Positions 1 through 64,000 of a stretch of 64,000 nucleotides of DNA are shown piece after piece. The DNA is from Planctomycetota bacterium. Its GTDB lineage: Bacteria; Planctomycetota; Phycisphaerae; Phycisphaerales; SM1A02. The stretch lies in assembly GCA_016873115.1 (NCBI GenBank), contig VGYB01000001.1:62001-126000 (forward strand). Direction: 5' to 3'. Numbering within the stretch: position 1 is the first letter of the stretch; the number at the start of each line of letters is the position of its first letter. The notes under the pieces are model-generated. The model worked only from the letters and a program-made list of their open reading frames with translations, was not told the DNA's origin and did not search any database. Both the position numbers and the translations under genes were made by a program.

Positions 1-186
1 GCGGGCCATGCGCACAGGCACTCCGCATGTTCTTCCGGCGCCGGCGGTTGGAGCGACGGGCCGCGCAAGTGTCCCGATAACCGGATTTGGCCGAAAGATA
101 TCCCTCACCGCAACTTGTGGGGGCACCCCGCGTAACCGATGGTAGAGGACGACCGGGCTCAAGGCCCGTGCGGAGGGAGAGAGGGC

Positions 187-1542
187 ATGGAACAACATCG
201 TTCTCGCATCGCCATGTCGTGGCGCTTGGCCTTGTGCCTAGGCGCCTCTGTTGCGTTGGCGATGTCGGTTGGTGAGTGGGCAGCCGCCGACCTCATCACG
301 CGCCCGCAGGCTCCAACGTCCGACCAGCCCCCGAAGCCCATCGATGAGAACGGCATCATCTCCGAGCGCTGGATCGGCGATCGCCTCGTGTCGTTCGGGG
401 TGACTGAGGCCATAGCCGAAAGCCTGCTCAAGGTGCAGCTGCCGGACGGGTCATGGGTCAGCGTGAACTCCAAGGATGGCGTGTCGGCCAGTGGAACGAT
501 TCTGTCGACCGCAGTCTCCGACGGCCGCGAGGACTTGGACGAGACCATCACACCCGGCGCCGCCATGGCCAGCCCGAACGTCCACTACGGCATTCGCGTC
601 GTGGGCGGCAGCACACTTGAGCACTCGATCCTCGTGTCGCCCATCTTCGACGACTCTTCAGGGGCCGATGCCTTCCCCGAGATCATCCTCGCCGGACCAG
701 CTCCGGCGGTTGGCGCGGTGATCCGGGTCATGATCGGGGGAACGCTTGCCAACCCGAAGTACGCCGAGCAGTCCATCACGCTCGATGCAGCTCGAATTGC
801 GACCGGCGCCATCGGCGAGTCCGTGTCGTTCGGGGGGCGCGTCATGCCGGTCGTGGCGATTGGCTTCGACCTGACTGAGTTCGGCGTCAAACTTGATGCC
901 CCGGTCATCGGGCTTCAGATCACCGCCCCCCTCTCGACCGCGTCATCGGCCGATGGTCGCATCAATGGAGATGACGTGGCCTTCGCTGGTCGCGGACCGT
1001 TCCAGGATGCAGACGCGGGCAGCATCTTCGCCTCACGGTTCGTGTCACGCAGCAACCCCACCTTTGCGACTGTTGGCGTGGACGCCGGCTTTGACTTCAG
1101 CGAGATCAGCTTTGCCTCGACAGCCGCGCGTTCAGGAGCGACGCGCAGCGAAGCTCCGCTCAACCAATCGTCACAGGCCAACACAAGCACACGGCGCCAA
1201 CAGCTGCTTTCCCCACCGCCGTTCGATCCTGACGATCCAGACCCGGATCCAGACCCAGACCCGGATCCAGACCCGGATCCAGACCCGGATCCAGACCCGG
1301 ATCCAGACCCGGTCAATCCACCCGACCCCACCGACCCTGACGGACCGGATTGGCCGGATGACACGGATCCCGAAGATCCCGCGAATCCGAATTCAAATTT
1401 ACCCGATCCGCCGGGAGGTGGTATGGACTGGCCGGATCACCCCGATGATCCCGATAGTCCCGATGTGCCGGATGTCCCGGCACCCGGAGCGATCGTTCTC
1501 ATGTTCGGTGGCTCGCTCCTGAACTCTCGCCGTCGGCGCTGA
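187..1542 (+). CDS. Secreted protein with Asp-Pro repeat stalk and VPAPGA-type C-terminal sorting tail
   Basis: Predicted protein of 451 residues. I chose the ATG at 187 because GGAGGGAG lies just upstream and because it begins a Sec-type signal peptide (SWRLALCLGASVALAMSVG) ending near AAAD. The first ~340 residues are a globular region of no family I recognise. A stretch of alternating Asp-Pro from about residue 347 follows, then a Pro/Asp-rich segment. The C-terminus has VPAPGA, a short hydrophobic run (IVLMFGGSLL) and a terminal RRRR. That three-part tail resembles PEP-CTERM-like sorting signals of planctomycetes, so the inference is export, anchoring near the C-terminus and possible processing, with the acidic DP region as a rigid spacer. 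An inverted repeat after the stop may end the transcript. Function unknown; confident as a gene. Confidence 0.85.
   Translation: MEQHRSRIAMSWRLALCLGASVALAMSVGEWAAADLITRPQAPTSDQPPKPIDENGIISERWIGDRLVSFGVTEAIAESLLKVQLPDGSWVSVNSKDGVSASGTILSTAVSDGREDLDETITPGAAMASPNVHYGIRVVGGSTLEHSILVSPIFDDSSGADAFPEIILAGPAPAVGAVIRVMIGGTLANPKYAEQSITLDAARIATGAIGESVSFGGRVMPVVAIGFDLTEFGVKLDAPVIGLQITAPLSTASSADGRINGDDVAFAGRGPFQDADAGSIFASRFVSRSNPTFATVGVDAGFDFSEISFASTAARSGATRSEAPLNQSSQANTSTRRQQLLSPPPFDPDDPDPDPDPDPDPDPDPDPDPDPDPDPVNPPDPTDPDGPDWPDDTDPEDPANPNSNLPDPPGGGMDWPDHPDDPDSPDVPDVPAPGAIVLMFGGSLLNSRRRR
1225..1311 (+). repeat. 12-bp tandem repeat encoding (Asp-Pro)n
   Basis: Tandem copies of GACCCGGATCCA with small variations sit in frame inside the secreted DP-repeat protein. 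Each unit codes for DPDP, and GGATCC recurs in almost every copy. Repeat number is likely to vary between strains by slippage. Confidence 0.9.
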
Positions 1543-1559
1543 GCGCAACGAGCATCTCG

Positions 1560-1591
1560 AACGGAGCAAGAGCCATCGCTTCTGCTCCGTT
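1560..1591 (+). terminator. Candidate intrinsic terminator after the DP-repeat gene
   Basis: AACGGAGCA at 1560-1568 pairs perfectly with TGCTCCGTT at 1583-1591 across a 14-nt loop. It lies about 20 nt after the stop codon. The downstream T-tract is weak (TTCCTGTTCCC), so termination strength is uncertain. Confidence 0.5.
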
Positions 1592-1647
1592 CCTGTTCCC
1601 GGGCGGTTGCCTCATCGCGTCCAGCATCGCGAGGTACAACATCAGTC

Positions 1648-2298
1648 ATGCCTGAACGCGCGATCGACGCGGTGATGTTCGACCTCGGCGGCGTGCTCGT
1701 GCGCATCCGTCGCGACTGGACAGCGCAGTGCACGGCCATCGGAATGGCGCCTACACCGCGATCGCTCGAACCCGCCATGTGCATCGCGCGGAGCATCGCA
1801 CTGGACGGCTGGCAGCGCGGCGACCATTCGCTCGAGACCTGCGAATCCGTCTGGGCATCGTCGCTCGAGCCTGGAACGCCGGCATCCACAGGCCGCGCGC
1901 TGCTCGAGGCGATCGTGGACGCTCCGTATGACGGAACCGTGGAACTGATCGACGAGTTGCATGGGCTCGGTGTCGTCACTGGCTGTCTTTCCAACACCAA
2001 CCGCCTGCACTGGGAGCGGATGATCCGCGAGTTCCCCGCCCTGCGCCGCCTCCAGCATCGGATGGCCTCGCATGAACTGCTCTTGTCCAAGCCGGAACCC
2101 GCCATCTATGCGCATGTCACCAGTGTGCTGGGCCTGCCCTCCCATCGCATCCTGCTCTTCGATGACATGGCAGAGAACTGCGAAGGTGCGCGCGCTGCAG
2201 GATGGCAGGCGTGCCGGATCGACCACGATGGCCACACGGCAGCACAGATGCGTGGCCATCTCGTGCACCTGGGCGTACCCGTGCGGAGCGAGCCGTGA
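1648..2298 (+). CDS. HAD-superfamily hydrolase (IA-type)
   Basis: 216 residues with all four haloacid dehalogenase motifs in order. These are FDLGG near residue 11 (motif I nucleophile Asp), CLSNTN (motif II), a Lys in LLSKPEPAIY (motif III), and LLFDDMAENCEGARAAGW (motif IV). The small alpha-helical cap inserted after motif I is typical of subfamily IA phosphatases and dehalogenases such as YihX-like sugar phosphatases. The substrate cannot be read from sequence. The start ATG follows TACAAC by 7 nt with no Shine-Dalgarno sequence. The stop overlaps the GTG of truD (GTGA), so the two genes are probably co-translated. Confidence 0.9.
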   Translation: MPERAIDAVMFDLGGVLVRIRRDWTAQCTAIGMAPTPRSLEPAMCIARSIALDGWQRGDHSLETCESVWASSLEPGTPASTGRALLEAIVDAPYDGTVELIDELHGLGVVTGCLSNTNRLHWERMIREFPALRRLQHRMASHELLLSKPEPAIYAHVTSVLGLPSHRILLFDDMAENCEGARAAGWQACRIDHDGHTAAQMRGHLVHLGVPVRSEP

Positions 2299-3617
2299 CC
2301 GAAGCTCCCCGGCCGGACCACGGGTCGTTGCTGCCATCGCCCCTGCCGACGCGCGGGCTGCTCCCCGCAGGCACCCTCGGCGGCCGCATCAGGGAGCGGC
2401 CCGAGGACTTCCTCGTCGAAGAACTCCCGCTGTACGAGCCCAGCGGGGAGGGCGAGCATGTGTATGTCGGCGTGCAGAAGCAGGATGTCCAGCATGTCGA
2501 ACTCGTCTCGATCCTCTCACGGCACTTCAATGTGCCTGCTTCGGCCATCGGCTTTGCCGGCATGAAGGACCGCCGTGCCGTGACACGGCAGACGGTCAGC
2601 ATCCATCTGCCGGGGCGTGAGCCGGCAGCGGTGCAACTCCAGCACCCGCAGGTCATGCTCCTCTGGATGACGCGGCACGCCAACAAGTTGCGGCGCGGGC
2701 ATCTTGCGGGCAATCGATTCGCGATCAGGATCCGCGGTCTCGATCCGCTGAAGGCCACCGTGGTCTGGTCGCGGCTGAAGGACCTCGCGCGAATCGGGGT
2801 ACCCGACTTCTATGGTCCACAGCGCTTTGGCTACCGGGGCAACAACCACATCATGGGGCTGCATGTCCTTCACGCACGATGGCAGGATGCGCTGGATGAG
2901 CTCCTTGGGCTGCGCGGGACCGTCTTCCCGGAGCGCCAGCGTGAGCGGCGGGAGTTCTTCGCGCGCGGCGAGTTCGCCGCGGCACTCGATCAATGGGGCA
3001 GGAACGACCATGCCGAGCGCTCGGCACTTCGGACGCTCATCACGGGCAAGTCGCCCGAGTGCGCGGTGCTCTCAGGCGGGAGCATCGTGCGCGACTTCTG
3101 GATCGCTGCCCTGCAGTCGGCCGTCTTCAATCGGACGGTGCTGCGCCGGCTCGAGGCCGGCACCCTCGGCACACTGCTCGATGGCGACCGCGCGTACCAC
3201 CACCGCAGCGGTCGCTCGTTCCGCATCAGTGCGGCCATGCTCGAGGCAGGCTCGGATGTGCTGCCGCGACTGCACGCGTTCGAACTCTCGCCCAGCGGGC
3301 TGATGCCGGGTTGCGACTTCGGTCCCGCCGAGGGCGTGCCCGGCGAGATCGAACGCACCGCGTGTGCGGACTTCGGGATCGATCCCGCACTCTTCGCGTC
3401 CGGTGCGCTGGCACCAACTGGCGCGCGTCGTCCCTTGCGTGTGGCCGTGACGAATGCGCAGTGCGAAGGCGGCTTCGACGAGCACGGCCCGTACATCCGC
3501 GTTGCGTTCGATCTGCCTGCGGGCGCGTTCGCGACGGTCGTGCTGAAGGAACTCCTGGGCGACCAGCTGACCGAAGGCACCGCGGCGGATCGCGCGGACG
3601 AACAGGGCACATCGTGA
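2295..3617 (+). CDS. truD: tRNA pseudouridine(13) synthase TruD
   Basis: 440 residues. TruD isomerises U13 of tRNA to pseudouridine. The family signature GFAGMKDRRAVTRQ is present, with the catalytic Asp at about residue 92. A second conserved block (PDFYGPQRFG, GNN) lies in the middle, and an insertion domain occupies the central part, as in the E. coli enzyme. An in-frame ORF extends upstream to 2202. The GTG at 2295 overlaps the TGA of the HAD gene by four bases and gives a normal N-terminus (IRERPEDFLVEE follows 30 residues later), so I prefer it. Downstream there are 229 bases with no gene or clear terminator. Confidence 0.93.
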   Translation: MTEAPRPDHGSLLPSPLPTRGLLPAGTLGGRIRERPEDFLVEELPLYEPSGEGEHVYVGVQKQDVQHVELVSILSRHFNVPASAIGFAGMKDRRAVTRQTVSIHLPGREPAAVQLQHPQVMLLWMTRHANKLRRGHLAGNRFAIRIRGLDPLKATVVWSRLKDLARIGVPDFYGPQRFGYRGNNHIMGLHVLHARWQDALDELLGLRGTVFPERQRERREFFARGEFAAALDQWGRNDHAERSALRTLITGKSPECAVLSGGSIVRDFWIAALQSAVFNRTVLRRLEAGTLGTLLDGDRAYHHRSGRSFRISAAMLEAGSDVLPRLHAFELSPSGLMPGCDFGPAEGVPGEIERTACADFGIDPALFASGALAPTGARRPLRVAVTNAQCEGGFDEHGPYIRVAFDLPAGAFATVVLKELLGDQLTEGTAADRADEQGTS

Positions 3618-3846
3618 ACCTGCTCGTGCGCGGCACGCGGTCGCGCTCGACCGGAGCGCCCGAACCGCCCCTCGCTGCGCGGCCTGGGGAATCGCGTAGG
3701 CGGCACGAGCGGTTCCCAACCACGGCGGGAGCCAGCCCAGCCGAGCAACGGATGAGGAACGCGCGCGGAGCCGGGCGCAGCGTGGGCGTCCGCGCGGCAG
3801 GGACCCGAGGGACCGCAAGGACGCGCGCAAGCGCAGTCTCGCGCGC

Positions 3847-4320
3847 TCAGTCGTCGTGATCGTCGTCCTCGTCGGCGACGAAGGGGAACGCTTGGGCGGT
3901 GTCGCCGCTCGAGGCGCGCTCGATCACGGACTCGGCGACCCAGATCTCGGCGCGGCCATCGGCGCAGAGCGCCAGGGCATCGCTTGGGCGGCAATCCAGG
4001 GCGACGGGGCCTTGGGCCGTTTCCAGCGTGAGCACGGCATGGAACGTGCCTTCCCGCAAGTCGATGATGTCGACGCGCGCGAGCCGTGCCCCGAGTTCGG
4101 TGATGACCTGATCCAGGAGATCGTGGGTCTGCGGTCGCTCTGGCTCCTCACCCTTCAAGCGTCGTTCGATCGCGTAGGCCTCGGGAAGACCAATGACGAT
4201 CGGGAACGATCGGCCGGTCGCCACATCGCGTAGTTCCACAACCTGCATGTCGGCCATCTCGCGAATCAGGATCCGGCTGAGCTCGACTCGGATCGGTGTG
4301 GTGGGTTCGGCGGTGCTCAA
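3847..4320 (-). CDS. Bifunctional nuclease (BFN/DUF151) domain protein
   Basis: About 157 residues. The BFN/DUF151 core is evident: variable N-terminus, FPIVIGLPEAYAIERRL, then RPQTHDLL, and the closing DCRPSDALALC. Proteins of this family are small putative nucleases in many bacteria, and the biochemical role is poorly settled. The tail is very acidic (DEDDDHDD). I chose TTG at 4320, which overlaps the TGA of the subtilase gene (TTGA) and has GGAG seven bases upstream. A GTG at 4332 is the alternative and adds four residues. The same TTGA arrangement occurs again at 35296-35299. Second gene of a two-gene transcript with the upstream subtilase. Confidence 0.85.
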   Translation of the reverse strand: MSTAEPTTPIRVELSRILIREMADMQVVELRDVATGRSFPIVIGLPEAYAIERRLKGEEPERPQTHDLLDQVITELGARLARVDIIDLREGTFHAVLTLETAQGPVALDCRPSDALALCADGRAEIWVAESVIERASSGDTAQAFPFVADEDDDHDD

Positions 4321-5720
4321 TCCGGGCTCCACGAACTCAGCAGGATGCCAAGGTCCGATCCGCCGATCTCGCAGTTGCCATCAAGGTCACCTGCGCACGA
4401 CGCGCAGGACCCGCACGCGCCCCATCCCCCGAGCAGGATCGCGAGATCCGCACCATCGACATCACCATCGCCGTCAAGATCGCCCACTGGAGGCGCAAGC
4501 GCAGCGGCCATCGCGACGGCCGCGCCCGCGTCGAGCCGCCCTGCGCCGGTGAATTCGTCGACCCCGGCAGGCAACATGTCGACACTGGTGGCCGCGAAGA
4601 TCGACCGGACCTGGGCGTTCGTCAGGCTCGGATTGGCCCCGAGCATCAAGGCCACGGCACCGGCGACATGCGGTGCAGCCATGCTGGTGCCGGTTCGGGT
4701 GATCACGCCACCCGAGGTCGTGAGGCTCAGCACATTCTCGCCCGGTGCAGCAAGATCCACTTCGGCTCCGTAGTTCGAGTTGACCCAACGCAGGTTGAGG
4801 TGGGTGGTGGCCGCCACCGCGATCGTCTCCGGCCAGCGCGCGGGGAACGCAGGCGCAGGCAGGTTGTTGTTGCCCGTGGCCGCCACCATCGGCACATTGA
4901 GCGCTTCACCGTAGAGCACCGCATCACGCAGCAACTGCCCGCCGGCGTTGGATTGCAGGCTCATGTTGACGACATCCGCCCCATGGTCGATGGCCCACAC
5001 CAGGCCCTCTGCGACCCACTGCTCGAAGAAGGTGCACGGGTTGACGACGACGATCGGCAGGATCTTGGCATCCCAGCACATGCCAGCGATGAGCGCGGCG
5101 TTGTTGCCTGTGGCAGCGGCGATGCCCGTGACATGCGTGCCGTGGCCGCCGCAGGTATCCGTGGTCACGGTGGACTGCTGCGGCACGTTCCAGCCTGTCA
5201 GGATCCTGTTGCCAAACTCCGCCAGCGGCTGAACGCCACCATCCAGGAAGGCGATGGTCAGGCCAGTCGATGACGCTTGGCTCCACGCCGACACGGCGTT
5301 GACATCGGACCCGGGCACACCACCGGACTGTCCGGTGTTGCGCAGCGCCCACTGCTCCGGGAACGACGGATCATTGGGAAGATCGGCGAGCGACCCTGAA
5401 CCATCGGGCTCGACCACCTCGAAGCCTTCCCAGGATCCAGCGAGCATGGCGCACGCACCAACGGGTTCGGTGCCGTTGGGAAACTCGAGCACGATCCAGC
5501 GATCAAGGCCGATGCGACTGGCCACGGGGTCCATGGCTCGGGCGGCACCCGCGCTGCCGGTCACGCGACCACCAAGTGCATCGAGGCACGCGGCTGCGCG
5601 CTCCGGAAGCTGTTGGACCGCTGGGCCCGGCTCCCACGCCCACGCAGCCACCTTGGCCTGCGCCCTGACGGGCGCTTGGGCGATGGCGGCTGTGAGGATG
5701 ATGGTCGCCAAGGCGGGCAT
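4317..5720 (-). CDS. Secreted subtilisin-family (S8) serine protease with dockerin-like C-terminus
   Basis: 467 residues from the ATG at 5720, which follows GGAGAG and opens a signal peptide ([20 protein letters not shown]). The open frame reaches upstream to 5849, but that stretch lacks a leader. The catalytic triad is visible: Asp in TIAFLDGG (~160), His in GGHGTHVTG (~193) and Ser in [12 protein letters not shown] (~346), plus the oxyanion Asn in ATGNNN. An N-terminal propeptide-like region precedes the domain. Residues ~413-465 hold two dockerin-type loops ([18 protein letters not shown] and [18 protein letters not shown]) separated by a Cys-rich linker. The inferred role is extracellular proteolysis, possibly on a scaffold or surface. 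Divergent from metK. Confidence 0.93.
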
Positions 5721-5883
5721 TGACTCTCCGGGAAAGCGTAGGTCGCCGCCAAAGCGCACGCCCGGGCGGCTGCCGACTAGGATCCGGCCCCCCAATCGTG
5801 CCATCCGCCCGGCTCCACGCCAAGCGTTGATTCGGAAGGACGGGCCCAAAGTTGACCGCTATCTGCATTCTCAAGGACCCCAG

Positions 5884-7086
5884 ATGCCCGCCGGACTGCA
5901 CACCTTCACCAGCGAATCCGTTTCCATGGGTCACCCAGACAAGGTCAGCGACCAGATCTCGGACGCTGTCCTCGACGCCATGCTTGCCCAGGATCCCCTT
6001 AGCCGCGTGGCCTGCGAGACGCTGGTGACCACTGGTTTGGCGGTGGTTGCAGGCGAGGTCACGACCAAGGGCTTCGTCGATGTGCAGAAGGTGGCGCGCG
6101 ACACGATCAAGCGCATCGGCTACACCGAGGCTGGCGTCGGCTTCGACGCCGACAGCTGCGGCGTGGTCGTGACGCTGCACGCGCAGAGCCCCAACATCTC
6201 GCAGGGCGTCGATACCAAGGTCGGCAAGAAGAAGAAGGCCCAGGGTGCCGGTGACCAAGGCATGATGTTCGGCTTCGCGTGCAAGGAGACGCGCTCGCTG
6301 ATGCCGCTGCCGATCTCGCTCTCGCACCGCCTGGTGGCGCGTCAGGCCGAAGTGCGCGAGAAGGGCATCATCAAGGGCCTGCGCCCCGATGCGAAGAGCC
6401 AGGTCGCCGTGCAGTACGACGGGCTGAACCCGCGCCGCATCGAGAATGTGGTGCTCTCGACGCAGCACTCTCCCGACTGGAACACCCGCCAGGATGCCTT
6501 GCACGACGCCGTGACCAAGCACATCATCAAGCCGGTCCTCGGCGACCGGTGGCACGACGGCATCAAGGTCTTCGTGAACCCGACCGGCTGCTTCGAGATC
6601 GGCGGGCCTCACGGCGACTGCGGCCTGACCGGCCGCAAGATCATCGTGGACACCTACGGCGGGCGCGGCCGCCACGGCGGCGGCGCCTTCAGCGGCAAGG
6701 ACCCAAGCAAGGTCGACCGCAGCGCTGCCTACATGGCGCGCTACATCGCGAAGAACATCGTGGCGGCCGACCTCGCGGATGTCTGCGAAGTGCAGGTCGC
6801 GTACGCGATCGGCGTCGCCGAGCCGACGAGCGTGCTCATCGACAGCCACGGGACCGGCAAGGTGAGCGACCTGGCGCTGGCCAAGCTCGTGCGCTCGCAC
6901 TTCGACCTGACGCCAGCCGGCATCATCCAGACGCTGGACCTGCTGCGCCCGATCTATTCCCCCACCGCCTATCACGGCCACTTCGGCCGCGAACCCGGTG
7001 AGGGCGGCAAGGGCACCTTCACCTGGGAACGCACCGATGTGGCGCCGAAGCTCGCCAAGGCAGCCCGGCGCATGGTGCGGGCGTGA
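5884..7086 (+). CDS. metK: S-adenosylmethionine synthetase
   Basis: 400 residues. MetK makes S-adenosylmethionine from ATP and methionine in the cytosol. Diagnostic motifs are the ATP-binding [16 protein letters not shown] near the N-terminus, [12 protein letters not shown], the metal/phosphate loop [22 protein letters not shown], and a C-terminal region typical of the family. I set the start at 5884 (AAGGA at 5873-5877); the same frame is open back to 5254 but encodes only the antisense of the subtilase gene. A Lys-rich insert (GKKKKAQ) precedes the GAGDQG motif. The stop overlaps the GTG of rsmB (GTGA), coupling SAM synthesis with an SAM-dependent rRNA methyltransferase. Confidence 0.97.
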
Positions 7087-8435
7087 GCGCAAGCCCAGCG
7101 CGGGCGGCGGCATTCGGTCGACTGGCGCGCCACGCCGCGGACTATCCCGAGTTCTCCTTCGGTGATGATGCACCCGCGGGGCTTGAGCCGCGGGATGCTG
7201 CACTCGCCCGAGCGATCGAGCAGTCCACGCTCCGCCACTGGCGCGCGCTCGCGCCTGTGCTCAGTGCGTGCGTGACGCGGCGCTTTGACGAAGTGCAGCC
7301 CGAGGTCCGCGGTGTCCTCATGGGCAGTGCGGCACAGTTGCTCGTGCACGATCGGCTGCCTGACCACGCGGTCGTCGACGACGCCGTCGAATGGACCAAG
7401 CTCGAGGTGCACGCCCGGCCGGCGGCCTTCGTGAATGCCGTGCTCCGCAAGGTGATCGCGCTCCGTGGCGGCCTGCTCGAGGCCAAGGACCCGGATGCCG
7501 CGCGCTGGCGCGAACGCCGCGATGCACTGCCCTTGTCCGACGGGCGCGTGCGGCTCCTCAACGATGCACTCCTTCCCGAGAGTCAGGTCCAGCGGCTGTC
7601 GGCGCAGTGCAGCATCGGTCGTGCGCTCTTCGAACACTGGACGAGCACCAAGGGATTCGAGCCTGCGGTCGCGCTGGCCGTCCAGTCGCTCGTGCAGCCA
7701 GGTCTGACCGTGACCGGGATCCCGGCAGGTGCGGTCGATCCGACGACCAAGGAGCCCTGGCCGATGGCGCCGCACGACGCCCCCGGCTTCATGGTGTGGG
7801 AGGGCGGGCACGAGCAACTGATGGTGGCCCTGCATGCACACCCCGAGGCGCGCGTGCAGGACCCGGCGAGTGCGCGTGCGATCGATGCCTCTCGGCATCT
7901 GCAACCCGCACGCATCCTCGATGCGTGTGCCGGACGAGGCACGAAGACGGCGCAGTTGGCATCGGCCCATCCGGCTGCCGAGATCGTGGCCACCGATGTC
8001 GATGGGCCTCGGCGTGCGGCGCTGCGCCAGCGCTTCAAGGGCCACCCGCGCGTGAAGGTCGTGGGCCCCGAGCAGCTGGCCTCGTTCGGCGCGGGCTTCG
8101 ACCTGATCCTGCTCGATGTTCCCTGCTCGAACACCGGCGTGCTCTGCCGGCGCGTCGAGGCGAAGTACCGATTCAGTGCCAAGGGCCTGGCGAGCTTGGT
8201 CGAGCTGCAGCAGCGCATTGCGCTCGACCACGCGCCGCTCCTGGCCCGCGGGGGGCGACTGCTGTGGTCAACCTGCAGTCTGGAGCAGGCAGAAAACCGC
8301 TCGCAGGCGGAGTGGCTCTCGCGCAGGCTGAAGTGGCGCGTCGAGCATGACGAGGCGATGGCTCCCGTGGGCGTTCCCGGTTCGCCGGCGAATGCCGTAC
8401 GCAATGGCTCCTATCACGCGCTATTGGGTTCGTGA
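7083..8435 (+). CDS. rsmB: 16S rRNA (cytosine-5)-methyltransferase, RsmB/Sun family
   Basis: 450 residues. The N-terminal ~140 residues form a NusB-like RNA-binding domain, and the C-terminal half is a Rossmann methyltransferase of the NOL1/NOP2/Sun family. The SAM site is visible as [15 protein letters not shown] followed by ATDVDGPR. The two cysteines of the m5C mechanism are in [12 protein letters not shown] and [12 protein letters not shown]. coli RsmB methylates C967 of 16S rRNA; the exact target here is inferred. The GTG start at 7083 overlaps the metK stop. Confidence 0.92.
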
Positions 8436-8500
8436 CGGCGAATCACATCGATCGGGCCCGGCCGCGCCATGCTGCAGCGAGGCGAAGCGCTCGATGCAGC

Positions 8501-8968
8501 TCAAGCGCCGCGCTCGACGGCCGCGAAGAGCTCGTACATCCGCTCGGCGCTTGCTGCTTCGTAGCACTGCGCGCGGAATGCCGCGTTGGACATCACGCGA
8601 CTGATCCGGCCGAGGGCCTGGATGTGCTCAGCAATGCGGTCAGGCGGGCTCACGAGCAGGCAGACCAGGCTGACGGGGCGATGATCGATCGCATCCCAAT
8701 CGATGGGTTGCGCAGGACGGCCGATCGCCAACCGGACCGCCCGTGTACCGGGGCACTTGCCGTGGGGAATCGCGAGTCCCTCGCCGATGCCCGTCGATCG
8801 CTGCTGCTCGCGCTCCCACACCGAATCGCGCAGGACCACGGCATCGCCGATGTCCCCCTGCGCAGCGAGCATGTCGACGAGTTCATAGATCGCATCCTGC
8901 CGCGTCAATGCATTCAGCGGCACACGGATCGTCGCGGGCGTGAGGATGTCGAGCAGTGCGCTCGGCAT
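8501..8968 (-). CDS. PTS EIIA-like (PtsN-type) phosphocarrier/regulatory domain protein
   Basis: 155 residues, a single EIIA-fructose/nitrogen-type domain. The phosphorylatable His is about residue 69 in GLAIPHGKCPG. The surrounding STGIGEGLAIPHG and the later RIAEHIQALGRISRVM match the PtsN family. Such proteins usually relay phosphate from EI/HPr to regulate transport or nitrogen and potassium metabolism; no EI, HPr or EIIBC gene is in the window. The ATG at 8968 has no Shine-Dalgarno sequence, but TAGAGT lies 10 nt upstream. The frame is open further upstream as the antisense of the neighbouring gene, and I discard that part. Confidence 0.87.
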   Translation of the reverse strand: MPSALLDILTPATIRVPLNALTRQDAIYELVDMLAAQGDIGDAVVLRDSVWEREQQRSTGIGEGLAIPHGKCPGTRAVRLAIGRPAQPIDWDAIDHRPVSLVCLLVSPPDRIAEHIQALGRISRVMSNAAFRAQCYEAASAERMYELFAAVERGA

Positions 8969-8978
8969 GGGGTCGGGG

Positions 8979-8984
8979 ACTCTA
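8979..8984 (-). promoter_or_regulatory. -10-like TAGAGT, 10 nt before the PTS IIA-like start
   Basis: Reads TAGAGT on the minus strand. It leaves a 5' leader of only about three bases and no room for a ribosome-binding site. Confidence 0.4.
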
Positions 8985-9005
8985 CCACCGCCGCTTCGGC
9001 GCGTG

Positions 9006-11000
9006 TCATCGGTGCAGTTCGGCCTCGAGCCGCTTCTGTTCCTCGGCGGCAAGGCGCTCGGCCTCGGCAAACGCCGCCTGCGCCTCCATCTCGCGGCCGG
9101 CACGCGCGCAGGCATCGGCCAGTGCCTCCCAGAGACCCCGCGCGGCCGGAGCCATGCGGACAGCCTCTTGCAAGGTGGCGACCGCCGCGTTGTTCTGCCC
9201 GAGACGAGCAAGGCCGTTGGCCTTGACGAGCATCGCACCGGCATTGCCCGGCGCCAGCTCGAGCGTGCGATCCACCAGCGCGATGCCCTCGTGGACCTCG
9301 CCATCGCCGGATCCACGCTCGACCAGGACCACGCTCAAGCGCCGGAGCCCGTTCAGGCTGTCGGGACGCGCCGCGACCCAGGCGCGGGCTGCCTCGATGG
9401 CCTCCTCGTTGCGCGCTTCGGACATGAGCCAGAGGATCTCCTCCTCGCGAATCGCTTCCCACGCCGGATGCCCGGCCAACGCGTCCGCGACCCAGGCACG
9501 CGACTCATCGCCCCGGCGAGCCGCGCGGAGGATGCGCGCCACGCTCATGGCGATGATCTCGTTGGTGGCCTCGGCATGCATGGCCTGCAGCAGTTCGAGG
9601 GCGCGCGCATGATCACGCTTCACGGCAGCGAGCCACGCCAGGCGCATGCTGAATTCGCGGTCCCGCGATGGCAACACGGCCCATCCCCCTTGGCCGATCG
9701 AGCGTGCGCGCGAGTACCACGCCGAGGCCGCATCGACGAGTTCGAGGGTCTCGCGGTCCGGGAGCACACCGTCGGCATCGAAGACCATCTGCTCGGCCAC
9801 GAGCACCTTGCGATCCAGTCGATCCGCCGTCCACGCAGCCACGCCAGCAGCGGCAGTCGGCAGGACCACGGCGAGCGCGCCCACCGCGGCGATCACCGCC
9901 ACGGCGCCGGCAGCACGCAGTCGTCCGGCTTGGCGCAGCACCACCCCAAGCGCCGAGGCATCGCGCGACGCAAGCGCGCACCACCCAGTCCAGACGACCC
10001 ATGTGATGCACGCCGCAAGCCCGCTTGCAAAGAGCAAGGGCAGCAGCGAATACGCGGCCAGGAACGACACGCCACCGACAGCGGCGATGAGGACCTCGTT
10101 GGCGATGGAGAGATCGAAGAGCCTGGCCGCCGCGGGCACCGACTGGCCCGGCCCTGCACCGAAGCCGAACGAGAGCGCCTGCTTGGGACACGCGCTCACG
10201 CAGTCCATGCACTTCATGCAGCCGCTGTCGACGACCATGCGGAAGTCGCGAACTTCCTCGTGCACGCGGACATTGCTCGTGCAGACCGCCGTACAGTGGC
10301 CACACTGATCGCATGCATCACTCACGCGGATGCGTGCGCGCGCGAAGCGATCGAGCGGTGCGAAGAAACCGCCATAGGGACAGGCGTAGGTGCAATAGCC
10401 CTTGTTGCCGAGGAAGACGACCGTGAGCGCCCCGCAGACCAGCAGGAACGGGATCCCGACCGCCCAGCCAGGGAAGGCGGTCCAGTAGTCGTCGGTCACC
10501 AGCTTCATGCTGAAGCCGGGCCAGGTCAGGTCCGGCTGCATGATCGGGGCCAGAGCGAGCCGGTAGACCAGCGGCCACACGAACATGTACAGCGCCAGGA
10601 GGAAGGGCAGCCAGAGGAGCACTCGGCTGCGAAAGGGCCGCGGGCGGATGCCCAGGCGCGCCAGCAGCGCGGCGCACGCATCCTGCAGCAGCACCACATG
10701 GCACCCCCAGCCGCAGAACCAGCGTCCCAGGATCGCCGTGCTGCCCAGGGCAAGCGCAAAGAAGATCGTGCCGACGGTGATCACGCCGTGCTTGACGGTT
10801 TCCATCGTCTCGCTCGGCTCGATCGGCGCCAGCGTGGTCTCCGCCCAGAGCCAGTGGAGCACATGCACGATCATCAGCGCCTGGACCACGAGCAGCACGG
10901 TGAAGCGCTTGCGGGACATCCTGCTCACCGGTGCCGTCCGTTGGCCCGCGGCTGGCAGCACCCTGAGCGAGAGGTGGCGTGGTTGGCAGTCGGATGGCAT
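9006..11000 (-). CDS. Polyferredoxin-type 4Fe-4S membrane protein (NapH/CcoG-like) fused to C-terminal TPR domain
   Basis: 664 residues. The first ~215 residues carry several membrane helices and two CxxxC pairs facing each other (FCGWGCH at 96-100 and YCTYACPYG at 203-207), as in NapH/NosR/CcoG electron-transfer proteins. Two ferredoxin clusters follow, C230-C233-C236-C240 and C261-C264-C267-C271. More hydrophobic segments come next, around 290-400. The last ~230 residues are Ala/Leu/Arg-rich helical repeats that look like tetratricopeptide repeats. The role is probably electron transfer across the membrane with an attached protein-binding domain; the redox partner is unknown. Start chosen at 11000 because AGGAG lies eight bases upstream. 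Divergent from the dnaJ-like gene. Confidence 0.85.
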
Positions 11001-11024
11001 GGGGTGTGCTCCTCGCGCCAAATC

Positions 11025-11030
11025 TATACT
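11025..11030 (+). promoter_or_regulatory. -10-like TATACT, 7 nt before the dnaJ-like ATG
   Basis: TATACT followed by seven bases and ATG at 11038. There is no Shine-Dalgarno sequence between them, so a leaderless transcript is inferred. Confidence 0.55.
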
Positions 11031-11037
11031 CATGACG

Positions 11038-11922
11038 ATGCCACGCGATTACTACGAGGTCTTGGGGGTCAAGCGTGACGCGTCCGCCGACGAGCTCCGT
11101 CGCGCGCACCGCAAGCTCGCCCGACAGTGGCACCCCGACATCAACAAGACTCCCGAAGCCGCTGCGAAGTTCGCCGAGGCGCAGGAGGCGTACGACGCCC
11201 TGTCCGATGCCGACAGGCGAGCCCGCTACGACCGGTTCGGCCACGCGGGGCTCCAAGGCGGTGCCGGTGCAGGAGCGGCCGACCAGCCGTTCGGGGGCGG
11301 CTTCGGCGGGTTCGATCCATCGCAGATCGACCCTGAGATGTTCGAGCAGATCTTCGGCGGCATGGCTGGTGGCGGACGGGCGCGGGGCCGATCGCGCGGA
11401 CCCTCCAAGGGTCAGGATCGCCACGCCGAGATCACCGTGCCGTTCCAGGTATCGATCCTTGGTGGGCGTCATGGCATCGGCAGCGGCGAGCATGCGCTCG
11501 ATGTCCAGATTCCTGCTGGCATCGAGGATGGCACCCAGCTGCGCGTTCGCGGTCAGGGTGAGCCCGGGAGCAACGGCGGCCCTGCGGGCGACCTGATCGT
11601 CACGGTTCAGGTCGCGACCCATCCGGACTTCCGTCGCGACGGTGACGACATTCTCCGCGAGGTGCACATCTCGATCTTCGATGCGGTACTCGGCGCGAAG
11701 ATCGATGTCCCCCTGCTCAAGGGCACGGTCATGCTCACGATCCCGCCCGGCACCGGGAGCGGCAAGCGCCTGCGTGTGCGCGGTCAAGGTGTGCGCCGAG
11801 CCACCGGAGCATCGGGTGACTTCCTCGCCATCGTGCAGATCGACGTCCCGGAAGGCCTCTCCGACGAGGACCGTGCGGCGCTTGAGGCGATGCGCGAGTC
11901 GGTGCGAAGCCGCGAGCCGTGA
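11038..11922 (+). CDS. DnaJ/CbpA-type co-chaperone without zinc-finger domain
   Basis: 294 residues. The J domain comes first ([10 protein letters not shown]...), with the essential HPD in [10 protein letters not shown] Gly/Phe-rich linker ([20 protein letters not shown]) follows, then two DnaJ C-terminal beta domains ([19 protein letters not shown] and [19 protein letters not shown]). The CxxCxGxG zinc repeats of classical DnaJ are missing, so this is the CbpA class, which works with a DnaK not present here. Starts at ATG 11032 or 11038 are possible. I use 11038 because TATACT precedes it by exactly seven bases, as at several other genes here. Convergent with the PH-domain gene 14 bases downstream. 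Confidence 0.9.
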
Positions 11923-11936
11923 TGCCGTCCTCGCGA

Positions 11937-12476
11937 TCAGCGCGCGTAGCGCTGTCGGGCCTCGTGGATCGCCTTGCGGCACTTGGCGGCATCGTGCACG
12001 CATGTCCACGCCAGCCTGGCCGGCGCGCGGGGCGAGCGGCGGATCGCGACATGGCCCAGGCCGAGCAGCCATTCGGACTTCGTCGCGCCGGCATCCACGC
12101 ACTCGGCATCGCGCAGGGGCATGGCTTGGACCCGCGGCACGGCGCCCGAACGCACGATGACCCGGCGATCCGTGAGCACATACACGCGGCTCCACCAGTC
12201 GCTGGCTGCCCACGCGAGCCGTGCGACCACGATCACGCCACCTGCCGCGACGGCATGGGACGCATCCCAGGGCACGCTCGAATCCGCGGTCGCTGCAAGC
12301 AGGCCGAGCGCGACGACGATCCCCATGCACGACACCCGCACGCTGACGAGCGGGATGAGCAGCGCCGACGGCTTGACCGCAAGCAGGATGATCTCGCCGT
12401 CATCCAGGCACTCCTGCACACCCGGATGCGCGACGACCTCGAGCGCCAACTCCGCGGCCGGAGCCTGCGGACTCAC
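11937..12476 (-). CDS. Membrane protein with bacterial PH (bPH2/YdbT-like) domain
   Basis: 179 residues. Two hydrophobic segments (about 35-60 and 75-95) are followed by a bacterial pleckstrin-homology-like strand pattern including YVLTDRRVIVRSGAVPRVQ. This is the signature of YdbS/YdbT-type membrane proteins of unknown function. GTG start at 12476 overlapping the hpt stop (GTGA), so it is the third gene of the gatB-hpt unit. No catalytic residues can be assigned. Confidence 0.8.
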   Translation of the reverse strand: MSPQAPAAELALEVVAHPGVQECLDDGEIILLAVKPSALLIPLVSVRVSCMGIVVALGLLAATADSSVPWDASHAVAAGGVIVVARLAWAASDWWSRVYVLTDRRVIVRSGAVPRVQAMPLRDAECVDAGATKSEWLLGLGHVAIRRSPRAPARLAWTCVHDAAKCRKAIHEARQRYAR

Positions 12477-13036
12477 CGGATCACCTCGCGGCGCAGCACG
12501 CCGATGTATGGCAGGTTGCGGTACTCGTCGTCGTAGTCAAGTCCGTAGCCCACCACGAATTCGTCCGGAATGTCGAAGCCCGTGTACTCGCACGGCGTCG
12601 CCATGGCCTCGGGCTTGTCCTTGCGCACCAGGACGCATGTGGCGACGCTCGCTGCACCCTTGGCCATGATCTCATGGCGCAGCAGTGAGAGCGTGCGGCC
12701 CGTGTCCAGGATGTCATCGATGATCAGGGCGTGCGCGCCCTCGAGGCCGGCAGGCAGCGCACCACGGATCGCCGCACCCCTGCTCTCGGTGCTGATGCCG
12801 GGATAGCTCGAGACCGTGACCAGGCCCAGCCGTAGCCGATGCGGCAACTGCCGCATCAGGTCGGCGGCGAAGACCAGGCCTCCGGTCATCACCGGTACCA
12901 GCAGCAAGCGACCTTCACGGCCCGAGTAGTCCGAGGCGATCAGGGCGCCAAGCTCGGCCACGCGCCGTTCGATCGCCGCGCGGTCCACGAGCACCCGCTC
13001 GATGTCGTGGTCGAGCTGTGGCGATCGGTGCATCAT
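12473..13036 (-). CDS. hpt: Hypoxanthine phosphoribosyltransferase
   Basis: 187 residues. Purine salvage enzyme converting hypoxanthine (and guanine) plus PRPP to IMP (GMP). The PRPP-binding signature ALIIDDILDTGRTL is intact, and VPVMTGGLVFAADLMRQL and YGLDYDDEYRNLPYIGVL match the Hpt family in order. Start codon ATG at 13036 overlaps the gatB stop (ATGA), and its own stop overlaps the PH-domain gene (GTGA), giving a tightly coupled three-gene operon. Confidence 0.95.
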   Translation of the reverse strand: MMHRSPQLDHDIERVLVDRAAIERRVAELGALIASDYSGREGRLLLVPVMTGGLVFAADLMRQLPHRLRLGLVTVSSYPGISTESRGAAIRGALPAGLEGAHALIIDDILDTGRTLSLLRHEIMAKGAASVATCVLVRKDKPEAMATPCEYTGFDIPDEFVVGYGLDYDDEYRNLPYIGVLRREVIR

Positions 13037-14535
13037 GCGCCCTTCCCCACGCGCTCCATCACGCGCGCCTGGACGGTCTTGGCATCGACCGTCCCGCCCG
13101 AGGCCTTCATGACATGACCCATGATGCGGCCCATCGCCGCCATCTTGCCCGCACGCAGGTCTGCGGCAGCCTGGGCATTCGCCGCGAGAGCAGCGTCGAC
13201 CCAGGCATCCAACGCACTGTCGTCGCGCACGATCACCATGCCGGCGCGCTCGGCCGCGGCGCGGGGCTCATCGTCGCCGTCACAGAGCATGCCGAAGAGC
13301 GCGTCGGCCGAGCCGGCGTTGATGGTTCCCTCGTCGCGGAGCGCCATGATCCCCGCGACCTGCAGCGGCGTGATGCCCGCTCGGTGCAGCGGCCTTTGGC
13401 GCTCGTTGGCGTGCTTCATGCCGACATTGAGCAGGAACTTGGCGATCGCCAGCGCCGCAGCCGGCACGCTGCCAGCGTGGGCCACGCACGCGTCGTAGAA
13501 GTCGCTGAGGTCAGGCTCGGCCAGGATCTGTTCGGCATCCTTGCGGGCGAGCCCCCAGCTGCCGAGGTAGCGCTGTGCGCGGGCGGCGGGCAGTTCGACG
13601 AGCTCGCCACGCACGCGCGCGAGCCATGCATCATCGACCTCGACCCAGACGAGGTCAGGATCGGGAAAGTAACGATAGTCGTGGGCGTCTTCCTTCTCGC
13701 GCTGCAGCACCGTGATCAGGCGCACATCATCCCAGCCGCGTGTGGCCTTCATGCCTCGGCCCATCACGCGTCCATCCTGCTGCCATGCCTCGACCTGCCG
13801 CACCGCCTCATGTTCGATCGCGCCCTTGAGCGCACGGAAGGAATTCAGGTTCTTCACCTCGACCACCGGCGTGCGGACCTCGGTGCCGTCGGCAAGCGTG
13901 ATCGCCAGGTTCACATTGGGCTCGAACCGCATATGGCCCTTCTGCATGATGCCTTCGGTCACGCGCAGGTAGCGGCAGAGATCGCGGAGTTCCTGCGCGA
14001 ACTGCACGACCTCGTCCGCCGTCGTGAAGTCGGGCGCCGTGACAACCTCGAGCAGCGGCGTACCCGCGCGATTGAGGTCGACGAGTGAACCCTCGTACTC
14101 ATGACCACCGGGGAGTTCATGGCCGAGCTTGCCGGTGTCCTCCTCAAGATGCGCGCGGATGATGCCGATGCGGCGACCGCTGCCCTCGAGGCTCCAGGCG
14201 CCATCGGTGCACAGCGGCCGGTCGTACTGGCTGATCTGGTAGCCCTTGGGAAGATCCGGGTAGTAGTAGTTCTTGCGGTCCCAGCGACAGCGTCGCGCGA
14301 TCGAGCAGCCCAGGGCCATCCCGACCTTCATCGACATCTCCACGGCGCGGCGGTTCATGACCGGCAGCGCACCCGGCAGTGCCATCACCAAGGGATCGAC
14401 CAGCGTGTTGGGTGACGAGTCATACTGGCCGGGGTGGGCGAGGCTCGGCGCCCGCGTGAACATTTTGGTCCGCGTGGCGAGCTCGATGTGGATCTCAAGG
14501 CCGATGATCAGCCGGGTCGAGGCGATCGCGGGCAT
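13033..14535 (-). CDS. gatB: Aspartyl/glutamyl-tRNA amidotransferase subunit B
   Basis: 500 residues. GatB is the kinase/tRNA-binding subunit of GatCAB, which amidates Glu-tRNA(Gln) or Asp-tRNA(Asn). Family landmarks are LIIGLEIHIELAT at the start, RKNYYYPDLPKGYQISQYD, HLEEDTGKLGHE, DLNRAGTPLLEVVT and KNLNSFRALKGAIEHE. The C-terminal YqeY-like tail (AAADLRAGKMAAMGRIMGHVMKA) is also present. Several in-frame Met codons precede the conserved region back to 14625. I chose 14535, which places seven residues before LIIGLE; 14550 is equally possible and no ribosome site decides it. gatC and gatA lie together 36 kb away, so the complex is encoded at two loci. Confidence 0.93.
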   Translation of the reverse strand: MPAIASTRLIIGLEIHIELATRTKMFTRAPSLAHPGQYDSSPNTLVDPLVMALPGALPVMNRRAVEMSMKVGMALGCSIARRCRWDRKNYYYPDLPKGYQISQYDRPLCTDGAWSLEGSGRRIGIIRAHLEEDTGKLGHELPGGHEYEGSLVDLNRAGTPLLEVVTAPDFTTADEVVQFAQELRDLCRYLRVTEGIMQKGHMRFEPNVNLAITLADGTEVRTPVVEVKNLNSFRALKGAIEHEAVRQVEAWQQDGRVMGRGMKATRGWDDVRLITVLQREKEDAHDYRYFPDPDLVWVEVDDAWLARVRGELVELPAARAQRYLGSWGLARKDAEQILAEPDLSDFYDACVAHAGSVPAAALAIAKFLLNVGMKHANERQRPLHRAGITPLQVAGIMALRDEGTINAGSADALFGMLCDGDDEPRAAAERAGMVIVRDDSALDAWVDAALAANAQAAADLRAGKMAAMGRIMGHVMKASGGTVDAKTVQARVMERVGKGA

Positions 14536-14584
14536 CTGCGTCGGGGCCATTCGTGGCATGATACGAGGCATCGCCGGAGGCCCC

Positions 14585-15661
14585 ATGGACCCGATCTGCC
14601 TCGCCACCATCCTCATGTTCGCCACTGACCCACCGCGTCCGCTCGTCGATGTCGCACTCCGGCCGAGCCGGCGCTACATCGCACCCGACGCACCAATCAC
14701 CATCGAGGTGGATGGATCGGCGCGCCCCGGGCTGTCGGTCCAGGTGCTCGACTCGATCGGGCAGAGGGTTGGAGCGGTGATTCCCGGCGCGCCCGCCGTC
14801 GACCTGCGCGATGCCTTCACGGCGGCTCAGGCTCCTGAACGGGCGGTGTTCGTGCAGGCGTTCATCGGGGAGGAAGCCGTCGGTTCACCATTGGTCCTCG
14901 AGCCGCTCCGTGCTGCACCGGCATGCCGCACGATCCGCGCCACCGGCCCACGCGCACGCGGTCCATTCACCAAGGTGGTGGGCTGGGGCTCGTCCGTGCT
15001 GCCGGGGTGTGAGGCGGAGGCCGCATCGGTTGCACCCACCTGGATCGCTGGCGATCCCGTGGTCACATCGGGCTGGCGCATCTATCCCGAACGCGATGCC
15101 ATCATCGACACCGACAAGGGGCCGATCCGGATCGCCTTCGCCCCCGATGTCGCGCCCGGCACCGTGTGGACGACGCTGCAACTCGCCGAGGACGGGTTCT
15201 ATGACGGCACGAGCTTCCATCGCATCGTGCCGCAGGATGCGCAGGGCCATCCGTTCGTGATCCAGGGCGGGGATCTGCACGGCTCAGGCAACGGCACGCC
15301 TGGCTTCAATGTCGCGCTTGAGCCGAGTTCGCTGCCCTTCGACTACGGCGTGGTCGGCATGGCTCGTGCCGACGAACCCCACAGCGCGGGCAGCCAGTTC
15401 TTCATCGCACTCTCGCGTGAGGGCACATCGCGGCTCGATGGCCAATACTGCGCCTTTGCCTATGTGATCGATGGCGCCTCGACGATCAACCGGATCGCTG
15501 CACTGCCCATCGATGATCCCGCGACCGGACGGCCCGTCAAGGCACCGCGCATCGAAGCCATGAAGCTCGTGCCGGCCCCGCCGCGTCTTGCCAAGGTCGA
15601 CCGCACCGGCCAGCGCATCGATCGCGCCACAGCGCCGCCACCCGAACGCGACACGCGCTGA
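14585..15661 (+). CDS. Exported cyclophilin-type peptidyl-prolyl isomerase with N-terminal extra domain
   Basis: 358 residues. ATG at 14585 has GGAGG six bases upstream. The N-terminus is mildly hydrophobic (CLATILMFAT) and may be a short signal or anchor. Residues ~20-165 are a beta-rich region I do not recognise. Residues ~175-335 are a cyclophilin domain with FYDGTSFHRIVP (catalytic Arg), FVIQGGDLHG, GMARADEPHSAGSQFFIAL and an expected acidic loop. It probably catalyses proline isomerisation in the periplasm. A second, short cyclophilin is encoded at 16033-16527, so the pair may serve two compartments. Divergent from gatB. Confidence 0.88.
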   Translation: MDPICLATILMFATDPPRPLVDVALRPSRRYIAPDAPITIEVDGSARPGLSVQVLDSIGQRVGAVIPGAPAVDLRDAFTAAQAPERAVFVQAFIGEEAVGSPLVLEPLRAAPACRTIRATGPRARGPFTKVVGWGSSVLPGCEAEAASVAPTWIAGDPVVTSGWRIYPERDAIIDTDKGPIRIAFAPDVAPGTVWTTLQLAEDGFYDGTSFHRIVPQDAQGHPFVIQGGDLHGSGNGTPGFNVALEPSSLPFDYGVVGMARADEPHSAGSQFFIALSREGTSRLDGQYCAFAYVIDGASTINRIAALPIDDPATGRPVKAPRIEAMKLVPAPPRLAKVDRTGQRIDRATAPPPERDTR

Positions 15662-15670
15662 CCGGCAGGC

Positions 15671-16033
15671 TCAGAGCTCGGTGTACTTGTCGCGGCGGCC
15701 ACGCGCCTTCTCGACGGGGTACTTCTCGGCGTTGCGCTTGATCTTGGCCTGCGCTGCCTCGGCGAGATCGATGTCGAAGGCATCCGCCAGGAGGATCGAG
15801 AAGAGGAACACATCAGCGACCTCCTCGCGCACCCGCGCCACGGCCGCGGCATCGAGCCGCTTGCACTCATCGGTCGTCTTCCAGAGGAAGACTTCCTGAA
15901 GCTCGGCAGCCTCGATGGCCAGCCCTTGCGCGAGGTTTTTCGGATCGTGGAACTGCGCCCAGTCGCGCTCATCGCGGAAGGCAAGGATGGCCCGACGGAT
16001 CGACTCGAGCCGATCTGGTGCGACCTCCATCAT
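15671..16033 (-). CDS. MazG-like nucleotide pyrophosphohydrolase
   Basis: 120 residues, single-domain MazG/dUTPase-like all-helical protein. The metal-binding acidic pattern is visible as GLAIEAAELQEVFLW (ExxxE-type) and REEVADVFLFSILLAD (EExxD). Such short forms hydrolyse non-canonical or excess NTPs to NMP and PPi; the substrate is not predictable. Its ATG overlaps the stop of the cyclophilin gene by one base, giving a two-gene operon. Confidence 0.88.
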   Translation of the reverse strand: MMEVAPDRLESIRRAILAFRDERDWAQFHDPKNLAQGLAIEAAELQEVFLWKTTDECKRLDAAAVARVREEVADVFLFSILLADAFDIDLAEAAQAKIKRNAEKYPVEKARGRRDKYTEL

Positions 16034-16527
16034 CAGCGACCGGCCGGCTGATGCATGTTCACGGTCACCTTGGTCATGCGCGGTGCCTTCTCCGGCGTGC
16101 CGTTGCGACGATCACGCAGCGGCGTGGCAGCGAGCTTCTCGACCACATCCATGCCCTTGGTGATCTTCCCGAATGCCGTGTACTGGCGATCGAGGTGCTG
16201 GCAGTGCTCACGGGTGAGGCACACGAAGAACTGGCTGCCGGCACTGTCGGGATGACCGCTGCGCGCCATGCTCAGGACGCCGGGAACATGCGGGCGATCG
16301 TTGAACTCGGCCTTGATGGTCCAGCCGGGGCCTCCCGTGCCGTCACCCTTGGGGCAACCGCCCTGGATCACGAAGCCGGGAAGGATGCGGTGGAAGGCCA
16401 GACCGTCGTAAAACCCCTTGCGGGCGAGCTTCAGGAAGTTCTCCGCGTGCCCGGGGGCCACATCGTTCCAGAGCTCGAGTTCAAGGGTTCCGTGGTCAGT
16501 CTCGACGGTGACGGTGGGGTAAGCCAT
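16033..16527 (-). CDS. Cyclophilin-type peptidyl-prolyl cis-trans isomerase (short form)
   Basis: 164 residues, essentially one cyclophilin domain without signal peptide, so probably cytosolic. Key blocks are FYDGLAFHRILPGFVIQGG (catalytic Arg in FHR, QGG), SMARSGHPDSAGSQFFVCL and LDRQYTAFGKITKGMDVVEK. The domain lacks the Trp of human cyclophilin A, as is usual in bacterial forms. ATG 16527 has TACAGT nine bases upstream and no ribosome-binding site. First gene of an operon with the MazG-like gene. Confidence 0.93.
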   Translation of the reverse strand: MAYPTVTVETDHGTLELELWNDVAPGHAENFLKLARKGFYDGLAFHRILPGFVIQGGCPKGDGTGGPGWTIKAEFNDRPHVPGVLSMARSGHPDSAGSQFFVCLTREHCQHLDRQYTAFGKITKGMDVVEKLAATPLRDRRNGTPEKAPRMTKVTVNMHQPAGR

Positions 16528-16536
16528 GATGAGTGG

Positions 16537-16542
16537 ACTGTA
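16537..16542 (-). promoter_or_regulatory. -10-like TACAGT, 9 nt before the cyclophilin start
   Basis: TACAGT on the minus strand nine bases before ATG 16527. No Shine-Dalgarno sequence is seen between them. Confidence 0.4.
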
Positions 16543-16596
16543 GCAGGCGTGCGCCCGCGGTTCGTGCCTTGGGCCGAGAGCGCTCGGATGACTGCA

Positions 16597-17610
16597 TCAG
16601 GGCGTGATGCCGCGACCGGCGGTGAGCCGCTCCGCACGCTCGGCGAGGAGCCAGAGCGCACCATCGGCCTCCCAGCACGCTCCGCTCACGAGCATGGCCG
16701 TACCAACCGGAGCGATCCGCGCAGCCTCTTCCATGCGTTGCACGGCCGCGCATGGCACGAACTGCATGCGTCGCTGCAGGCCAAGGTCGTTGTCGAAGGT
16801 CAGCGCGTACCACGCGCCCGTGAGCGCATCACGCTCGATGGTGCATCGTTGGCGCTGCAGCGACCGGACCGGAGTCGGTGGAGGGCCACCCGGGTTGGCG
16901 ACCGCCGCGCTCCTTGGTGCGGTTCCCGCGCGCTGCTCAAGCGCGCGCTCAAGCCTTGCGGCAACATCCTCGGGGGCGCTCGCACCCTCGCCGAGCGCCG
17001 CGTCGAGTCGCGCCTCGACAGAGCTGGCAGCGTGCTCGGGCGCGGTGGTGCCCGTGGCAGCCGGACTCGTGGGCTTAGGCGTGCGTTCCACTCGGGCCAC
17101 ATCGACCGGTGCGCTTCCCCCGGGCGGCACCATGGTCACCTGCGCCGTCATGGGCGGTTCGCCATCGAGGCGCGTGGCGAAGGTGGGCACGATGAAGTTC
17201 ATGCCGCGGTAGGTCGTGATGATGCCATTGAGCCGGAACCAGACCGGCCCACTGGCCTGGGCCATGGCAGCGCGGAAGTCCGCGAGCAACGGGCTGGGCA
17301 AGAGCGGCGCACGGCGTTCGACGGTACCGAGGTACTTGCGCTGGGGAATCGCCACCAAGCCGCCCGTGACGGTCCGCTCGATTCGCACCACCAGACCGAC
17401 CACATCGCTGCGATCAGGCAGGAGCGGTGGACGCGACCGGCTCGCCGTGGAGGTGATGTTGGCGTTCACCGGCGCCGTGGAAGCGGATGGTGCCGACGCA
17501 GCGGGCGGCGCTGCTGGAGCGCTCGCGGGAACTTGAGCTGACGCTGCTGAGCCGATCGCGATAACCGCGTACTGCACCAGCGACCAGTGTTGACGCGCCA
17601 TCATCGGCAT
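16597..17610 (-). CDS. Exported protein of unknown function with Ala/Pro/Ser-rich linkers
   Basis: About 337 residues. A signal peptide (YAVIAIGSAASAQ) is followed by an Ala/Pro/Ser linker. A folded segment comes next (GLVVRIERTVTGGLVAIPQRKYLG, then GPVWFRLNGIITTYRGMNFIVPT), which has the look of a small beta domain. A second low-complexity stretch and a C-terminal segment with LLSGACWEADGALWLL-like composition follow. I recognise no family. TATAGT at 17614-17619 lies just before the start. ATG codons at 17610, 17604 and 17601 are all possible, and 17604 would be nearest a leaderless start. The gene stands alone, 28 bases from the oppositely oriented tRNA-Cys. Confidence 0.72.
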   Translation of the reverse strand: MPMMARQHWSLVQYAVIAIGSAASAQVPASAPAAPPAASAPSASTAPVNANITSTASRSRPPLLPDRSDVVGLVVRIERTVTGGLVAIPQRKYLGTVERRAPLLPSPLLADFRAAMAQASGPVWFRLNGIITTYRGMNFIVPTFATRLDGEPPMTAQVTMVPPGGSAPVDVARVERTPKPTSPAATGTTAPEHAASSVEARLDAALGEGASAPEDVAARLERALEQRAGTAPRSAAVANPGGPPPTPVRSLQRQRCTIERDALTGAWYALTFDNDLGLQRRMQFVPCAAVQRMEEAARIAPVGTAMLVSGACWEADGALWLLAERAERLTAGRGITP

Positions 17611-17638
17611 GCCACTATATCGGCTCGCCAGCAACGCT

Positions 17639-17713
17639 GGCCGCGTACCCAAGTGGCCTAAGGGGCTAGATTGCAAATCTGGTATTTCGTGGGTTCAAAT
17701 CCCACCGCGGCCT
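17639..17713 (+). tRNA. tRNA-Cys (anticodon GCA)
   Basis: 75 nt folding into a full cloverleaf. The acceptor stem GGCCGCG/CGCGGCC has seven perfect pairs. The D arm has a three-pair CCC/GGG stem. The anticodon stem CTAGA/TCTGG holds loop TTGCAAA, so the anticodon is GCA. The T arm is GTGGG-TTCAAAT-CCCAC, and the discriminator base is U. The CCA end is not encoded. A strong terminator starts seven bases later, so it is a single-tRNA transcript. An AT-rich box (CTATAT, 17615-17620) and TTGACG (17590-17595) upstream are a plausible but widely spaced promoter shared with the divergent gene. Confidence 0.96.
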
Positions 17714-17720
17714 TACGAAA

Positions 17721-17753
17721 CGACCCCGCCACTCGGCGGGGTCGTTGTCGTTT
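17721..17753 (+). terminator. Rho-independent terminator of tRNA-Cys
   Basis: Perfect 10-bp GC-rich stem CGACCCCGCC (17721-17730) / GGCGGGGTCG (17735-17744) with loop ACTC. It is followed by a T-rich tail (TTGTCGTTT). Confidence 0.9.
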
Positions 17754-17808
17754 GGGGATCTGCCGACTGCGTGGCTCGCCGCGCAGGGTTGGGCTCGCTT
17801 CGCGATCG

Positions 17809-19215
17809 TCAGCGACCGCGGACCTCGCCGACCTTGCCCGAAGGATTCACGTCGAAACCCGCCCGCGGCTTTTCCTGCGCGTCGTAGAGCACGCTGCCGC
17901 TGGCACCGTCGAGCAGCGTGAAGGCATCGATCCGCATGCGTTCGTTGGTGTCGAACCACTGCACGCTGGCTTGGCCCCCCGCGAGCGTGCTGGCATCGAT
18001 CCGGCGCGCACCACCCTGGTCGAACCACTGCAGGCTGGTCTGGCCATCCGCAAGCGTGAACGCATCGAGTCGGCGATTCTCGCCGCCATCCAGCCATTGC
18101 AGGCTTGCGACGCCGTCAGTGAGCGTGAAGGCGTCGAGCCGCTTGCGTTCGCGAGTGTCGAACCACTGCATGCTGGCCTGGCCGTCCGCCAGGGTCGACG
18201 CATCCATGCGCAGGCGACCCGCACCGTCGAACCAGTGCAGGCTCGACTGGCCATCGGGCAGGGTCGTGCCATCGAGCCGCCGGGTACCCTCGGGGTCGAG
18301 CCAGTGCAGACTCGCCTGGCCATCGGCGAGCGTGAAGACATCCACGCGCACGGTCTCATTGGTGTCGTACCACTGCATGCTGGCGCCCCCATCGGAGAGC
18401 GTGAAGGCATCCATGCGGAGGTTGCCGGCGGTGTCGAGCCACTGCAGGCTGGCTTGGCCGTCAGCGAGCGTGAAGATGTCCATGCGGCGACGCTCGCGAT
18501 CGTCGAACCACTGCATGCTCGCCTGGCCATCCGGCGTCGTGAAACCGTCGATGCGCTCGCGGCCTCCGGAATCGATCCACTTGAGGCTGGAGTTGCCGTC
18601 GCCAAGCACGAAGGCATCGAGGCGATCCTGCCCGGAGCGATCGGCGATCTTGAAGCTCGCCTGGCCATCGCGCAGGGTGGAGAGGTCGACGCGCCGGGTC
18701 TCGCCGACATCGAAGAGTTGCAGGCTGGCCTGACCCGTGGGCAGCGTGAACGCATCCAAGCGGCGGCGACCGGTTCGATCGAAGAACTGCAGGCTGGCCT
18801 GGCCATTCTCGAGCGTGCCCATGTCCATGCGCCGATACTGGTCCTGATCGAAGAACTGCATGCTCGACTGGCCGCTGGCGAGCGTGAAGACATCGAGTCG
18901 GATGCCCCCGAAGACATCGCTCCACTGCATGGCGGCATCGCCTTCACCGGTGGTGAAGGCGTCGAGGCGAAGGGCTCCATTGGCGTCGTACCACTCGGTC
19001 GAGGCATCGCCGTTGTCGGCGGCATACGCGATGAATCGCTCCATCCCGTTGCCATCGACGATCTCGAGCTTGCGCACCCGGAGTTCACTGCGGTTGGACG
19101 CGGTGTAGGCCACGACGCACGCCCCGATCGCGAGCGCCGCGAGGATGTTCATGGTCGTGCGCTGGCGTGCGACCGTGGCTTCAAGTTGCTGGACCCGCTC
19201 GTCGATGGTTGGCAT
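17809..19215 (-). CDS. Membrane-anchored protein of seventeen 23-residue repeats
   Basis: 468 residues. A short N-terminal coiled-coil-like segment (ERVQQLEATVARQ) precedes one membrane helix (~22-40, NILAALAIGACVVAY). Residues 60-450 are then seventeen consecutive repeats of exactly 23 residues, with no insertion or deletion. The consensus is R-hydrophobic-D-x-F-T-L-x-D-G-Q-A-S-[LM]-Q-W-[FL]-D-x5. Each repeat holds two short alternating strands separated by a Gly turn, which suggests a beta-solenoid or other stacked beta fold. This is inference. GAGGTG precedes the ATG at 19215. An outward-facing rod anchored in the membrane is likely. I know no characterised protein of this exact build. It stands alone between tRNA-Cys and the DNRLRE gene. 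Confidence 0.88.
   Translation of the reverse strand: MPTIDERVQQLEATVARQRTTMNILAALAIGACVVAYTASNRSELRVRKLEIVDGNGMERFIAYAADNGDASTEWYDANGALRLDAFTTGEGDAAMQWSDVFGGIRLDVFTLASGQSSMQFFDQDQYRRMDMGTLENGQASLQFFDRTGRRRLDAFTLPTGQASLQLFDVGETRRVDLSTLRDGQASFKIADRSGQDRLDAFVLGDGNSSLKWIDSGGRERIDGFTTPDGQASMQWFDDRERRRMDIFTLADGQASLQWLDTAGNLRMDAFTLSDGGASMQWYDTNETVRVDVFTLADGQASLHWLDPEGTRRLDGTTLPDGQSSLHWFDGAGRLRMDASTLADGQASMQWFDTRERKRLDAFTLTDGVASLQWLDGGENRRLDAFTLADGQTSLQWFDQGGARRIDASTLAGGQASVQWFDTNERMRIDAFTLLDGASGSVLYDAQEKPRAGFDVNPSGKVGEVRGR
17866..19038 (-). repeat. 69-bp tandem array (17 copies) coding for 23-residue repeats
   Basis: Seventeen in-frame 69-bp units inside the repeat protein. Copies are conserved at protein level (R-x-D, T-L-x-x-G-Q-A-S, Q-W-F-D) but diverged at DNA level, so the array is old and selected rather than freshly amplified. 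Confidence 0.93.
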
Positions 19216-19285
19216 GGTTCACCTCGGTCCCAAGACGGTACCCGAAGTGCCCGGAGATCCGAACGATTCCCCCTGCGCGACCTGC

Positions 19286-20116
19286 TCAGCCCCAGTCGCC
19301 AAGCAGGATGGCCAGATCACCCCCATCCACCACACCGTTCAAGCTCAGGTCGGCCGGACTGACGGCCCCCTGTCCCCACTGTCCAAGCAGGATCGCCAGG
19401 TCCGCGCCATCCACCACGCCACTTGAGTTGAGGTCGGCTGGTCGGTTCGATGGCGGCAGGTAGTTCACGACCAACAGCGGTTGATTGGCAGAAGCCTCTC
19501 GCGCATCGAACCGCTTGACCGTGGTCGCTGTGGCCTCATTGCCCTTGATGACCCAACCGTGGTTGGACGAGGGATTGTTGATCCAGCCCTGGACATCAGC
19601 CACGAGTGCAGCGGTCGAGTTCCAGGTGTAGAACCCGACCGACGAGACGCTCTTGGTCGCACTGGGCGTGCTCGTGAACACCCCACCGGGCGTCGGCCAG
19701 AGAACGGTCGGGTAGACCTGGTAGTTCCAGGTGCTGTCGCCGATGCCAGCGTTGGCACCCGCTCCACCGAACGCGAAGGCCGTGCCCTCGGTCCACGGCA
19801 GCGAGCAGCGATGCAGGCCGACGGTCTGCGAACCCGATTGCGTCTGGCTCATGGAGAGCCGGAGCGTGACGCTGGTGATGGTGCTGCCCGCCGGAATCGC
19901 GCTGAAGTTGAAGCGCATCAAGCCGCGGCGGATGGTGGCACCTCCATTGTCGCCGACACGGCCCGCGTAGACGTTGTAGGCAGCGCCGAGGGCATACTCG
20001 CCGGTGGGATCCTCGATGAGCGTGGCATCGGCCGCCGAGCCAAGCTGGATCGAGTCGGCTTGGACGGCGATGCAGGGCAAGGCCGCCAGAAGCACCATGG
20101 ACCAAGAACAACGCAC
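19286..20116 (-). CDS. Secreted DNRLRE-domain protein with dockerin-like C-terminus
   Basis: 276 residues. A signal peptide (WSMVLLAALPCIAVQA) is followed by a DNRLRE-type beta-sandwich found in exported adhesive or carbohydrate-associated proteins. Landmarks are DATLIEDPTGEYALGAAYN, GLMRFNFSAIPAGSTITS (rest of motif: LRLS) and a final FDAREASANQPLLVV. Two dockerin-like loops close the protein ([18 protein letters not shown] and ADLSLNGVVDGGDLAILL), and the chain ends LLGDWG. GTG at 20116 lies three bases after the stop of the upstream nuclease gene; ATG 20098 is the alternative. The two genes probably form one transcript of dockerin-tailed secreted proteins. Confidence 0.87.
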   Translation of the reverse strand: MRCSWSMVLLAALPCIAVQADSIQLGSAADATLIEDPTGEYALGAAYNVYAGRVGDNGGATIRRGLMRFNFSAIPAGSTITSVTLRLSMSQTQSGSQTVGLHRCSLPWTEGTAFAFGGAGANAGIGDSTWNYQVYPTVLWPTPGGVFTSTPSATKSVSSVGFYTWNSTAALVADVQGWINNPSSNHGWVIKGNEATATTVKRFDAREASANQPLLVVNYLPPSNRPADLNSSGVVDGADLAILLGQWGQGAVSPADLSLNGVVDGGDLAILLGDWG

Positions 20117-20119
20117 GCT

Positions 20120-21955
20120 TCAACCCCACGCCGAGAGAAGCATGCCGAGGTCGGAGCCATCGACCAGACCGTTCTCGTCGATGTCCGCGTCGCCAGGACC
20201 GCCCCACTGGGAGAGCAGCAGAGCCAGATCGCCGCCGTCGACCGTTCCGTCCTGATTGATGTCTTCAGGGCGCGGGGCGCCGTCGACCGTGATGGTGACA
20301 TTGATCGTGCTTGAGTAGAACTGGCGGCCCGGGAGATTCTCGTCGCTTGACTGCACCTGCACGGTGGCCGGGTACGAGCCTGGAGCCATCGCGGCGCTGC
20401 CCGGAAGCCGCAGCCGGATCGTGGCCGGGGTTGCGCCCACCTGCGAGCCGATGCCCGCAACCGCGGAGATCGACTGGCCCGACGAGGTGGTGCCGTCGAT
20501 GAGGAGCAGCGACGCCGTGCCCGCGAACCCGAAGTTGGCGATCGTGACATCGATCTCGGCGTTGGCGGTTCCGACCGCGAAGGACCAAGCCAGGGCCCGC
20601 GTGTCCTGATCGACCGTGGTCGAGAACGACGGATTGGCGTGTGCACTCACCTGCACGGAGACCGGGAGCTGGATCGTTGGATTCGCGGCCGCCTGCGCCG
20701 TAGTCGAGACCGTGACGATGCCCGAGGCGATTCCGGCCGACGAGGTGTCGAGCGCCAGCTGTCCGATCGCGGTGGCCGGCGCGAGCGGAGCCTGGCCGCT
20801 GGCCGAACCCACCACGGACTGCGAACCCGACACCGAGAAGGGAAGATCGTCGATCCCCGCTGCCCAGACGAAACTCGCCACATTGCTCACGACCGCTCGC
20901 ACGGGTACGGCGGCACCGACCAGCACCCGGGGCGGAAGCGCCTGCAGGGTGGCCGACATCGCCGCGGGAATCTGGTACTCCATGATCAAGGGCATGTGGT
21001 CGCTCGCCTCGTGGAGCGAATCGGCGAGCGCGTTGCTGCGAGCGATGTTGCTGGGGTAGTAGGTGTTGTTGCCGGTATTGATGGCAATGTCGTAGTGATT
21101 GCCATCGTTGCCAAGCGTGCGGACCGTGCCGGGGAGGTAGGCCAACCCCATACCATCATTGAGCGCAGCGGTGAAGAGCTGCAGGTCGAATCGATCATCC
21201 ACGCCCCCACCGACGAGGTTCGAGGTCGTCAGCCGGGGCGACTGGGTGTGCTTGATCGCATTCGACGCGCCGGTCCAGTTGGCCGTGCCCCAAGGATCGA
21301 TCGCCGGATGCACGCCACCAGTCGTCATCGCCTCGTATCCCGACTCGGTGTTGGTGTACATGTTGTAATCACCGAGGAAGATGATGTTGCTGCCGGCAGG
21401 CAGCGTGTCGGCGTTGTTGCGCAGCGTCGTGACGCCGGTCAAGCGCTCCGCTTCATTCGCGCTGCCAGTGCTGGACTTGAGGTGCGAGCTGTACACATAG
21501 AGCCGCGCTGCCGTGCTCGTGTAGCCGCTGAGCTGGAGCAGCCAGCGATCGCTCTTTCGGCCACCGCCAGTGACCAGATCAAGGTGACCGCTGGTGATCT
21601 CCGTGAGGCGGCCCGTTCGGTAGAAGAGAGCCTGCGCACCCGTCGCGTTGTCTTCCGATGAACTCGTCGTGTAGGTCGCCAGCGTGTAACTCACACCAAC
21701 GGGCGCAGAAGCGGCCAAGAGAGTGCCGAGCGGACCGACCGCAGCCTGTGTGCACTCCTGGAAGCAGATGATGTCGATGGGCTGGGCAGGTCCGATCGCA
21801 TCGTCGGCATGGCACGCCGCGAAGACGGCCTGAAGATCCGATGCACTCCCCTCGAGTGCCGAAATGTTGTAGTTCACGACCCGAAGCTGCGCGGACGCAG
21901 GCAGGCATGCCATCAAGGTGGCGATAACGCCGGCACACAGGGACCGTGAGCTCAT
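20120..21955 (-). CDS. Secreted endonuclease/exonuclease/phosphatase-fold protein with dockerin-like C-terminus
   Basis: 611 residues from ATG 21955. A signal peptide (SLCAGVIATLMACLPASAQ) is followed by an EEP (DNase I-like) domain to ~residue 330. Its motifs are VVNYNIS (metal Asn), IDIICFQECT (metal Glu), YVYSSHLKSS (His), NIIFLGDYNMYT (Asp/Asn) and EASDHMPLI (Asp-His). Two beta-sandwich regions resembling choice-of-anchor domains follow, then two dockerin loops ending LLSAWG. It may cleave nucleic acids or phosphodiesters outside the cell; the substrate is unproven. The reading frame is open far upstream to 24025, but that part is antisense of the M16 gene. TACTCT stands six bases before the start. 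Confidence 0.9.
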   Translation of the reverse strand: MSSRSLCAGVIATLMACLPASAQLRVVNYNISALEGSASDLQAVFAACHADDAIGPAQPIDIICFQECTQAAVGPLGTLLAASAPVGVSYTLATYTTSSSEDNATGAQALFYRTGRLTEITSGHLDLVTGGGRKSDRWLLQLSGYTSTAARLYVYSSHLKSSTGSANEAERLTGVTTLRNNADTLPAGSNIIFLGDYNMYTNTESGYEAMTTGGVHPAIDPWGTANWTGASNAIKHTQSPRLTTSNLVGGGVDDRFDLQLFTAALNDGMGLAYLPGTVRTLGNDGNHYDIAINTGNNTYYPSNIARSNALADSLHEASDHMPLIMEYQIPAAMSATLQALPPRVLVGAAVPVRAVVSNVASFVWAAGIDDLPFSVSGSQSVVGSASGQAPLAPATAIGQLALDTSSAGIASGIVTVSTTAQAAANPTIQLPVSVQVSAHANPSFSTTVDQDTRALAWSFAVGTANAEIDVTIANFGFAGTASLLLIDGTTSSGQSISAVAGIGSQVGATPATIRLRLPGSAAMAPGSYPATVQVQSSDENLPGRQFYSSTINVTITVDGAPRPEDINQDGTVDGGDLALLLSQWGGPGDADIDENGLVDGSDLGMLLSAWG

Positions 21956-21961
21956 GGTGGA

Positions 21962-21967
21962 AGAGTA
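21962..21967 (-). promoter_or_regulatory. -10-like TACTCT, 6 nt before the EEP-protein start
   Basis: TACTCT-N6-ATG on the minus strand. No Shine-Dalgarno sequence; a leaderless start is inferred. Confidence 0.5.
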
Positions 21968-22066
21968 GACCGCCGCGGACCCCGCACAAGGCCGGGATCG
22001 CCAAACAATGCCATTTGGGGTGCTCTGCCTTCGTTCCACCCCGCCGGGAGCCTGGTCTGACCCGCG

Positions 22067-22072
22067 TACAAT
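22067..22072 (+). promoter_or_regulatory. Candidate -10 box TACAAT of the M16 peptidase operon
   Basis: TACAAT 27 bases before the ATG at 22100, leaving room for a leader with GGAG. No clear -35 hexamer is visible at 17 bp. Confidence 0.4.
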
Positions 22073-22099
22073 TCCCGGTCCGCCCCCCTGGAGCACCCC

Positions 22100-23998
22100 A
22101 TGCGAAACCTGATCAGCAGCGCGCTCGCGCTCGTCGTCTCTGCCGCCGCCACCGCGCAGCAGCTTCCCGTGGAAGTCTTCACCCTCGACAACGGCATGGA
22201 GTTCCTCCTCGTGCCACGCAACGACCAGCCGAACACGGTCTCGGCCGGCTGGGTGGCGAAGGTCGGAAGCGCGAACGAGCGACCCGGCATCACCGGCATC
22301 AGCCACTTCTTCGAGCACATGATGTTCAAGGGGACCAACACGGTCGCCACGCGCGACCCCAAGCGCGACGAGGAGTTCCGCACCGGCCAGAAGGCGCTGC
22401 GTGACCGGATGAACCAATTGATCTGGGGCGACCAGTACGCCCGCTACTACCGCGGTGAGATCGACGATCCGTGGAACCCGGCCAACGACACGCCCGAACT
22501 CAAGCGCCTGCGCGCCGAGCTCAAGGCATCCATGGACGCCCAGCAGGGCCGCGCCAACACCGCGGCGATCAACGCGCTGCAGGCCAAGCTCGGCTCGATG
22601 GATCCGACCAAGGATGCTGACGCCATGAAGGCCGCCCAAGCCGAGATCGCCAAGCTCGAGGCCGAGCAGAAGACCCAGGGCAGCATCGTGAAGGACGAGT
22701 TCGACCAGCTGTACACCGCCGGCGGCGGCAGCCGGATGAACGCGTTCACGAGCTACGACCAGACCTTCTACTTCATCAATGTGCCGAGCAACAAGATGGA
22801 ACTCTGGTGCTGGATGGAGTCGGATCGCCTGACCGACAGCGTCTTCCGTGAGTTCTTCTCGGAGCGTGATGTGGTGCACGAGGAACGCCGTCTCCGCACC
22901 GAGAGCACGCCCACGGGCACCTTCGACGAGCAGTTCGAGGCCATGTTCTGGCTCTCGAGCCCCTACTCCTGGCCGGTGATCGGCTGGCCGAGCGATCTCA
23001 ACAGTTACACGATGGACGAGGCGCAGCGGTACTTCCAGACCTACTACTGCCCCAACAACCTGACCGGCGTGATCGTCGGCGACTTCGATGCCAACAAGGT
23101 CAAGCCCATGATCAAGCGATACTTCAGCCGGCTCAAGCGCGGCGCGACGCCGCCGCCGGTCGTCACGCTCGAGGTCAAGCAACTCGCCGAGATGCGCATG
23201 AATGCCGAGGCCGAGACCGAACCGCAGGTCGAGGTGCGCTACCACACGGTGCCCTTCCAGCACGCCGATTCGTACGCGCTCGAGGTGATGTCGCAGATCC
23301 TCAACGGCCGCACGGGCCGCCTCTACAAATCCATGGTCGAGGGCTCGGGCGTGGCCTCGGGTGCAGGCGCGCGCCAGGACTCGCGCAAGTACGCAGGTGC
23401 GTTCGCCTTCAGTGCGGAGGTCAAGGGCGAGGCGACGCCGAGCCAGCTCGAGGACGGTTGGTACGCGCAGCTCAAGCGGTTGCAGGATGAGCCGGTCGCC
23501 GACCAGGAACTGCAGAAGGTGCGCAACGGCATCGCAGCCGATGAGTACCGCCGTTTGCGGAGCAACTTCTTCATCATGCTCCAACTGGGCGTGAGCGCGT
23601 CCCTCGGTGACTGGCGCGAGGTCAACGCCCAGAGCGGCAAGTTGCTCGCCGTGACTCCGGCCGACATCCAGCGGGTGGCGAAGAAGTACTTCGACATCAC
23701 CAACCGCAGCGTCGCGACCTACATCCGGAAGGCCGCCCCCGCGGGCAGCACCGCGGAGGAGCCCACTGACCCGGCGCTCGCGGCACTGCCTCCGCAGATG
23801 CAGGCGATGGCCAAGCAGGCCCTCAAGCGCATCGCCGCCGAGACTGACCTGGCCAAGCTCAAGGAGGGCGTCGCGCAGTTCGATGCCCAGGCCGCCGCGG
23901 CCCCCGAGCCCATGCGCCCGTTCATCGGGTTCATGAAGGACAGGATGCTCGCTCGCATCGCCGAACTCGAGAAGGGCGCTGCCCCGGCCGCGAAGTGA
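22100..23998 (+). CDS. M16-family zinc metallopeptidase, catalytic partner
   Basis: 632 residues. A signal peptide (RNLISSALALVVSAAATAQ) is followed by the inverted zinc motif HFFEH (residues 69-73) and a distal VVHEERRLR block supplying the third zinc ligand. An unusually long charged, coiled-coil-like insert (~95-200, rich in Ala/Lys/Glu) separates HxxEH from that block. The C-terminal M16 half-domain follows (YHTVPFQHADSYALEVMSQI). The tail is Ala/Pro-rich and helical. GGAG precedes the start. It very likely works as a periplasmic dimer with the next gene, which lacks the zinc motif, as seen in other bacterial M16B pairs. Confidence 0.93.
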   Translation: MRNLISSALALVVSAAATAQQLPVEVFTLDNGMEFLLVPRNDQPNTVSAGWVAKVGSANERPGITGISHFFEHMMFKGTNTVATRDPKRDEEFRTGQKALRDRMNQLIWGDQYARYYRGEIDDPWNPANDTPELKRLRAELKASMDAQQGRANTAAINALQAKLGSMDPTKDADAMKAAQAEIAKLEAEQKTQGSIVKDEFDQLYTAGGGSRMNAFTSYDQTFYFINVPSNKMELWCWMESDRLTDSVFREFFSERDVVHEERRLRTESTPTGTFDEQFEAMFWLSSPYSWPVIGWPSDLNSYTMDEAQRYFQTYYCPNNLTGVIVGDFDANKVKPMIKRYFSRLKRGATPPPVVTLEVKQLAEMRMNAEAETEPQVEVRYHTVPFQHADSYALEVMSQILNGRTGRLYKSMVEGSGVASGAGARQDSRKYAGAFAFSAEVKGEATPSQLEDGWYAQLKRLQDEPVADQELQKVRNGIAADEYRRLRSNFFIMLQLGVSASLGDWREVNAQSGKLLAVTPADIQRVAKKYFDITNRSVATYIRKAAPAGSTAEEPTDPALAALPPQMQAMAKQALKRIAAETDLAKLKEGVAQFDAQAAAAPEPMRPFIGFMKDRMLARIAELEKGAAPAAK

Positions 23999-24030
23999 AC
24001 CACACGACTCCACACACAGGACCACACACC

Positions 24031-25518
24031 ATGAAGCACCTGACCACCACCCTGTCGATCGGCGCGCTCGCGCTGGGTTGCCTCGCGTTCACGGCCGATG
24101 ACCTGCCGCGCCACCCGGGCGACATCGCCTATCCCCCGCTCGCCTTCAACCCGCCGAGCCCGTCGGAGTACCGCACGACGCTGCCTGACGGCACGCCGGT
24201 CTTCCTCGCCCCGTCGAAGGAGTTCCCGCTGATCAATCTCGTGATCACCTTCAAGGGCGGCAGCAACCTGGATCCGGCGGGCGAGACCGGCCTCGCCGGG
24301 ATGACCGCCAGCCAGATGCGCCTGGGCGGAACGGCCTCGATGAAGGCGTCCGACCTCGATGAGCGCCTGGACTTCCTGGCGACCGAGATCGGCATCTCGT
24401 CGAGCGACTGGACCTCGTCCGCAACGCTGAATTGCCTCTCGAGCACCTTCGACGAGAGCCTCGCGCTGCTGGTCGACATGCTCAAGTCGCCTGGCTTCGA
24501 TCCGTCCAAGCTTGAGGTCGCCGTGGCCGAGGCACTCAGTGAGATGAAGAAGCGCAACGACAGCGCGACGACCATCTCGGGTGCCGAATGGCGCCGACTG
24601 AGCTACGGCGAGTCCCACTACCGCGGCCAGCAGATGACCGAGGCCGGCCTCAAGGGCTTCGACGCCGACTCGATGCGCGCCATGGCAGCATCGATCTTCC
24701 ACCCCGGCAACATGAAGATCGCCGTGACCGGCGACTTCGACCGCAAGGCCATGCTCGAGAAGCTCGCGAAGGCCTTCTCAGGCTGGACCGCCGGACGCGA
24801 ACAGTCCAATCCGCCCGTTCCGGGTGCGACGCTCGTCCCGGGCATCTATCACGTCGAGAAGGACATTCCGCAGGGCAAGTTCACCATCGGGCTGCCCTCC
24901 ATCACCCGGGACGATCCCGACTACATCGCCTTCTTGGTGATGAACGACATCCTCGGCGGGGGCGGCTTCACCAGCCGCATCACGCAACGCGTGCGCTCCG
25001 ACGAGGGTCTGGCGTACAGCGCCGGGAGCCGCTTCAGCGCCGAGGTCTGGTGGCCCGGCCAGTGGGCAGCGGGCTTCGAGAGCAAGAACGCGACCTGCGC
25101 CCTGGCCGCCAAGCTCGTGCTCGAGGAGATGGCCCGCATCCGCTCCAACCCGGTCACGGCCGGGGAACTCGACACCGCCAAGAAATCCTTCATCGAGACC
25201 TTCCCCGAGACCTTCAGCAGCCGCGATGCGACGCTCAGCGTGTTCATGACCGATGAGTGGACCAAGCGCCCCGGCGACTACTGGTCGACCTTCCGCGCCA
25301 AGGTCGGCAAGGTCACGCCAGCCGATGTGCAGCGCGTCGCGCAGAAGTACCTCGACCCCTCGAAGGTCACGATCCTCGTGGTCGGCAAGTGGGACGAGAT
25401 CGCCAAGGGCGACCAGGGCGGACGCGCGACGATGGCCATGCTCGAGAAGGACCTTGGTCCGACCAAGCACTTGCCGCTGCGCGACCCGATGACGCTCGCA
25501 CCGCTGCCGATGAAGTGA
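24031..25518 (+). CDS. M16-family peptidase, non-catalytic partner subunit
   Basis: 495 residues from ATG 24031, which begins a signal peptide (KHLTTTLSIGALALGCLAF). The two M16 half-domains are recognisable (LINLVITFKGGSNLDPAGETG, then IAFLVMNDILGGGGFTSRI, R-Y-type C-terminal motif LAYSAGSRFSAE). Where HxxEH should be there is GLAGMTASQMRL, so the zinc site is absent. This is the expected inactive half of an M16B heterodimer. A GTG at 23995 overlaps the upstream stop (GTGA) and could be the real start with a 12-residue His/Thr extension; I prefer 24031 because of the signal peptide. Confidence 0.9.
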   Translation: MKHLTTTLSIGALALGCLAFTADDLPRHPGDIAYPPLAFNPPSPSEYRTTLPDGTPVFLAPSKEFPLINLVITFKGGSNLDPAGETGLAGMTASQMRLGGTASMKASDLDERLDFLATEIGISSSDWTSSATLNCLSSTFDESLALLVDMLKSPGFDPSKLEVAVAEALSEMKKRNDSATTISGAEWRRLSYGESHYRGQQMTEAGLKGFDADSMRAMAASIFHPGNMKIAVTGDFDRKAMLEKLAKAFSGWTAGREQSNPPVPGATLVPGIYHVEKDIPQGKFTIGLPSITRDDPDYIAFLVMNDILGGGGFTSRITQRVRSDEGLAYSAGSRFSAEVWWPGQWAAGFESKNATCALAAKLVLEEMARIRSNPVTAGELDTAKKSFIETFPETFSSRDATLSVFMTDEWTKRPGDYWSTFRAKVGKVTPADVQRVAQKYLDPSKVTILVVGKWDEIAKGDQGGRATMAMLEKDLGPTKHLPLRDPMTLAPLPMK

Positions 25519-25566
25519 CCGGCACAGGCCGCCGTTCCGACGGATCCGGGAGCCCGCGATGGGCGC

Positions 25567-27132
25567 TCAGGCCGACCGGCCGAGCGCCCAGTTCATCTCC
25601 GGCATGCGCAGCAGCGCGCCGCAGCCGAGGTACGCAAGTGCACCGGTGGTCGTGAGGATGGCCAATTCCAAGGCACGCGCCGTCCAGCCATCGCCGAGGT
25701 CGACGGCGAGATCGACCGCCCACAGCACCGCCGCCATCACGCAAGCGCACAGCATGGAACGGAGCGCTGAACGCAGCACCGAAGCATCGATCCCCTGCCC
25801 GTGACGGATCCGCAGGATCCGGGCGAGCACCACGGCTTGCACCACCGCGCACAACGCCGTCGACCAGGCCAGCCCGGTCTCGCGCAGCGGTGTCCAGATC
25901 AGGACGAGATTGAGGGCCAGGTTCATGCCCACCATCACCAGGCTCACCTGGAGCGGCGTCCGCAGGTCACCACGCGAGTAGAACGCTCGCGTGAGGACAT
26001 GATTGGCGCTGTACGCCCAGATCGCCGGCGCATAGGCGAACAACGCGGCCGCCACACGATCAGTGTCTTCAGGGGTGAAGGCGACGCCTTGGAAGGTGGT
26101 CGCGGTGAGCGGCACGGCGACCATCATCAGTCCGGTGCCCGCACCCATGCCGATGAAGACCGTGAGCCGCACGCCGCGCCGCAGGATGTCGCCGAAGGCC
26201 TCGTCATCCTTGGCTGCAGCCAGCCGCGGGAAGATCGCGGTGGCGATGGCGATGCCGAAGACACCGAGCGGGAATTCGTAGAGCCGCTGCGCGAAGTTCA
26301 GGGTCGTCTGCGCGCCCGCCTTGAGCGGGTACTCGTAACCAAGGATCGTCGGACCGACCACCGACGGCCAGCTCGCGATGAGGCTGTCGATGAAGGTGTT
26401 CAGTTGGAGCACGCCAAGCCCGAGCGCGGTGGGCACGAAACGAGCGAGCACCGTGCGGAACGACGCAGCCGCGGCATCCGTGCGTCCCCCGGGCCAGGCC
26501 CCCGCCCGGCGGAGCGCCAGGGCACTCCAGCCAACCTGAAGGATGCCCGCGATGAGCACGGCCCACGCGATCGATCGAAACGCATCAGGACCGTCGACAC
26601 CGTGCAGATGCGCACCGGCGAATGCTCCCGCAATCATGCCGAGGTTGAGGATGATCGGGGCAGCCGCGGTCGTGGCGAAGACGCCGCGGACCTGCAGCAC
26701 GGCACCGGCGAGTGCGACGAGGCAGACCATCGGCATGTACGGCAGCATGATGGCCATGAGCTCCTGCACGAGTTCGGCGTCCTCGCGGTCGAGCAGCCCC
26801 TCGGCGGCGAGCAGCAACACGATGCCCGCCGCGGCGATCACCGTCATCCCCACGGCGAAACGGCCCAGGACCAGCGCCGACAGCGCCCGGGCGCTGGCCG
26901 GGTCGTCGCGGTCCAGGCGTGCATACTCGGGCAGGAACGCGGCACTCAGGGCACCCTCGCCGAAGAGGCGCCGGAACAGGTTCGGCAGCTGGAAGGCGAA
27001 GAAGAACGCGTCGGTGAACGCGCTCATCCCGAAGAGACGGCTCATCGCCGCTTCGCGGGCGAGACCCGTCACCCGGCTGGCCATCGTCATCAGGCTGACG
27101 GTCCGTGAGTCTCGTTCGAGCGTTCCGGCCAT
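25567..27132 (-). CDS. murJ: Lipid II flippase MurJ (MviN family)
   Basis: 521 residues, about fourteen membrane helices. MurJ moves lipid-linked peptidoglycan precursor across the inner membrane. Family signatures at the N-terminus are SLMTMASRVTGLAREAAMSRLFG, TDAFFFAFQLPNLFRRLFGEGA (in two pieces) and LSAAFLPEYARLD. Ala/Gly-rich helices with RAFYSRGDLRTPLQVSLV follow later. Its presence argues for peptidoglycan synthesis in this organism. The start at 27132 gives a normal length before the SMTMxSR motif. It is only 17 bases from the divergent lipoprotein ATG, and I see no ribosome site or -10 box for murJ in that gap. Confidence 0.94.
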   Translation of the reverse strand: MAGTLERDSRTVSLMTMASRVTGLAREAAMSRLFGMSAFTDAFFFAFQLPNLFRRLFGEGALSAAFLPEYARLDRDDPASARALSALVLGRFAVGMTVIAAAGIVLLLAAEGLLDREDAELVQELMAIMLPYMPMVCLVALAGAVLQVRGVFATTAAAPIILNLGMIAGAFAGAHLHGVDGPDAFRSIAWAVLIAGILQVGWSALALRRAGAWPGGRTDAAAASFRTVLARFVPTALGLGVLQLNTFIDSLIASWPSVVGPTILGYEYPLKAGAQTTLNFAQRLYEFPLGVFGIAIATAIFPRLAAAKDDEAFGDILRRGVRLTVFIGMGAGTGLMMVAVPLTATTFQGVAFTPEDTDRVAAALFAYAPAIWAYSANHVLTRAFYSRGDLRTPLQVSLVMVGMNLALNLVLIWTPLRETGLAWSTALCAVVQAVVLARILRIRHGQGIDASVLRSALRSMLCACVMAAVLWAVDLAVDLGDGWTARALELAILTTTGALAYLGCGALLRMPEMNWALGRSA

Positions 27133-27136
27133 GTGG

Positions 27137-27142
27137 TAGGGT
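27137..27142 (+). promoter_or_regulatory. -10-like TAGGGT, 7 nt before the lipoprotein ATG
   Basis: TAGGGT-N7-ATG. The same bases (TAGGGTG) could act as a weak Shine-Dalgarno sequence, so this is one of the less certain members of the set. Confidence 0.35.
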
Positions 27143-27149
27143 GATCGGC

Positions 27150-27557
27150 ATGAAGCGCGCGCTTGGTGCAATCACGGTTCTCCTGGCCGCCTGCTCGGCC
27201 CCGCCCACGCTGATGGACAGCGACATCCCACAGGTCCCGGGCCTGCTTGGCGTGCAGTCGATCGGCGTCGAGCGGGAGGATGGCCGGCTCATGCGCGGCA
27301 CCTTCGTCTCGCGCGGCAAGGTGACCGATGCCCTGGCCCAGTCTCAGGCGATCGCTGGCGCAGCCGGGGCCAATGGATGGTCGGTTCGCGGCCCCAGTGG
27401 GACCAGCAACGATGCCAGCCTTGAGTTGACGAAGGACAACCGGCTGGTGCGCTACGAGGTTCGGGCCGACCGAGTCGACCCCGACATGGGCCAGGCGATC
27501 GTCACGGTGACGCGGGGCACCACGACGCCGGCGGCCAGCCCGTCAACCACCAAGTGA
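27150..27557 (+). CDS. Small putative lipoprotein, unknown function
   Basis: 135 residues from ATG 27150. The N-terminus MKRALGAITVLLAAC fits a type II signal peptide with lipobox LAAC, so lipidation at Cys15 is inferred. The mature part is a single mixed alpha/beta domain (VEREDGRLMRGTFVSRGKV, then RLVRYEVRADRVDPD) with a Thr/Pro-rich tail, and matches no family I recognise. The frame is open upstream to 27105, but no signal would then start at the N-terminus. Convergent with the VanZ-like gene, from which it is separated by 140 bases holding only a weak GC-rich inverted repeat. Confidence 0.8.
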   Translation: MKRALGAITVLLAACSAPPTLMDSDIPQVPGLLGVQSIGVEREDGRLMRGTFVSRGKVTDALAQSQAIAGAAGANGWSVRGPSGTSNDASLELTKDNRLVRYEVRADRVDPDMGQAIVTVTRGTTTPAASPSTTK

Positions 27558-27697
27558 GGACCGGGTACCGGCGGTGAAGCCGCGACTTCGGGCGGTCGGT
27601 CGCCGGCATGCTGTCGCGTCAAGGCGTGCTCGACGCGCTGCGCACGCCACGCCTGCATGTCCACCGCCGATCACCGTCACATCAACCCCGCCATGCG

Positions 27698-28801
27698 TCA
27701 GCCTTCCTGCCGGACGGATCCGGCCGGCTGAACCCGGAACGGCTCCGCACATTCCCCGCAGCGTCCGAGACCGGATTCCGGCACCACGCCACGAAGGTCG
27801 TGCCCGCAGGCCAGGCACTCGATGCCCTCCTTCGCGCGGATCCGGACTGCTGCGCGTCGCGACCACCACAGTCCAGCACTTGCCGCCACCGCCAGCGCAA
27901 CGGCATCGAGCATGAGGCGCATGCCCGGATCGACCTCGATACCCAGATACGGCTCAAGGGCCTCGATCCGACGGATCGAGAGTGCGATCGAGACCGCCAT
28001 GATGAGGACCAGCACCACGCCGGCGATGCTGACCGGCACGAGACCGACGCGGATCCAGTGGCGATCCGGCACGCCACCGATGGAGCGCGCGAACGGCACC
28101 ATCCACGTCGAAGTGGGCACGACAGCCCCGCACGCAGCGCAGGCCGGACCATCCACCCCCGGTGCGCCACAGGTCGGGCAGCATCGTTGCGCCCGGATGC
28201 GAGCCTCCATCGAGCGCATCATCACGATGATCGTGGCATGCAGCGCCACGGCCACGCCGAGCGTGGCACCGATCAGTGCGCTGTGCATCGGCTTGATCGG
28301 CTGTCGGAGCAAGGACTGTGTGGTGACCAGGATGACGCCGCCGGCCATCGCCCCGAGTGCCGAACTCGCGGCGCAGGCCATCCAGGCCTGGGGTCGGTCA
28401 ATCACCATGCGCCACGCCAAGGCGCGCACTGCGTGGCCGGGAGTGCGCGGATCCCGCTGCAGCGCGATGATGACGAGCATGGCGATGGCGATGCCGCAGA
28501 GGTTGGCCACGGCATCCTCGACGCCGGCGTGGCGTTGCACGATCGGCAGTGCCTGCAACGCTTCATCAAGGATCGACCACGACGCCGCCACGAGCGCGAA
28601 CAGGGGCACGCTGCGGATGAAGCCCGTGGGCCACCAGATGAGCGCAAGGATCATGAAGGCGATCGCATGCAGCACCTTGTCGCCTCCGCGCATGGGCCAT
28701 TCGATGTGCAGGTTGGGCCAGTGCGTGGCGGTGAAGACGATGCCCAACGCCAACCATGCGAGTGCGCGCCACCACAGCGTGCCGCGCGCACCAGGCTGCA
28801 T
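27698..28801 (-). CDS. VanZ-like membrane protein with two zinc ribbons
   Basis: 367 residues. The N-terminal ~115 residues are a VanZ-like four-helix membrane domain with DKVLHAIAF and LDEALQALP. Further membrane helices around 145-195 and 250-310 surround a cytosolic zinc ribbon (C208-C211, C221-C224). A second ribbon lies at the C-terminus (C329LACGHDLRG...C348GEC351). The second ribbon has the CxxCGxDLRG form that I associate with planctomycetes. VanZ domains occur in teicoplanin resistance and in many envelope proteins of unknown role, so I do not propose resistance. It starts three bases after the parA stop and is probably co-transcribed. Confidence 0.85.
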   Translation of the reverse strand: MQPGARGTLWWRALAWLALGIVFTATHWPNLHIEWPMRGGDKVLHAIAFMILALIWWPTGFIRSVPLFALVAASWSILDEALQALPIVQRHAGVEDAVANLCGIAIAMLVIIALQRDPRTPGHAVRALAWRMVIDRPQAWMACAASSALGAMAGGVILVTTQSLLRQPIKPMHSALIGATLGVAVALHATIIVMMRSMEARIRAQRCCPTCGAPGVDGPACAACGAVVPTSTWMVPFARSIGGVPDRHWIRVGLVPVSIAGVVLVLIMAVSIALSIRRIEALEPYLGIEVDPGMRLMLDAVALAVAASAGLWWSRRAAVRIRAKEGIECLACGHDLRGVVPESGLGRCGECAEPFRVQPAGSVRQEG

Positions 28802-28804
28802 GGG

Positions 28805-29725
28805 TCATGCCCCGGCCGCAGGGGCATCCTGCGTCTGCGTTCCTGCGGGGACGGCCCTCGTCCGCTTGGCACGGGGCTTGGGTGCAGGCGCAGGCTCTGC
28901 CACGCTCGGCCACCAGCGCTCGAACTGGTGCAGCGCGATCTGCATGTAGTCGCCGGCACCAGGACACTGCGGGGCATAGTCGAAGATCGTCTGCCCGAAA
29001 CTCGGTGCCTCGGCGAGCTTGATGTTGCGGCGAACGGGAGGCTGCAGGATCGCGCAGCCATCCCACGGCAGGCCTGTGCCTTCGTAGCGCGCGAGCTGCC
29101 CGGCGATCTCGTCGATGACGGCACGACCGTGCAGCGACTGCTGCTCGTGCTGGCAGAGCAGGATGCCCGTCACGCGCAGACGGGGGTTGAGGCCTTGCGA
29201 CACCATGTGCACCGTCTCGAGGAGCTTCTCGAGTCCGCGCAGCGCCAGGTAGTGCGCGAGCATCGGTACGAACACTTCGTCGGCCATCGTCAGGGCATTC
29301 ACGCTGAGCACACCAAGGCTCGGCGGACAGTCCAGCAGGATGAGGTCGTAGTTGCCGGCGACCGGCGCCACGGAACGCTCGAGCGTGCGCTGCATGTCGG
29401 GTCGCTGCGCCAGATCGCCCTCGACGAGTGCGAGTTCCGTGACCGCCGGCATGAAGTCGAGTCCCTCGCGAGCACGCACGATGACCGACGCTGCATCGAT
29501 GTTCTCGCCGACGAACAGGTCGTAGACGCTCGGCTGCGTGGGCTCCGCTTCGACCCCGAAGTGCATGGAGAGATTGCTCTGCGGATCAAGATCGATGAGC
29601 AGCACACGCTTGCCGAGCCGCGCGAAGGCCGCGCCGAGGTTCGCCGTGCTGGTGGTCTTGCCGACGCCGCCCTTCTGGTTGAGCAGCGCAACGACCTTGG
29701 TGAGCGGCCTTCCTTGGCGAGCCAT
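28805..29725 (-). CDS. ParA/Soj-family ATPase (orphan)
   Basis: 306 residues. MinD/ParA-type P-loop ATPase with the deviant Walker A KGGVGKTT (18-25), LLIDLDPQSNLSMHFG (Walker A' / switch I), LILLDCPPSLGVLSVNAL (Walker B) and a ParA C-terminal core. The last ~35 residues are a Pro/Ala/Lys-rich disordered tail. Such ATPases position DNA or protein cargo. No ParB gene or parS-like palindrome was seen in the window, and the next gene encodes a VanZ-like membrane protein, so a role in placing a membrane cargo is as likely as chromosome segregation. TATACT lies seven bases before the ATG. Confidence 0.9.
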   Translation of the reverse strand: MARQGRPLTKVVALLNQKGGVGKTTSTANLGAAFARLGKRVLLIDLDPQSNLSMHFGVEAEPTQPSVYDLFVGENIDAASVIVRAREGLDFMPAVTELALVEGDLAQRPDMQRTLERSVAPVAGNYDLILLDCPPSLGVLSVNALTMADEVFVPMLAHYLALRGLEKLLETVHMVSQGLNPRLRVTGILLCQHEQQSLHGRAVIDEIAGQLARYEGTGLPWDGCAILQPPVRRNIKLAEAPSFGQTIFDYAPQCPGAGDYMQIALHQFERWWPSVAEPAPAPKPRAKRTRAVPAGTQTQDAPAAGA

Positions 29726-29732
29726 GGTCCCG

Positions 29733-29738
29733 AGTATA
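29733..29738 (-). promoter_or_regulatory. -10-like TATACT, 7 nt before parA
   Basis: TATACT-N7-ATG on the minus strand, identical in sequence and spacing to the element at the dnaJ-like gene (11025-11030). Confidence 0.55.
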
Positions 29739-29795
29739 GGGAGGCCCGGGCGTGGCGCTGCCGGTCAACGCGACGCGAATGTCCAGTATCGGCGA

Positions 29796-31817
29796 TCACC
29801 TCGGCCAGGTCGACAGATCGGCCTGGAGCATGCACGGCCCCTCGTGCCACGGCATCGCCGGCAGGCCAGCGCACTGCAGGTCGGTCATCCGGCAGCTGCG
29901 CTGGACGCCCAAGGGCAGGATCGGTCCGGTGCCGACCCACGATGCCGGCAAGCGGACCGTGGCGCGCCAGCGATCGCTGAAGTCCATGGTGAGCACGGTC
30001 GGGGCATCGCCGTTGGGTGCGTTGCGCAGGCCATCGGTGGCCAGGCCTCGCGAATTCACGATGATCTCGATGGCCGGCCGTGATCCGACCGCGACGGTGA
30101 CCAAGTCTTCGGCATCGCCCCGCGCCGACACCGGTCGGAGCGCCTCGATGAAGACTTCCCATCCGTCCTTGGTCCGGCGCAGGCTCGCCGTCGTCTGCCA
30201 GCCGCTGGGGACCGGGGCGAGCCATCCGGTGCGGACCTCGGCGAGGCTCGCGGCCGGCAGGAACTGACGCAGCGCCAGGCCTGGCGGCACGACCGCAAAC
30301 CGGCCAGGAGCCACCGTGAGCACGCTGCGGGCGTAGCCCGCCGTGATCGCCAGGCGCAAAGCCGTCTCGCTCGATGGATCGGGGCGTGCAAGCGTGACGA
30401 ACCGGAGCTCGTTGGCACCGAGGACTTCCTTCTCGACCTGCGATGCACCCGTGAGCCACTCGATCGTGACGGCTTGCGCCTCGGACAGTGGATTGGCCAA
30501 GCCGATCGTGACCTGATCGCCGCCGTCGGACTCGACCCATGCCAGCGGCGAGAGCCGCGTGGAGAGCCACCCATCGACCTGCGTCACCATCGTGCGGTCA
30601 TCAAGCGATGGATCGAGCATGAGATCGAGGAGCTGACCCTCGAGCGCCTCATCAGCTAGCCACGCAGCGATGGACAGGTCACGGCCCAGCGGGCTTCGGC
30701 CACGAGCCAAACCGGTCACCAGCGCGCGTGCCCGCGCTGCCAAGGCGGCATCAGCGCGCTCAAGTCGATCGAGCGCGGCAATCCAGAGGTACGCCACATG
30801 ACGCGCAAAGAGCGCATCCGCCGGACCTCCCGACGGTTCCGGCGGTGCCTTGCCTTGGGCACGCGCCATGAGCGCCACCCGGAACCACTCGTTCGGCGCA
30901 CCCAGGTCGGGCGTGTCGAGTGCGAAAGGTTCAAAGGCCGCGACCCCCTGCCCACCTCGCTCCTGCATTTCCATCCAACGCGGTTGGAGCGAGGATGCAC
31001 CGAGCGTCATCTTGCCCCGGAACCCGATCGGCATCTCGAGGAGCGCAATGACCTGGCCAGCTTGGTCGGGCTCCTCTCGGCTCGACCACGCAGCCATCGG
31101 CGTGACGGCCGCCAGCTGGAGTGCACGGGTCCACGATGTGCGGCGTCCATCCGCCACGTTCTCCAGCACCGCAACGAGCGCCTGCAGCGTACGACCATCA
31201 TCCAGTTGCACATCGATGGACGAGGGCCAAGCACCATTGGTCAGGCGCGCGAGCGGCATGACCATGACGCCGCCGCCCGTGGCGACCGGTTCCTTGGAAC
31301 CCACCACGGCGACCTGTGCCGGACTCCCGGATTGGCTTGGCGCGACAAGCGGAGGCTGCTGCGCCGCTGAGCCTCGCGCACCGGCGATCATGCCCCGCCC
31401 GAGTCCCCGTGGCGCGTCCCTCGCAATCAGGTCAACGCCACGACGCGCACCGGTGGGTGGCTGACCCATGGCCTCCTGCAGCGAACCGGATCCGATGTAG
31501 TAGGTCGCACCGGGTGGTGTGACTTGGTAGTAGCGATTGCCGTAGCCGACATACGAGCCGCGGTCGTAGACCATGTAGAGCCCACCATTGCCGCGCATGT
31601 ACTTGGTGTTGCCGTTCGAGTCCTGAATGGCATACACCTGGCGGAATCCAGTCGGCCCGCGCAGGTCTGGGCTCATCACGGTGCGGAGGTCATCGTTCAA
31701 CGGCGTGTCGGCGCCGGGAGCAACTTGCGTGGCCTGGACCGGCCCCGGTGTCTGGGCCATGGCCGGGTGTGCGGTCAGCGCGAGCACGAGCGGGAACGCC
31801 ATCACGAATCGCAGCAT
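29796..31817 (-). CDS. Large exported protein of unknown function
   Basis: 673 residues from ATG 31817. A signal peptide (LRFVMAFPLVLALTAHPAMAQ) is followed by an N-terminal Tyr/Gly-rich segment (MRGNGGLYMVYDRGSYVGYG, NRYYQVTPPGATYYIGSG). Ala/Gln-rich linkers and a long alpha/beta region with a helical central part (YLWIAALDRLERADAALAAR) come next. A beta-rich C-terminal half ends with three cysteines (CRMTDLQC, GPCMLQ). I do not recognise the family. TAGACT sits seven bases before the start codon. It is encoded 45 bases downstream of birA on the same strand, but its own promoter-like element suggests separate transcription. Confidence 0.8.
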   Translation of the reverse strand: MLRFVMAFPLVLALTAHPAMAQTPGPVQATQVAPGADTPLNDDLRTVMSPDLRGPTGFRQVYAIQDSNGNTKYMRGNGGLYMVYDRGSYVGYGNRYYQVTPPGATYYIGSGSLQEAMGQPPTGARRGVDLIARDAPRGLGRGMIAGARGSAAQQPPLVAPSQSGSPAQVAVVGSKEPVATGGGVMVMPLARLTNGAWPSSIDVQLDDGRTLQALVAVLENVADGRRTSWTRALQLAAVTPMAAWSSREEPDQAGQVIALLEMPIGFRGKMTLGASSLQPRWMEMQERGGQGVAAFEPFALDTPDLGAPNEWFRVALMARAQGKAPPEPSGGPADALFARHVAYLWIAALDRLERADAALAARARALVTGLARGRSPLGRDLSIAAWLADEALEGQLLDLMLDPSLDDRTMVTQVDGWLSTRLSPLAWVESDGGDQVTIGLANPLSEAQAVTIEWLTGASQVEKEVLGANELRFVTLARPDPSSETALRLAITAGYARSVLTVAPGRFAVVPPGLALRQFLPAASLAEVRTGWLAPVPSGWQTTASLRRTKDGWEVFIEALRPVSARGDAEDLVTVAVGSRPAIEIIVNSRGLATDGLRNAPNGDAPTVLTMDFSDRWRATVRLPASWVGTGPILPLGVQRSCRMTDLQCAGLPAMPWHEGPCMLQADLSTWPR

Positions 31818-31824
31818 GCGAATG

Positions 31825-31830
31825 AGTCTA
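31825..31830 (-). promoter_or_regulatory. -10-like TAGACT, 7 nt before the large exported protein
   Basis: TAGACT-N7-ATG on the minus strand, with no Shine-Dalgarno sequence between. Confidence 0.5.
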
Positions 31831-31862
31831 GCCCAGTGCGGCCGCGATCGAGCAACCGCCAC

Positions 31863-32654
31863 TCAAATGAAACACTCGATCCGTGCCGTCGATGGATCCA
31901 CGACATGAACCCCACCGGACGCACGGATCCGGATCGCCGCGAGCGGATCGATCGACTCGATCACGCCCTCGATGATGGAGCCGGCTGCACGGATGCGGAC
32001 CGTTCTCCCCCGCAGCATGTCGCGGCGCCGAAAGGCCTCGATGGCCGCAGTCTGGCCAGCGGCAAGCTGGCGATCGAGTTCCGGTACGAGCGCCTCGAGG
32101 AGTGCGATGCGATCGATGCGAACCCCCAACAGCGCAAGGCTCGTGGCACGAGCCGCGAGGTCGCCCTCGAACGACTGCTGGGTCACATTGATCCCGATCC
32201 CCACCAACGATGCATCACCGTCGCGTTCGATGAGTACGCCACCGACCTTGCGATCCTCGATCATGAGGTCGTTGGGCCACTTCAGGCCGACCGTGACCGA
32301 TGGTGCGATGCGCTCGATCGCCTCGGCGGCGGCAACTCCCGCCGCGAGGGCAATCCATGGTCCGTGGACCGCCGCGACCACGGTCACTGCAACACCGTCC
32401 ACGCCCGTGTCCTGCCAGGTGCGTCCCTCGCGGCCGCGGCCACTGGTCTGCCGCCACGCCACGACCACATCGCCGGCGGCGCGGCTGCGCGCGAGGTCCT
32501 GCGTGGAGCCGGTCTCGCGGACCACGACCGAGCGGTGCAGGAAGCGAAGGCCGGCGCACGCTGCATCGAGCCGGTCTGGCCAGGCTTCAATGGGCAACGA
32601 GGCGGTGCCGCGCGGTTCACCGTGTTCGATGCCGATGGGCGCAGGATCGCTCAC
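31863..32654 (-). CDS. birA: Biotin--[acetyl-CoA-carboxylase] ligase
   Basis: 263 residues, the single-function class without the N-terminal DNA-binding domain of E. coli BirA. It adenylates biotin and attaches it to the carboxyl-carrier protein. Visible motifs are the biotinyl-AMP loop GRGREGRTW, KWPNDLMIEDRKVGGVLIE (catalytic Lys) and VGIGINVTQ. An SH3-like C-terminal domain follows. GTG start at 32654 overlaps the nadC stop (GTGA), making it the last gene of the HIT-nadC-birA operon. Because the HTH is missing, it should not repress biotin genes. Confidence 0.94.
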   Translation of the reverse strand: MSDPAPIGIEHGEPRGTASLPIEAWPDRLDAACAGLRFLHRSVVVRETGSTQDLARSRAAGDVVVAWRQTSGRGREGRTWQDTGVDGVAVTVVAAVHGPWIALAAGVAAAEAIERIAPSVTVGLKWPNDLMIEDRKVGGVLIERDGDASLVGIGINVTQQSFEGDLAARATSLALLGVRIDRIALLEALVPELDRQLAAGQTAAIEAFRRRDMLRGRTVRIRAAGSIIEGVIESIDPLAAIRIRASGGVHVVDPSTARIECFI

Positions 32655-33547
32655 GCCACCCCATCCAGGCCCAGGTCAAGCGATCGAACGCCGTGGGTCA
32701 GCGCACCGACCGAGATGCGATCGACACCGGTCGCCGCGATGGAGGCGATGGTCTCGAGCCGCACGCCACCGCTTGCCTCGAGCAAGAGCCCTGGCGCACG
32801 CGCGCCACGACGGGCCACGGCCTCGTGAAGCATCGCCGTGTCGAAGTTGTCGAGCAGCACCATGTCGATCATGCCCGCAGGGAGATCCAGCAACGCGTCG
32901 AGCTGGTCGAGGCCATCGACCTCGAACTCGATGAACGCTGCACCGGCGGAACGGGCTTCGGGCGCCAATCGTCTGGCCAGATCGGCGATGCCGGCAGGGT
33001 CGAGCCCGGCGAGGTGGTTGTCCTTGACGAGCACCGCGTCGTGCAGCCCCATGCGGTGCGGCGTGCCGCCACCACAGGCGACCGCGAACTTCTGCAGGCG
33101 TCGCAGTCCCGGCAGCGTCTTGCGGGTGTCGCAGACGCACGCGCGCGTGTCAGCGACGAGGTCGACATGGCGACGCGTCACGGTCGCCGTGCCGCACAGG
33201 ACCCCGAGCAGGTTGAGCAGTGTGCGTTCGCCCGCGAGCACGCCGGCCGATGGGCCGTGCAGGCGCCCGACCACGGATCCGGGAACCAGCGGGCTGCCAT
33301 CGTCGAGCAACGGCTCCCATGTTGCACCCACTGCCGACGCGACGATGCCTGCCGTGCGCACCCCCGCCAGGACACCCTGCTCGCGCGCCACGACGGCTGT
33401 GCGCATCGTGGCCGCATCCTTCCCGCGGCATCGCATGACCAAGGCGCTCGTGAGGTCACCACGCTCGCCAAGGTCCTCGGCGAGTGATGCATGGACGACC
33501 CGCTGCGCCTCGCGCTCGCAGGCGTCGGTCCAGGCGGGCACGGTCAC
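32651..33547 (-). CDS. nadC: Nicotinate-nucleotide pyrophosphorylase (carboxylating)
   Basis: 298 residues. NadC converts quinolinate and PRPP to nicotinate mononucleotide in NAD synthesis. Conserved elements are CDTRKTLPGLRRLQKFAVACGGG, HRMGLHDAVLVKDNHL, and LLDNF and LEASGGV in the barrel C-terminus. The frame is open up to 33616, but the GTG at 33547 overlaps the TGA of the HIT gene by four bases and yields a normal-length N-terminus, so I chose it. nadA and nadB are not in the window. Confidence 0.95.
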   Translation of the reverse strand: MTVPAWTDACEREAQRVVHASLAEDLGERGDLTSALVMRCRGKDAATMRTAVVAREQGVLAGVRTAGIVASAVGATWEPLLDDGSPLVPGSVVGRLHGPSAGVLAGERTLLNLLGVLCGTATVTRRHVDLVADTRACVCDTRKTLPGLRRLQKFAVACGGGTPHRMGLHDAVLVKDNHLAGLDPAGIADLARRLAPEARSAGAAFIEFEVDGLDQLDALLDLPAGMIDMVLLDNFDTAMLHEAVARRGARAPGLLLEASGGVRLETIASIAATGVDRISVGALTHGVRSLDLGLDGVA

Positions 33548-33957
33548 GCCACGAACTCCCGCATGCGTGCCGCGAGCGCGGCGGCTTCGGCGTGGTCGAT
33601 CTGGCCGGAACGCCAACCGATGCCCAGACCGCGGCCGTCCTCGAATCGTGGGATCAGGTGCATGTGCACATGCGGAACGGCCTGGTGCGCGAGCGCACCG
33701 TTGTTCTGCAGCAGGTTGTAGGCCGTGGCGCCGGTGGCCGCGAGCATCGCGCGTGCCACCCTGGGCAGTGCAGCACCGAGCGCGGCTGCGTGCGCCTCAT
33801 CGAGCTGGTGCAGGAACTCGACCTCCTGCCGTGGCACCACGAGCACATGGCCTGGAGCGAGCGGCGCGATGTCGAGGAAGGCGAAGACATGGGCATCCTC
33901 ATGGACGCGGTGGCAAGGGATCTCGCCGCGGATGATGCGGGTGAAGATGGTGGCCAT
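33544..33957 (-). CDS. HIT-family nucleotide-binding hydrolase
   Basis: 137 residues. Histidine-triad protein with HVHMHLIPR (H96, H98, H100; H98 is the expected nucleophile), IFTRIIRGEIP at the start and LAPGHVLVVPR in the middle. Members hydrolyse adenosine phosphoramidates or dinucleoside polyphosphates; the physiological role is usually unclear. Start at ATG 33957 is supported by AAAGGA seven bases upstream; the ORF beyond that is spurious. It lies 22 bases downstream of the GDH-like gene, so it could belong to the same long transcript. Confidence 0.93.
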   Translation of the reverse strand: MATIFTRIIRGEIPCHRVHEDAHVFAFLDIAPLAPGHVLVVPRQEVEFLHQLDEAHAAALGAALPRVARAMLAATGATAYNLLQNNGALAHQAVPHVHMHLIPRFEDGRGLGIGWRSGQIDHAEAAALAARMREFVA

Positions 33958-33979
33958 GGCTGGGTCCTTTCCGGCAGGA

Positions 33980-35299
33980 TCAGGGGAAGAAGCCTCGGAG
34001 GTCGTAGACGCGACCGAGGTGGTCGAGCGCCGCACAGTACGCCGCGGTGCGCCAATCGCATTCGTAGCGCATGCGCGCAAGCTTCACCCGACGCGACGCC
34101 AGCGACACCGTCAGTTGCAGCCGCTCGTCGAACTCCGTCGGGGTGATGCTGGTGCAGGCGCGATTCTGCACCCACTCGATGTAGCTGCCGACGACCGCAC
34201 CCGAGTTGCACAGCACGCTTGGGATCGCATCAATCGCTCGTCGAGCCAGGATGTCATCGGCCTCGGGCGTCCACGGCAGGTTCGCGGCCTCGGCGATGAG
34301 GGTTGGCGCGACCCACTCTGCACGCTGGGCATCGAGTGTGCGCTCACCTGCAGCCAGGATCAGAAGGTCGGCAGGCGTGCGGTAGAACGGTTCCTCGCCC
34401 ACCGGATTCGCACCAGCGAAGCCGTTGGACCCGCCCACGGTCGAGAGGTGGCGCCAGAGCGCGATCGGGTCGATGCCCTCGGGATTCACGAGCGCACCGT
34501 TGCGGATGTGCACACCCACCAGGACAGCACCGCGGGAGTGCATGAAGCGGGCGATCTGGCTGCCCACGCGGCCAAAGCCCGAGAGCGTGTAGCGGAGCCC
34601 GTCGAGGTCGCGGCCGAAGTCAGGCAGCATTTCCTCGAGCACGGCGATGAAGCCTCGGCCGATGGCCGTGTCGCGCCCCGCATATCCACCGATCTCCGGC
34701 GGCTTCCCGGTCACGCTCGCGGTCATGAGTTGGCGCGTGGGTTCAGGCGAGGTCTGCGCAATCGTGTCGACGAACCATGCCATGGTCTGGCTGTCGGCGC
34801 CGACCTCGGGGCCGGGGACATCGTGGTCCGGACCAATCTGGTGGCTGATCGAGCTGGCGAAGCGGCGCACCACGCGCTGCAGTTCGTCGCGGCTGAGGAG
34901 CCGCGGGTCGCACGCCACGCCGCCGGCCGCGCCGCCGAACGGCAGGCGCAGCAGGCTGCATTTGAGCGTCATGAGCATGGCGAGACCCTTGAGGTCCTCC
35001 GCATTGGTGTGCGGGTGGAAGCGCAGGCCGCCCTTGAACGGGCCGAGTGCATTGTTGTGCTGGATGCGGTAGCCCGTGAAGAGCTGGTACGAACCGTCAT
35101 CCATGAGCACCGGGAAGTGCGTCGTGATCTCGCTCTTGGGCTGCGCCAACACGATGCGCTGGTCATCGGGAAGACCCGTGAGCTGCGCCGCCTGCAGCAT
35201 GCGCGGCAGCAACTGGTGGTAGAGCGAACCATCGACAGGCGTGATGCCCAGGCGCTCCATGATGCGCGCGGTGATGTCCATGCTGGTGGGACTGTTCAA
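33980..35299 (-). CDS. Glu/Leu/Phe/Val dehydrogenase homologue with altered catalytic residues
   Basis: 439 residues. It clearly belongs to the glutamate dehydrogenase family: GYRIQHNNALGPFKGGLRFH, LRLPFGGAAGG, IGPDHDVPGPEVG, and the dinucleotide fold LSGFGRVGSQIARFMHSRGA. From the TTG start the substrate lysines fall at K89 and K113, the same numbers as in Clostridium symbiosum GDH. Position 125, the catalytic Lys in that enzyme, is Ala (codon GCC, 34925-34927). Position 165, the catalytic Asp, is Glu (GAG, 34805-34807). Normal oxidative deamination is therefore doubtful. AAGGAG five bases before TTG 35299, which also forms a TTGA overlap with the upstream stop, decides the start. Third gene after ppdK and the CBM9 lipoprotein. 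Confidence 0.9.
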   Translation of the reverse strand: MNSPTSMDITARIMERLGITPVDGSLYHQLLPRMLQAAQLTGLPDDQRIVLAQPKSEITTHFPVLMDDGSYQLFTGYRIQHNNALGPFKGGLRFHPHTNAEDLKGLAMLMTLKCSLLRLPFGGAAGGVACDPRLLSRDELQRVVRRFASSISHQIGPDHDVPGPEVGADSQTMAWFVDTIAQTSPEPTRQLMTASVTGKPPEIGGYAGRDTAIGRGFIAVLEEMLPDFGRDLDGLRYTLSGFGRVGSQIARFMHSRGAVLVGVHIRNGALVNPEGIDPIALWRHLSTVGGSNGFAGANPVGEEPFYRTPADLLILAAGERTLDAQRAEWVAPTLIAEAANLPWTPEADDILARRAIDAIPSVLCNSGAVVGSYIEWVQNRACTSITPTEFDERLQLTVSLASRRVKLARMRYECDWRTAAYCAALDHLGRVYDLRGFFP

Positions 35300-36155
35300 G
35301 GCTGCTCCTTGGTGAATCGAACCGTGCCCCAGTGCTGGGGAACATGCATGTTGATTTCCCACTGCGGGGTCCAGGTCCAGTTGTCTTCGGGGCGCCCGGG
35401 CACCTTGGCATAGTTCCCATCACGCACCTCGAGCGTCCACTCCACACGGCTGAAGTTGATGCGCCAGGCATCGCCTTCGCGCGGCGGCAACGACACGGCT
35501 TGGTGCTTGATGCCGGTTCGGGGCGCACCCATCGGCTGCAGGCATGCCCAGGGAATCGCCAGCTCGATCGACCATCCATCATCGCGATCACGCGGGTCGT
35601 TGATGGTGCCGCGCAGGTCGATCCCCTGCCGCATGCCCACGGCATCCCATCCATGGTCCGCGGGGCCGCCCGCACGGTAGGGCGTGTGGAGGTAGAGATC
35701 GAAGACCGTGCCGAGCGCGTTCACCTCGATCTCGTAGTACTCGCGCGTGTCACCATCGGGGTCGATGAAGACCTCAATGTCATGGTCGCGGAAGACGATC
35801 TCATCGTGGCGCGTGAGCGTGGCCCAGAGATCGGGCTCTTGCATGTCGGCCAGTACATACAGGAACGCCTCGTCCCAGCACAGCTTCATCCGGGTCAGGA
35901 ACCGAGGTGCCGTACGCGCGGGGCCCTCGATGTCGACGAACTCGGTCGACCACGGCACCGCCGACCACGCGCAGTCGGCGTCGAAACGGCCATCCAGGAC
36001 CGGGGGGACGCGAACGAACGGTGCGTCGTAGGTCAGCGGCGCGTAGGCGATCGCCTGCGTCGGCACAGGCGCGGGCACCACATACGAGGAGCCGCCCGTG
36101 GTGCAGGCGGCCACGAAGCTCGTGGCCACCAGCGCGGCAACCGTGCCGATCCGCG

Positions 36156-36159
<4 letters not shown>
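35296..36159 (-). CDS. Lipoprotein with CBM9-like carbohydrate-binding domain
   Basis: 287 residues. RIGTVAALVATSFVAAC forms a type II signal with a lipobox ending at Cys. The rest is a carbohydrate-binding module family 9-like beta sandwich. Landmarks are PPVLDGRFDADCAWSAVPWS, MKLCWDEAFLYVLADMQEPD, IEVFIDPDGDTREYYEIEVN and WSIELAIPWACL. Proteins of this type are often surface sugar binders. Start ATG 36159 overlaps the ppdK stop (ATGA), and its own stop overlaps the GDH-like gene (TTGA). Its place between two central-metabolism genes is unusual. Confidence 0.87.
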
Positions 36160-38939
<2,780 letters not shown>

Positions 38940-39052
38940 GGTGTGGAGCCTTGTTGGTTGGTTCGCCGGTGGCCACCCGGGCACGCGGATCCTGCAGCAG
39001 GACCGCTCCCGGGCGGGTCGTTGAGTGTAGCGATTCCGCCTGCCGGGATCGC

Positions 39053-39058
39053 TAGGAT
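39053..39058 (+). promoter_or_regulatory. -10-like TAGGAT, 6 nt before pabB
   Basis: TAGGAT-N6-ATG. AGGA inside it could equally serve as a Shine-Dalgarno sequence, so this member of the set is ambiguous. Confidence 0.35.
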
Positions 39059-39064
39059 CGTGCG

Positions 39065-40327
39065 ATGGCCGTGGTCGTGTCATCTAGCCTCGACGAGCCG
39101 ATTCGCCGGGCCTGCGGCTGCGCCGCCACGAGGCCTCTGGCGATCCTCTCGAGTGGTGGTGGTGGCCCTCACGCACGCACCAGCACGCTCGTCGAGGTCG
39201 AGCAGACGGTGCACGCGGCAACCGGCATGGGCGAACGACTGTTGAACACCCTGCAGGTGTCCGAGCGCAGAGAGGGCGGCGGCTGGATCGCGAGCCTCTC
39301 GTATGGACTCGGCGCGACGATCGAACCGACGGCGAGGGCGGCTGGTGTGCGCCACGAGTCGCCGTTTGGCGACGGCACGATGCTGCGCGCCCGTTGCGTC
39401 CACGCCTTCGATCACGAGCAGCGCGCGTGGACGAGCCCGGGGCTGCCACCCATCGCCGAGTTGCCCGCCACCCGGGCTGGAACGCTGGAACCGCAGACGA
39501 GCGATGCTGACTACGCGGCTGCCATCCTGCGCGTGCGTGAGTTGATTCGCGCCGGGGACATCTTCCAGGCCAACATCGCCCGTGCGTGGATGGGATTCGT
39601 GCCCATGCCGATGCGCGCGTGGGCGCTCGGCGTACTCGATCGGATTCCCGCGCGGTACGGTGCCTACGCCGAGCTGGGTTCGGGGCGCGCGGTGCTGAGC
39701 GTCTCGCCTGAACTCTTCCTGTCGGTCGATGCCTGCACGCGCACGGTCCGTACACGCCCGATCAAGGGCACGCGCGCGTCCGACGGCTGTGCCCACGAAC
39801 TCGAACGCTGCGACAAGGAGCGCGCCGAGCTCCACATGATCGTCGACCTCATGCGGAACGACCTCGGCCGCGTCTGCTCCATCGGCTCCGTGCGCGTCAG
39901 CGAGCCTCGCTCGATCGAGCGCCATCCCACCGTGCAGCATGCCGTTGCCGAGGTCTCAGGCACGCTGCGGCCCGGGATCGGGCATGCGGAACTCCTGCGC
40001 GCGACCTTCCCGCCGGGCTCGGTCACGGGTGCACCGAAGGTCCGCGCGATGCAGATCATCGACGAGCTCGAGCCGTTCGAGCGCGGCCCGTACTGCGGCG
40101 CGCTCGGCTGGCTCGGCGACGATGGCGCCGTGGTGCTCAATGTGGCCATCAGGACCTTTGCTCTCCAGGAGGTCAAGGGCGGCACGCAACTCATGTACTG
40201 GACCGGCTGCGGCATCGTGGCGGACTCCGACCCCACCCGGGAGTGCAGGGAGAGCCACGAGAAGGCGGCCGTCGCACTGCTGGCGGTCGGCACCAGGCGG
40301 CTGCCTGGGGACCCGAGCCATCGTTGA
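39065..40327 (+). CDS. pabB: Aminodeoxychorismate synthase component I / anthranilate synthase-like
   Basis: 420 residues. Chorismate-utilising enzyme of the PabB/TrpE family; the N-terminal ~140 residues are short and the catalytic barrel follows. Motifs are AGDIFQANIARAW, TRPIKGTRASD (PIKGT with Lys, the PabB form; TrpE usually has PxAGT), VDLMRNDLGRVCS, FPPGSVTGAPKVRAMQIID and GCGIVADSDPTRECRES. I therefore prefer p-aminobenzoate (folate) synthesis over tryptophan. No amidotransferase partner pabA is seen in the window. Start at ATG 39065; divergent from ppdK. Confidence 0.88.
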   Translation: MAVVVSSSLDEPIRRACGCAATRPLAILSSGGGGPHARTSTLVEVEQTVHAATGMGERLLNTLQVSERREGGGWIASLSYGLGATIEPTARAAGVRHESPFGDGTMLRARCVHAFDHEQRAWTSPGLPPIAELPATRAGTLEPQTSDADYAAAILRVRELIRAGDIFQANIARAWMGFVPMPMRAWALGVLDRIPARYGAYAELGSGRAVLSVSPELFLSVDACTRTVRTRPIKGTRASDGCAHELERCDKERAELHMIVDLMRNDLGRVCSIGSVRVSEPRSIERHPTVQHAVAEVSGTLRPGIGHAELLRATFPPGSVTGAPKVRAMQIIDELEPFERGPYCGALGWLGDDGAVVLNVAIRTFALQEVKGGTQLMYWTGCGIVADSDPTRECRESHEKAAVALLAVGTRRLPGDPSHR

Positions 40328-40407
40328 GCGATGCCGGTCGGCCACGCACGGCAGGTCCAACATCACGCCGACGCCCCGCAGGCCGCGCTCCAGAGCCGCC
40401 GAGCCGC

Positions 40408-41862
40408 TCAGAGGATCTCGGCTGCGAGACTCGCGAGCTCGCTGCGCTCGGTCTTCGAGAGCGTGACATGGCCGGCGATGCGCTGGCCCTTCATGCGCTC
40501 GATGAGGTGAGAAAGGCCGTTGCTCGCTGCATCGAGGTACGGGCTGTCGATCTGCCCGATGTCGCCGCAGAGCACGATCTTGGTGCCATCACCGACACGA
40601 CTCACGATCGTCTTGACCTCGTGTGGGCTCAGGTTCTGCGCCTCGTCGACGATGATGAACTGGTGCGGGATGCTGCGGCCACGGATGTAGGTGATCGGCT
40701 CGAGGACGATCTTCCCGCCTGCGACGAGCTGGTCGAGCCGCTGCTCGGTGCTCTTGCTGTCTGGCTCCGAGGAACCCCCGCTGCGCGTGCTCAGCAGGTA
40801 GGTGATGTTGTCGAAGATCGGCTGCATCCAGAGCGAGAGCTTCTCGTCCTTGTCGCCGGGGAGGTAGCCGATGTCGCGGCCGAGCGGCATGATCGGGCGC
40901 GCCACGAGCAGCTTGTCGAAGCGCTCCTCGCGCAGCGTCTTTTGCAGCCCTGCCGCAATCGCCAGCAGCGTCTTGCCCGTACCCGCGGGGCCGATCAGGC
41001 TCACGACCTTGACCTCGTCATCGAGCAGGAGATCAAGCGCCATGGTCTGCTGCACATTCCGGGCCAGGACACCGAAGACCGGCTTGCGGGGACCCGTGAC
41101 GGGGATCAGGTGCGATGTGTCGGTCAGCCGCCGCGCGAGTCCTGTGTGCGACGAATCGGTCGAGTCGGCGAGCACCACGAACTGATTGGCGAGGATCGTG
41201 GTCGTGGCCTGCGCCGTGCCATCGGGCGCGACACTGGGAAAGGACTCGAGTCGCGACAGCGGGAGCTGGCGTTCGTCGTAGAGGTCGTCGATCAGGTCAG
41301 GCGGCACCGCGAGCGTCACATACCCCGGGTGCAACCAGTCACTCTCGATGCGGTCCGCCTCGAAGTCCTCTGCGGGGACGCCCAGCGCGTCGCACTTCAC
41401 CCTTGCGTTGATGTCCTTGCTGATGAAGATCGCGCGGAGCCCACGCGCGTGCAGCGCATGGGCCACACCGATGATGCTGTTGTCCGCCTTGTCGGACGCG
41501 AGCTCCCAGCTGGGAGCTGGTTCGAACCGCATGATCCTGACGCTGCCACCCTGCTCGTTCCAGACCACGCTCTCGTGCAGCGGTCCTGCCTCACGCAACC
41601 GGTCGAGCGCACGGATCACCTGCCGAGCATTGCGCCCGGTCTCGTCGTTGTTCTTCTTGAAGCGATCGAGCTCCTCGATCACCATCAGCGGAATCACCAC
41701 TTCATGCTCATCGAACTTGAAGATGGCGTTGGGGTTGTGCAGCAGCACATTCGTGTCGAGGACGAAGTGCTTTCGCACCTGCCGGCGTTCCTCGCTGTGC
41801 CGGCCCGATGCGGGGCTGGCGCTTGCGGACGGGGTTCGGCCGGCAGATCGAGGTCCACCCAT
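40408..41862 (-). CDS. PIN-domain/PhoH-like ATPase fusion
   Basis: 484 residues. An N-terminal PIN nuclease domain (FVLDTNVLLHNPN, then ELDRFKK and FISKDINARVKCDALG) is joined to a C-terminal PhoH-type P-loop ATPase (SLIGPAGTGKTLLA, LVARPIMPLGRDIGYLPGD, QFIIVDEAQNLSPHEVKTI). The PIN-PhoH arrangement is the PhoH2/YlaK-like class, linked to RNA unwinding and cleavage. Start ATG 41862 is fixed by AGGAGG six bases upstream. About 30 residues of Ser/Arg/Ala-rich sequence precede the PIN domain. Convergent with pabB. Confidence 0.92.
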   Translation of the reverse strand: MGGPRSAGRTPSASASPASGRHSEERRQVRKHFVLDTNVLLHNPNAIFKFDEHEVVIPLMVIEELDRFKKNNDETGRNARQVIRALDRLREAGPLHESVVWNEQGGSVRIMRFEPAPSWELASDKADNSIIGVAHALHARGLRAIFISKDINARVKCDALGVPAEDFEADRIESDWLHPGYVTLAVPPDLIDDLYDERQLPLSRLESFPSVAPDGTAQATTTILANQFVVLADSTDSSHTGLARRLTDTSHLIPVTGPRKPVFGVLARNVQQTMALDLLLDDEVKVVSLIGPAGTGKTLLAIAAGLQKTLREERFDKLLVARPIMPLGRDIGYLPGDKDEKLSLWMQPIFDNITYLLSTRSGGSSEPDSKSTEQRLDQLVAGGKIVLEPITYIRGRSIPHQFIIVDEAQNLSPHEVKTIVSRVGDGTKIVLCGDIGQIDSPYLDAASNGLSHLIERMKGQRIAGHVTLSKTERSELASLAAEIL

Positions 41863-41974
41863 GAAGCGCCTCCTGCGTGCACCACCTGCGGGCATCCTGC
41901 CCCTTCCGTGCACCTATGCACTCTACGATCTGAACCCGGGGGTGGCTTGCCCAAACCGCCAAGTTCCCGCGAAG

Positions 41975-43102
41975 ATGCACATCATGCTGACCACCGACCT
42001 CCTCCGAGCGCTCGACCACATCGCCCCGAGATCCCTCGCGGCAGAGTGGGACAATGTGGGCTTGGTGCTGGGCTCGGGAACGCAGCCCTGCTCGCGCGTG
42101 CTGGTGGCCATCGACCTGACCGGGGATGTGCTCGACGAGGCGATTCGGCTGAACACGCAGGCGATCGTGCTCTACCACCCGCCGATCTTCGCGCCGCTGC
42201 GCCAACTGAATGATGGCAGCCCCCAGGGTGCCCTGCTCCTGCGTGCCGCACGGGCAGGCATCGCGCTGGTCTCGCCGCACACCGCGCTCGATGCCGCGGA
42301 CGGTGGCGTCAACGATCTCCTCTGCAGTGTGGTCGGCGAGGGCCAGTCGACGCCGCTCGAACCCTCCGCCACAACACTGCCCGGCCAGTCGCACCGGGTC
42401 ACCGTGCATGTGCCGATCGAGCATGTCGATGCCGTGCGCACGGCCATGGCGCGCGCCGGGGCCGGCACGATCGGCGAGTACACCCATTGCTCGTTCGAAG
42501 TGCTGGGCAGCGGGACCTTCATGCCGGGCGAAGGGGCACGCCCCCGAGTCGGGACGCGCGGGACGCTCGAGCGCGTGACCGAATGCCGGCTCGAGAAGGT
42601 CTGCAGCGCGGCGAACCTGCCGGCGGTCGTGGCGGCGATCCGCGCCGCGCATCCCTACGAGGAGCCCGCCTTCACCATCGAGGCTCTCGCACCGGTTCCC
42701 ATGCCGCGTGCCGGGCAGGGCCGGCTGATGCGACTTCGCACGCCGATGACCTCGCGCTCGATCGCACGCGCACTCGCGGCTGGCCTGCGCTTGAGGCATG
42801 TCGAGCTTGTAGGCGAGCCATCGCAGCGCCACGCCGTGATCGGCTTGTGCGCCGGCAGCGGTGGCGAACTCCTCGCCGGTGCACGCCAGCAAGGCGCCAC
42901 GCTCTTCATCACCGGCGAGCTCAAGCATCACGATCGGCTTGATGCCGCGGCACACGGTACGAGCGTGCTGCTGTGTGGGCACACCGAGACCGAACGGCCG
43001 TATCTGCGCGTGCTCGCGCGGCGCCTGCAGCGCCTGCTTCCCGGACTCAAGGTCACCATATCGAAGGCCGATCGGCCCCCTGCGCGCGTGTTGGAGGCCT
43101 GA
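41975..43102 (+). CDS. Nif3-like dinuclear metal centre protein (DUF34/GTP cyclohydrolase I type 2 family)
   Basis: 375 residues. The metal ligands of the toroidal Nif3 family are visible: VLYHPPIFAPL, VSPHTALDAADGGVND, and at the C-terminus ITGELKHHDRLDA and LCGHTETERPYL. The middle ~110 residues form the inserted YqfO-type domain (HRVTVHVPIEHVDAV ... AHPYEEPAFTIEAL). Molecular function of the family is unsettled. ATG at 41975 or 41984; neither has a ribosome site. The longer open frame back to 41348 is antisense of the PhoH gene. Confidence 0.9.
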   Translation: MHIMLTTDLLRALDHIAPRSLAAEWDNVGLVLGSGTQPCSRVLVAIDLTGDVLDEAIRLNTQAIVLYHPPIFAPLRQLNDGSPQGALLLRAARAGIALVSPHTALDAADGGVNDLLCSVVGEGQSTPLEPSATTLPGQSHRVTVHVPIEHVDAVRTAMARAGAGTIGEYTHCSFEVLGSGTFMPGEGARPRVGTRGTLERVTECRLEKVCSAANLPAVVAAIRAAHPYEEPAFTIEALAPVPMPRAGQGRLMRLRTPMTSRSIARALAAGLRLRHVELVGEPSQRHAVIGLCAGSGGELLAGARQQGATLFITGELKHHDRLDAAAHGTSVLLCGHTETERPYLRVLARRLQRLLPGLKVTISKADRPPARVLEA

Positions 43103-43108
43103 ATTGAC

Positions 43109-43131
43109 GCCTCGACCCTGCGTTTCGAGGC
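43109..43131 (+). terminator. Candidate terminator after the Nif3-like gene
   Basis: GCCTCGA (43109-43115) pairs with TCGAGGC (43125-43131) over a nine-base loop. A short CTTT follows, so it is a weak intrinsic terminator at best. Confidence 0.45.
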
Positions 43132-43189
43132 CTTTGCCCATGACTCGATTGGTGCGTCCGCGCATGTGGTGTACCGTCACGGCCTGACC

Positions 43190-44269
43190 ATGCACGCCCT
43201 CCACACGATCGTCGCCATCGGATCACTTGCCGCGCTCGCCGCCGTCACGCACGCCGGTGTCGAAGGCGGCATCCGTTGCTGGGGCTACAACGCTTCAGGC
43301 CAGTGCAATGTGCCCTCGGGACTGCCGCTCATGGCGTGGGTTGAGGGGGGGACGAACCACACGATCGCGCTGCAGAACAACGGGGTTGTGCGTGCGTGGG
43401 GCCAAAACATCTACGGCCAGACCAGCGTGCCCACGAATCTGGGCGTGGCGGTCGACGTGGCCGGCGGCTTCGGCCACTCGGTCGCACTCATCAGCAACGG
43501 CACCGTGCGGTGCTGGGGGCTCAATGACTTCGGACAGTGTGCGGTGCCAAGCGGCCTCGGCGTGGTCGCTTGGATCGCGACCTCGCTCGACCACACGCTC
43601 TCCCTGAACACCAGCGGCGTGGTGCGGGCCTGGGGCGCGAACCTCGATGGCCAGTGCAACGTGCCGACGAACCTCGGCGTGGTCGCCCGCATCGCAGCCG
43701 GCGGCTACCACTCCGTGTCCCTGAACACCGCCGGCACGGTGCGCTGCTGGGGACTCAACGATGCCGGCCAGACCGTGGTGCCGAGCAACCTGGGACCGTG
43801 CGTCGGCATCGCCGCCGGCTACTACCACACCGCTGCGGTGCAGACGAACGGCAACGTCCGGTGCTGGGGCGACAACGTCTACGGCCAGCTCAACGTGCCG
43901 ACGAACTTGGGCCCGATCATCCAGATCGCCTCGGATGGTTACCACACCGTGGTGCTCACGAGCACCTACGGCGTGAAGTGCTGGGGCCGCAACACCTACG
44001 GCCAGTGCACGCTCCCCTCCGACCTCGATCCCGTCGATGGACTGGGTGTCGGCGGCAATCACACCACAGCCCTGCTGCGGGTGCTCCCGCCGTGTGCGGG
44101 CGACATCAACGACGACCGCGTGATCGACGGCTCCGACCTTGGTGTCATGCTCACCAATTGGGGAACGGCCACCGCCGGCGAACCGAGTGACATGAACAAC
44201 GATGGCGAGGTCGACGGCGCGGATCTCGGCGCCCTGCTCACCCGTTGGGGCGTGCCCTGCCCGCTCTGA
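43190..44269 (+). CDS. Secreted RCC1-like seven-bladed propeller with dockerin-like C-terminus
   Basis: 359 residues. A signal peptide (HTIVAIGSLAALAAVTHA) is followed by seven repeats of exactly 39 residues (26-298). The pattern is G-x-V-R-C/A-W-G-x-N-x-x-G-Q-x-x-V-P-x-N-L-G, ending in G-x-x-H-[ST] and a hydrophobic strand. Seven such RCC1-type blades should close into one beta-propeller. Two dockerin-like loops follow (GDINDDRVIDGSDLGVML and DMNNDGEVDGADLGALL), and the chain ends PCPL. The partner is unknown; bacterial RCC1 proteins are usually extracellular binding modules. Start at ATG 43190 chosen for the signal peptide; an upstream in-frame GTG at 43166 is less likely. Confidence 0.9.
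   Translation: MHALHTIVAIGSLAALAAVTHAGVEGGIRCWGYNASGQCNVPSGLPLMAWVEGGTNHTIALQNNGVVRAWGQNIYGQTSVPTNLGVAVDVAGGFGHSVALISNGTVRCWGLNDFGQCAVPSGLGVVAWIATSLDHTLSLNTSGVVRAWGANLDGQCNVPTNLGVVARIAAGGYHSVSLNTAGTVRCWGLNDAGQTVVPSNLGPCVGIAAGYYHTAAVQTNGNVRCWGDNVYGQLNVPTNLGPIIQIASDGYHTVVLTSTYGVKCWGRNTYGQCTLPSDLDPVDGLGVGGNHTTALLRVLPPCAGDINDDRVIDGSDLGVMLTNWGTATAGEPSDMNNDGEVDGADLGALLTRWGVPCPL
43265..44083 (+). repeat. 117-bp tandem array (7 copies) coding for RCC1-like blades
   Basis: Seven in-frame 117-bp units with no length variation. They are conserved at CWG, GQ and VPxNLG positions and diverged at synonymous sites. Confidence 0.9.
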
Positions 44270-44331
44270 GCCGGCAGCGCTCGGTACTCCGCGGCGAACA
44301 CGCACGCCGCATCATCCCCGCTTGATCGCGG

Positions 44332-45306
44332 TCAGCGCCCCGAGCGCGCAAGCATCGCGGCGCCGAGCACGCCGGCCTTGTCCTCGAGCTGCGTGACCAG
44401 CACATCGACCTTGCGCAGGGTCGATGGGAAGACATGGGCGACGATGCTCTCACGGACCTTGGCGGCATAGGGCTTGCCGAGCGCCTCGACCACGCCGCCG
44501 CCGAGCACGACCGTCTTCAGGCTGAGCACCGTGAGCTGATTCGCGATCGCCAGACCCAGCAACTCGGCACTCGCATTGACCACGCGCTGCGTGAGCTCGT
44601 CACCCTCGGCATACAGGTCGCGGAGCACCCCTGATCCAAGCGGTCCATCCTCCTTGTCGGCACGCACCTTGTGGAACCGGCTCGAGGGATAGAAGCCGGC
44701 GATCGTCTCCATGCTGCGCACGATCGCCGTGCGGCTGCAGAACTCCTCGACGGTCCTGTGGCCGGGCGCGCCGCCTGGCTGCAGGATGACCTGGCCGATC
44801 TCACCCGCGGTCCAGAACGGACCGCGCCAGAGGCCACCGTTCAGGATGAGCCCGCCACCTACGCCAGTCCCCACCCAGACCGCAAGCAAGTCACCCTTGC
44901 CGACACCGACGCCGAGCGTGGCCTCGCCCCACGCAGCAACATTGACATCGTTGTCGACGACGACCGGCACATCCAGGCGTTGCTGCAGCAGGTCCCGCAG
45001 CGGCACGTTCTTCCAGCCGAGGTTCCCGGCATTGATCACGACACCATGATCGAAGTCGATCGCACTCGGCGCACCGATGCCGACCGCGGCGAGCTCGGAT
45101 GGCTCGATCGCCGCCTCGGTGCACGCACGCATCAAGCCCTCGACGATGCGGTCGAGCACGACATCCCTGCCCTCGTTCGCCTTGGTCTTGCGCTTGCATA
45201 TGCCGACGATGCGGCCCTTGGGATCGACGATCCCGATGCTCATGTTGGTGCCGCCGAGATCGATGCCGGCGACGAGCGTTGGTTCGGTGTTGGACCTGCG
45301 CGCCAT
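44332..45306 (-). CDS. ROK-family sugar kinase (glucokinase-like) lacking the usual Cys cluster
   Basis: 324 residues. ROK kinase with the phosphate loop AGIDLGGTNMSIGIVD, catalytic Asp in VVDNDVNVAAWGEA and adenosine loop VWVGTGVGGGLILNGGLW. The normal zinc site of ROK proteins (EIGH followed by a CxCGxxGCxE cluster) is here EIGQ followed by GGAPGHRTVEEFC, so His and three Cys are missing. The enzyme is probably still a hexokinase-type kinase, but without the structural zinc. TAGAGT lies seven bases before ATG 45306. It is 18 bases from the end of the RND gene, with an independent start. Confidence 0.9.
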   Translation of the reverse strand: MARRSNTEPTLVAGIDLGGTNMSIGIVDPKGRIVGICKRKTKANEGRDVVLDRIVEGLMRACTEAAIEPSELAAVGIGAPSAIDFDHGVVINAGNLGWKNVPLRDLLQQRLDVPVVVDNDVNVAAWGEATLGVGVGKGDLLAVWVGTGVGGGLILNGGLWRGPFWTAGEIGQVILQPGGAPGHRTVEEFCSRTAIVRSMETIAGFYPSSRFHKVRADKEDGPLGSGVLRDLYAEGDELTQRVVNASAELLGLAIANQLTVLSLKTVVLGGGVVEALGKPYAAKVRESIVAHVFPSTLRKVDVLVTQLEDKAGVLGAAMLARSGR

Positions 45307-45313
45307 GCGCGGA

Positions 45314-45319
45314 ACTCTA
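45314..45319 (-). promoter_or_regulatory. -10-like TAGAGT, 7 nt before the ROK kinase
   Basis: TAGAGT-N7-ATG on the minus strand, no Shine-Dalgarno sequence. Confidence 0.5.
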
Positions 45320-45324
45320 GCGGC

Positions 45325-48300
45325 TCAGCCCGGGATCGAGGCGCCCTCGCCCGACAGCCCGCTGCGCGCGAGGACCTTGCGCCACCATGCCCCGACGGAG
45401 TCGGCCACCAGGAGCTGCGCCGGCAGGAGCAGCAGCGTGAGCATGGTGGCGCTCAGCAGCCCGAAGCAGAGGCTGATCGCCATCGGGATCAGGAACCTGG
45501 CCTGGAAGCTCTGCTCGAGCATGAGCGGTGCGAGCCCGAAGACCGTCGTGATGCTGGTCAGCAGGATGGCGCGCAGGCGCATGGTCCCTGCGTCGATCAG
45601 GGCATCGTGCAGCACCATGCCCTTGGCACGGAGCTCATTGACGAACCCGACCAGCACCAGGGCGTTGTTCACCACGACCCCCGAGAGCGCCACGATCCCG
45701 ATCAGGCTCAGGAACGTGAGTTCGTAGCCCATGATCGCGTGGCCCCACACCGCACCGATCACGCCGAAGGGAATCGTGGCCATGACGGCAAAGGGCTGCA
45801 CGAATGAACCGAAGAGCCAGCAGAGGATGGCATAGATCAGGAGGAATGCCGTGAGTGCGGCGCGTGGCAGCGTGCTGAACGCATCCGTGAGGTCCTTCTG
45901 CCGGCCTCCTTCGCGCACGACCAACCCAGGCGTGTCCGAGACGATCGCAGACAGTGTCGGTGCGAGCGCTTCCACCACCTGCTCGGGGATCACGCCTTCG
46001 CGCACATCGCCGGTCACGGTGACCGTGCGCAGGCGGTTGGTCCGGCGGATCTGCGCATGTCCGACTCCCTCGCGTACCGTGGCCACCTCGGCGAGCGGTA
46101 CGGGCAGGCCCGTCGGCGAGACCACCCACAGGTCCTGGGTGAAGGTCGGGGTCGAGCGCGTCGACGCATCGAGGCGCACGCGGACATCCACATCCTCGCG
46201 ATCGGCGGTGAAGACATGGGCATCGAGCCCATAGACCGCACCGCGCACCTGCTGCGCCAGGTCGATCGGCGTGAATCCGAGTGCTGCTGCGCTGGGCTTG
46301 AGTTCCACCTGGATCTCGGGCGCGGCCGAGAGGTCGTCGTCATTGATGGAGACGATCCCGTCGATTCCGGCCATGACGAGCTTCATACGGTCGACGGCGC
46401 CGGCGAGGATCGAAGGATCCTCGCTGGAGAACTCGTAGGTGATGTCGGCACCGGCCGGCCCGCCGGTGACCTGCGTGATCCGGAGATCCTCGATCTCGGG
46501 GATCGCGCCGACGGCGGCGATGATCGAGTCGGCCACCTCACCGCTGCGGCGTTCGCGCTCCTCGACCGGCGCGAGCTGCACGAAGACCTGTCCGACATTG
46601 CCGTTGATCGAGTTCGCGCTGCCGGTCTCGTAGTTGATCGTGAATCCGGTGAGGGTGATCGCGGCGCGAACCTCGGGTTGCTGCTGCACCGCGGACTCGA
46701 TGCGCGTGGCGATCGTGCGGGTGCGCTCGATGCTCGAGCCCAGCGGCAGGCGGAAGTCCACGAAGAAGCTCTCGGTGTCGTCGCTGGGCAGGAACTCGAA
46801 CGGCACGCGGCCGCCGAGCACGACGCCGACGCTGACGATGAAACCTGCGATCGCGACGCTGATGGTCATCCAGCGATGGTCGACGGCCCAGGTCGCCACA
46901 TGCCGGTAGCGCCGTTCGAGGAACGGCCACAGCCGTCCGTCGCGCCAGCGATCAAACGGCGCCGTGACCGAGTCGAGCCAGATACGGTGCCCCTGCCGCA
47001 ACAGCGCGATCGAGTGCGCCATGTGGCTGGGCAGCATCCAGCTCGTCTCGATCAGGCTCACGGCAAGCGCCACCGCCACCACGATCGGCAGGTCGCTCAG
47101 CAAGTCGCCGATCGTGCCCTTGACGAGTGCCAGCGGGACGAACGCCACGATGCTGATGAGGATGCTGGCGAACACCGGCCAGAAGATGCGCGTGGTGCCC
47201 TCGACCGCTGCGCGCTCGGGCTCGGCACCGCGCCGTGCCATGTCATCGATCGACTCAGTGAAGACGACCGCGTCGTCCTCGAGCATGCCCAGTGCAATGA
47301 GCAGCCCGAACATCGTGAGCATGTTGATCGTCACGCCCGCAAGGTTCATGAGCAGGATCGTGCCGAAGATCGCCACGACCATCCCATTCATCACCCAGAA
47401 CGCGCTGCGCACCGAGACGCCGAGGAGCAGCGTGAGGAACACAAGCACGGCGCCTTGCCACGCATTCTCCGTGACGAGGTCGATGCGCCCTTCGATCAGG
47501 CGCGCGAGGTCGTTGTGCTTGGCGATGCCCACGCCGTCAGGCATGGGGCCACGCGCAAGGCCAGCCTCCCATCCCTGCAGTCGCGGGCTGTCGAGCAGCC
47601 GGTCGAGCGGACTGGCCGACATGGTCTGCCCAGAGCGGGCCGCCACGTAGCCGCGCGTGAACTCCGCCATGCGGACGGCATCCTGACCCACCTCACGCAG
47701 GATGGTGAGGTTCGCACCGGGCTCGCCCTGGAACCGCCAGCCGATGATGTCGTCGGCGAAGCCTTCCACGACCGTCGCGACATCGCCGAGCGTGACCGAT
47801 GTGCCGTCAGGGAGCGCCTTCAGCACGATGCCTTCCATCGCCAGCGCGCGTTCGTCGATCCCGCGCGTACGCACCGCGGCCTCGCCGTCGGACGAGCGCA
47901 CCGCACCGCCGGGCACTTCGCGCATCCACGCGCCGACCGAATCGGCCACGCGCGTGATCGGGATGCCATGGCGCACGAGCTCCTCGTCGCGCACATCCAC
48001 GCGCAGTTCGTCGTCACGCAGCCCCGCCACGAGGATCCTTCCCATGCCACGCCATCCGCGCAGGTCATCCTCGACCTCACGAAGCGCGGTCTTGATCGAG
48101 CGCGGGTCCACATTGCCGTAGACCGCCACCTGCACGACGGGCAGGATCGGCTTCCAGTCGATGACCTTCAGCCGGTCCGCCTCGGGCGGCAGGTCCTGCA
48201 GGCCATCGATGCGCGTGCGCAGGTCCTCGAGCTTCTCGTCGATGTCGATCCCGTCACCGAACTTGATGACCACCGCACCACCGCCCTCGACGATGTTCGT

Positions 48301-48549
48301 CGTGACCTTCTCGACACCGTCCTCCTCACGCACGGCGTCCTCGACCTTGCGCGCGAGGCTCTCCTCGATCTCGGCCGGGCTTGCGCCTGCATACGAGAGC
48401 ACGACCTGCGCCGCGTCGGGATCGATCTCCGGGAAGAACTCCCGGCGCATCGTGAGCGCGCTCCAGACGCCACCGAGCACCAGGGCCCACATCACCAGCG
48501 TGACCGGCACGCGGTTGCGGATGCCGAAGCGGATCATTCCCTCGATCAC
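45325..48549 (-). CDS. RND-family efflux transporter permease (AcrB/MMPL-type)
   Basis: 1074 residues, with twelve membrane helices in the RND pattern and two large periplasmic loops. Recognisable segments are FGIRNRVPVTLVMWALVLGG at the first helix, LGMLEDDAVVFTESIDDM (a GxxxDxAVV-type charged helix), and in the second half LTFLSLIGIVALSGVVVNNA. It exports substrates by proton antiport together with the adaptor encoded just upstream. No outer-membrane factor gene is nearby. GTG start at 48549 overlaps the adaptor stop (GTGA); ATG 48537 is the alternative. The substrate cannot be inferred. Confidence 0.93.
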   Translation of the reverse strand: MIEGMIRFGIRNRVPVTLVMWALVLGGVWSALTMRREFFPEIDPDAAQVVLSYAGASPAEIEESLARKVEDAVREEDGVEKVTTNIVEGGGAVVIKFGDGIDIDEKLEDLRTRIDGLQDLPPEADRLKVIDWKPILPVVQVAVYGNVDPRSIKTALREVEDDLRGWRGMGRILVAGLRDDELRVDVRDEELVRHGIPITRVADSVGAWMREVPGGAVRSSDGEAAVRTRGIDERALAMEGIVLKALPDGTSVTLGDVATVVEGFADDIIGWRFQGEPGANLTILREVGQDAVRMAEFTRGYVAARSGQTMSASPLDRLLDSPRLQGWEAGLARGPMPDGVGIAKHNDLARLIEGRIDLVTENAWQGAVLVFLTLLLGVSVRSAFWVMNGMVVAIFGTILLMNLAGVTINMLTMFGLLIALGMLEDDAVVFTESIDDMARRGAEPERAAVEGTTRIFWPVFASILISIVAFVPLALVKGTIGDLLSDLPIVVAVALAVSLIETSWMLPSHMAHSIALLRQGHRIWLDSVTAPFDRWRDGRLWPFLERRYRHVATWAVDHRWMTISVAIAGFIVSVGVVLGGRVPFEFLPSDDTESFFVDFRLPLGSSIERTRTIATRIESAVQQQPEVRAAITLTGFTINYETGSANSINGNVGQVFVQLAPVEERERRSGEVADSIIAAVGAIPEIEDLRITQVTGGPAGADITYEFSSEDPSILAGAVDRMKLVMAGIDGIVSINDDDLSAAPEIQVELKPSAAALGFTPIDLAQQVRGAVYGLDAHVFTADREDVDVRVRLDASTRSTPTFTQDLWVVSPTGLPVPLAEVATVREGVGHAQIRRTNRLRTVTVTGDVREGVIPEQVVEALAPTLSAIVSDTPGLVVREGGRQKDLTDAFSTLPRAALTAFLLIYAILCWLFGSFVQPFAVMATIPFGVIGAVWGHAIMGYELTFLSLIGIVALSGVVVNNALVLVGFVNELRAKGMVLHDALIDAGTMRLRAILLTSITTVFGLAPLMLEQSFQARFLIPMAISLCFGLLSATMLTLLLLPAQLLVADSVGAWWRKVLARSGLSGEGASIPG

Positions 48550-49913
48550 GGCACTGTCCCGGGCGGGCCCTTGGGCTCGACCACGCTGGCCGCCGACTCG
48601 CCCGGTCGCAGCGGCTCGACGCGCGCACCAATTGCGATGCGGCGCGCGGCATCCAGCATCACGAGCGTGCCGTGCGGCAGCGGTTCCTCGAGCGCGAGCC
48701 ACTCGACATCATCGATCCCGGATGCAGGCTGCGAACGACGGATCGCATAGGCAATGCGTACGGGCCGCCATCGCACTCGACCATCCTCGACCAGCAGCAG
48801 GCGATCATTGCGCACGCTGCGACGCGGCACCACGGTGCGCGGTGTCGCATCCGGCGCGAGGACCGTGGCCTCGACGAACGAGCCCGGCACGAGCCCAGAA
48901 CCTCCCGGCAGCTCGGCCCAGGCCACGAGCGTGCGCGCCACCGGATCATCCTCCGGTGCGAGGCGCGTGAGCAATCCCTCGACGATGGTGCCGGAGGCGT
49001 CCATCATCTGGGCGCGCTGGCCGACAGCCAAGGCACCACGACTGGAGGCGGGCAGGGCGATCGGCACTTCCAGGCGGGACGGTTCGACGATGCGCGCAAC
49101 CATGCGACCCGGCGCAACAATCTCGCCGGGCTCGACCGGGAGCGACTGCAGGATGCCCGAGATGGGTGCCACGATCGTGGATCGCTCGACTGAAAGCCGC
49201 GCCCGCTCCGCTGCCTCGGACTGGGCCTCGCCCTGGGCCGTCAGGGACTCGCGTCGGGGAGCGACCATCTCCAGTGCTTCGCGCGCCATCGACAATCCAC
49301 GGTCGGCAGCGAGTACCGCCGACTTCGCCCGGTCGAGTTCACGCTGCAGCGCCACGCCATCGGCGAAGGCCGCTTCGACGCGCGCCACCTCCCCGCGCGC
49401 GAGCTTGAGCTCCTCGTCGGCCAGACGCAGCGAATCGGCGAGCGCGCGCTCCTCGATGTCGAGTCCCTGCGTCTGCGCACGCAGCGCCGCGAGCGACTGG
49501 AGTGCCGCCTGCAACTGCCGGCGGGCATCGTCGCCATCGAGTTCGACCAGGACGGCACCCTTCTCCACACGCATGCCTTCGCGGACTCCAGATCCGAGCG
49601 CCACGACCACGCCATCCACGCGGGCCGCAACATCGGCCGACTCGAGTGCGCGCACGGTGCCGAATCCACGGATCCCGCGCATCGTCGGCATCGGCGAGAC
49701 CTCCATGACCGCGATCGGTACGGGGCGCGTGTCGGGGGCCTTGCTCGCCGCAACCGGGCGCGTGCGCACCATCCACATCACGAGCACCATCGCACTCAGC
49801 ACGATGCCCAGGCTGAGGCATGCTCGGCGCACCAGATCCAGCCTCGATTGGCGGGGCGCGAACGGGGCATCGTGGTCGTGGTCGTCCATGGCGGAGAAGG
49901 GATCGTAGTCCAT
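48546..49913 (-). CDS. RND periplasmic adaptor (HlyD/membrane-fusion protein)
   Basis: 455 residues. An N-terminal cytoplasmic His/Asp-rich stretch (MDDHDHDAPF) precedes one membrane helix (~37-58). A split lipoyl-like half domain (VDGVVVALGSGVREGMRVEKG) and a long Ala/Glu/Arg coiled coil (~115-240) follow. The second half domain (STIVAPISGILQSLPVEPGE) and beta-barrel plus membrane-proximal domains come last. It links the RND pump to an outer-membrane channel. Start at ATG 49913 is weakly supported; 49889 is possible. Divergent from gatC, sharing a 57-base intergenic region. Confidence 0.9.
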   Translation of the reverse strand: MDYDPFSAMDDHDHDAPFAPRQSRLDLVRRACLSLGIVLSAMVLVMWMVRTRPVAASKAPDTRPVPIAVMEVSPMPTMRGIRGFGTVRALESADVAARVDGVVVALGSGVREGMRVEKGAVLVELDGDDARRQLQAALQSLAALRAQTQGLDIEERALADSLRLADEELKLARGEVARVEAAFADGVALQRELDRAKSAVLAADRGLSMAREALEMVAPRRESLTAQGEAQSEAAERARLSVERSTIVAPISGILQSLPVEPGEIVAPGRMVARIVEPSRLEVPIALPASSRGALAVGQRAQMMDASGTIVEGLLTRLAPEDDPVARTLVAWAELPGGSGLVPGSFVEATVLAPDATPRTVVPRRSVRNDRLLLVEDGRVRWRPVRIAYAIRRSQPASGIDDVEWLALEEPLPHGTLVMLDAARRIAIGARVEPLRPGESAASVVEPKGPPGTVP

Positions 49914-49954
49914 CCCACTTCGCTCGATGTGGTCATGCGGTTGCACGACGCCAC

Positions 49955-49960
49955 TAGACT
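49955..49960 (+). promoter_or_regulatory. -10-like TAGACT, 10 nt before gatC
   Basis: TAGACT with a 10-base gap to ATG 49971 and no ribosome-binding site. The hexamer matches the one at 31825-31830. Confidence 0.4.
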
Positions 49961-49970
49961 CCGCGCTCGC

Positions 49971-50285
49971 ATGGCTGAATCACCGGCTAGCCTGAGTTCC
50001 AAGGATGTGGCGCATGTGGCGCGCCTTGCGCGGCTTCACCTCGACGAGGCCACCGTCGAGTCGTATCGGACGCAGTTGGCCTCGGTGCTCTCGCACATCG
50101 CGCGGCTCGGCCAAGTGGAGACCGCCAGCGTGGAGCCGATGGCCCATCCGCTCGATGCGGTCAATCGACTCGACGATGATGAGCCCGGCGCGGTGCTCAC
50201 GGTCGACCAAGTGCTCATGAACGCACCAGCTCGCGAGGGTGACTTCATCGCCGTGCCCAAGGTGCTCGGAGGCGACAGCGCATGA
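49971..50285 (+). CDS. gatC: Aspartyl/glutamyl-tRNA amidotransferase subunit C
   Basis: 104 residues. Short helical GatC subunit that wraps GatA and GatB. It starts with a typical VAHVARLARLHLDE, followed by YRTQLASVLSHIARLGQVET and VEPMAHPLDAVN, and a C-terminal APAREGDFIAVPKVL. Start ATG 49971; the open frame to 49848 is antisense of the adaptor gene. The stop overlaps gatA (ATGA). Confidence 0.93.
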   Translation: MAESPASLSSKDVAHVARLARLHLDEATVESYRTQLASVLSHIARLGQVETASVEPMAHPLDAVNRLDDDEPGAVLTVDQVLMNAPAREGDFIAVPKVLGGDSA

Positions 50286-51724
50286 GCCGCCCTGACGCCA
50301 CCGCCGTCGCCTCAGCCATCCGCTCCGGTGCACTGCGTGCCGTCGATCATGCACGCGCCACGCTCGATGCGATCGATGCTGCGAACGCCGGACTCAACGC
50401 CTACCACGAGGTCTTCCATGAGGCCGCGCTCGAACGCGCCGCGGCGGTCGATGCGATGGTCGCTGCGGGCCACGACCCGGGCCCCTTGGCGGGGGTGTGC
50501 GTGGCGGTCAAGGACAACATCGCCACGACCCTCGGCCAGACCACATGCTCGAGCCGCATGCTCGAGGGCTACAGGTCACCCTTCGATGCAACGGTCGTCA
50601 CGCGACTCGTGGGTGCCGGTGCCGTGATCGTCGGCAAGACGAACATGGATGAGTTCGCGATGGGTTCGAGCAGCGAGACCTGCGCCTGGGGCGTGGTGCG
50701 CAATCCGCACGATCCCACACGCACCCCCGGTGGTTCGAGCGGTGGTTCGGCGGCCGCCATGGCCGCTGGGCTGTGTGACCTCTCGCTGGGCTCGGACACG
50801 GGCGGCAGCATCCGGCAGCCGGCGGCCTTCTGCGGCATCGTCGGTCTCAAGCCGACCTACGGCCGCATCAGCCGCTGGGGGCTCGTGGCCTTCGGCAGCA
50901 GCCTCGACCAGATCGGGCCGTTTGCGTCCACGGTGCGCGACGCGGCCCTGGCCTACGGCGTCATGGCCGGTGTCGATGCACACGACTCGACGAGCGCCGC
51001 CGTGACGGTCGATGACTGGCAGGCCACCCCACCCATTGATCCGAAGGCACTGCGCATTGGCGTGCCGTCGCAGTACCTGCGCAACAACGATCCGGCGGTC
51101 GCCGAAGCCCTTGATCGGGCACTCGCGCTGCTGCGCGCAGCCGGTGCCACGATCGTGGACATCGACCTGCCGATGACCGACCACGGCATCAGCACCTACT
51201 ACGTCATCGCTCCCGCCGAGGCGAGCAGCAACCTCGCACGCTTCGATGGCATCCGCTACGGACACCGTGCGGACCAGCGTGCCGGCGAGGGCCTCGAGGA
51301 GCTCTATGCGCGCAGCCGCAGCGAGGGCTTCGGTGCCGAGGTGCAGCGCCGCATCATGCTCGGCACCTATGTCCTCTCCAGCGGCTACTACGACGCCTAC
51401 TACGACCGGGCCCTGCGGATCCGCCGGCTCATCAAGCAGGAGTTCGACACGGCCTTCGGGCAGTGCGACATGATCCTCGGGCCCACGGCGCCCACCGCGG
51501 CGTTCGCGATCGGCGGCGTGACCGACCCACTCCAGATGTACATGAACGATGTGTACACCGTGAACACGAACATCGCGGGCATCGCCGGGATCAGCCTGCC
51601 CGGCGGGACCGACCGTACGAGCGGCCATGCGCTGCCGGTCGGGGTGCAGTTGCAGGCACCGGCGTTCGCCGAGAGCCGCCTGCTGCGCGTGAGCGAGTTG
51701 CTCGAGCGCCTGCTGTCGGCCTGA
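50282..51724 (+). CDS. gatA: Aspartyl/glutamyl-tRNA amidotransferase subunit A
   Basis: 480 residues. GatA is the glutaminase subunit of the amidase-signature family. The Ser-cisSer-Lys triad is present: K77 in VAVKDNIA, S152 in PGGSSGGSAAAMAAG and S176 in GSDTGGSIRQP. GLKPTYGRISRWGLVAFGSSL (in two pieces) follows. With GatB and GatC it converts mischarged Glu-tRNA(Gln) or Asp-tRNA(Asn). The last 134 bases of the gene overlap, tail to tail, the 3' end of mutY on the other strand. Confidence 0.96.
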   Translation: MSRPDATAVASAIRSGALRAVDHARATLDAIDAANAGLNAYHEVFHEAALERAAAVDAMVAAGHDPGPLAGVCVAVKDNIATTLGQTTCSSRMLEGYRSPFDATVVTRLVGAGAVIVGKTNMDEFAMGSSSETCAWGVVRNPHDPTRTPGGSSGGSAAAMAAGLCDLSLGSDTGGSIRQPAAFCGIVGLKPTYGRISRWGLVAFGSSLDQIGPFASTVRDAALAYGVMAGVDAHDSTSAAVTVDDWQATPPIDPKALRIGVPSQYLRNNDPAVAEALDRALALLRAAGATIVDIDLPMTDHGISTYYVIAPAEASSNLARFDGIRYGHRADQRAGEGLEELYARSRSEGFGAEVQRRIMLGTYVLSSGYYDAYYDRALRIRRLIKQEFDTAFGQCDMILGPTAPTAAFAIGGVTDPLQMYMNDVYTVNTNIAGIAGISLPGGTDRTSGHALPVGVQLQAPAFAESRLLRVSELLERLLSA

Positions 51725-52877
51725 CGGACGATGCCGTCTCGAGCACCCGTCGCATCGCGTTGGACATGGCGTGTTCACCGAGCGACTCGGGCAGAACGCG
51801 CTGCCAACCACGGGCCAATCGCCGCGGTGGCTCCGCCACCCACACCCTGAAGGCCACCCTGCGCGGCGATGTCACCACCGTGAACGCCCCCGCCTCGACG
51901 ATGCCGCGCACTCCCTGCCATGCTGTCTTGGGGTCGAACGCGCGTGGCGCCGCCGCCGAGGCATGCTCGATCGTCGGCGTTTGCCAGAGCCCAGCCCAGA
52001 GGCCTCGATTGCTGCGGCGGTCGAGGACGAGCCCACGCGCATCCTGCATGACCAGCGTCTCCCAATGCACGGTCGGGCGTGATGTCCTGGCAACCGCAGT
52101 GGGGATGCGATCGACCGTGGCATCACGATGGGCGATGCAGCGCGGGCGCCATGGGCACGCGCCGCAGCGCGGGGCCCTCGGGGTGCAGGTGAGCGCGCCG
52201 AGCTCCATGAGTCCCTCGTTCAGGGTCGCCGCCGACGATGCCCGCTCGACCAGGTCCTGCGCTGTCGACCAGAGCCACTCCTGCGTGGAGCGCGCGGCCG
52301 GGTCGAGGGCGCGACCATGCACCCGAAGCAGCACACGCGCCACATTGCCATCGACGATGGCCGCGCGCTCACCATGCACGATGCTGGCGACGGCCCCCGC
52401 GGTGTACCGGCCGACCCCCGGCAAGGTGGCCAGCTCGGCCGCGCGCTTGGGGACCTTCCCGCCGAACCGCGCCACGCAGGCCTTGGCTGCCTCATGCAAC
52501 CGCAGTGCGCGCCGGTAGTAGCCAAGCCCCTGCCACATCGAGAGCACCTCGCCCTCGGTCGCGGATGCCAGCGCCGACACGGTAGGCCAACGGTCGACGA
52601 ACGCCTCGAACCGCTCGACGACTCGGCTGACCTGCGTCTGCTGCAGCATGCACTCGCTGACGAGGGCGCGATAACCGCTCCGCTCGCACCGCCATGGGAG
52701 GTCTCGCGCATGCTCCACGAACCACCGTTCGATCGCAGCCGAGAGCCACTTTGCCGCGGGTGAACCTCGCGCCGACCCGGCCTTTGCGCTACCTTGGCGT
52801 TCCCCACGCCCGGCGTGACCACAATCGGTGCCGCTGCACCGCCCCGTGGCTCGCCCGCTGACTGAAGGAAGGTCCAT
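51591..52877 (-). CDS. mutY: A/G-specific adenine glycosylase MutY
   Basis: 428 residues. MutY removes A mispaired with 8-oxoguanine. Motifs are ECMLQQTQVSRVVERFE, the catalytic-site MWQGLGYYRRA, helix-hairpin-helix LPGVGRYTAGAVAS with Asp in AIVDGNVARVL, and the 4Fe-4S loop C-x6-C-x2-C-x5-C (CTPRAPRCGACPWRPRC). A NUDIX-like oxoG-recognition domain follows. The last ~45 residues are Arg/Ala-rich and lie opposite gatA. The only in-frame start I can find is ATG 52877, whose codon overlaps the divergent ATG at 52876. Residues 1-40 are low-complexity, so the true start is uncertain. Confidence 0.88.
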   Translation of the reverse strand: MDLPSVSGRATGRCSGTDCGHAGRGERQGSAKAGSARGSPAAKWLSAAIERWFVEHARDLPWRCERSGYRALVSECMLQQTQVSRVVERFEAFVDRWPTVSALASATEGEVLSMWQGLGYYRRALRLHEAAKACVARFGGKVPKRAAELATLPGVGRYTAGAVASIVHGERAAIVDGNVARVLLRVHGRALDPAARSTQEWLWSTAQDLVERASSAATLNEGLMELGALTCTPRAPRCGACPWRPRCIAHRDATVDRIPTAVARTSRPTVHWETLVMQDARGLVLDRRSNRGLWAGLWQTPTIEHASAAAPRAFDPKTAWQGVRGIVEAGAFTVVTSPRRVAFRVWVAEPPRRLARGWQRVLPESLGEHAMSNAMRRVLETASSVRPTAGARATRSRAAGGSRRTPVPATAPRPAAHGRSYGRSRRAG

Positions 52878-54009
52878 GTCACGCCTGTTCTACTCGCTCG
52901 AAGAGGCCGCCGCGAAGCTCAAGAAGTCGCCTGCCGAACTCCTCCAGATGGCCCAGGCGGGTCAGCTTCAGGAGTTCCGGGACAAGGACCAGATCAAGTT
53001 CAAGGCGGCGGATATCGACCAACTCGCACAGACCGACGATGACGGTCTCGATCTTGAACTTGGCGACCTCGGCGGCGGCAGCAGCGGCTTTGAGTTGCCG
53101 CTCAGTGGCAGCGATGCAGGCATTCCGGCGCTTGATGGCGCTGGGCTGGATCTTGATCTCGATCTGGGGGCCCCCTCCTCAGCACCGATGCGGACCCCAG
53201 CCCCTGCCGACGACGACCTGCTCGGTGGCCTGGGAGGTGCCGACAGTGGCGCTGGTGGCAGCGCACCCCCGCCGCCCGTGGACGGCGGCAATGAGGATCT
53301 TCTGGGTGGCCTGGGACTTGCCGACAGTGGCGCTGGTGGCAGCGCACCCCCGCCGCCCGTGGACGGCGGCAATGAGGATCTTCTGGGTGGCCTGGGACTT
53401 GCCGACAGTGGCCCCGCTCCTGCGCCAAGCATGGGACTTGCTGACAGCAACCCTGGTCGTGCGGCCAGCGGTGCGCGACCGAGTATCGGCCTGGCCGACA
53501 GCGGTGCGCCGACCAGTTCTGGCATTGCTCCCGACGGCGGCCTGAGCGACAGCGGCCTGAACCTCGAAACCGTCGGCTCGGGCAGCGGCTTGCTCGATAT
53601 GACGCGTGATGCCGCCGACGAGAGCTCAGCGGGCCTCCAGCTCTTCGAGGAAGTCTCGGCGGACGACTCCGCTCCCAACGCTGCGAGTGGCCTCTTCGCC
53701 GATGTCGGCGCGGGCGCCGAGGGCGAAGGCGAGACCCCTGCCGCGGCGATCGGCACCTTCGGCGTCGGTCAGGCCGTCGTACTGGAGGAAGTCAGCGGTG
53801 CGTGGAGTGGTGCAACGGTCGGTTTCATGCTTGGCGCGGCTGCATGCCTCGCCATCTGCCTCGTGATCGCGATCGACACCTCGCTCGGCGGCACGCCCAC
53901 ACTCACCGGCATGATCAAGGGCGACATGATGATCTGGGTCGGCGGTCTTGCCGGTGCAGTCGTCGTGTTCGGCGTTGCCGGCTTCTTCATCGGCAAGGCG
54001 ACCGAGTGA
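52876..54009 (+). CDS. HTH (MerR/excisionase-like) protein with repeat linker and C-terminal membrane helices
   Basis: 377 residues. GGAAGG precedes ATG 52876. Residues 1-55 are a winged-helix/excisionase-like fold (FYSLEEAAAKLKKSPAELLQ ... FRDKDQIKFKAADIDQL). About 240 residues of Asp/Gly/Ser/Pro-rich sequence follow, with repeated LADSG motifs. Two predicted membrane helices come last (~315-335, ~350-372, GGLAGAVVVFGVAGFFIG). DNA-binding ability is inferred; a membrane-tethered DNA- or protein-binding factor is possible. Two perfect 81-bp copies lie in the linker. Adjacent to psd with a seven-base gap, so probably one transcript. Confidence 0.85.
   Translation: MSRLFYSLEEAAAKLKKSPAELLQMAQAGQLQEFRDKDQIKFKAADIDQLAQTDDDGLDLELGDLGGGSSGFELPLSGSDAGIPALDGAGLDLDLDLGAPSSAPMRTPAPADDDLLGGLGGADSGAGGSAPPPPVDGGNEDLLGGLGLADSGAGGSAPPPPVDGGNEDLLGGLGLADSGPAPAPSMGLADSNPGRAASGARPSIGLADSGAPTSSGIAPDGGLSDSGLNLETVGSGSGLLDMTRDAADESSAGLQLFEEVSADDSAPNAASGLFADVGAGAEGEGETPAAAIGTFGVGQAVVLEEVSGAWSGATVGFMLGAAACLAICLVIAIDTSLGGTPTLTGMIKGDMMIWVGGLAGAVVVFGVAGFFIGKATE
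53241..53402 (+). repeat. 81-bp perfect tandem duplication in the HTH/membrane gene
   Basis: Two identical copies (53241-53321, 53322-53402) of an 81-bp unit coding for 27 residues (DSGAGGSAPPPPVDGG and so on), with the first bases of a third copy. Sequence identity implies recent duplication. Confidence 0.93.
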
Positions 54010-54016
54010 TCGATCG

Positions 54017-54688
54017 ATGCTGCTGAGCAGGTACGGCCTGCGGGAGTGGGGCATCGCCACGGCCATCGCGGCACTCCTGTGCATTGGTGTCTTCGTGTGG
54101 TCCTTGCCGACCGCGCTCTACGCGGTGATCGGGGTGCTCTGGCTTGGTGTGGTGGCCTTCTTCCGCGACCCGCTCGGTCGTCGTCCCGCCACCAGTGACC
54201 CCGCCGACATGGTGAGCCCTGCCGATGGCAAGGTCAGCGCCGTGTTCACCCTACCCTGGCACGATGCCATCAGCGGACCGGCCACGGTCGTGCGCATCTT
54301 CCTCAGCGTGCTCGATGTGCACATCAACCGTGCGCCCTGCGAGGGAGTCGTCGAGGCCATCGAGCATCGACCGGGCAAGTACCTCGATGCGCGTACCGAG
54401 GAGAGCGCGCGTGTGAACGAGAGCAACACGGTCCGTCTGCGCACGGGAAGCGGCGATCCGGTCGGGATCCGCCAGGTCTCGGGAGCGATCGCCCGCCACA
54501 TCGTGTGTGCCGTGGCAACCGGCGATCGGCTCGACCGTGCCCAGCGCTTCGGGCTGATCAAATTCGGCTCGACGACTGAGCTCATCCTGCCTCGGCCGGA
54601 AGCCGTGGAGGTCCGGGTGAAGGTCGGCGACCGTGTCACCGGGGGCGTGACCATCCTGGCCAGGCTCGAGCCGGACCACACGAACTGA
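54017..54688 (+). CDS. psd: Phosphatidylserine decarboxylase proenzyme (short form)
   Basis: 223 residues. The short membrane-associated class that makes phosphatidylethanolamine. Two N-terminal hydrophobic helices (GIATAIAALLCIGVFVWSL, LYAVIGVLWLGVVAFF) are followed by RDPLGR, SPADGKVSAVF, FLSVLDVHINRAPCEG and the self-cleavage site LIKFGSTTELILP. There the Ser would become the pyruvoyl group. Start chosen at ATG 54017 after the HTH gene stop. Confidence 0.93.
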   Translation: MLLSRYGLREWGIATAIAALLCIGVFVWSLPTALYAVIGVLWLGVVAFFRDPLGRRPATSDPADMVSPADGKVSAVFTLPWHDAISGPATVVRIFLSVLDVHINRAPCEGVVEAIEHRPGKYLDARTEESARVNESNTVRLRTGSGDPVGIRQVSGAIARHIVCAVATGDRLDRAQRFGLIKFGSTTELILPRPEAVEVRVKVGDRVTGGVTILARLEPDHTN

Positions 54689-54694
54689 GTGTGG

Positions 54695-55795
54695 TCACGC
54701 GGCCTTGCCGTGATCGTTCCCCTTCGGGCCATCCTTCGCGCGTGACTGGATCCGCTTGATCCGCGTCAGGCTGCTCGCCACGGACTCGCCGAGCGCATCG
54801 GCAAGTGGCGCAAGGTCGGGTGAGAACGGCCGATCGGCATCGCGGAAGAGCACGAGGACCGCCGGGCGCATCGCGCCTTCTCGGCAGGCCACGGTGCATA
54901 CGGCCCGCCCGGGGAGCAGCCCCTGGAACCGACGGAAGGTCTCGGGAGGTGGCGTCGTGCCATCGAAGATGAGCGGCGCACCGTGCATCGCGAGCGATGC
55001 GCACCAGTCATCCGCGATCGAATCGAGCATCCCGCAGACGGCCGAGCGCGACACATCATCCCGCAGGTAGCCGCAGAGGTCGTACTTGCCCTCGCCACGC
55101 TCGACGAACACGGCGCAGTTCGCAGCACCCAGTCGGAGCACGAAGGCCTGTGCGGCAAGCTTGAGCATGGCATCCACATCGCTCTCGAGCGTCAGGATCG
55201 CCCGCAGCTCCGCTGCCGCCGCAGCCAGCGCCACGCGCTCCTCAATGCGCTCCTGCGCCTGTGCCAGGTCGCTCACCACGCCACCGAGCTGGCGGTTCAG
55301 GGCCTCACGCTCTCGGCTGAGCCGGCGGCATGCAGACTCGAGCACGCCCAGGCGACGCTCGCGCAACCGGCGTGCGACGCCCTGCTCCAGTCCCAGGGCG
55401 ATGCGTGCACGGAACTCGGACTCGTGCTCCGCACCGCTGAGCACATCGACCACGCCCTCGCGCAGCGCGGCAAGCAGCAGGTCACGGTCGGCCGTGCGGG
55501 CGATGCACACGATGCCAACATGGGGTGCCAGGGCACGGATGGTGCGCAGGAGCCGAGCGCGTGCAGCACGAACGCCGTCCAGATCGATCACCACGAGATC
55601 GAATGGCCCCTCGCGCAGCAGTGTGAGCGCCTCGCGCACCGTAGCGGCGGACACGATGTGCGTCTTCCATCCCCCTGCCCCGCGTACGACCGGCGTCCAC
55701 GCATCCGCCCGCGAGCCGCACAGCACGATCCGCGCAGTGCCGAATCGCTTGATGGCATCGGTGGTGATGGACGCGGCGGGTTCGCGAGTGGCCAT
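54695..55795 (-). CDS. Receiver-like plus GAF domain protein
   Basis: 366 residues from ATG 55795 (GAGGA upstream). The first ~110 residues look like a degenerate response-regulator receiver (ARIVLCGSRADAW, FDLVVIDLDGVRAARARLL, VGIVCIARTADRDLLLAALR, with VIDLDG in the phospho-Asp position). A helical/coiled segment follows (~130-210, RRLSREREALNRQLGGVVSD). The C-terminal ~150 residues resemble a GAF domain (LAAQAFVLRLGAANCAVFVE ... GRAVCTVACREG ... LVLFRDADRPFSPDLAPLA). No kinase or output domain is attached, so it is a candidate signalling adaptor. Convergent with psd. Confidence 0.75.
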   Translation of the reverse strand: MATREPAASITTDAIKRFGTARIVLCGSRADAWTPVVRGAGGWKTHIVSAATVREALTLLREGPFDLVVIDLDGVRAARARLLRTIRALAPHVGIVCIARTADRDLLLAALREGVVDVLSGAEHESEFRARIALGLEQGVARRLRERRLGVLESACRRLSREREALNRQLGGVVSDLAQAQERIEERVALAAAAAELRAILTLESDVDAMLKLAAQAFVLRLGAANCAVFVERGEGKYDLCGYLRDDVSRSAVCGMLDSIADDWCASLAMHGAPLIFDGTTPPPETFRRFQGLLPGRAVCTVACREGAMRPAVLVLFRDADRPFSPDLAPLADALGESVASSLTRIKRIQSRAKDGPKGNDHGKAA

Positions 55796-55875
55796 GGCAA
55801 GTCCTCGGCGCATGCATCGTCCACCCCGAGGGACGGGTGAAGCGCAAACGAGGAAATGGCGCGAGACCGGCGCTG

Positions 55876-56568
55876 TTATCCGCCGTGCCGCTGCCGCCAG
55901 AGGGTGACCGCCTCGGGCTCGCGTGCGTATTCGGGACCGAGCGCAGCCGGGGGCACGCGGTGCCCCTTGTCCCACAGCCCCTGCGCCGCCAGCATCACCC
56001 CTGCTCCGGTCCAGATCGGCTCGACCATGGACACCCCGCCTGCATCGCACGACTGACGAAGCACCGCCGGGAAGTGGGCATCGGCAAGCACCACCGAGCC
56101 CGGTCGTGGGAGCCAGCTCTCCCAGCCGATCAACGACGCAGCGCGTTGGCACCAACCACGCTCGTCGCGCGTCAGCGTGGCGATCCAGGCGGTCGCGCCC
56201 TTCACGGCAAGCACGGCGTGAGCCTCAGTGGGCAGGTCCGTCGAAGCCGCAGGCCATGTCGAATGCACGGCAACGAGCGCCGAAGGCACCGCCAGGCACG
56301 GCAGCCCATGCACGGTGGCGATCGATTGCACCGCGGCGATCGTGGTGCGCAGGCCGCTGAATCCACCGGGCCCCACATCGACGGCGACCCATGTCAACTC
56401 GGCCGGCACCACACCCGCACCGCGGCAGGCTTCGTCGATCGACGGCCACAGCCAGTCACGCTCTCGAGAGGGATCGTCGTGATCAACGGCGAACACGGGG
56501 CTGCCTTCACGCCACGCCGCCACGCCGACGGACCGCTGCGAGCCGGTGATGGCCAGGCCTGCTGTCAT
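55876..56568 (-). CDS. tsaB: tRNA threonylcarbamoyladenosine biosynthesis protein TsaB
   Basis: 230 residues. Inactive ASKHA-fold partner of TsaD in t6A37 synthesis. The characteristic loop VDVGPGGFSGLRTTIAAVQ is present, followed by GLPCLAVPSALVAV, as in TsaB. tsaD, tsaE and tsaC are not in the window. ATG 56568 overlaps the stop of the phosphoesterase gene (ATGA). Confidence 0.9.
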   Translation of the reverse strand: MTAGLAITGSQRSVGVAAWREGSPVFAVDHDDPSRERDWLWPSIDEACRGAGVVPAELTWVAVDVGPGGFSGLRTTIAAVQSIATVHGLPCLAVPSALVAVHSTWPAASTDLPTEAHAVLAVKGATAWIATLTRDERGWCQRAASLIGWESWLPRPGSVVLADAHFPAVLRQSCDAGGVSMVEPIWTGAGVMLAAQGLWDKGHRVPPAALGPEYAREPEAVTLWRQRHGG

Positions 56569-57452
56569 CCCTCGAAACCAACCGTGGCAAGGAAGACCGC
56601 CTCGCGAGCCAGATCGGTCGCCGGCGGCAAGGGGCCCTCGAGCGGGATCTCGACGGCAACGCCGCGCGCGTGATCACTGTTGAGGATCAGGAGTTCAGGC
56701 GAGACAGCCTCGGCACCTTGCTCCACATGCGCATGACCGCACACCATCAGTCGTGCGCCGAGCCGCTCGGCCACACGAAGCGAACTCTCCGGGGTCTGGC
56801 CCCGGCCCCAAGTGAACTGCCACGCGAGGCCGTCATGATCGGCATACCCGGCACGATCGAGCTCACGCTCCAGTGCACTCATGTCGGCCGATTCAACCTC
56901 GAAGGGAGCCGGCGTGCTGTGTGCGCAGAACAGCCCGTTCGCCGATCGGACCGCGAGCGGCATGGCCAGGATGAATCGATCGACCGCATCGCTCACCTGC
57001 TGGGCTTCGTCACCGAAGACCCACTCCAGGCCATCGAGGAAGAGCTGGACCTGCTCGCCCGCACCCTTCGAGATCCGCAGCTTGCACAGTTGCGCAAGCT
57101 CATGGTTGGCCAGGAGCGGATGCACCTGCAGCGGATACGCCAGCACCAGCTCAGCCACGCGCACGAGCATGCGGTAGCTGGTGTCCATGCCGCCGGTGAG
57201 CGACTCGCCGTGGATCAACTCGTGAAGGATGACATGGTGGTCCGGCGATGCATCCAGACGCGCCAGCTGCAGGACCGCCTGCAGATGCGCGAGGTTGTCA
57301 TGCAGGTCGCCGGTTGCCAGCAGCATGCCGCGCGACGGGATCCACTGGGTTGCCCCGCGTCGCCCCTCGGCGGTGCGCATGCACTCGGCCGCCGAGAGCA
57401 ATGCCTCGGTGACCGCTGCGGCATCGCGCGCATCGACGCGGACGACGCTCAC
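56565..57452 (-). CDS. Calcineurin-like metallophosphoesterase
   Basis: 295 residues. Dimetal phosphatase motifs are MLLATGDLHDNLAHL (Asp/His), ILHELIHGES, LANHELAQL (Asn-His) and MVCGHAHVEQG (GHxH). The substrate could be a phosphoprotein, a nucleotide or another phosphoester. GTG start at 57452 overlaps the stop of the DUF1573 gene (GTGA), so it is the middle gene of a DUF1573-phosphoesterase-tsaB operon. Confidence 0.88.
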   Translation of the reverse strand: MSVVRVDARDAAAVTEALLSAAECMRTAEGRRGATQWIPSRGMLLATGDLHDNLAHLQAVLQLARLDASPDHHVILHELIHGESLTGGMDTSYRMLVRVAELVLAYPLQVHPLLANHELAQLCKLRISKGAGEQVQLFLDGLEWVFGDEAQQVSDAVDRFILAMPLAVRSANGLFCAHSTPAPFEVESADMSALERELDRAGYADHDGLAWQFTWGRGQTPESSLRVAERLGARLMVCGHAHVEQGAEAVSPELLILNSDHARGVAVEIPLEGPLPPATDLAREAVFLATVGFEG

Positions 57453-58606
57453 GGAACGAGCACCGCCACGGGGATCACGCCGGAACCGGTCGCCGTCGTG
57501 ATCGTCACGGGGACCACGGAGAGCCCCGACGGCGCCTTGTCGACCATGAAGTCGATCTTGACGCGGACGAAGTCGCCATCGAGCTTGGACTCGGCGAGCG
57601 TGCAGACGAAGCCACCGAGCACGCAGGTCGCACCAGTCACGGCATTCCAGCCTTCCCGCACCGGGATGCGGCGCGCAGCCGGGTTCGTGCTCTCAAGATC
57701 GAGTTCAAGCTGCTGCTTGGTACCTCTGTCCATGCGGCCTGCCACGACGAGCGGATCCGCGAAGAACCACTGGCGGGCCTCGCGTGCATCCTTGTCGAAG
57801 AGCGTGCCGGTCGACTCATGGCGGATGCGCAGGGCCACGAGGGGCGCATCGGCACGATCGGTCGCCACCACGACCCACTGCGGGAGCGGTCCATTCACGC
57901 CGGCAGTGGTCCACGTCATCACATGCGATGCCTTCGCACCCGGCTGGGCTTCCGTGATGGGAAGGCCCCACGAGCCAATCACGCTGAATGGCGCGCCATC
58001 GCCGGACGCCAAGGTGAAGGTGCCCGATGCGACGCCCTTGAGCGCCTCCACATACTCGGGCGAGGCCATGATCGGCAGCGTGGCGGTTGCTTCCATCTGC
58101 GCGACCGTCATGCCGTACTGCTCGACGACGATCATGACCTTGGCATCCTTCTTGCCGGGCGTGCGCGGCACGGCCAAGGTCGCCTGCAGCTCGACCGAGC
58201 CGCCGGCAGGAATCGTCACGCCCTTGAGCGGGGTGATGTCGGTGCACTTGCAACTGGGCTTGGCATCGATGATCTTCAGCGGCGAGCCGGTGGGATTGCG
58301 CAGCGTGAAGGTGGTCGATTTGCGTGCCCCCGGCGGTACCGCGCCGAAGTCGACCATCGGTGGTTCGACGACCAAGGGGTGCCTCTGCTGCGCACCAGCG
58401 CGCGGTGGTGGGGCCTGCGCGACGGCCGGTGCCGGGGAGGACGCTGGTGCGATCGTCGCCGAGGTGGGAGTTCCAGGATCGCTCGATGGAGCAGTTGGAC
58501 TGGGTGCGGAAGTGGCCGCCGCCGGTCGCGCAGCGTCGGCGGGCGCGGGAGCCCGCCCGCAAGCCGACGAACCGATGGCCAGGATCACGATCAAGGGAAG
58601 ACGCAT
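57449..58606 (-). CDS. Exported DUF1573-domain protein
   Basis: 385 residues from ATG 58606. A short signal (RLPLIVILAIGSSAC) carries an imperfect lipobox, so lipidation is uncertain. An Ala/Pro/Ser/Thr linker (~18-75) is followed by a DUF1573-type immunoglobulin-like domain with VDFGAVPPGARKSTTFTL and IIDAKPSCKCTDITPLKG (paired Cys). A second beta region to the end contains a Cys pair (TCVLGGFVC). DUF1573 proteins are common in planctomycetes and Bacteroidota envelopes; no biochemical role is firm. TACACT is six bases upstream of the start. First gene of the operon with the phosphoesterase and tsaB. Confidence 0.87.
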   Translation of the reverse strand: MRLPLIVILAIGSSACGRAPAPADAARPAAATSAPSPTAPSSDPGTPTSATIAPASSPAPAVAQAPPPRAGAQQRHPLVVEPPMVDFGAVPPGARKSTTFTLRNPTGSPLKIIDAKPSCKCTDITPLKGVTIPAGGSVELQATLAVPRTPGKKDAKVMIVVEQYGMTVAQMEATATLPIMASPEYVEALKGVASGTFTLASGDGAPFSVIGSWGLPITEAQPGAKASHVMTWTTAGVNGPLPQWVVVATDRADAPLVALRIRHESTGTLFDKDAREARQWFFADPLVVAGRMDRGTKQQLELDLESTNPAARRIPVREGWNAVTGATCVLGGFVCTLAESKLDGDFVRVKIDFMVDKAPSGLSVVPVTITTATGSGVIPVAVLVP

Positions 58607-58611
58607 GCCGG

Positions 58612-58618
58612 TAGTGTA
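58612..58618. promoter_or_regulatory. Shared bidirectional -10 element TAGTGTA / TACACTA
   Basis: On the plus strand TAGTGT (58612-58617) lies 10 bases before the terC ATG. On the minus strand TACACT (58613-58618) lies six bases before the DUF1573 ATG. The whole space between the two start codons is only 21 bases, so one AT-rich box may direct both transcripts. Confidence 0.5.
58613..58618 (-). promoter_or_regulatory. -10-like TACACT, 6 nt before the DUF1573 gene
   Basis: Minus-strand half of the shared element between the DUF1573 gene and terC. TACACT-N6-ATG, no Shine-Dalgarno sequence. Confidence 0.5.
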
Positions 58619-58627
58619 AGCCCCTGC

Positions 58628-59395
<768 letters not shown>

Positions 59396-59480
59396 TTGCC
59401 AATCCCGCTGGTCACGGAAGCGTGACGCGTCGGCCCATGATGGCCGCCTCGGAGCGAAGGCCCTCGGGACATCGCGCCAA

Positions 59481-59512
59481 GAAAAAGGGCCCGGACCGAT
59501 CGGTCCGAGCCC
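59481..59512 (-). terminator. Intrinsic terminator of the sugar dehydrogenase gene (possibly bidirectional)
   Basis: A long GC-rich inverted repeat (59487-59512: GGGCCCGGACCG / CGGTCCGAGCCC, one mismatch) reads on the minus strand as a hairpin followed by TTTTTC. It lies 28 bases after the stop of the PQQ-type dehydrogenase. It is also 92 bases after terC on the other strand, whose tail lacks a T-run. Confidence 0.85.
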
Positions 59513-59539
59513 GCGTGTGATCGCGAGTAGGAAGCGCGC

Positions 59540-60910
59540 TCAGGCGCCCCAGCCACCCAGCAGGATGCCGAGGTCGGCACCATCGACGAGGCCACTGCCG
59601 TCGATGTCGCCCGAACCCGCTCCGCCCCAGTTGCCGAGCAGAATGCCAAGGTCCGCACCGTCGACGATGCCGTCGCCGTTCAGGTCATTCGGGTTCGGCG
59701 TCGGGCAGGTCACCTCGCCGGACGCCGGGATGATCTTGTAGATCTGCCCGCCGTGGTCGGCCATGTAGAGTTCGCCCTTGGCATCCTCGCCGAAGGCAAC
59801 GATCTGATTGACGGTCTGGTTGGCCACGGAGGTGGCCAGTTCTGCGTTGCGGGTCATGAACTCGGTCACGACGCCATTCACCATGCGGAACGACCATGAA
59901 TTGTTGGACCCGTAATCGACATAGAAGTAGATGCCCTGCATGTCGGGCATGGCGCAGCCGCGATAGACGCGACCGCCGGTGATGCTGTACCCGCCAGCGG
60001 TGTTGTGCGCGTAGGTGCGGACCGGGGCCGTCAGGCCGGTGCCGTTGCAGGTGCAGCCTGACAGGCCCGTGCAGGAGGTGCCTTCCGTGCAGCGCCATCC
60101 GTAGTTGCGGCCGGGCGCGGCGCCGTTGGGCTCGTAGTTCACTTCCTCGACGGCGTTCTGGCCGACATCGGCGATGTATATGTCGCCATTGGCCTTGTCG
60201 AAGCACCACCGCCACGGATTGCGCAGGCCGTATGACCAGACCGTGTCATCAGCGGTCGTCGCACCACCCATGAAGGGGTTGCTGGCTGGAATCGTGTAGT
60301 AGGGCGAAGTGCCACCGACAGTCGGCGTGATGCGGTGCATCTTGCCGAGTCGGCTGCTCAGGTTCTGGGCGACGTTGCCGGGATCATTGGCGCTGCCGCC
60401 GTCGCCCGTGCCCATGTACAGGTCGCGCGTGCCGGGCTTGAAGTGAATGTCGCCGCCGTTGTGGTTGGTGTACGGATCCGACCAAGTCATCATGACCACG
60501 CCGGTCGGGTTGGCGATGTTGGGGTCGGCAGAGACCGTGTATCGCGCGAGATTGTTCGTCCCCGTACCGGTGTAGTAGACGTAGAACTGTCCGTTGGTTG
60601 CGTAGTCGGGGTCGAAGGCCATGCCGAGCAGCCCCTGTTCATCGCTGGTCGACGCGCCGCCGGTCACGATCGGATCGATGTTCAAGAACGCCGTCGCGCG
60701 GAGCGTCGGGGTCGCGCCAAGATCGATGATGCGCACGCGACCGGCCTTCTCCAGAACGAAGAGACGCGTCGCGTCGCCGGGCGCGTGGCCGATCCAGGTC
60801 GGGTAGACGAGACCAGTGCCGATGACCTGCTTCGGCTTGATTGGCGTGACGCCAGCTAGTGCGGAGGCCGAGACAGCCAGGACGGACAGTGCAGCGATGG
60901 TGGTGTGCAT
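59540..60910 (-). CDS. Secreted PQQ-dependent sugar dehydrogenase-like propeller with dockerin-like C-terminus
   Basis: 456 residues. A signal peptide (TIAALSVLAVSASALAG) precedes a six-bladed glucose/sorbosone dehydrogenase (GSDH) domain. Landmarks are VYPTWIGHAPGDATRLFVLE, DEQGLLGMAFDPDYATNGQF, NHNGGDIHFKPGTRDLYMGT, YGLRNPWRWCFDKANGDIYI (Arg/Asn cofactor region) and IADVGQNAVEEVNY. A Cys-rich insert (CTGLSGCTC) is uncommon in the family. Two dockerin loops close the chain (DLNGDGIVDGADLGILL, DIDGSGLVDGADLGILL). It may oxidise sugars in the periplasm or outside, if PQQ is available. A TATAGT box is ~55 bases upstream of the ATG at 60910, so this gene has a normal-length leader. Confidence 0.92.
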   Translation of the reverse strand: MHTTIAALSVLAVSASALAGVTPIKPKQVIGTGLVYPTWIGHAPGDATRLFVLEKAGRVRIIDLGATPTLRATAFLNIDPIVTGGASTSDEQGLLGMAFDPDYATNGQFYVYYTGTGTNNLARYTVSADPNIANPTGVVMMTWSDPYTNHNGGDIHFKPGTRDLYMGTGDGGSANDPGNVAQNLSSRLGKMHRITPTVGGTSPYYTIPASNPFMGGATTADDTVWSYGLRNPWRWCFDKANGDIYIADVGQNAVEEVNYEPNGAAPGRNYGWRCTEGTSCTGLSGCTCNGTGLTAPVRTYAHNTAGGYSITGGRVYRGCAMPDMQGIYFYVDYGSNNSWSFRMVNGVVTEFMTRNAELATSVANQTVNQIVAFGEDAKGELYMADHGGQIYKIIPASGEVTCPTPNPNDLNGDGIVDGADLGILLGNWGGAGSGDIDGSGLVDGADLGILLGGWGA

Positions 60911-61059
60911 GGGTCGTTCTGTGGGGAAGCGTGAACAGGCAGCCGAGTGCTGCCAAGCGACTTGACTATACGCCCCTCCAGGGCGAACGCCACCCGATTG
61001 TGCGCGATTCGGCTCCGTTGCACCCCTGTGTGGGCTCGCCAAGCGGCTTGTGGACCGGC

Positions 61060-63048
61060 TTATGGACGCGCCAGGACCGCCTCGATTCGATCAGCGGCCG
61101 CGCCGAGTTGGTCCATCGATGCCGTGGCAGCGGCCGGATCCGAGTCCGCAACCGCCGCCTGCAGCCCAGGCAAGACCCATGTTCCGTAGCCCGAGTCGCG
61201 GTCATTCGAGGCAAACACATTGCGGAACCACTGCCGACCAGGCAATCCGGCAGGATCGATCCAGCATTGCTGCACGGCTTGGGCCCTCTCACGCTGGGTG
61301 GGCGAACTCCTCTTGATGGTTCCCGCGAGCGCATCGAAGCGGTCGGCGAGGGTGTGGGCCCGTGCGGACGCATCGGGCGACAGGCGCGCGGCGGTGGAGC
61401 GGAGCCCGGCAGCGGCAGCCGCGCACTCGCGCCACGGCTCGGGAGTGCCCGTGCCAAGTGCATCGACCAAGGCCACCGTCATGCGCGTGAGCATGGACGC
61501 TCCCGCGTAGTCGGCGCCGACCGTGCGTCGATACCAGAGCAGCGTGTCGTAGTTCGAGTGGTAGCTCGTCCCTTGCGAGCCGCCTGCGAAAAGGCCGATC
61601 GATGGCACACCGGCATGGCACAGAAACGGCTGGTGATCGCTGCCGCCACCAAGATCGCCCAGCGGAAGCGCACCATCTTTGGCGCCCAGGTCAAAGAGGG
61701 ATCGAGCGGGATCGACCGCGCTCGGCACCCGCTTGGCCGCATCCTGCACGATGCCCCGGAGTGATGGGCTCGCCGACGCGCCGAAGTTCACCCCCATCGC
61801 AGCCATGTCGAGATTGATGTAGCCCACGCAGCGCTCTTCGAGCATCGCGCGCTCGCGCTCAACCCACTCCGTGCTGCCGACCATGCCGAACTCCTCGGCG
61901 CCCCACGCACAGAACAGCGTGTCACGCGCCGGGCCGCGTCCGGCCTTGGCCTGCATCGCGCACTCGCGCGCCGCCTCCATGAGCACGATCGTGCCAGCGA
62001 GCGGGTCCGCGGCACCGAAACCCCATGCATCGTGATGGCAGCCGACGACCACGAGGCCGCCGTCCGCAACGCGACCCGGCAAGCGCGCGATCACATTGGC
62101 TGACTGGACCACGGCGGGCTCATGCGCCACCGCCACCCTGACGCGCAGTTCAGGGCCACCCGTGAGCAGCGTGGGGCCCTCGAAGCCCGTGGCCCATGAA
62201 GGATCGAAGAGCGGCGCACCGCGCATGCGGCGCACGATCTCGCGCGCTGCACCATAGCCGATGGGCTGCACGGGAATCCTCGGCAATCCGACCGATGCAG
62301 GATCGAGCCGCTCGGCATGCTCGGTCGCCTCGCGTCCGGGCGTGAGCGGATCGCCCGAGTAGGGCAGCGTGTTGATGCTGCCGCGCTGGATGCAACTCGC
62401 ATTCGCCCAACCACCGTCGGGCCAGGTCGCCCCCTTCGCGGGGCCGCTGTCGGCTGGGTCCGTGAAGATGACCATCGCGATGGCTCCCGCCTGCTCGGCG
62501 AACTTCACCTTGAAGCCGCGGAAGTTCCCGCCGTAGCGCGCCAAGCACACCTTCCCCCTCAGATCGATCCCCTGCTCGCGGAGCCGGGCGAAGTCGGCCC
62601 GCGTGCCGTAGTTCACGAAGACGACCTCGCCGGTCGCGTCGCCCTGACCGCTGTAGGCGTTCCACGCGAAGGTGAGCCCGGCATGCGCGAGTTGCGGATC
62701 GATGGCCAGGTTCTCCTCGCGAACGGCGAGCCGCATCACGCCGCGACGCGCGCCCGGCGCGGTCGGCTCGGCGAGCGGCATGCCCGCCGGTGTCGCCACG
62801 ATCTCGACGATCGGTTCGCGCGGCCGCGGCAGGTACGCCCAGAATGGATGGACCTCGACCTCAAGGCCGAGGTCGCGGAACGAGCTGGCGATCGACTCGA
62901 TGACCTTGGCATCGCCCGGCGTGCCGGCCATGTGCGGCTCGGCCGCAAGCAACTCATGCCATGCCGCGAGGCGCGCGGCCATGGACCCTTCGGGCGGCGC
63001 GGCCGAAGCCTGCGCGAGCGCAAGCATCATCAGCGTGGTCACGATCAT
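61060..63048 (-). CDS. M28-family metallopeptidase (glutamate carboxypeptidase II-like)
   Basis: 662 residues. A short signal (IVTTLMMLALAQASA) is followed by a PA insertion domain (~120-270, GKVCLARYGGNFRGFKVKFA) and the M28 catalytic domain. The catalytic domain has zinc ligands in VVGCHHDAWGFGAADP (His, Asp), WGAEEFGMVGS (catalytic Glu and ligand Glu), INLDMAAMG and GTSYHSNYDT (His). A helical dimerisation domain follows. This is the full domain order of transferrin-receptor/NAALADase-like peptidases, which cut N-acetylated acidic peptides. TAGCGT precedes the ATG at 63048 by six bases. Confidence 0.92.
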   Translation of the reverse strand: MIVTTLMMLALAQASAAPPEGSMAARLAAWHELLAAEPHMAGTPGDAKVIESIASSFRDLGLEVEVHPFWAYLPRPREPIVEIVATPAGMPLAEPTAPGARRGVMRLAVREENLAIDPQLAHAGLTFAWNAYSGQGDATGEVVFVNYGTRADFARLREQGIDLRGKVCLARYGGNFRGFKVKFAEQAGAIAMVIFTDPADSGPAKGATWPDGGWANASCIQRGSINTLPYSGDPLTPGREATEHAERLDPASVGLPRIPVQPIGYGAAREIVRRMRGAPLFDPSWATGFEGPTLLTGGPELRVRVAVAHEPAVVQSANVIARLPGRVADGGLVVVGCHHDAWGFGAADPLAGTIVLMEAARECAMQAKAGRGPARDTLFCAWGAEEFGMVGSTEWVERERAMLEERCVGYINLDMAAMGVNFGASASPSLRGIVQDAAKRVPSAVDPARSLFDLGAKDGALPLGDLGGGSDHQPFLCHAGVPSIGLFAGGSQGTSYHSNYDTLLWYRRTVGADYAGASMLTRMTVALVDALGTGTPEPWRECAAAAAGLRSTAARLSPDASARAHTLADRFDALAGTIKRSSPTQRERAQAVQQCWIDPAGLPGRQWFRNVFASNDRDSGYGTWVLPGLQAAVADSDPAAATASMDQLGAAADRIEAVLARP

Positions 63049-63054
63049 CGGTGC

Positions 63055-63060
63055 ACGCTA
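63055..63060 (-). promoter_or_regulatory. -10-like TAGCGT, 6 nt before the M28 peptidase
   Basis: TAGCGT-N6-ATG on the minus strand; no Shine-Dalgarno sequence. Confidence 0.5.
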
Positions 63061-63179
63061 GCACGCGGCGTCACCGGGGTCAGGTCGCCCGCCTGCCCAC
63101 ATCCGCCCACGGTCAGGGCGCCGCGACACCATCGGTCGATCGGCCAACCGTTCGTGCGATGCACCCGCTTCGTTCGCGA

Positions 63180-64000
63180 TCAGTGGCTCGGCTTGCCGCC
63201 CGCGGCGGTTCCGAAGATCGCAGGCCACGGGTTCACATTGTGGCACGCGCGGCCGGTCTTCTCGACATAGTCCTGGTGGTACTCCTCGGCCGGGTAGAAC
63301 TCGCGCGCCATCTCGACCTGCGTGACGATCGGCTTCGTGAACGCGTTGCGCGCCGTGAGGTCGGCGACGAACGCCTTCGCCTGCTCGAGCTGCTGCGGGC
63401 TCGTGCAGAAGACCGCACTGCGGTACTGCTCGCCGACATCGGGACCCTGGCGATTCAGCGTCGTCGGATCGTGCATCTGGAAGAAGCCCTCGAGCAACTG
63501 GCGGTAGGCGATCACGGTCGGGTCGTAGACCACCTTCACGCTCTCCGCGTGGCCGGTCGTGTCGTTGCAGACCTCCTTGTAGGTCGGGTCCTTGGTCTTG
63601 CCCTGCTGGTAGCCGCTCTCGGCGCTGATCACGCCAGGAGCCTGCTGGAAGATGTGCTCGACACCCCAGAAGCAGCCTCCGGCGAAATAGGCGGTCTCGG
63701 TCTTCACGGGTTCTCCTCCTGCGGGCCACGGCTGGCCCTTCTCGACGAACTGCAGGCTCGCACTGTTCAGGCAGTAGCGCAAGCCGGTGGGACGGGGGCC
63801 ATCCTCGAACACATGGCCCAGGTGCGCGCCGCATCGGGCGCAGTTGATCTCGGTGCGCTCCATGCCGTGGCTCGAGTCGGATCGCTCGGTCACATGCAGC
63901 GGATCGAAGGTCGTGTAGAAGCTCGGCCAGCCGGTGCCGGAGTTGAACTTGTGCGCGCTGGTGAAGAGCGGCAGCCCACAGACGATGCAGCAGTAGCTGC
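63180..64000 (-). CDS. Methionine sulfoxide reductase MsrB-MsrA fusion, 5' end beyond the window
   Basis: The visible part is ~273 residues, open to the right edge. The MsrB part comes first ([52 protein letters not shown], and the catalytic Cys in [10 protein letters not shown]), with both CxxC zinc pairs visible. The MsrA part follows ([17 protein letters not shown] with catalytic Cys, [18 protein letters not shown], and [16 protein letters not shown]). Together they repair R- and S-methionine sulfoxide. The GTG at 63893 is internal to MsrB and is not the start. Ends SH after GGKPSH. The true N-terminus, and any signal peptide, is not in the window. Confidence 0.94.

What the first reader, a model, noticed from the sequence alone, without database searches (positions are those of the whole stretch)
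17866..19038. Seventeen 23-residue repeats in perfect register on a membrane anchor
Residues 60-450 divide into 17 units of exactly 23 residues, with an R-x-D / T-L-x-D-G-Q-A-S-L-Q-W-F-D pattern and no indel. DNA copies are diverged, so length is held by selection. Two strands per unit separated by a Gly turn imply a regular beta stack, projecting from a single N-terminal helix. I know no characterised fold with this unit, so it may be an undescribed surface rod or ligand-binding array.
Basis: seen in the sequence. Interest (0 to 1): 0.6.

Follow-up and report, generated by a model that had tools for sequence, protein, structure and literature searches.

The report
Membrane-anchored giant beta-hairpin sheet
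A planctomycete bacterium makes a membrane-anchored protein built from about 18 copies of a 23-residue hairpin, predicted to form one very long flat beta-sheet like the sheets engineers built from the Lyme protein OspA; it is the longest found here of an unnamed, widespread bacterial family.

Summary
The gene is on the minus strand (window 19215-17809, 468 aa). Residues 60-450 hold 17 gap-free 23-residue units, and the motif runs back to residue 44, giving 18. Seven other genomes of the genus carry it without indels (dN/dS 0.07; repeats 0.05). The claim of an uncharacterised fold is not supported. A profile of the unit finds essentially only engineered OspA single-layer beta-sheets in the PDB (best E 6e-9; reversed control none). 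A six-unit AlphaFold2 model (pLDDT 92, five models agree) superposes on those sheets at 2.2-2.8 A over 137 of 138 residues. Covariation among 334 unit pairs supports the same strand register. Pfam and NCBIfam hold no valid family. Relatives with 3-11 units occur in 91 of 392 sampled phylum genomes and in Nitrospirota, usually coiled coil + membrane helix + hairpins, exported by the positive-inside rule. Unlike OspA and CPAP sheets, one face is fully hydrophobic and the other polar and far more conserved. Best reading: a ~17 nm anchored beta-rod whose hydrophobic faces laminate in pairs and whose polar face meets a partner. Fold and anchoring are well supported; lamination and function are inferred.

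The parts
17809..19215 (-). CDS of the repeat protein, 468 aa, ATG start at 19215
   Evidence: Open frame; seven orthologues at 88-94% with dN/dS 0.069
19220..19225 (-). Shine-Dalgarno-like GAGGTG, 4 nt before the start codon
   Evidence: Read directly from the sequence
19156..19206 (-). Short N-terminal amphipathic/coiled-coil stretch, residues 4-20 (IDERVQQLEATVARQRT), presumed cytoplasmic
   Evidence: Sequence; helix in the model, at low confidence; 'RLxxLE' coils recur in relatives
19096..19152 (-). Transmembrane anchor helix, residues 22-40
   Evidence: Hydropathy; low pLDDT in the soluble-protein model
19018..19086 (-). Unit 1, junction/N-cap hairpin, residues 44-66 (ELRVRKLEIVDGNGMERFIAYAA)
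   Evidence: In register with the repeats; the same 'RLxxVD' start recurs in relatives
17845..19017 (-). Units 2-18, 17 tandem 23-residue beta-hairpins, residues 67-457
   Evidence: Period, AlphaFold2, covariation, OspA profile match
18190..18603 (-). Units 8-13, residues 205-342, the fragment modelled at pLDDT 92
17812..17844 (-). C-terminal tail, residues 458-468

Best explanation
An exported, single-pass membrane-anchored protein whose ~18 hairpin repeats form one continuous antiparallel single-layer beta-sheet of about 36 strands (36 x 4.8 A, about 17 nm if straight), the natural counterpart of OspA-derived engineered extended sheets. Each unit is strand a (columns 5-10), a six-residue turn DxxGxx (11-16), strand b (17-22) and a five-residue turn around DG (23, 1-4). 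Columns 5,7,9,18,20,22 form one uncharged hydrophobic face (A, L/M, W, L/M, A, T); columns 6,8,10,17,19,21 form a polar face with Arg, Asp, Gln, Ser and Phe ladders. Steps, in order of support: hairpin sheet and register (prediction, covariation and solved structural matches agree); anchoring and export (hydropathy and positive-inside bias of the family); hydrophobic faces buried by lamination of two sheets, probably as a coiled-coil-linked dimer (inferred from composition); conserved polar face as the working surface that meets a partner or wall polymer while the array sets reach (inferred from selection).
For: Profile of 12 diverse five-unit stretches against the PDB: the first seven of ten listed sequences are OspA, six of them engineered extended sheets at E 5.9e-9 to 3.4e-5; the reversed profile finds no OspA. 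Even the single sequence ranks OspA sheets first (E 0.068). Six-unit model pLDDT 91.6, five models 87.8-91.6; Z 13.3-14.2, 2.2-2.8 A over 137 of 138 residues to ten OspA-sheet entries; Foldseek ranks the same entries first. Registers a/b i+j=27 and b/next-a i+j=50 give the highest mean covariation of 156 combinations tested, and 0 of 300 row shuffles reach it. Face A 0% charged, face B 36%; family-wide 1.7% against 31%. dN/dS face B 0.016, face A 0.108; 8 against 26 amino-acid changes, paired Wilcoxon p 0.006. Topology: K/R 358 on the N side of the helix, 126 on the C side, 90 members.
Against: The full-length model is less certain: five models range from 43 to 81 in mean pLDDT, pTM 0.55, so shape over 17 nm (straight, coiled or folded back) is unknown. 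The six-unit alignment stacks different unit blocks of one protein, which favours a periodic answer. Neighbouring copies also covary at lag 23 (0.90) and register 27/48 scores almost as high (1.26 against 1.37), so covariation alone does not exclude a parallel solenoid. The K/R count near this protein's own helix is balanced (2-3 on each side), so its topology rests on relatives. Nothing tests dimerisation, location or ligand.
Confidence: 0.72

Rival explanations
1. Parallel beta-solenoid of curli/HET-s type: each 23-residue unit is one coil and identical columns stack 4.8 A apart.
For: Two strands and two Gly turns in 23 residues is also the arithmetic of curli-type coils (from general knowledge); lag-23 column covariation is positive (0.90).
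Against: For both models the nearest folds are antiparallel sheets, not solenoids. The profile matches OspA sheets and no solenoid. Antiparallel registers 27/50 score 1.37. An Arg at column 17 of every unit would stack unpaired. Lag-23 covariation is expected from shared ancestry of neighbouring copies.
Confidence: 0.08
2. The sheet curls into a closed shell or barrel, as YD/Rhs repeats do, and encloses a cargo or pore.
For: Full-length model hits Teneurin-like and Rhs shells in Foldseek at E about 1e-10; the 'YDxxG' turn recalls YD repeats; one relative touches Pfam RHS_repeat at E 0.19; one face is hydrophobic.
Against: TM-scores to those shells are about 0.1-0.15 with rmsd near 40 A; the six-unit model fits flat OspA sheets far better. 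Many relatives have only 4-6 units, too few to close a shell, and no plug or cargo domain is present.
Confidence: 0.1
3. Passive periplasmic ruler or tether: the sheet only sets a fixed distance between the inner membrane and the wall or outer membrane.
For: Unit number is 18 in 8 of 8 genus members that have the gene and no indel occurs; about 17 nm is on the scale of a periplasm; coiled coil plus membrane helix anchors one end.
Against: A passive spacer would not predict that one particular face is the most conserved part (dN/dS 0.016); no wall- or outer-membrane-binding domain follows the array; relatives vary from 3 to 11 units.
Confidence: 0.2
4. The array is laid on a membrane or another protein by its hydrophobic face instead of pairing with a second copy.
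For: Face A is continuous and uncharged; MORN arrays, of similar hairpin design, were long assumed to bind lipid (PMC7725318).
Against: MORN1 did not bind liposomes and instead dimerised (PMC7725318); a designed OspA sheet with hydrophobic faces pairs sheet to sheet (described in PMC4642933).
Confidence: 0.2

Closest known systems
Engineered OspA single-layer beta-sheets / peptide self-assembly mimics (2OY8, 2OY7, 2HKD, 6KK9, 3EEX; Makabe 2006, Biancalana 2010)
   Same: 23-residue hairpin period, antiparallel single-layer sheet, 2.2-2.8 A over 137 of 138 residues, same register by sequence profile. 3EEX, the best profile hit, carries F/L at the hydrophobic-face columns.
   Different: Those are man-made from a native sheet of few hairpins and capped by globular domains. 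This is natural, has about 18 hairpins, no caps, a membrane anchor, and one fully hydrophobic face. 14-17% identity.
CPAP/Sas-4 TCP (G-box) domain
   Same: Natural free-standing single-layer antiparallel sheet without flanking domains (PMC3776556); Z 9.3-10.7.
   Different: Eukaryotic; PDG turns; both faces solvent exposed and monomeric (PMC3776556); fit 4.5-5.6 A over about 108 residues; no profile match.
MORN repeats
   Same: 23-residue hairpins with two six-residue strands and five- and six-residue loops (PMC7725318); by my column mapping its aromatic residues fall on the face equivalent to face A; Z 8.5-9.1.
   Different: No GxG or YEGEW motif, no Pfam MORN hit, rmsd about 6 A.
YD/Rhs repeats (Rhs, Teneurin)
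   Same: Hairpin repeats of similar length with a YDxxG-like turn; Foldseek local hits.
   Different: Those close into shells; TM about 0.1-0.15; no Pfam hit for this protein.

Membership tests
OspA-type single-layer beta-sheet (fold class) | Antiparallel beta-hairpin meander in one layer | tested here: met
   Model superposes on ten OspA-sheet entries, Z 13.3-14.2; covariation register. Prediction, not a solved structure.
OspA-type single-layer beta-sheet (fold class) | 23-residue hairpin period | tested here: met
   18 units of exactly 23; in register with engineered OspA hairpins
OspA-type single-layer beta-sheet (fold class) | Both faces polar and solvent exposed | tested here: not met
   Face A 0% charged and 76% hydrophobic
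OspA lipoprotein family (homology) | OspA globular end domains around a short sheet | tested here: not met
   Protein is coil + helix + repeats only; no Pfam match to OspA
MORN repeat | GxG and YEGEW motifs, Pfam MORN match | tested here: not met
   Motifs absent; no MORN model listed with E up to 10
CPAP TCP10 C-terminal domain | Sequence profile match to TCP10_C | tested here: not met
   No Pfam match and no PDB profile match, though the fold is similar
YD/Rhs repeat | RHS_repeat profile match and closed shell | tested here: not met
   No Pfam match for this protein; TM about 0.1-0.15 to shells
DUF2158 (PF09926) | Full-length domain match | tested here: not met
   Above the gathering score (E 3.9e-6), but the best stretch covers 19 of 50 positions, and none of eight relatives matches
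Curli-type beta-solenoid | Parallel coils with stacked identical columns | tested here: inconclusive
   Models and profile point to an antiparallel sheet, but lag-23 covariation is positive

The most novel reading that the evidence does not exclude
A natural, soluble, laminated cross-beta architecture: two membrane-linked copies press their continuous Trp/Leu faces together into a two-sheet rod of defined length, non-amyloid and encoded in a single gene, matching what was built by design from OspA, in a widespread unnamed bacterial envelope family.
Probability: 0.35. Interest if true: 0.75.

Novelty: new variant of a known kind. Interest (0 to 1): 0.55.

Why it matters
Free-standing single-layer beta-sheets were described as unique to CPAP among natural proteins (PMC3776556, 2013) and otherwise made by engineering OspA. 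Here is a bacterial family, in about a quarter of sampled planctomycete genomes and without a valid Pfam or NCBIfam model, that appears to build such sheets with the same 23-residue unit, up to about 36 strands. It offers natural material on how long uncapped sheets stay soluble and unaggregated, a ready scaffold for design, and a candidate envelope component for a phylum whose cell surface is poorly understood.

Tried and rejected
DUF2158 (Pfam hit above cut-off on this protein): partial, absent in relatives, rejected. PHROGs hits: no matched stretch passed on its own and the families have no function. Phage records and viral contigs: no relatives. Stacking all shifted six-unit windows for folding: MAFFT aligned them by overlap, so the alignment was discarded and replaced by non-overlapping blocks. 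Gene neighbourhood: order is collinear in genus members but neighbours (CBM96- and nuclease-like proteins, cyclophilins, tRNA-Cys) give no functional link. The key PSAM paper (PMC1693819) is not held, so its content is cited through papers that describe it. A PDB sequence search with a 22-residue-period relative found nothing convincing.

Full report
OBSERVATION. The finding's coordinates, 17866-19038, are residues 60-450 of a 468-residue protein encoded on the minus strand (19215..17809). Those 391 residues are 17 units of 23 with no indel. Counting by the conserved motif (Asp at column 11 and Arg at column 17 of a frame starting at residue 44) gives 18 consecutive units, residues 44-457, the first being the junction after the membrane helix and the last degenerate. 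Identity at lag 23 is 47.6%; 2000 shuffles reached at most 13.6% at any lag from 15 to 30. Unit DNA identity averages 58%, so the array is old.

CONSERVATION. Seven other genomes of the genus encode the protein at 88-94% identity, all 468 aa, no indels. They are collinear with the window over the stretches examined. dN/dS is 0.069 overall, 0.052 in the repeats, 0.21-0.26 in the coil and helix. A ninth genus genome (93% complete) lacks this gene in its assembly but keeps a five-unit paralogue. The unit number is thus fixed within the genus; because no indel occurs anywhere in the protein, this is compatible with, but does not by itself prove, selection on length.

FOLD. No Pfam or NCBIfam family fits. 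A profile from 12 diverse five-unit stretches against all PDB sequences lists ten sequences; the first seven are OspA, six of them engineered with extra hairpins, E 5.9e-9 to 3.4e-5. A reversed profile with the same period and composition finds no OspA. The engineered repeats inflate the score, as they repeat a hairpin; native-length OspA scores only 0.47. AlphaFold2 on the full protein with seven orthologues gave a best pLDDT of 81 but disagreement among models. A six-unit fragment (residues 205-342) with 24 in-register rows gave 91.6 and five concordant models. VIA-align places that model on ten OspA-sheet entries at Z 13.3-14.2 and 2.2-2.8 A over 137 of 138 residues, then CPAP TCP (Z about 10) and MORN (Z about 9); Foldseek agrees that OspA sheets come first.

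REGISTER. A repeat of odd length in an antiparallel meander requires the two registers to differ by 23. The predicted strands (columns 5-10, 17-22) give i+j = 27 within a unit and 50 between units. In 334 non-redundant unit pairs from relatives, mean corrected mutual information was highest for (27, 50) among 156 combinations, and no shuffle of 300 reached it. (27, 48) was close, and lag-23 columns also covary, as expected from shared ancestry of neighbouring copies; so this is supporting, not decisive, evidence.

TWO FACES. In this register columns 5,7,9,18,20,22 lie on one face: 76% hydrophobic, no charge, with Trp at column 9 in 12 of 18 units. Columns 6,8,10,17,19,21 lie on the other: 36% charged. 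The split holds family-wide (1.7% against 31% charged). Among orthologues the polar face has 8 amino-acid changes and the hydrophobic face 26 (paired Wilcoxon p 0.006; dN/dS 0.016 against 0.108). A continuous uncharged face on a single layer must be covered. The polar face, not the hydrophobic one, is what selection holds residue by residue.

FAMILY. Relatives occur in 17 of 61 near genomes, 35 of 198 class genomes and 91 of 392 phylum genomes, and on Nitrospirota plasmids annotated 'hypothetical protein'. Of 77 distinct arrays scored in the 23 register, most have 3-7 units, three have 11, and the genus protein with 18 is the longest. A sister group uses 22-residue units. The usual plan is a short coiled coil, one membrane helix (a few have lipobox- or signal-peptide-like starts), an 'RLxxVD' opening hairpin and the array. 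K/R count is 358 on the N side of the helix and 126 on the C side across 90 members, which puts the repeats outside the cytoplasm.

MECHANISM. Shown or well supported: exported anchored array; antiparallel single-layer sheet of 23-residue hairpins. Inferred: length about 17 nm (36 strands x 4.8 A); lamination of two sheets through the Trp/Leu face, helped by the N-terminal coil, as in the designed OspA cross-beta pair described in PMC4642933; a partner or wall polymer on the conserved Arg/Asp/Gln/Phe face. I put the fold near 0.85, export and anchoring near 0.85, lamination near 0.4, and the polar-face binding role near 0.35.

COMPARISON AND NOVELTY. The CPAP authors called a natural free-standing meander sheet unique and likened it to engineered OspA sheets (PMC3776556). 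MORN repeats share the 23-residue arithmetic (PMC7725318) but not the motifs. This family is therefore a new variant of a known kind: same unit geometry as engineered OspA, but natural, uncapped, anchored, far longer, and amphipathic. It is not a member of the OspA, MORN, CPAP or Rhs families by the tests made here. Common ancestry with any of them is not shown; short beta-hairpins may converge.

LIMITS. No experiment, no multimer prediction, no coordinates at hand to measure twist. The taxonomic survey outside Planctomycetota is thin. Fragment modelling used different blocks of the same protein as rows, which favours periodicity.

Noticed in passing
G000:C29:17003-17611 (L031): Own-genome paralogue (481 aa) with the same coiled coil, membrane helix and 'KLEIVD' start, followed by Gly-rich, diverged repeats of about 22 residues; found across the genus (L032-L039).
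   Followed up: partly
L041, L042, L046, L047, L048, L049, L054: Sister group of anchored proteins with 22-residue hairpin units (44 per pair), 8-11 units, in more distant class members.
   Followed up: partly
L100:3839-4633 and L101:3838-4498 (CP114563, CP114558): Candidatus Manganitrophus plasmids carry five-unit relatives directly behind a CusA/CzcA heavy-metal efflux gene; the L101 copy is annotated as two short ORFs.
   Followed up: partly
window 19286-20116 and 20120 to about 22018, strand -: Upstream neighbours: a CBM96-like protein and an Exo_endo_phos-like protein, both ending in dockerin-like repeats (e.g. [21 protein letters not shown]).
   Followed up: partly
window 14273-15661 (+) and 16033-16527 (-): Two cyclophilin-type peptidyl-prolyl isomerase genes close together on opposite strands.
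   Followed up: no
window 17671-19362, strand +: 563-aa antisense open frame spanning the whole repeat gene, a shadow of its codon usage.
   Followed up: yes
L003 (JASGCG010000079.1): Record titled 'Bacteroidia bacterium' but collinear with this planctomycete window at 84.5% over 7.2 kb; the title or binning looks wrong.
   Followed up: partly
window 17809-19215, strand -: Pfam DUF2158 scores above its gathering threshold on this repeat protein through partial matches; automatic annotation may mislabel it.
   Followed up: yes
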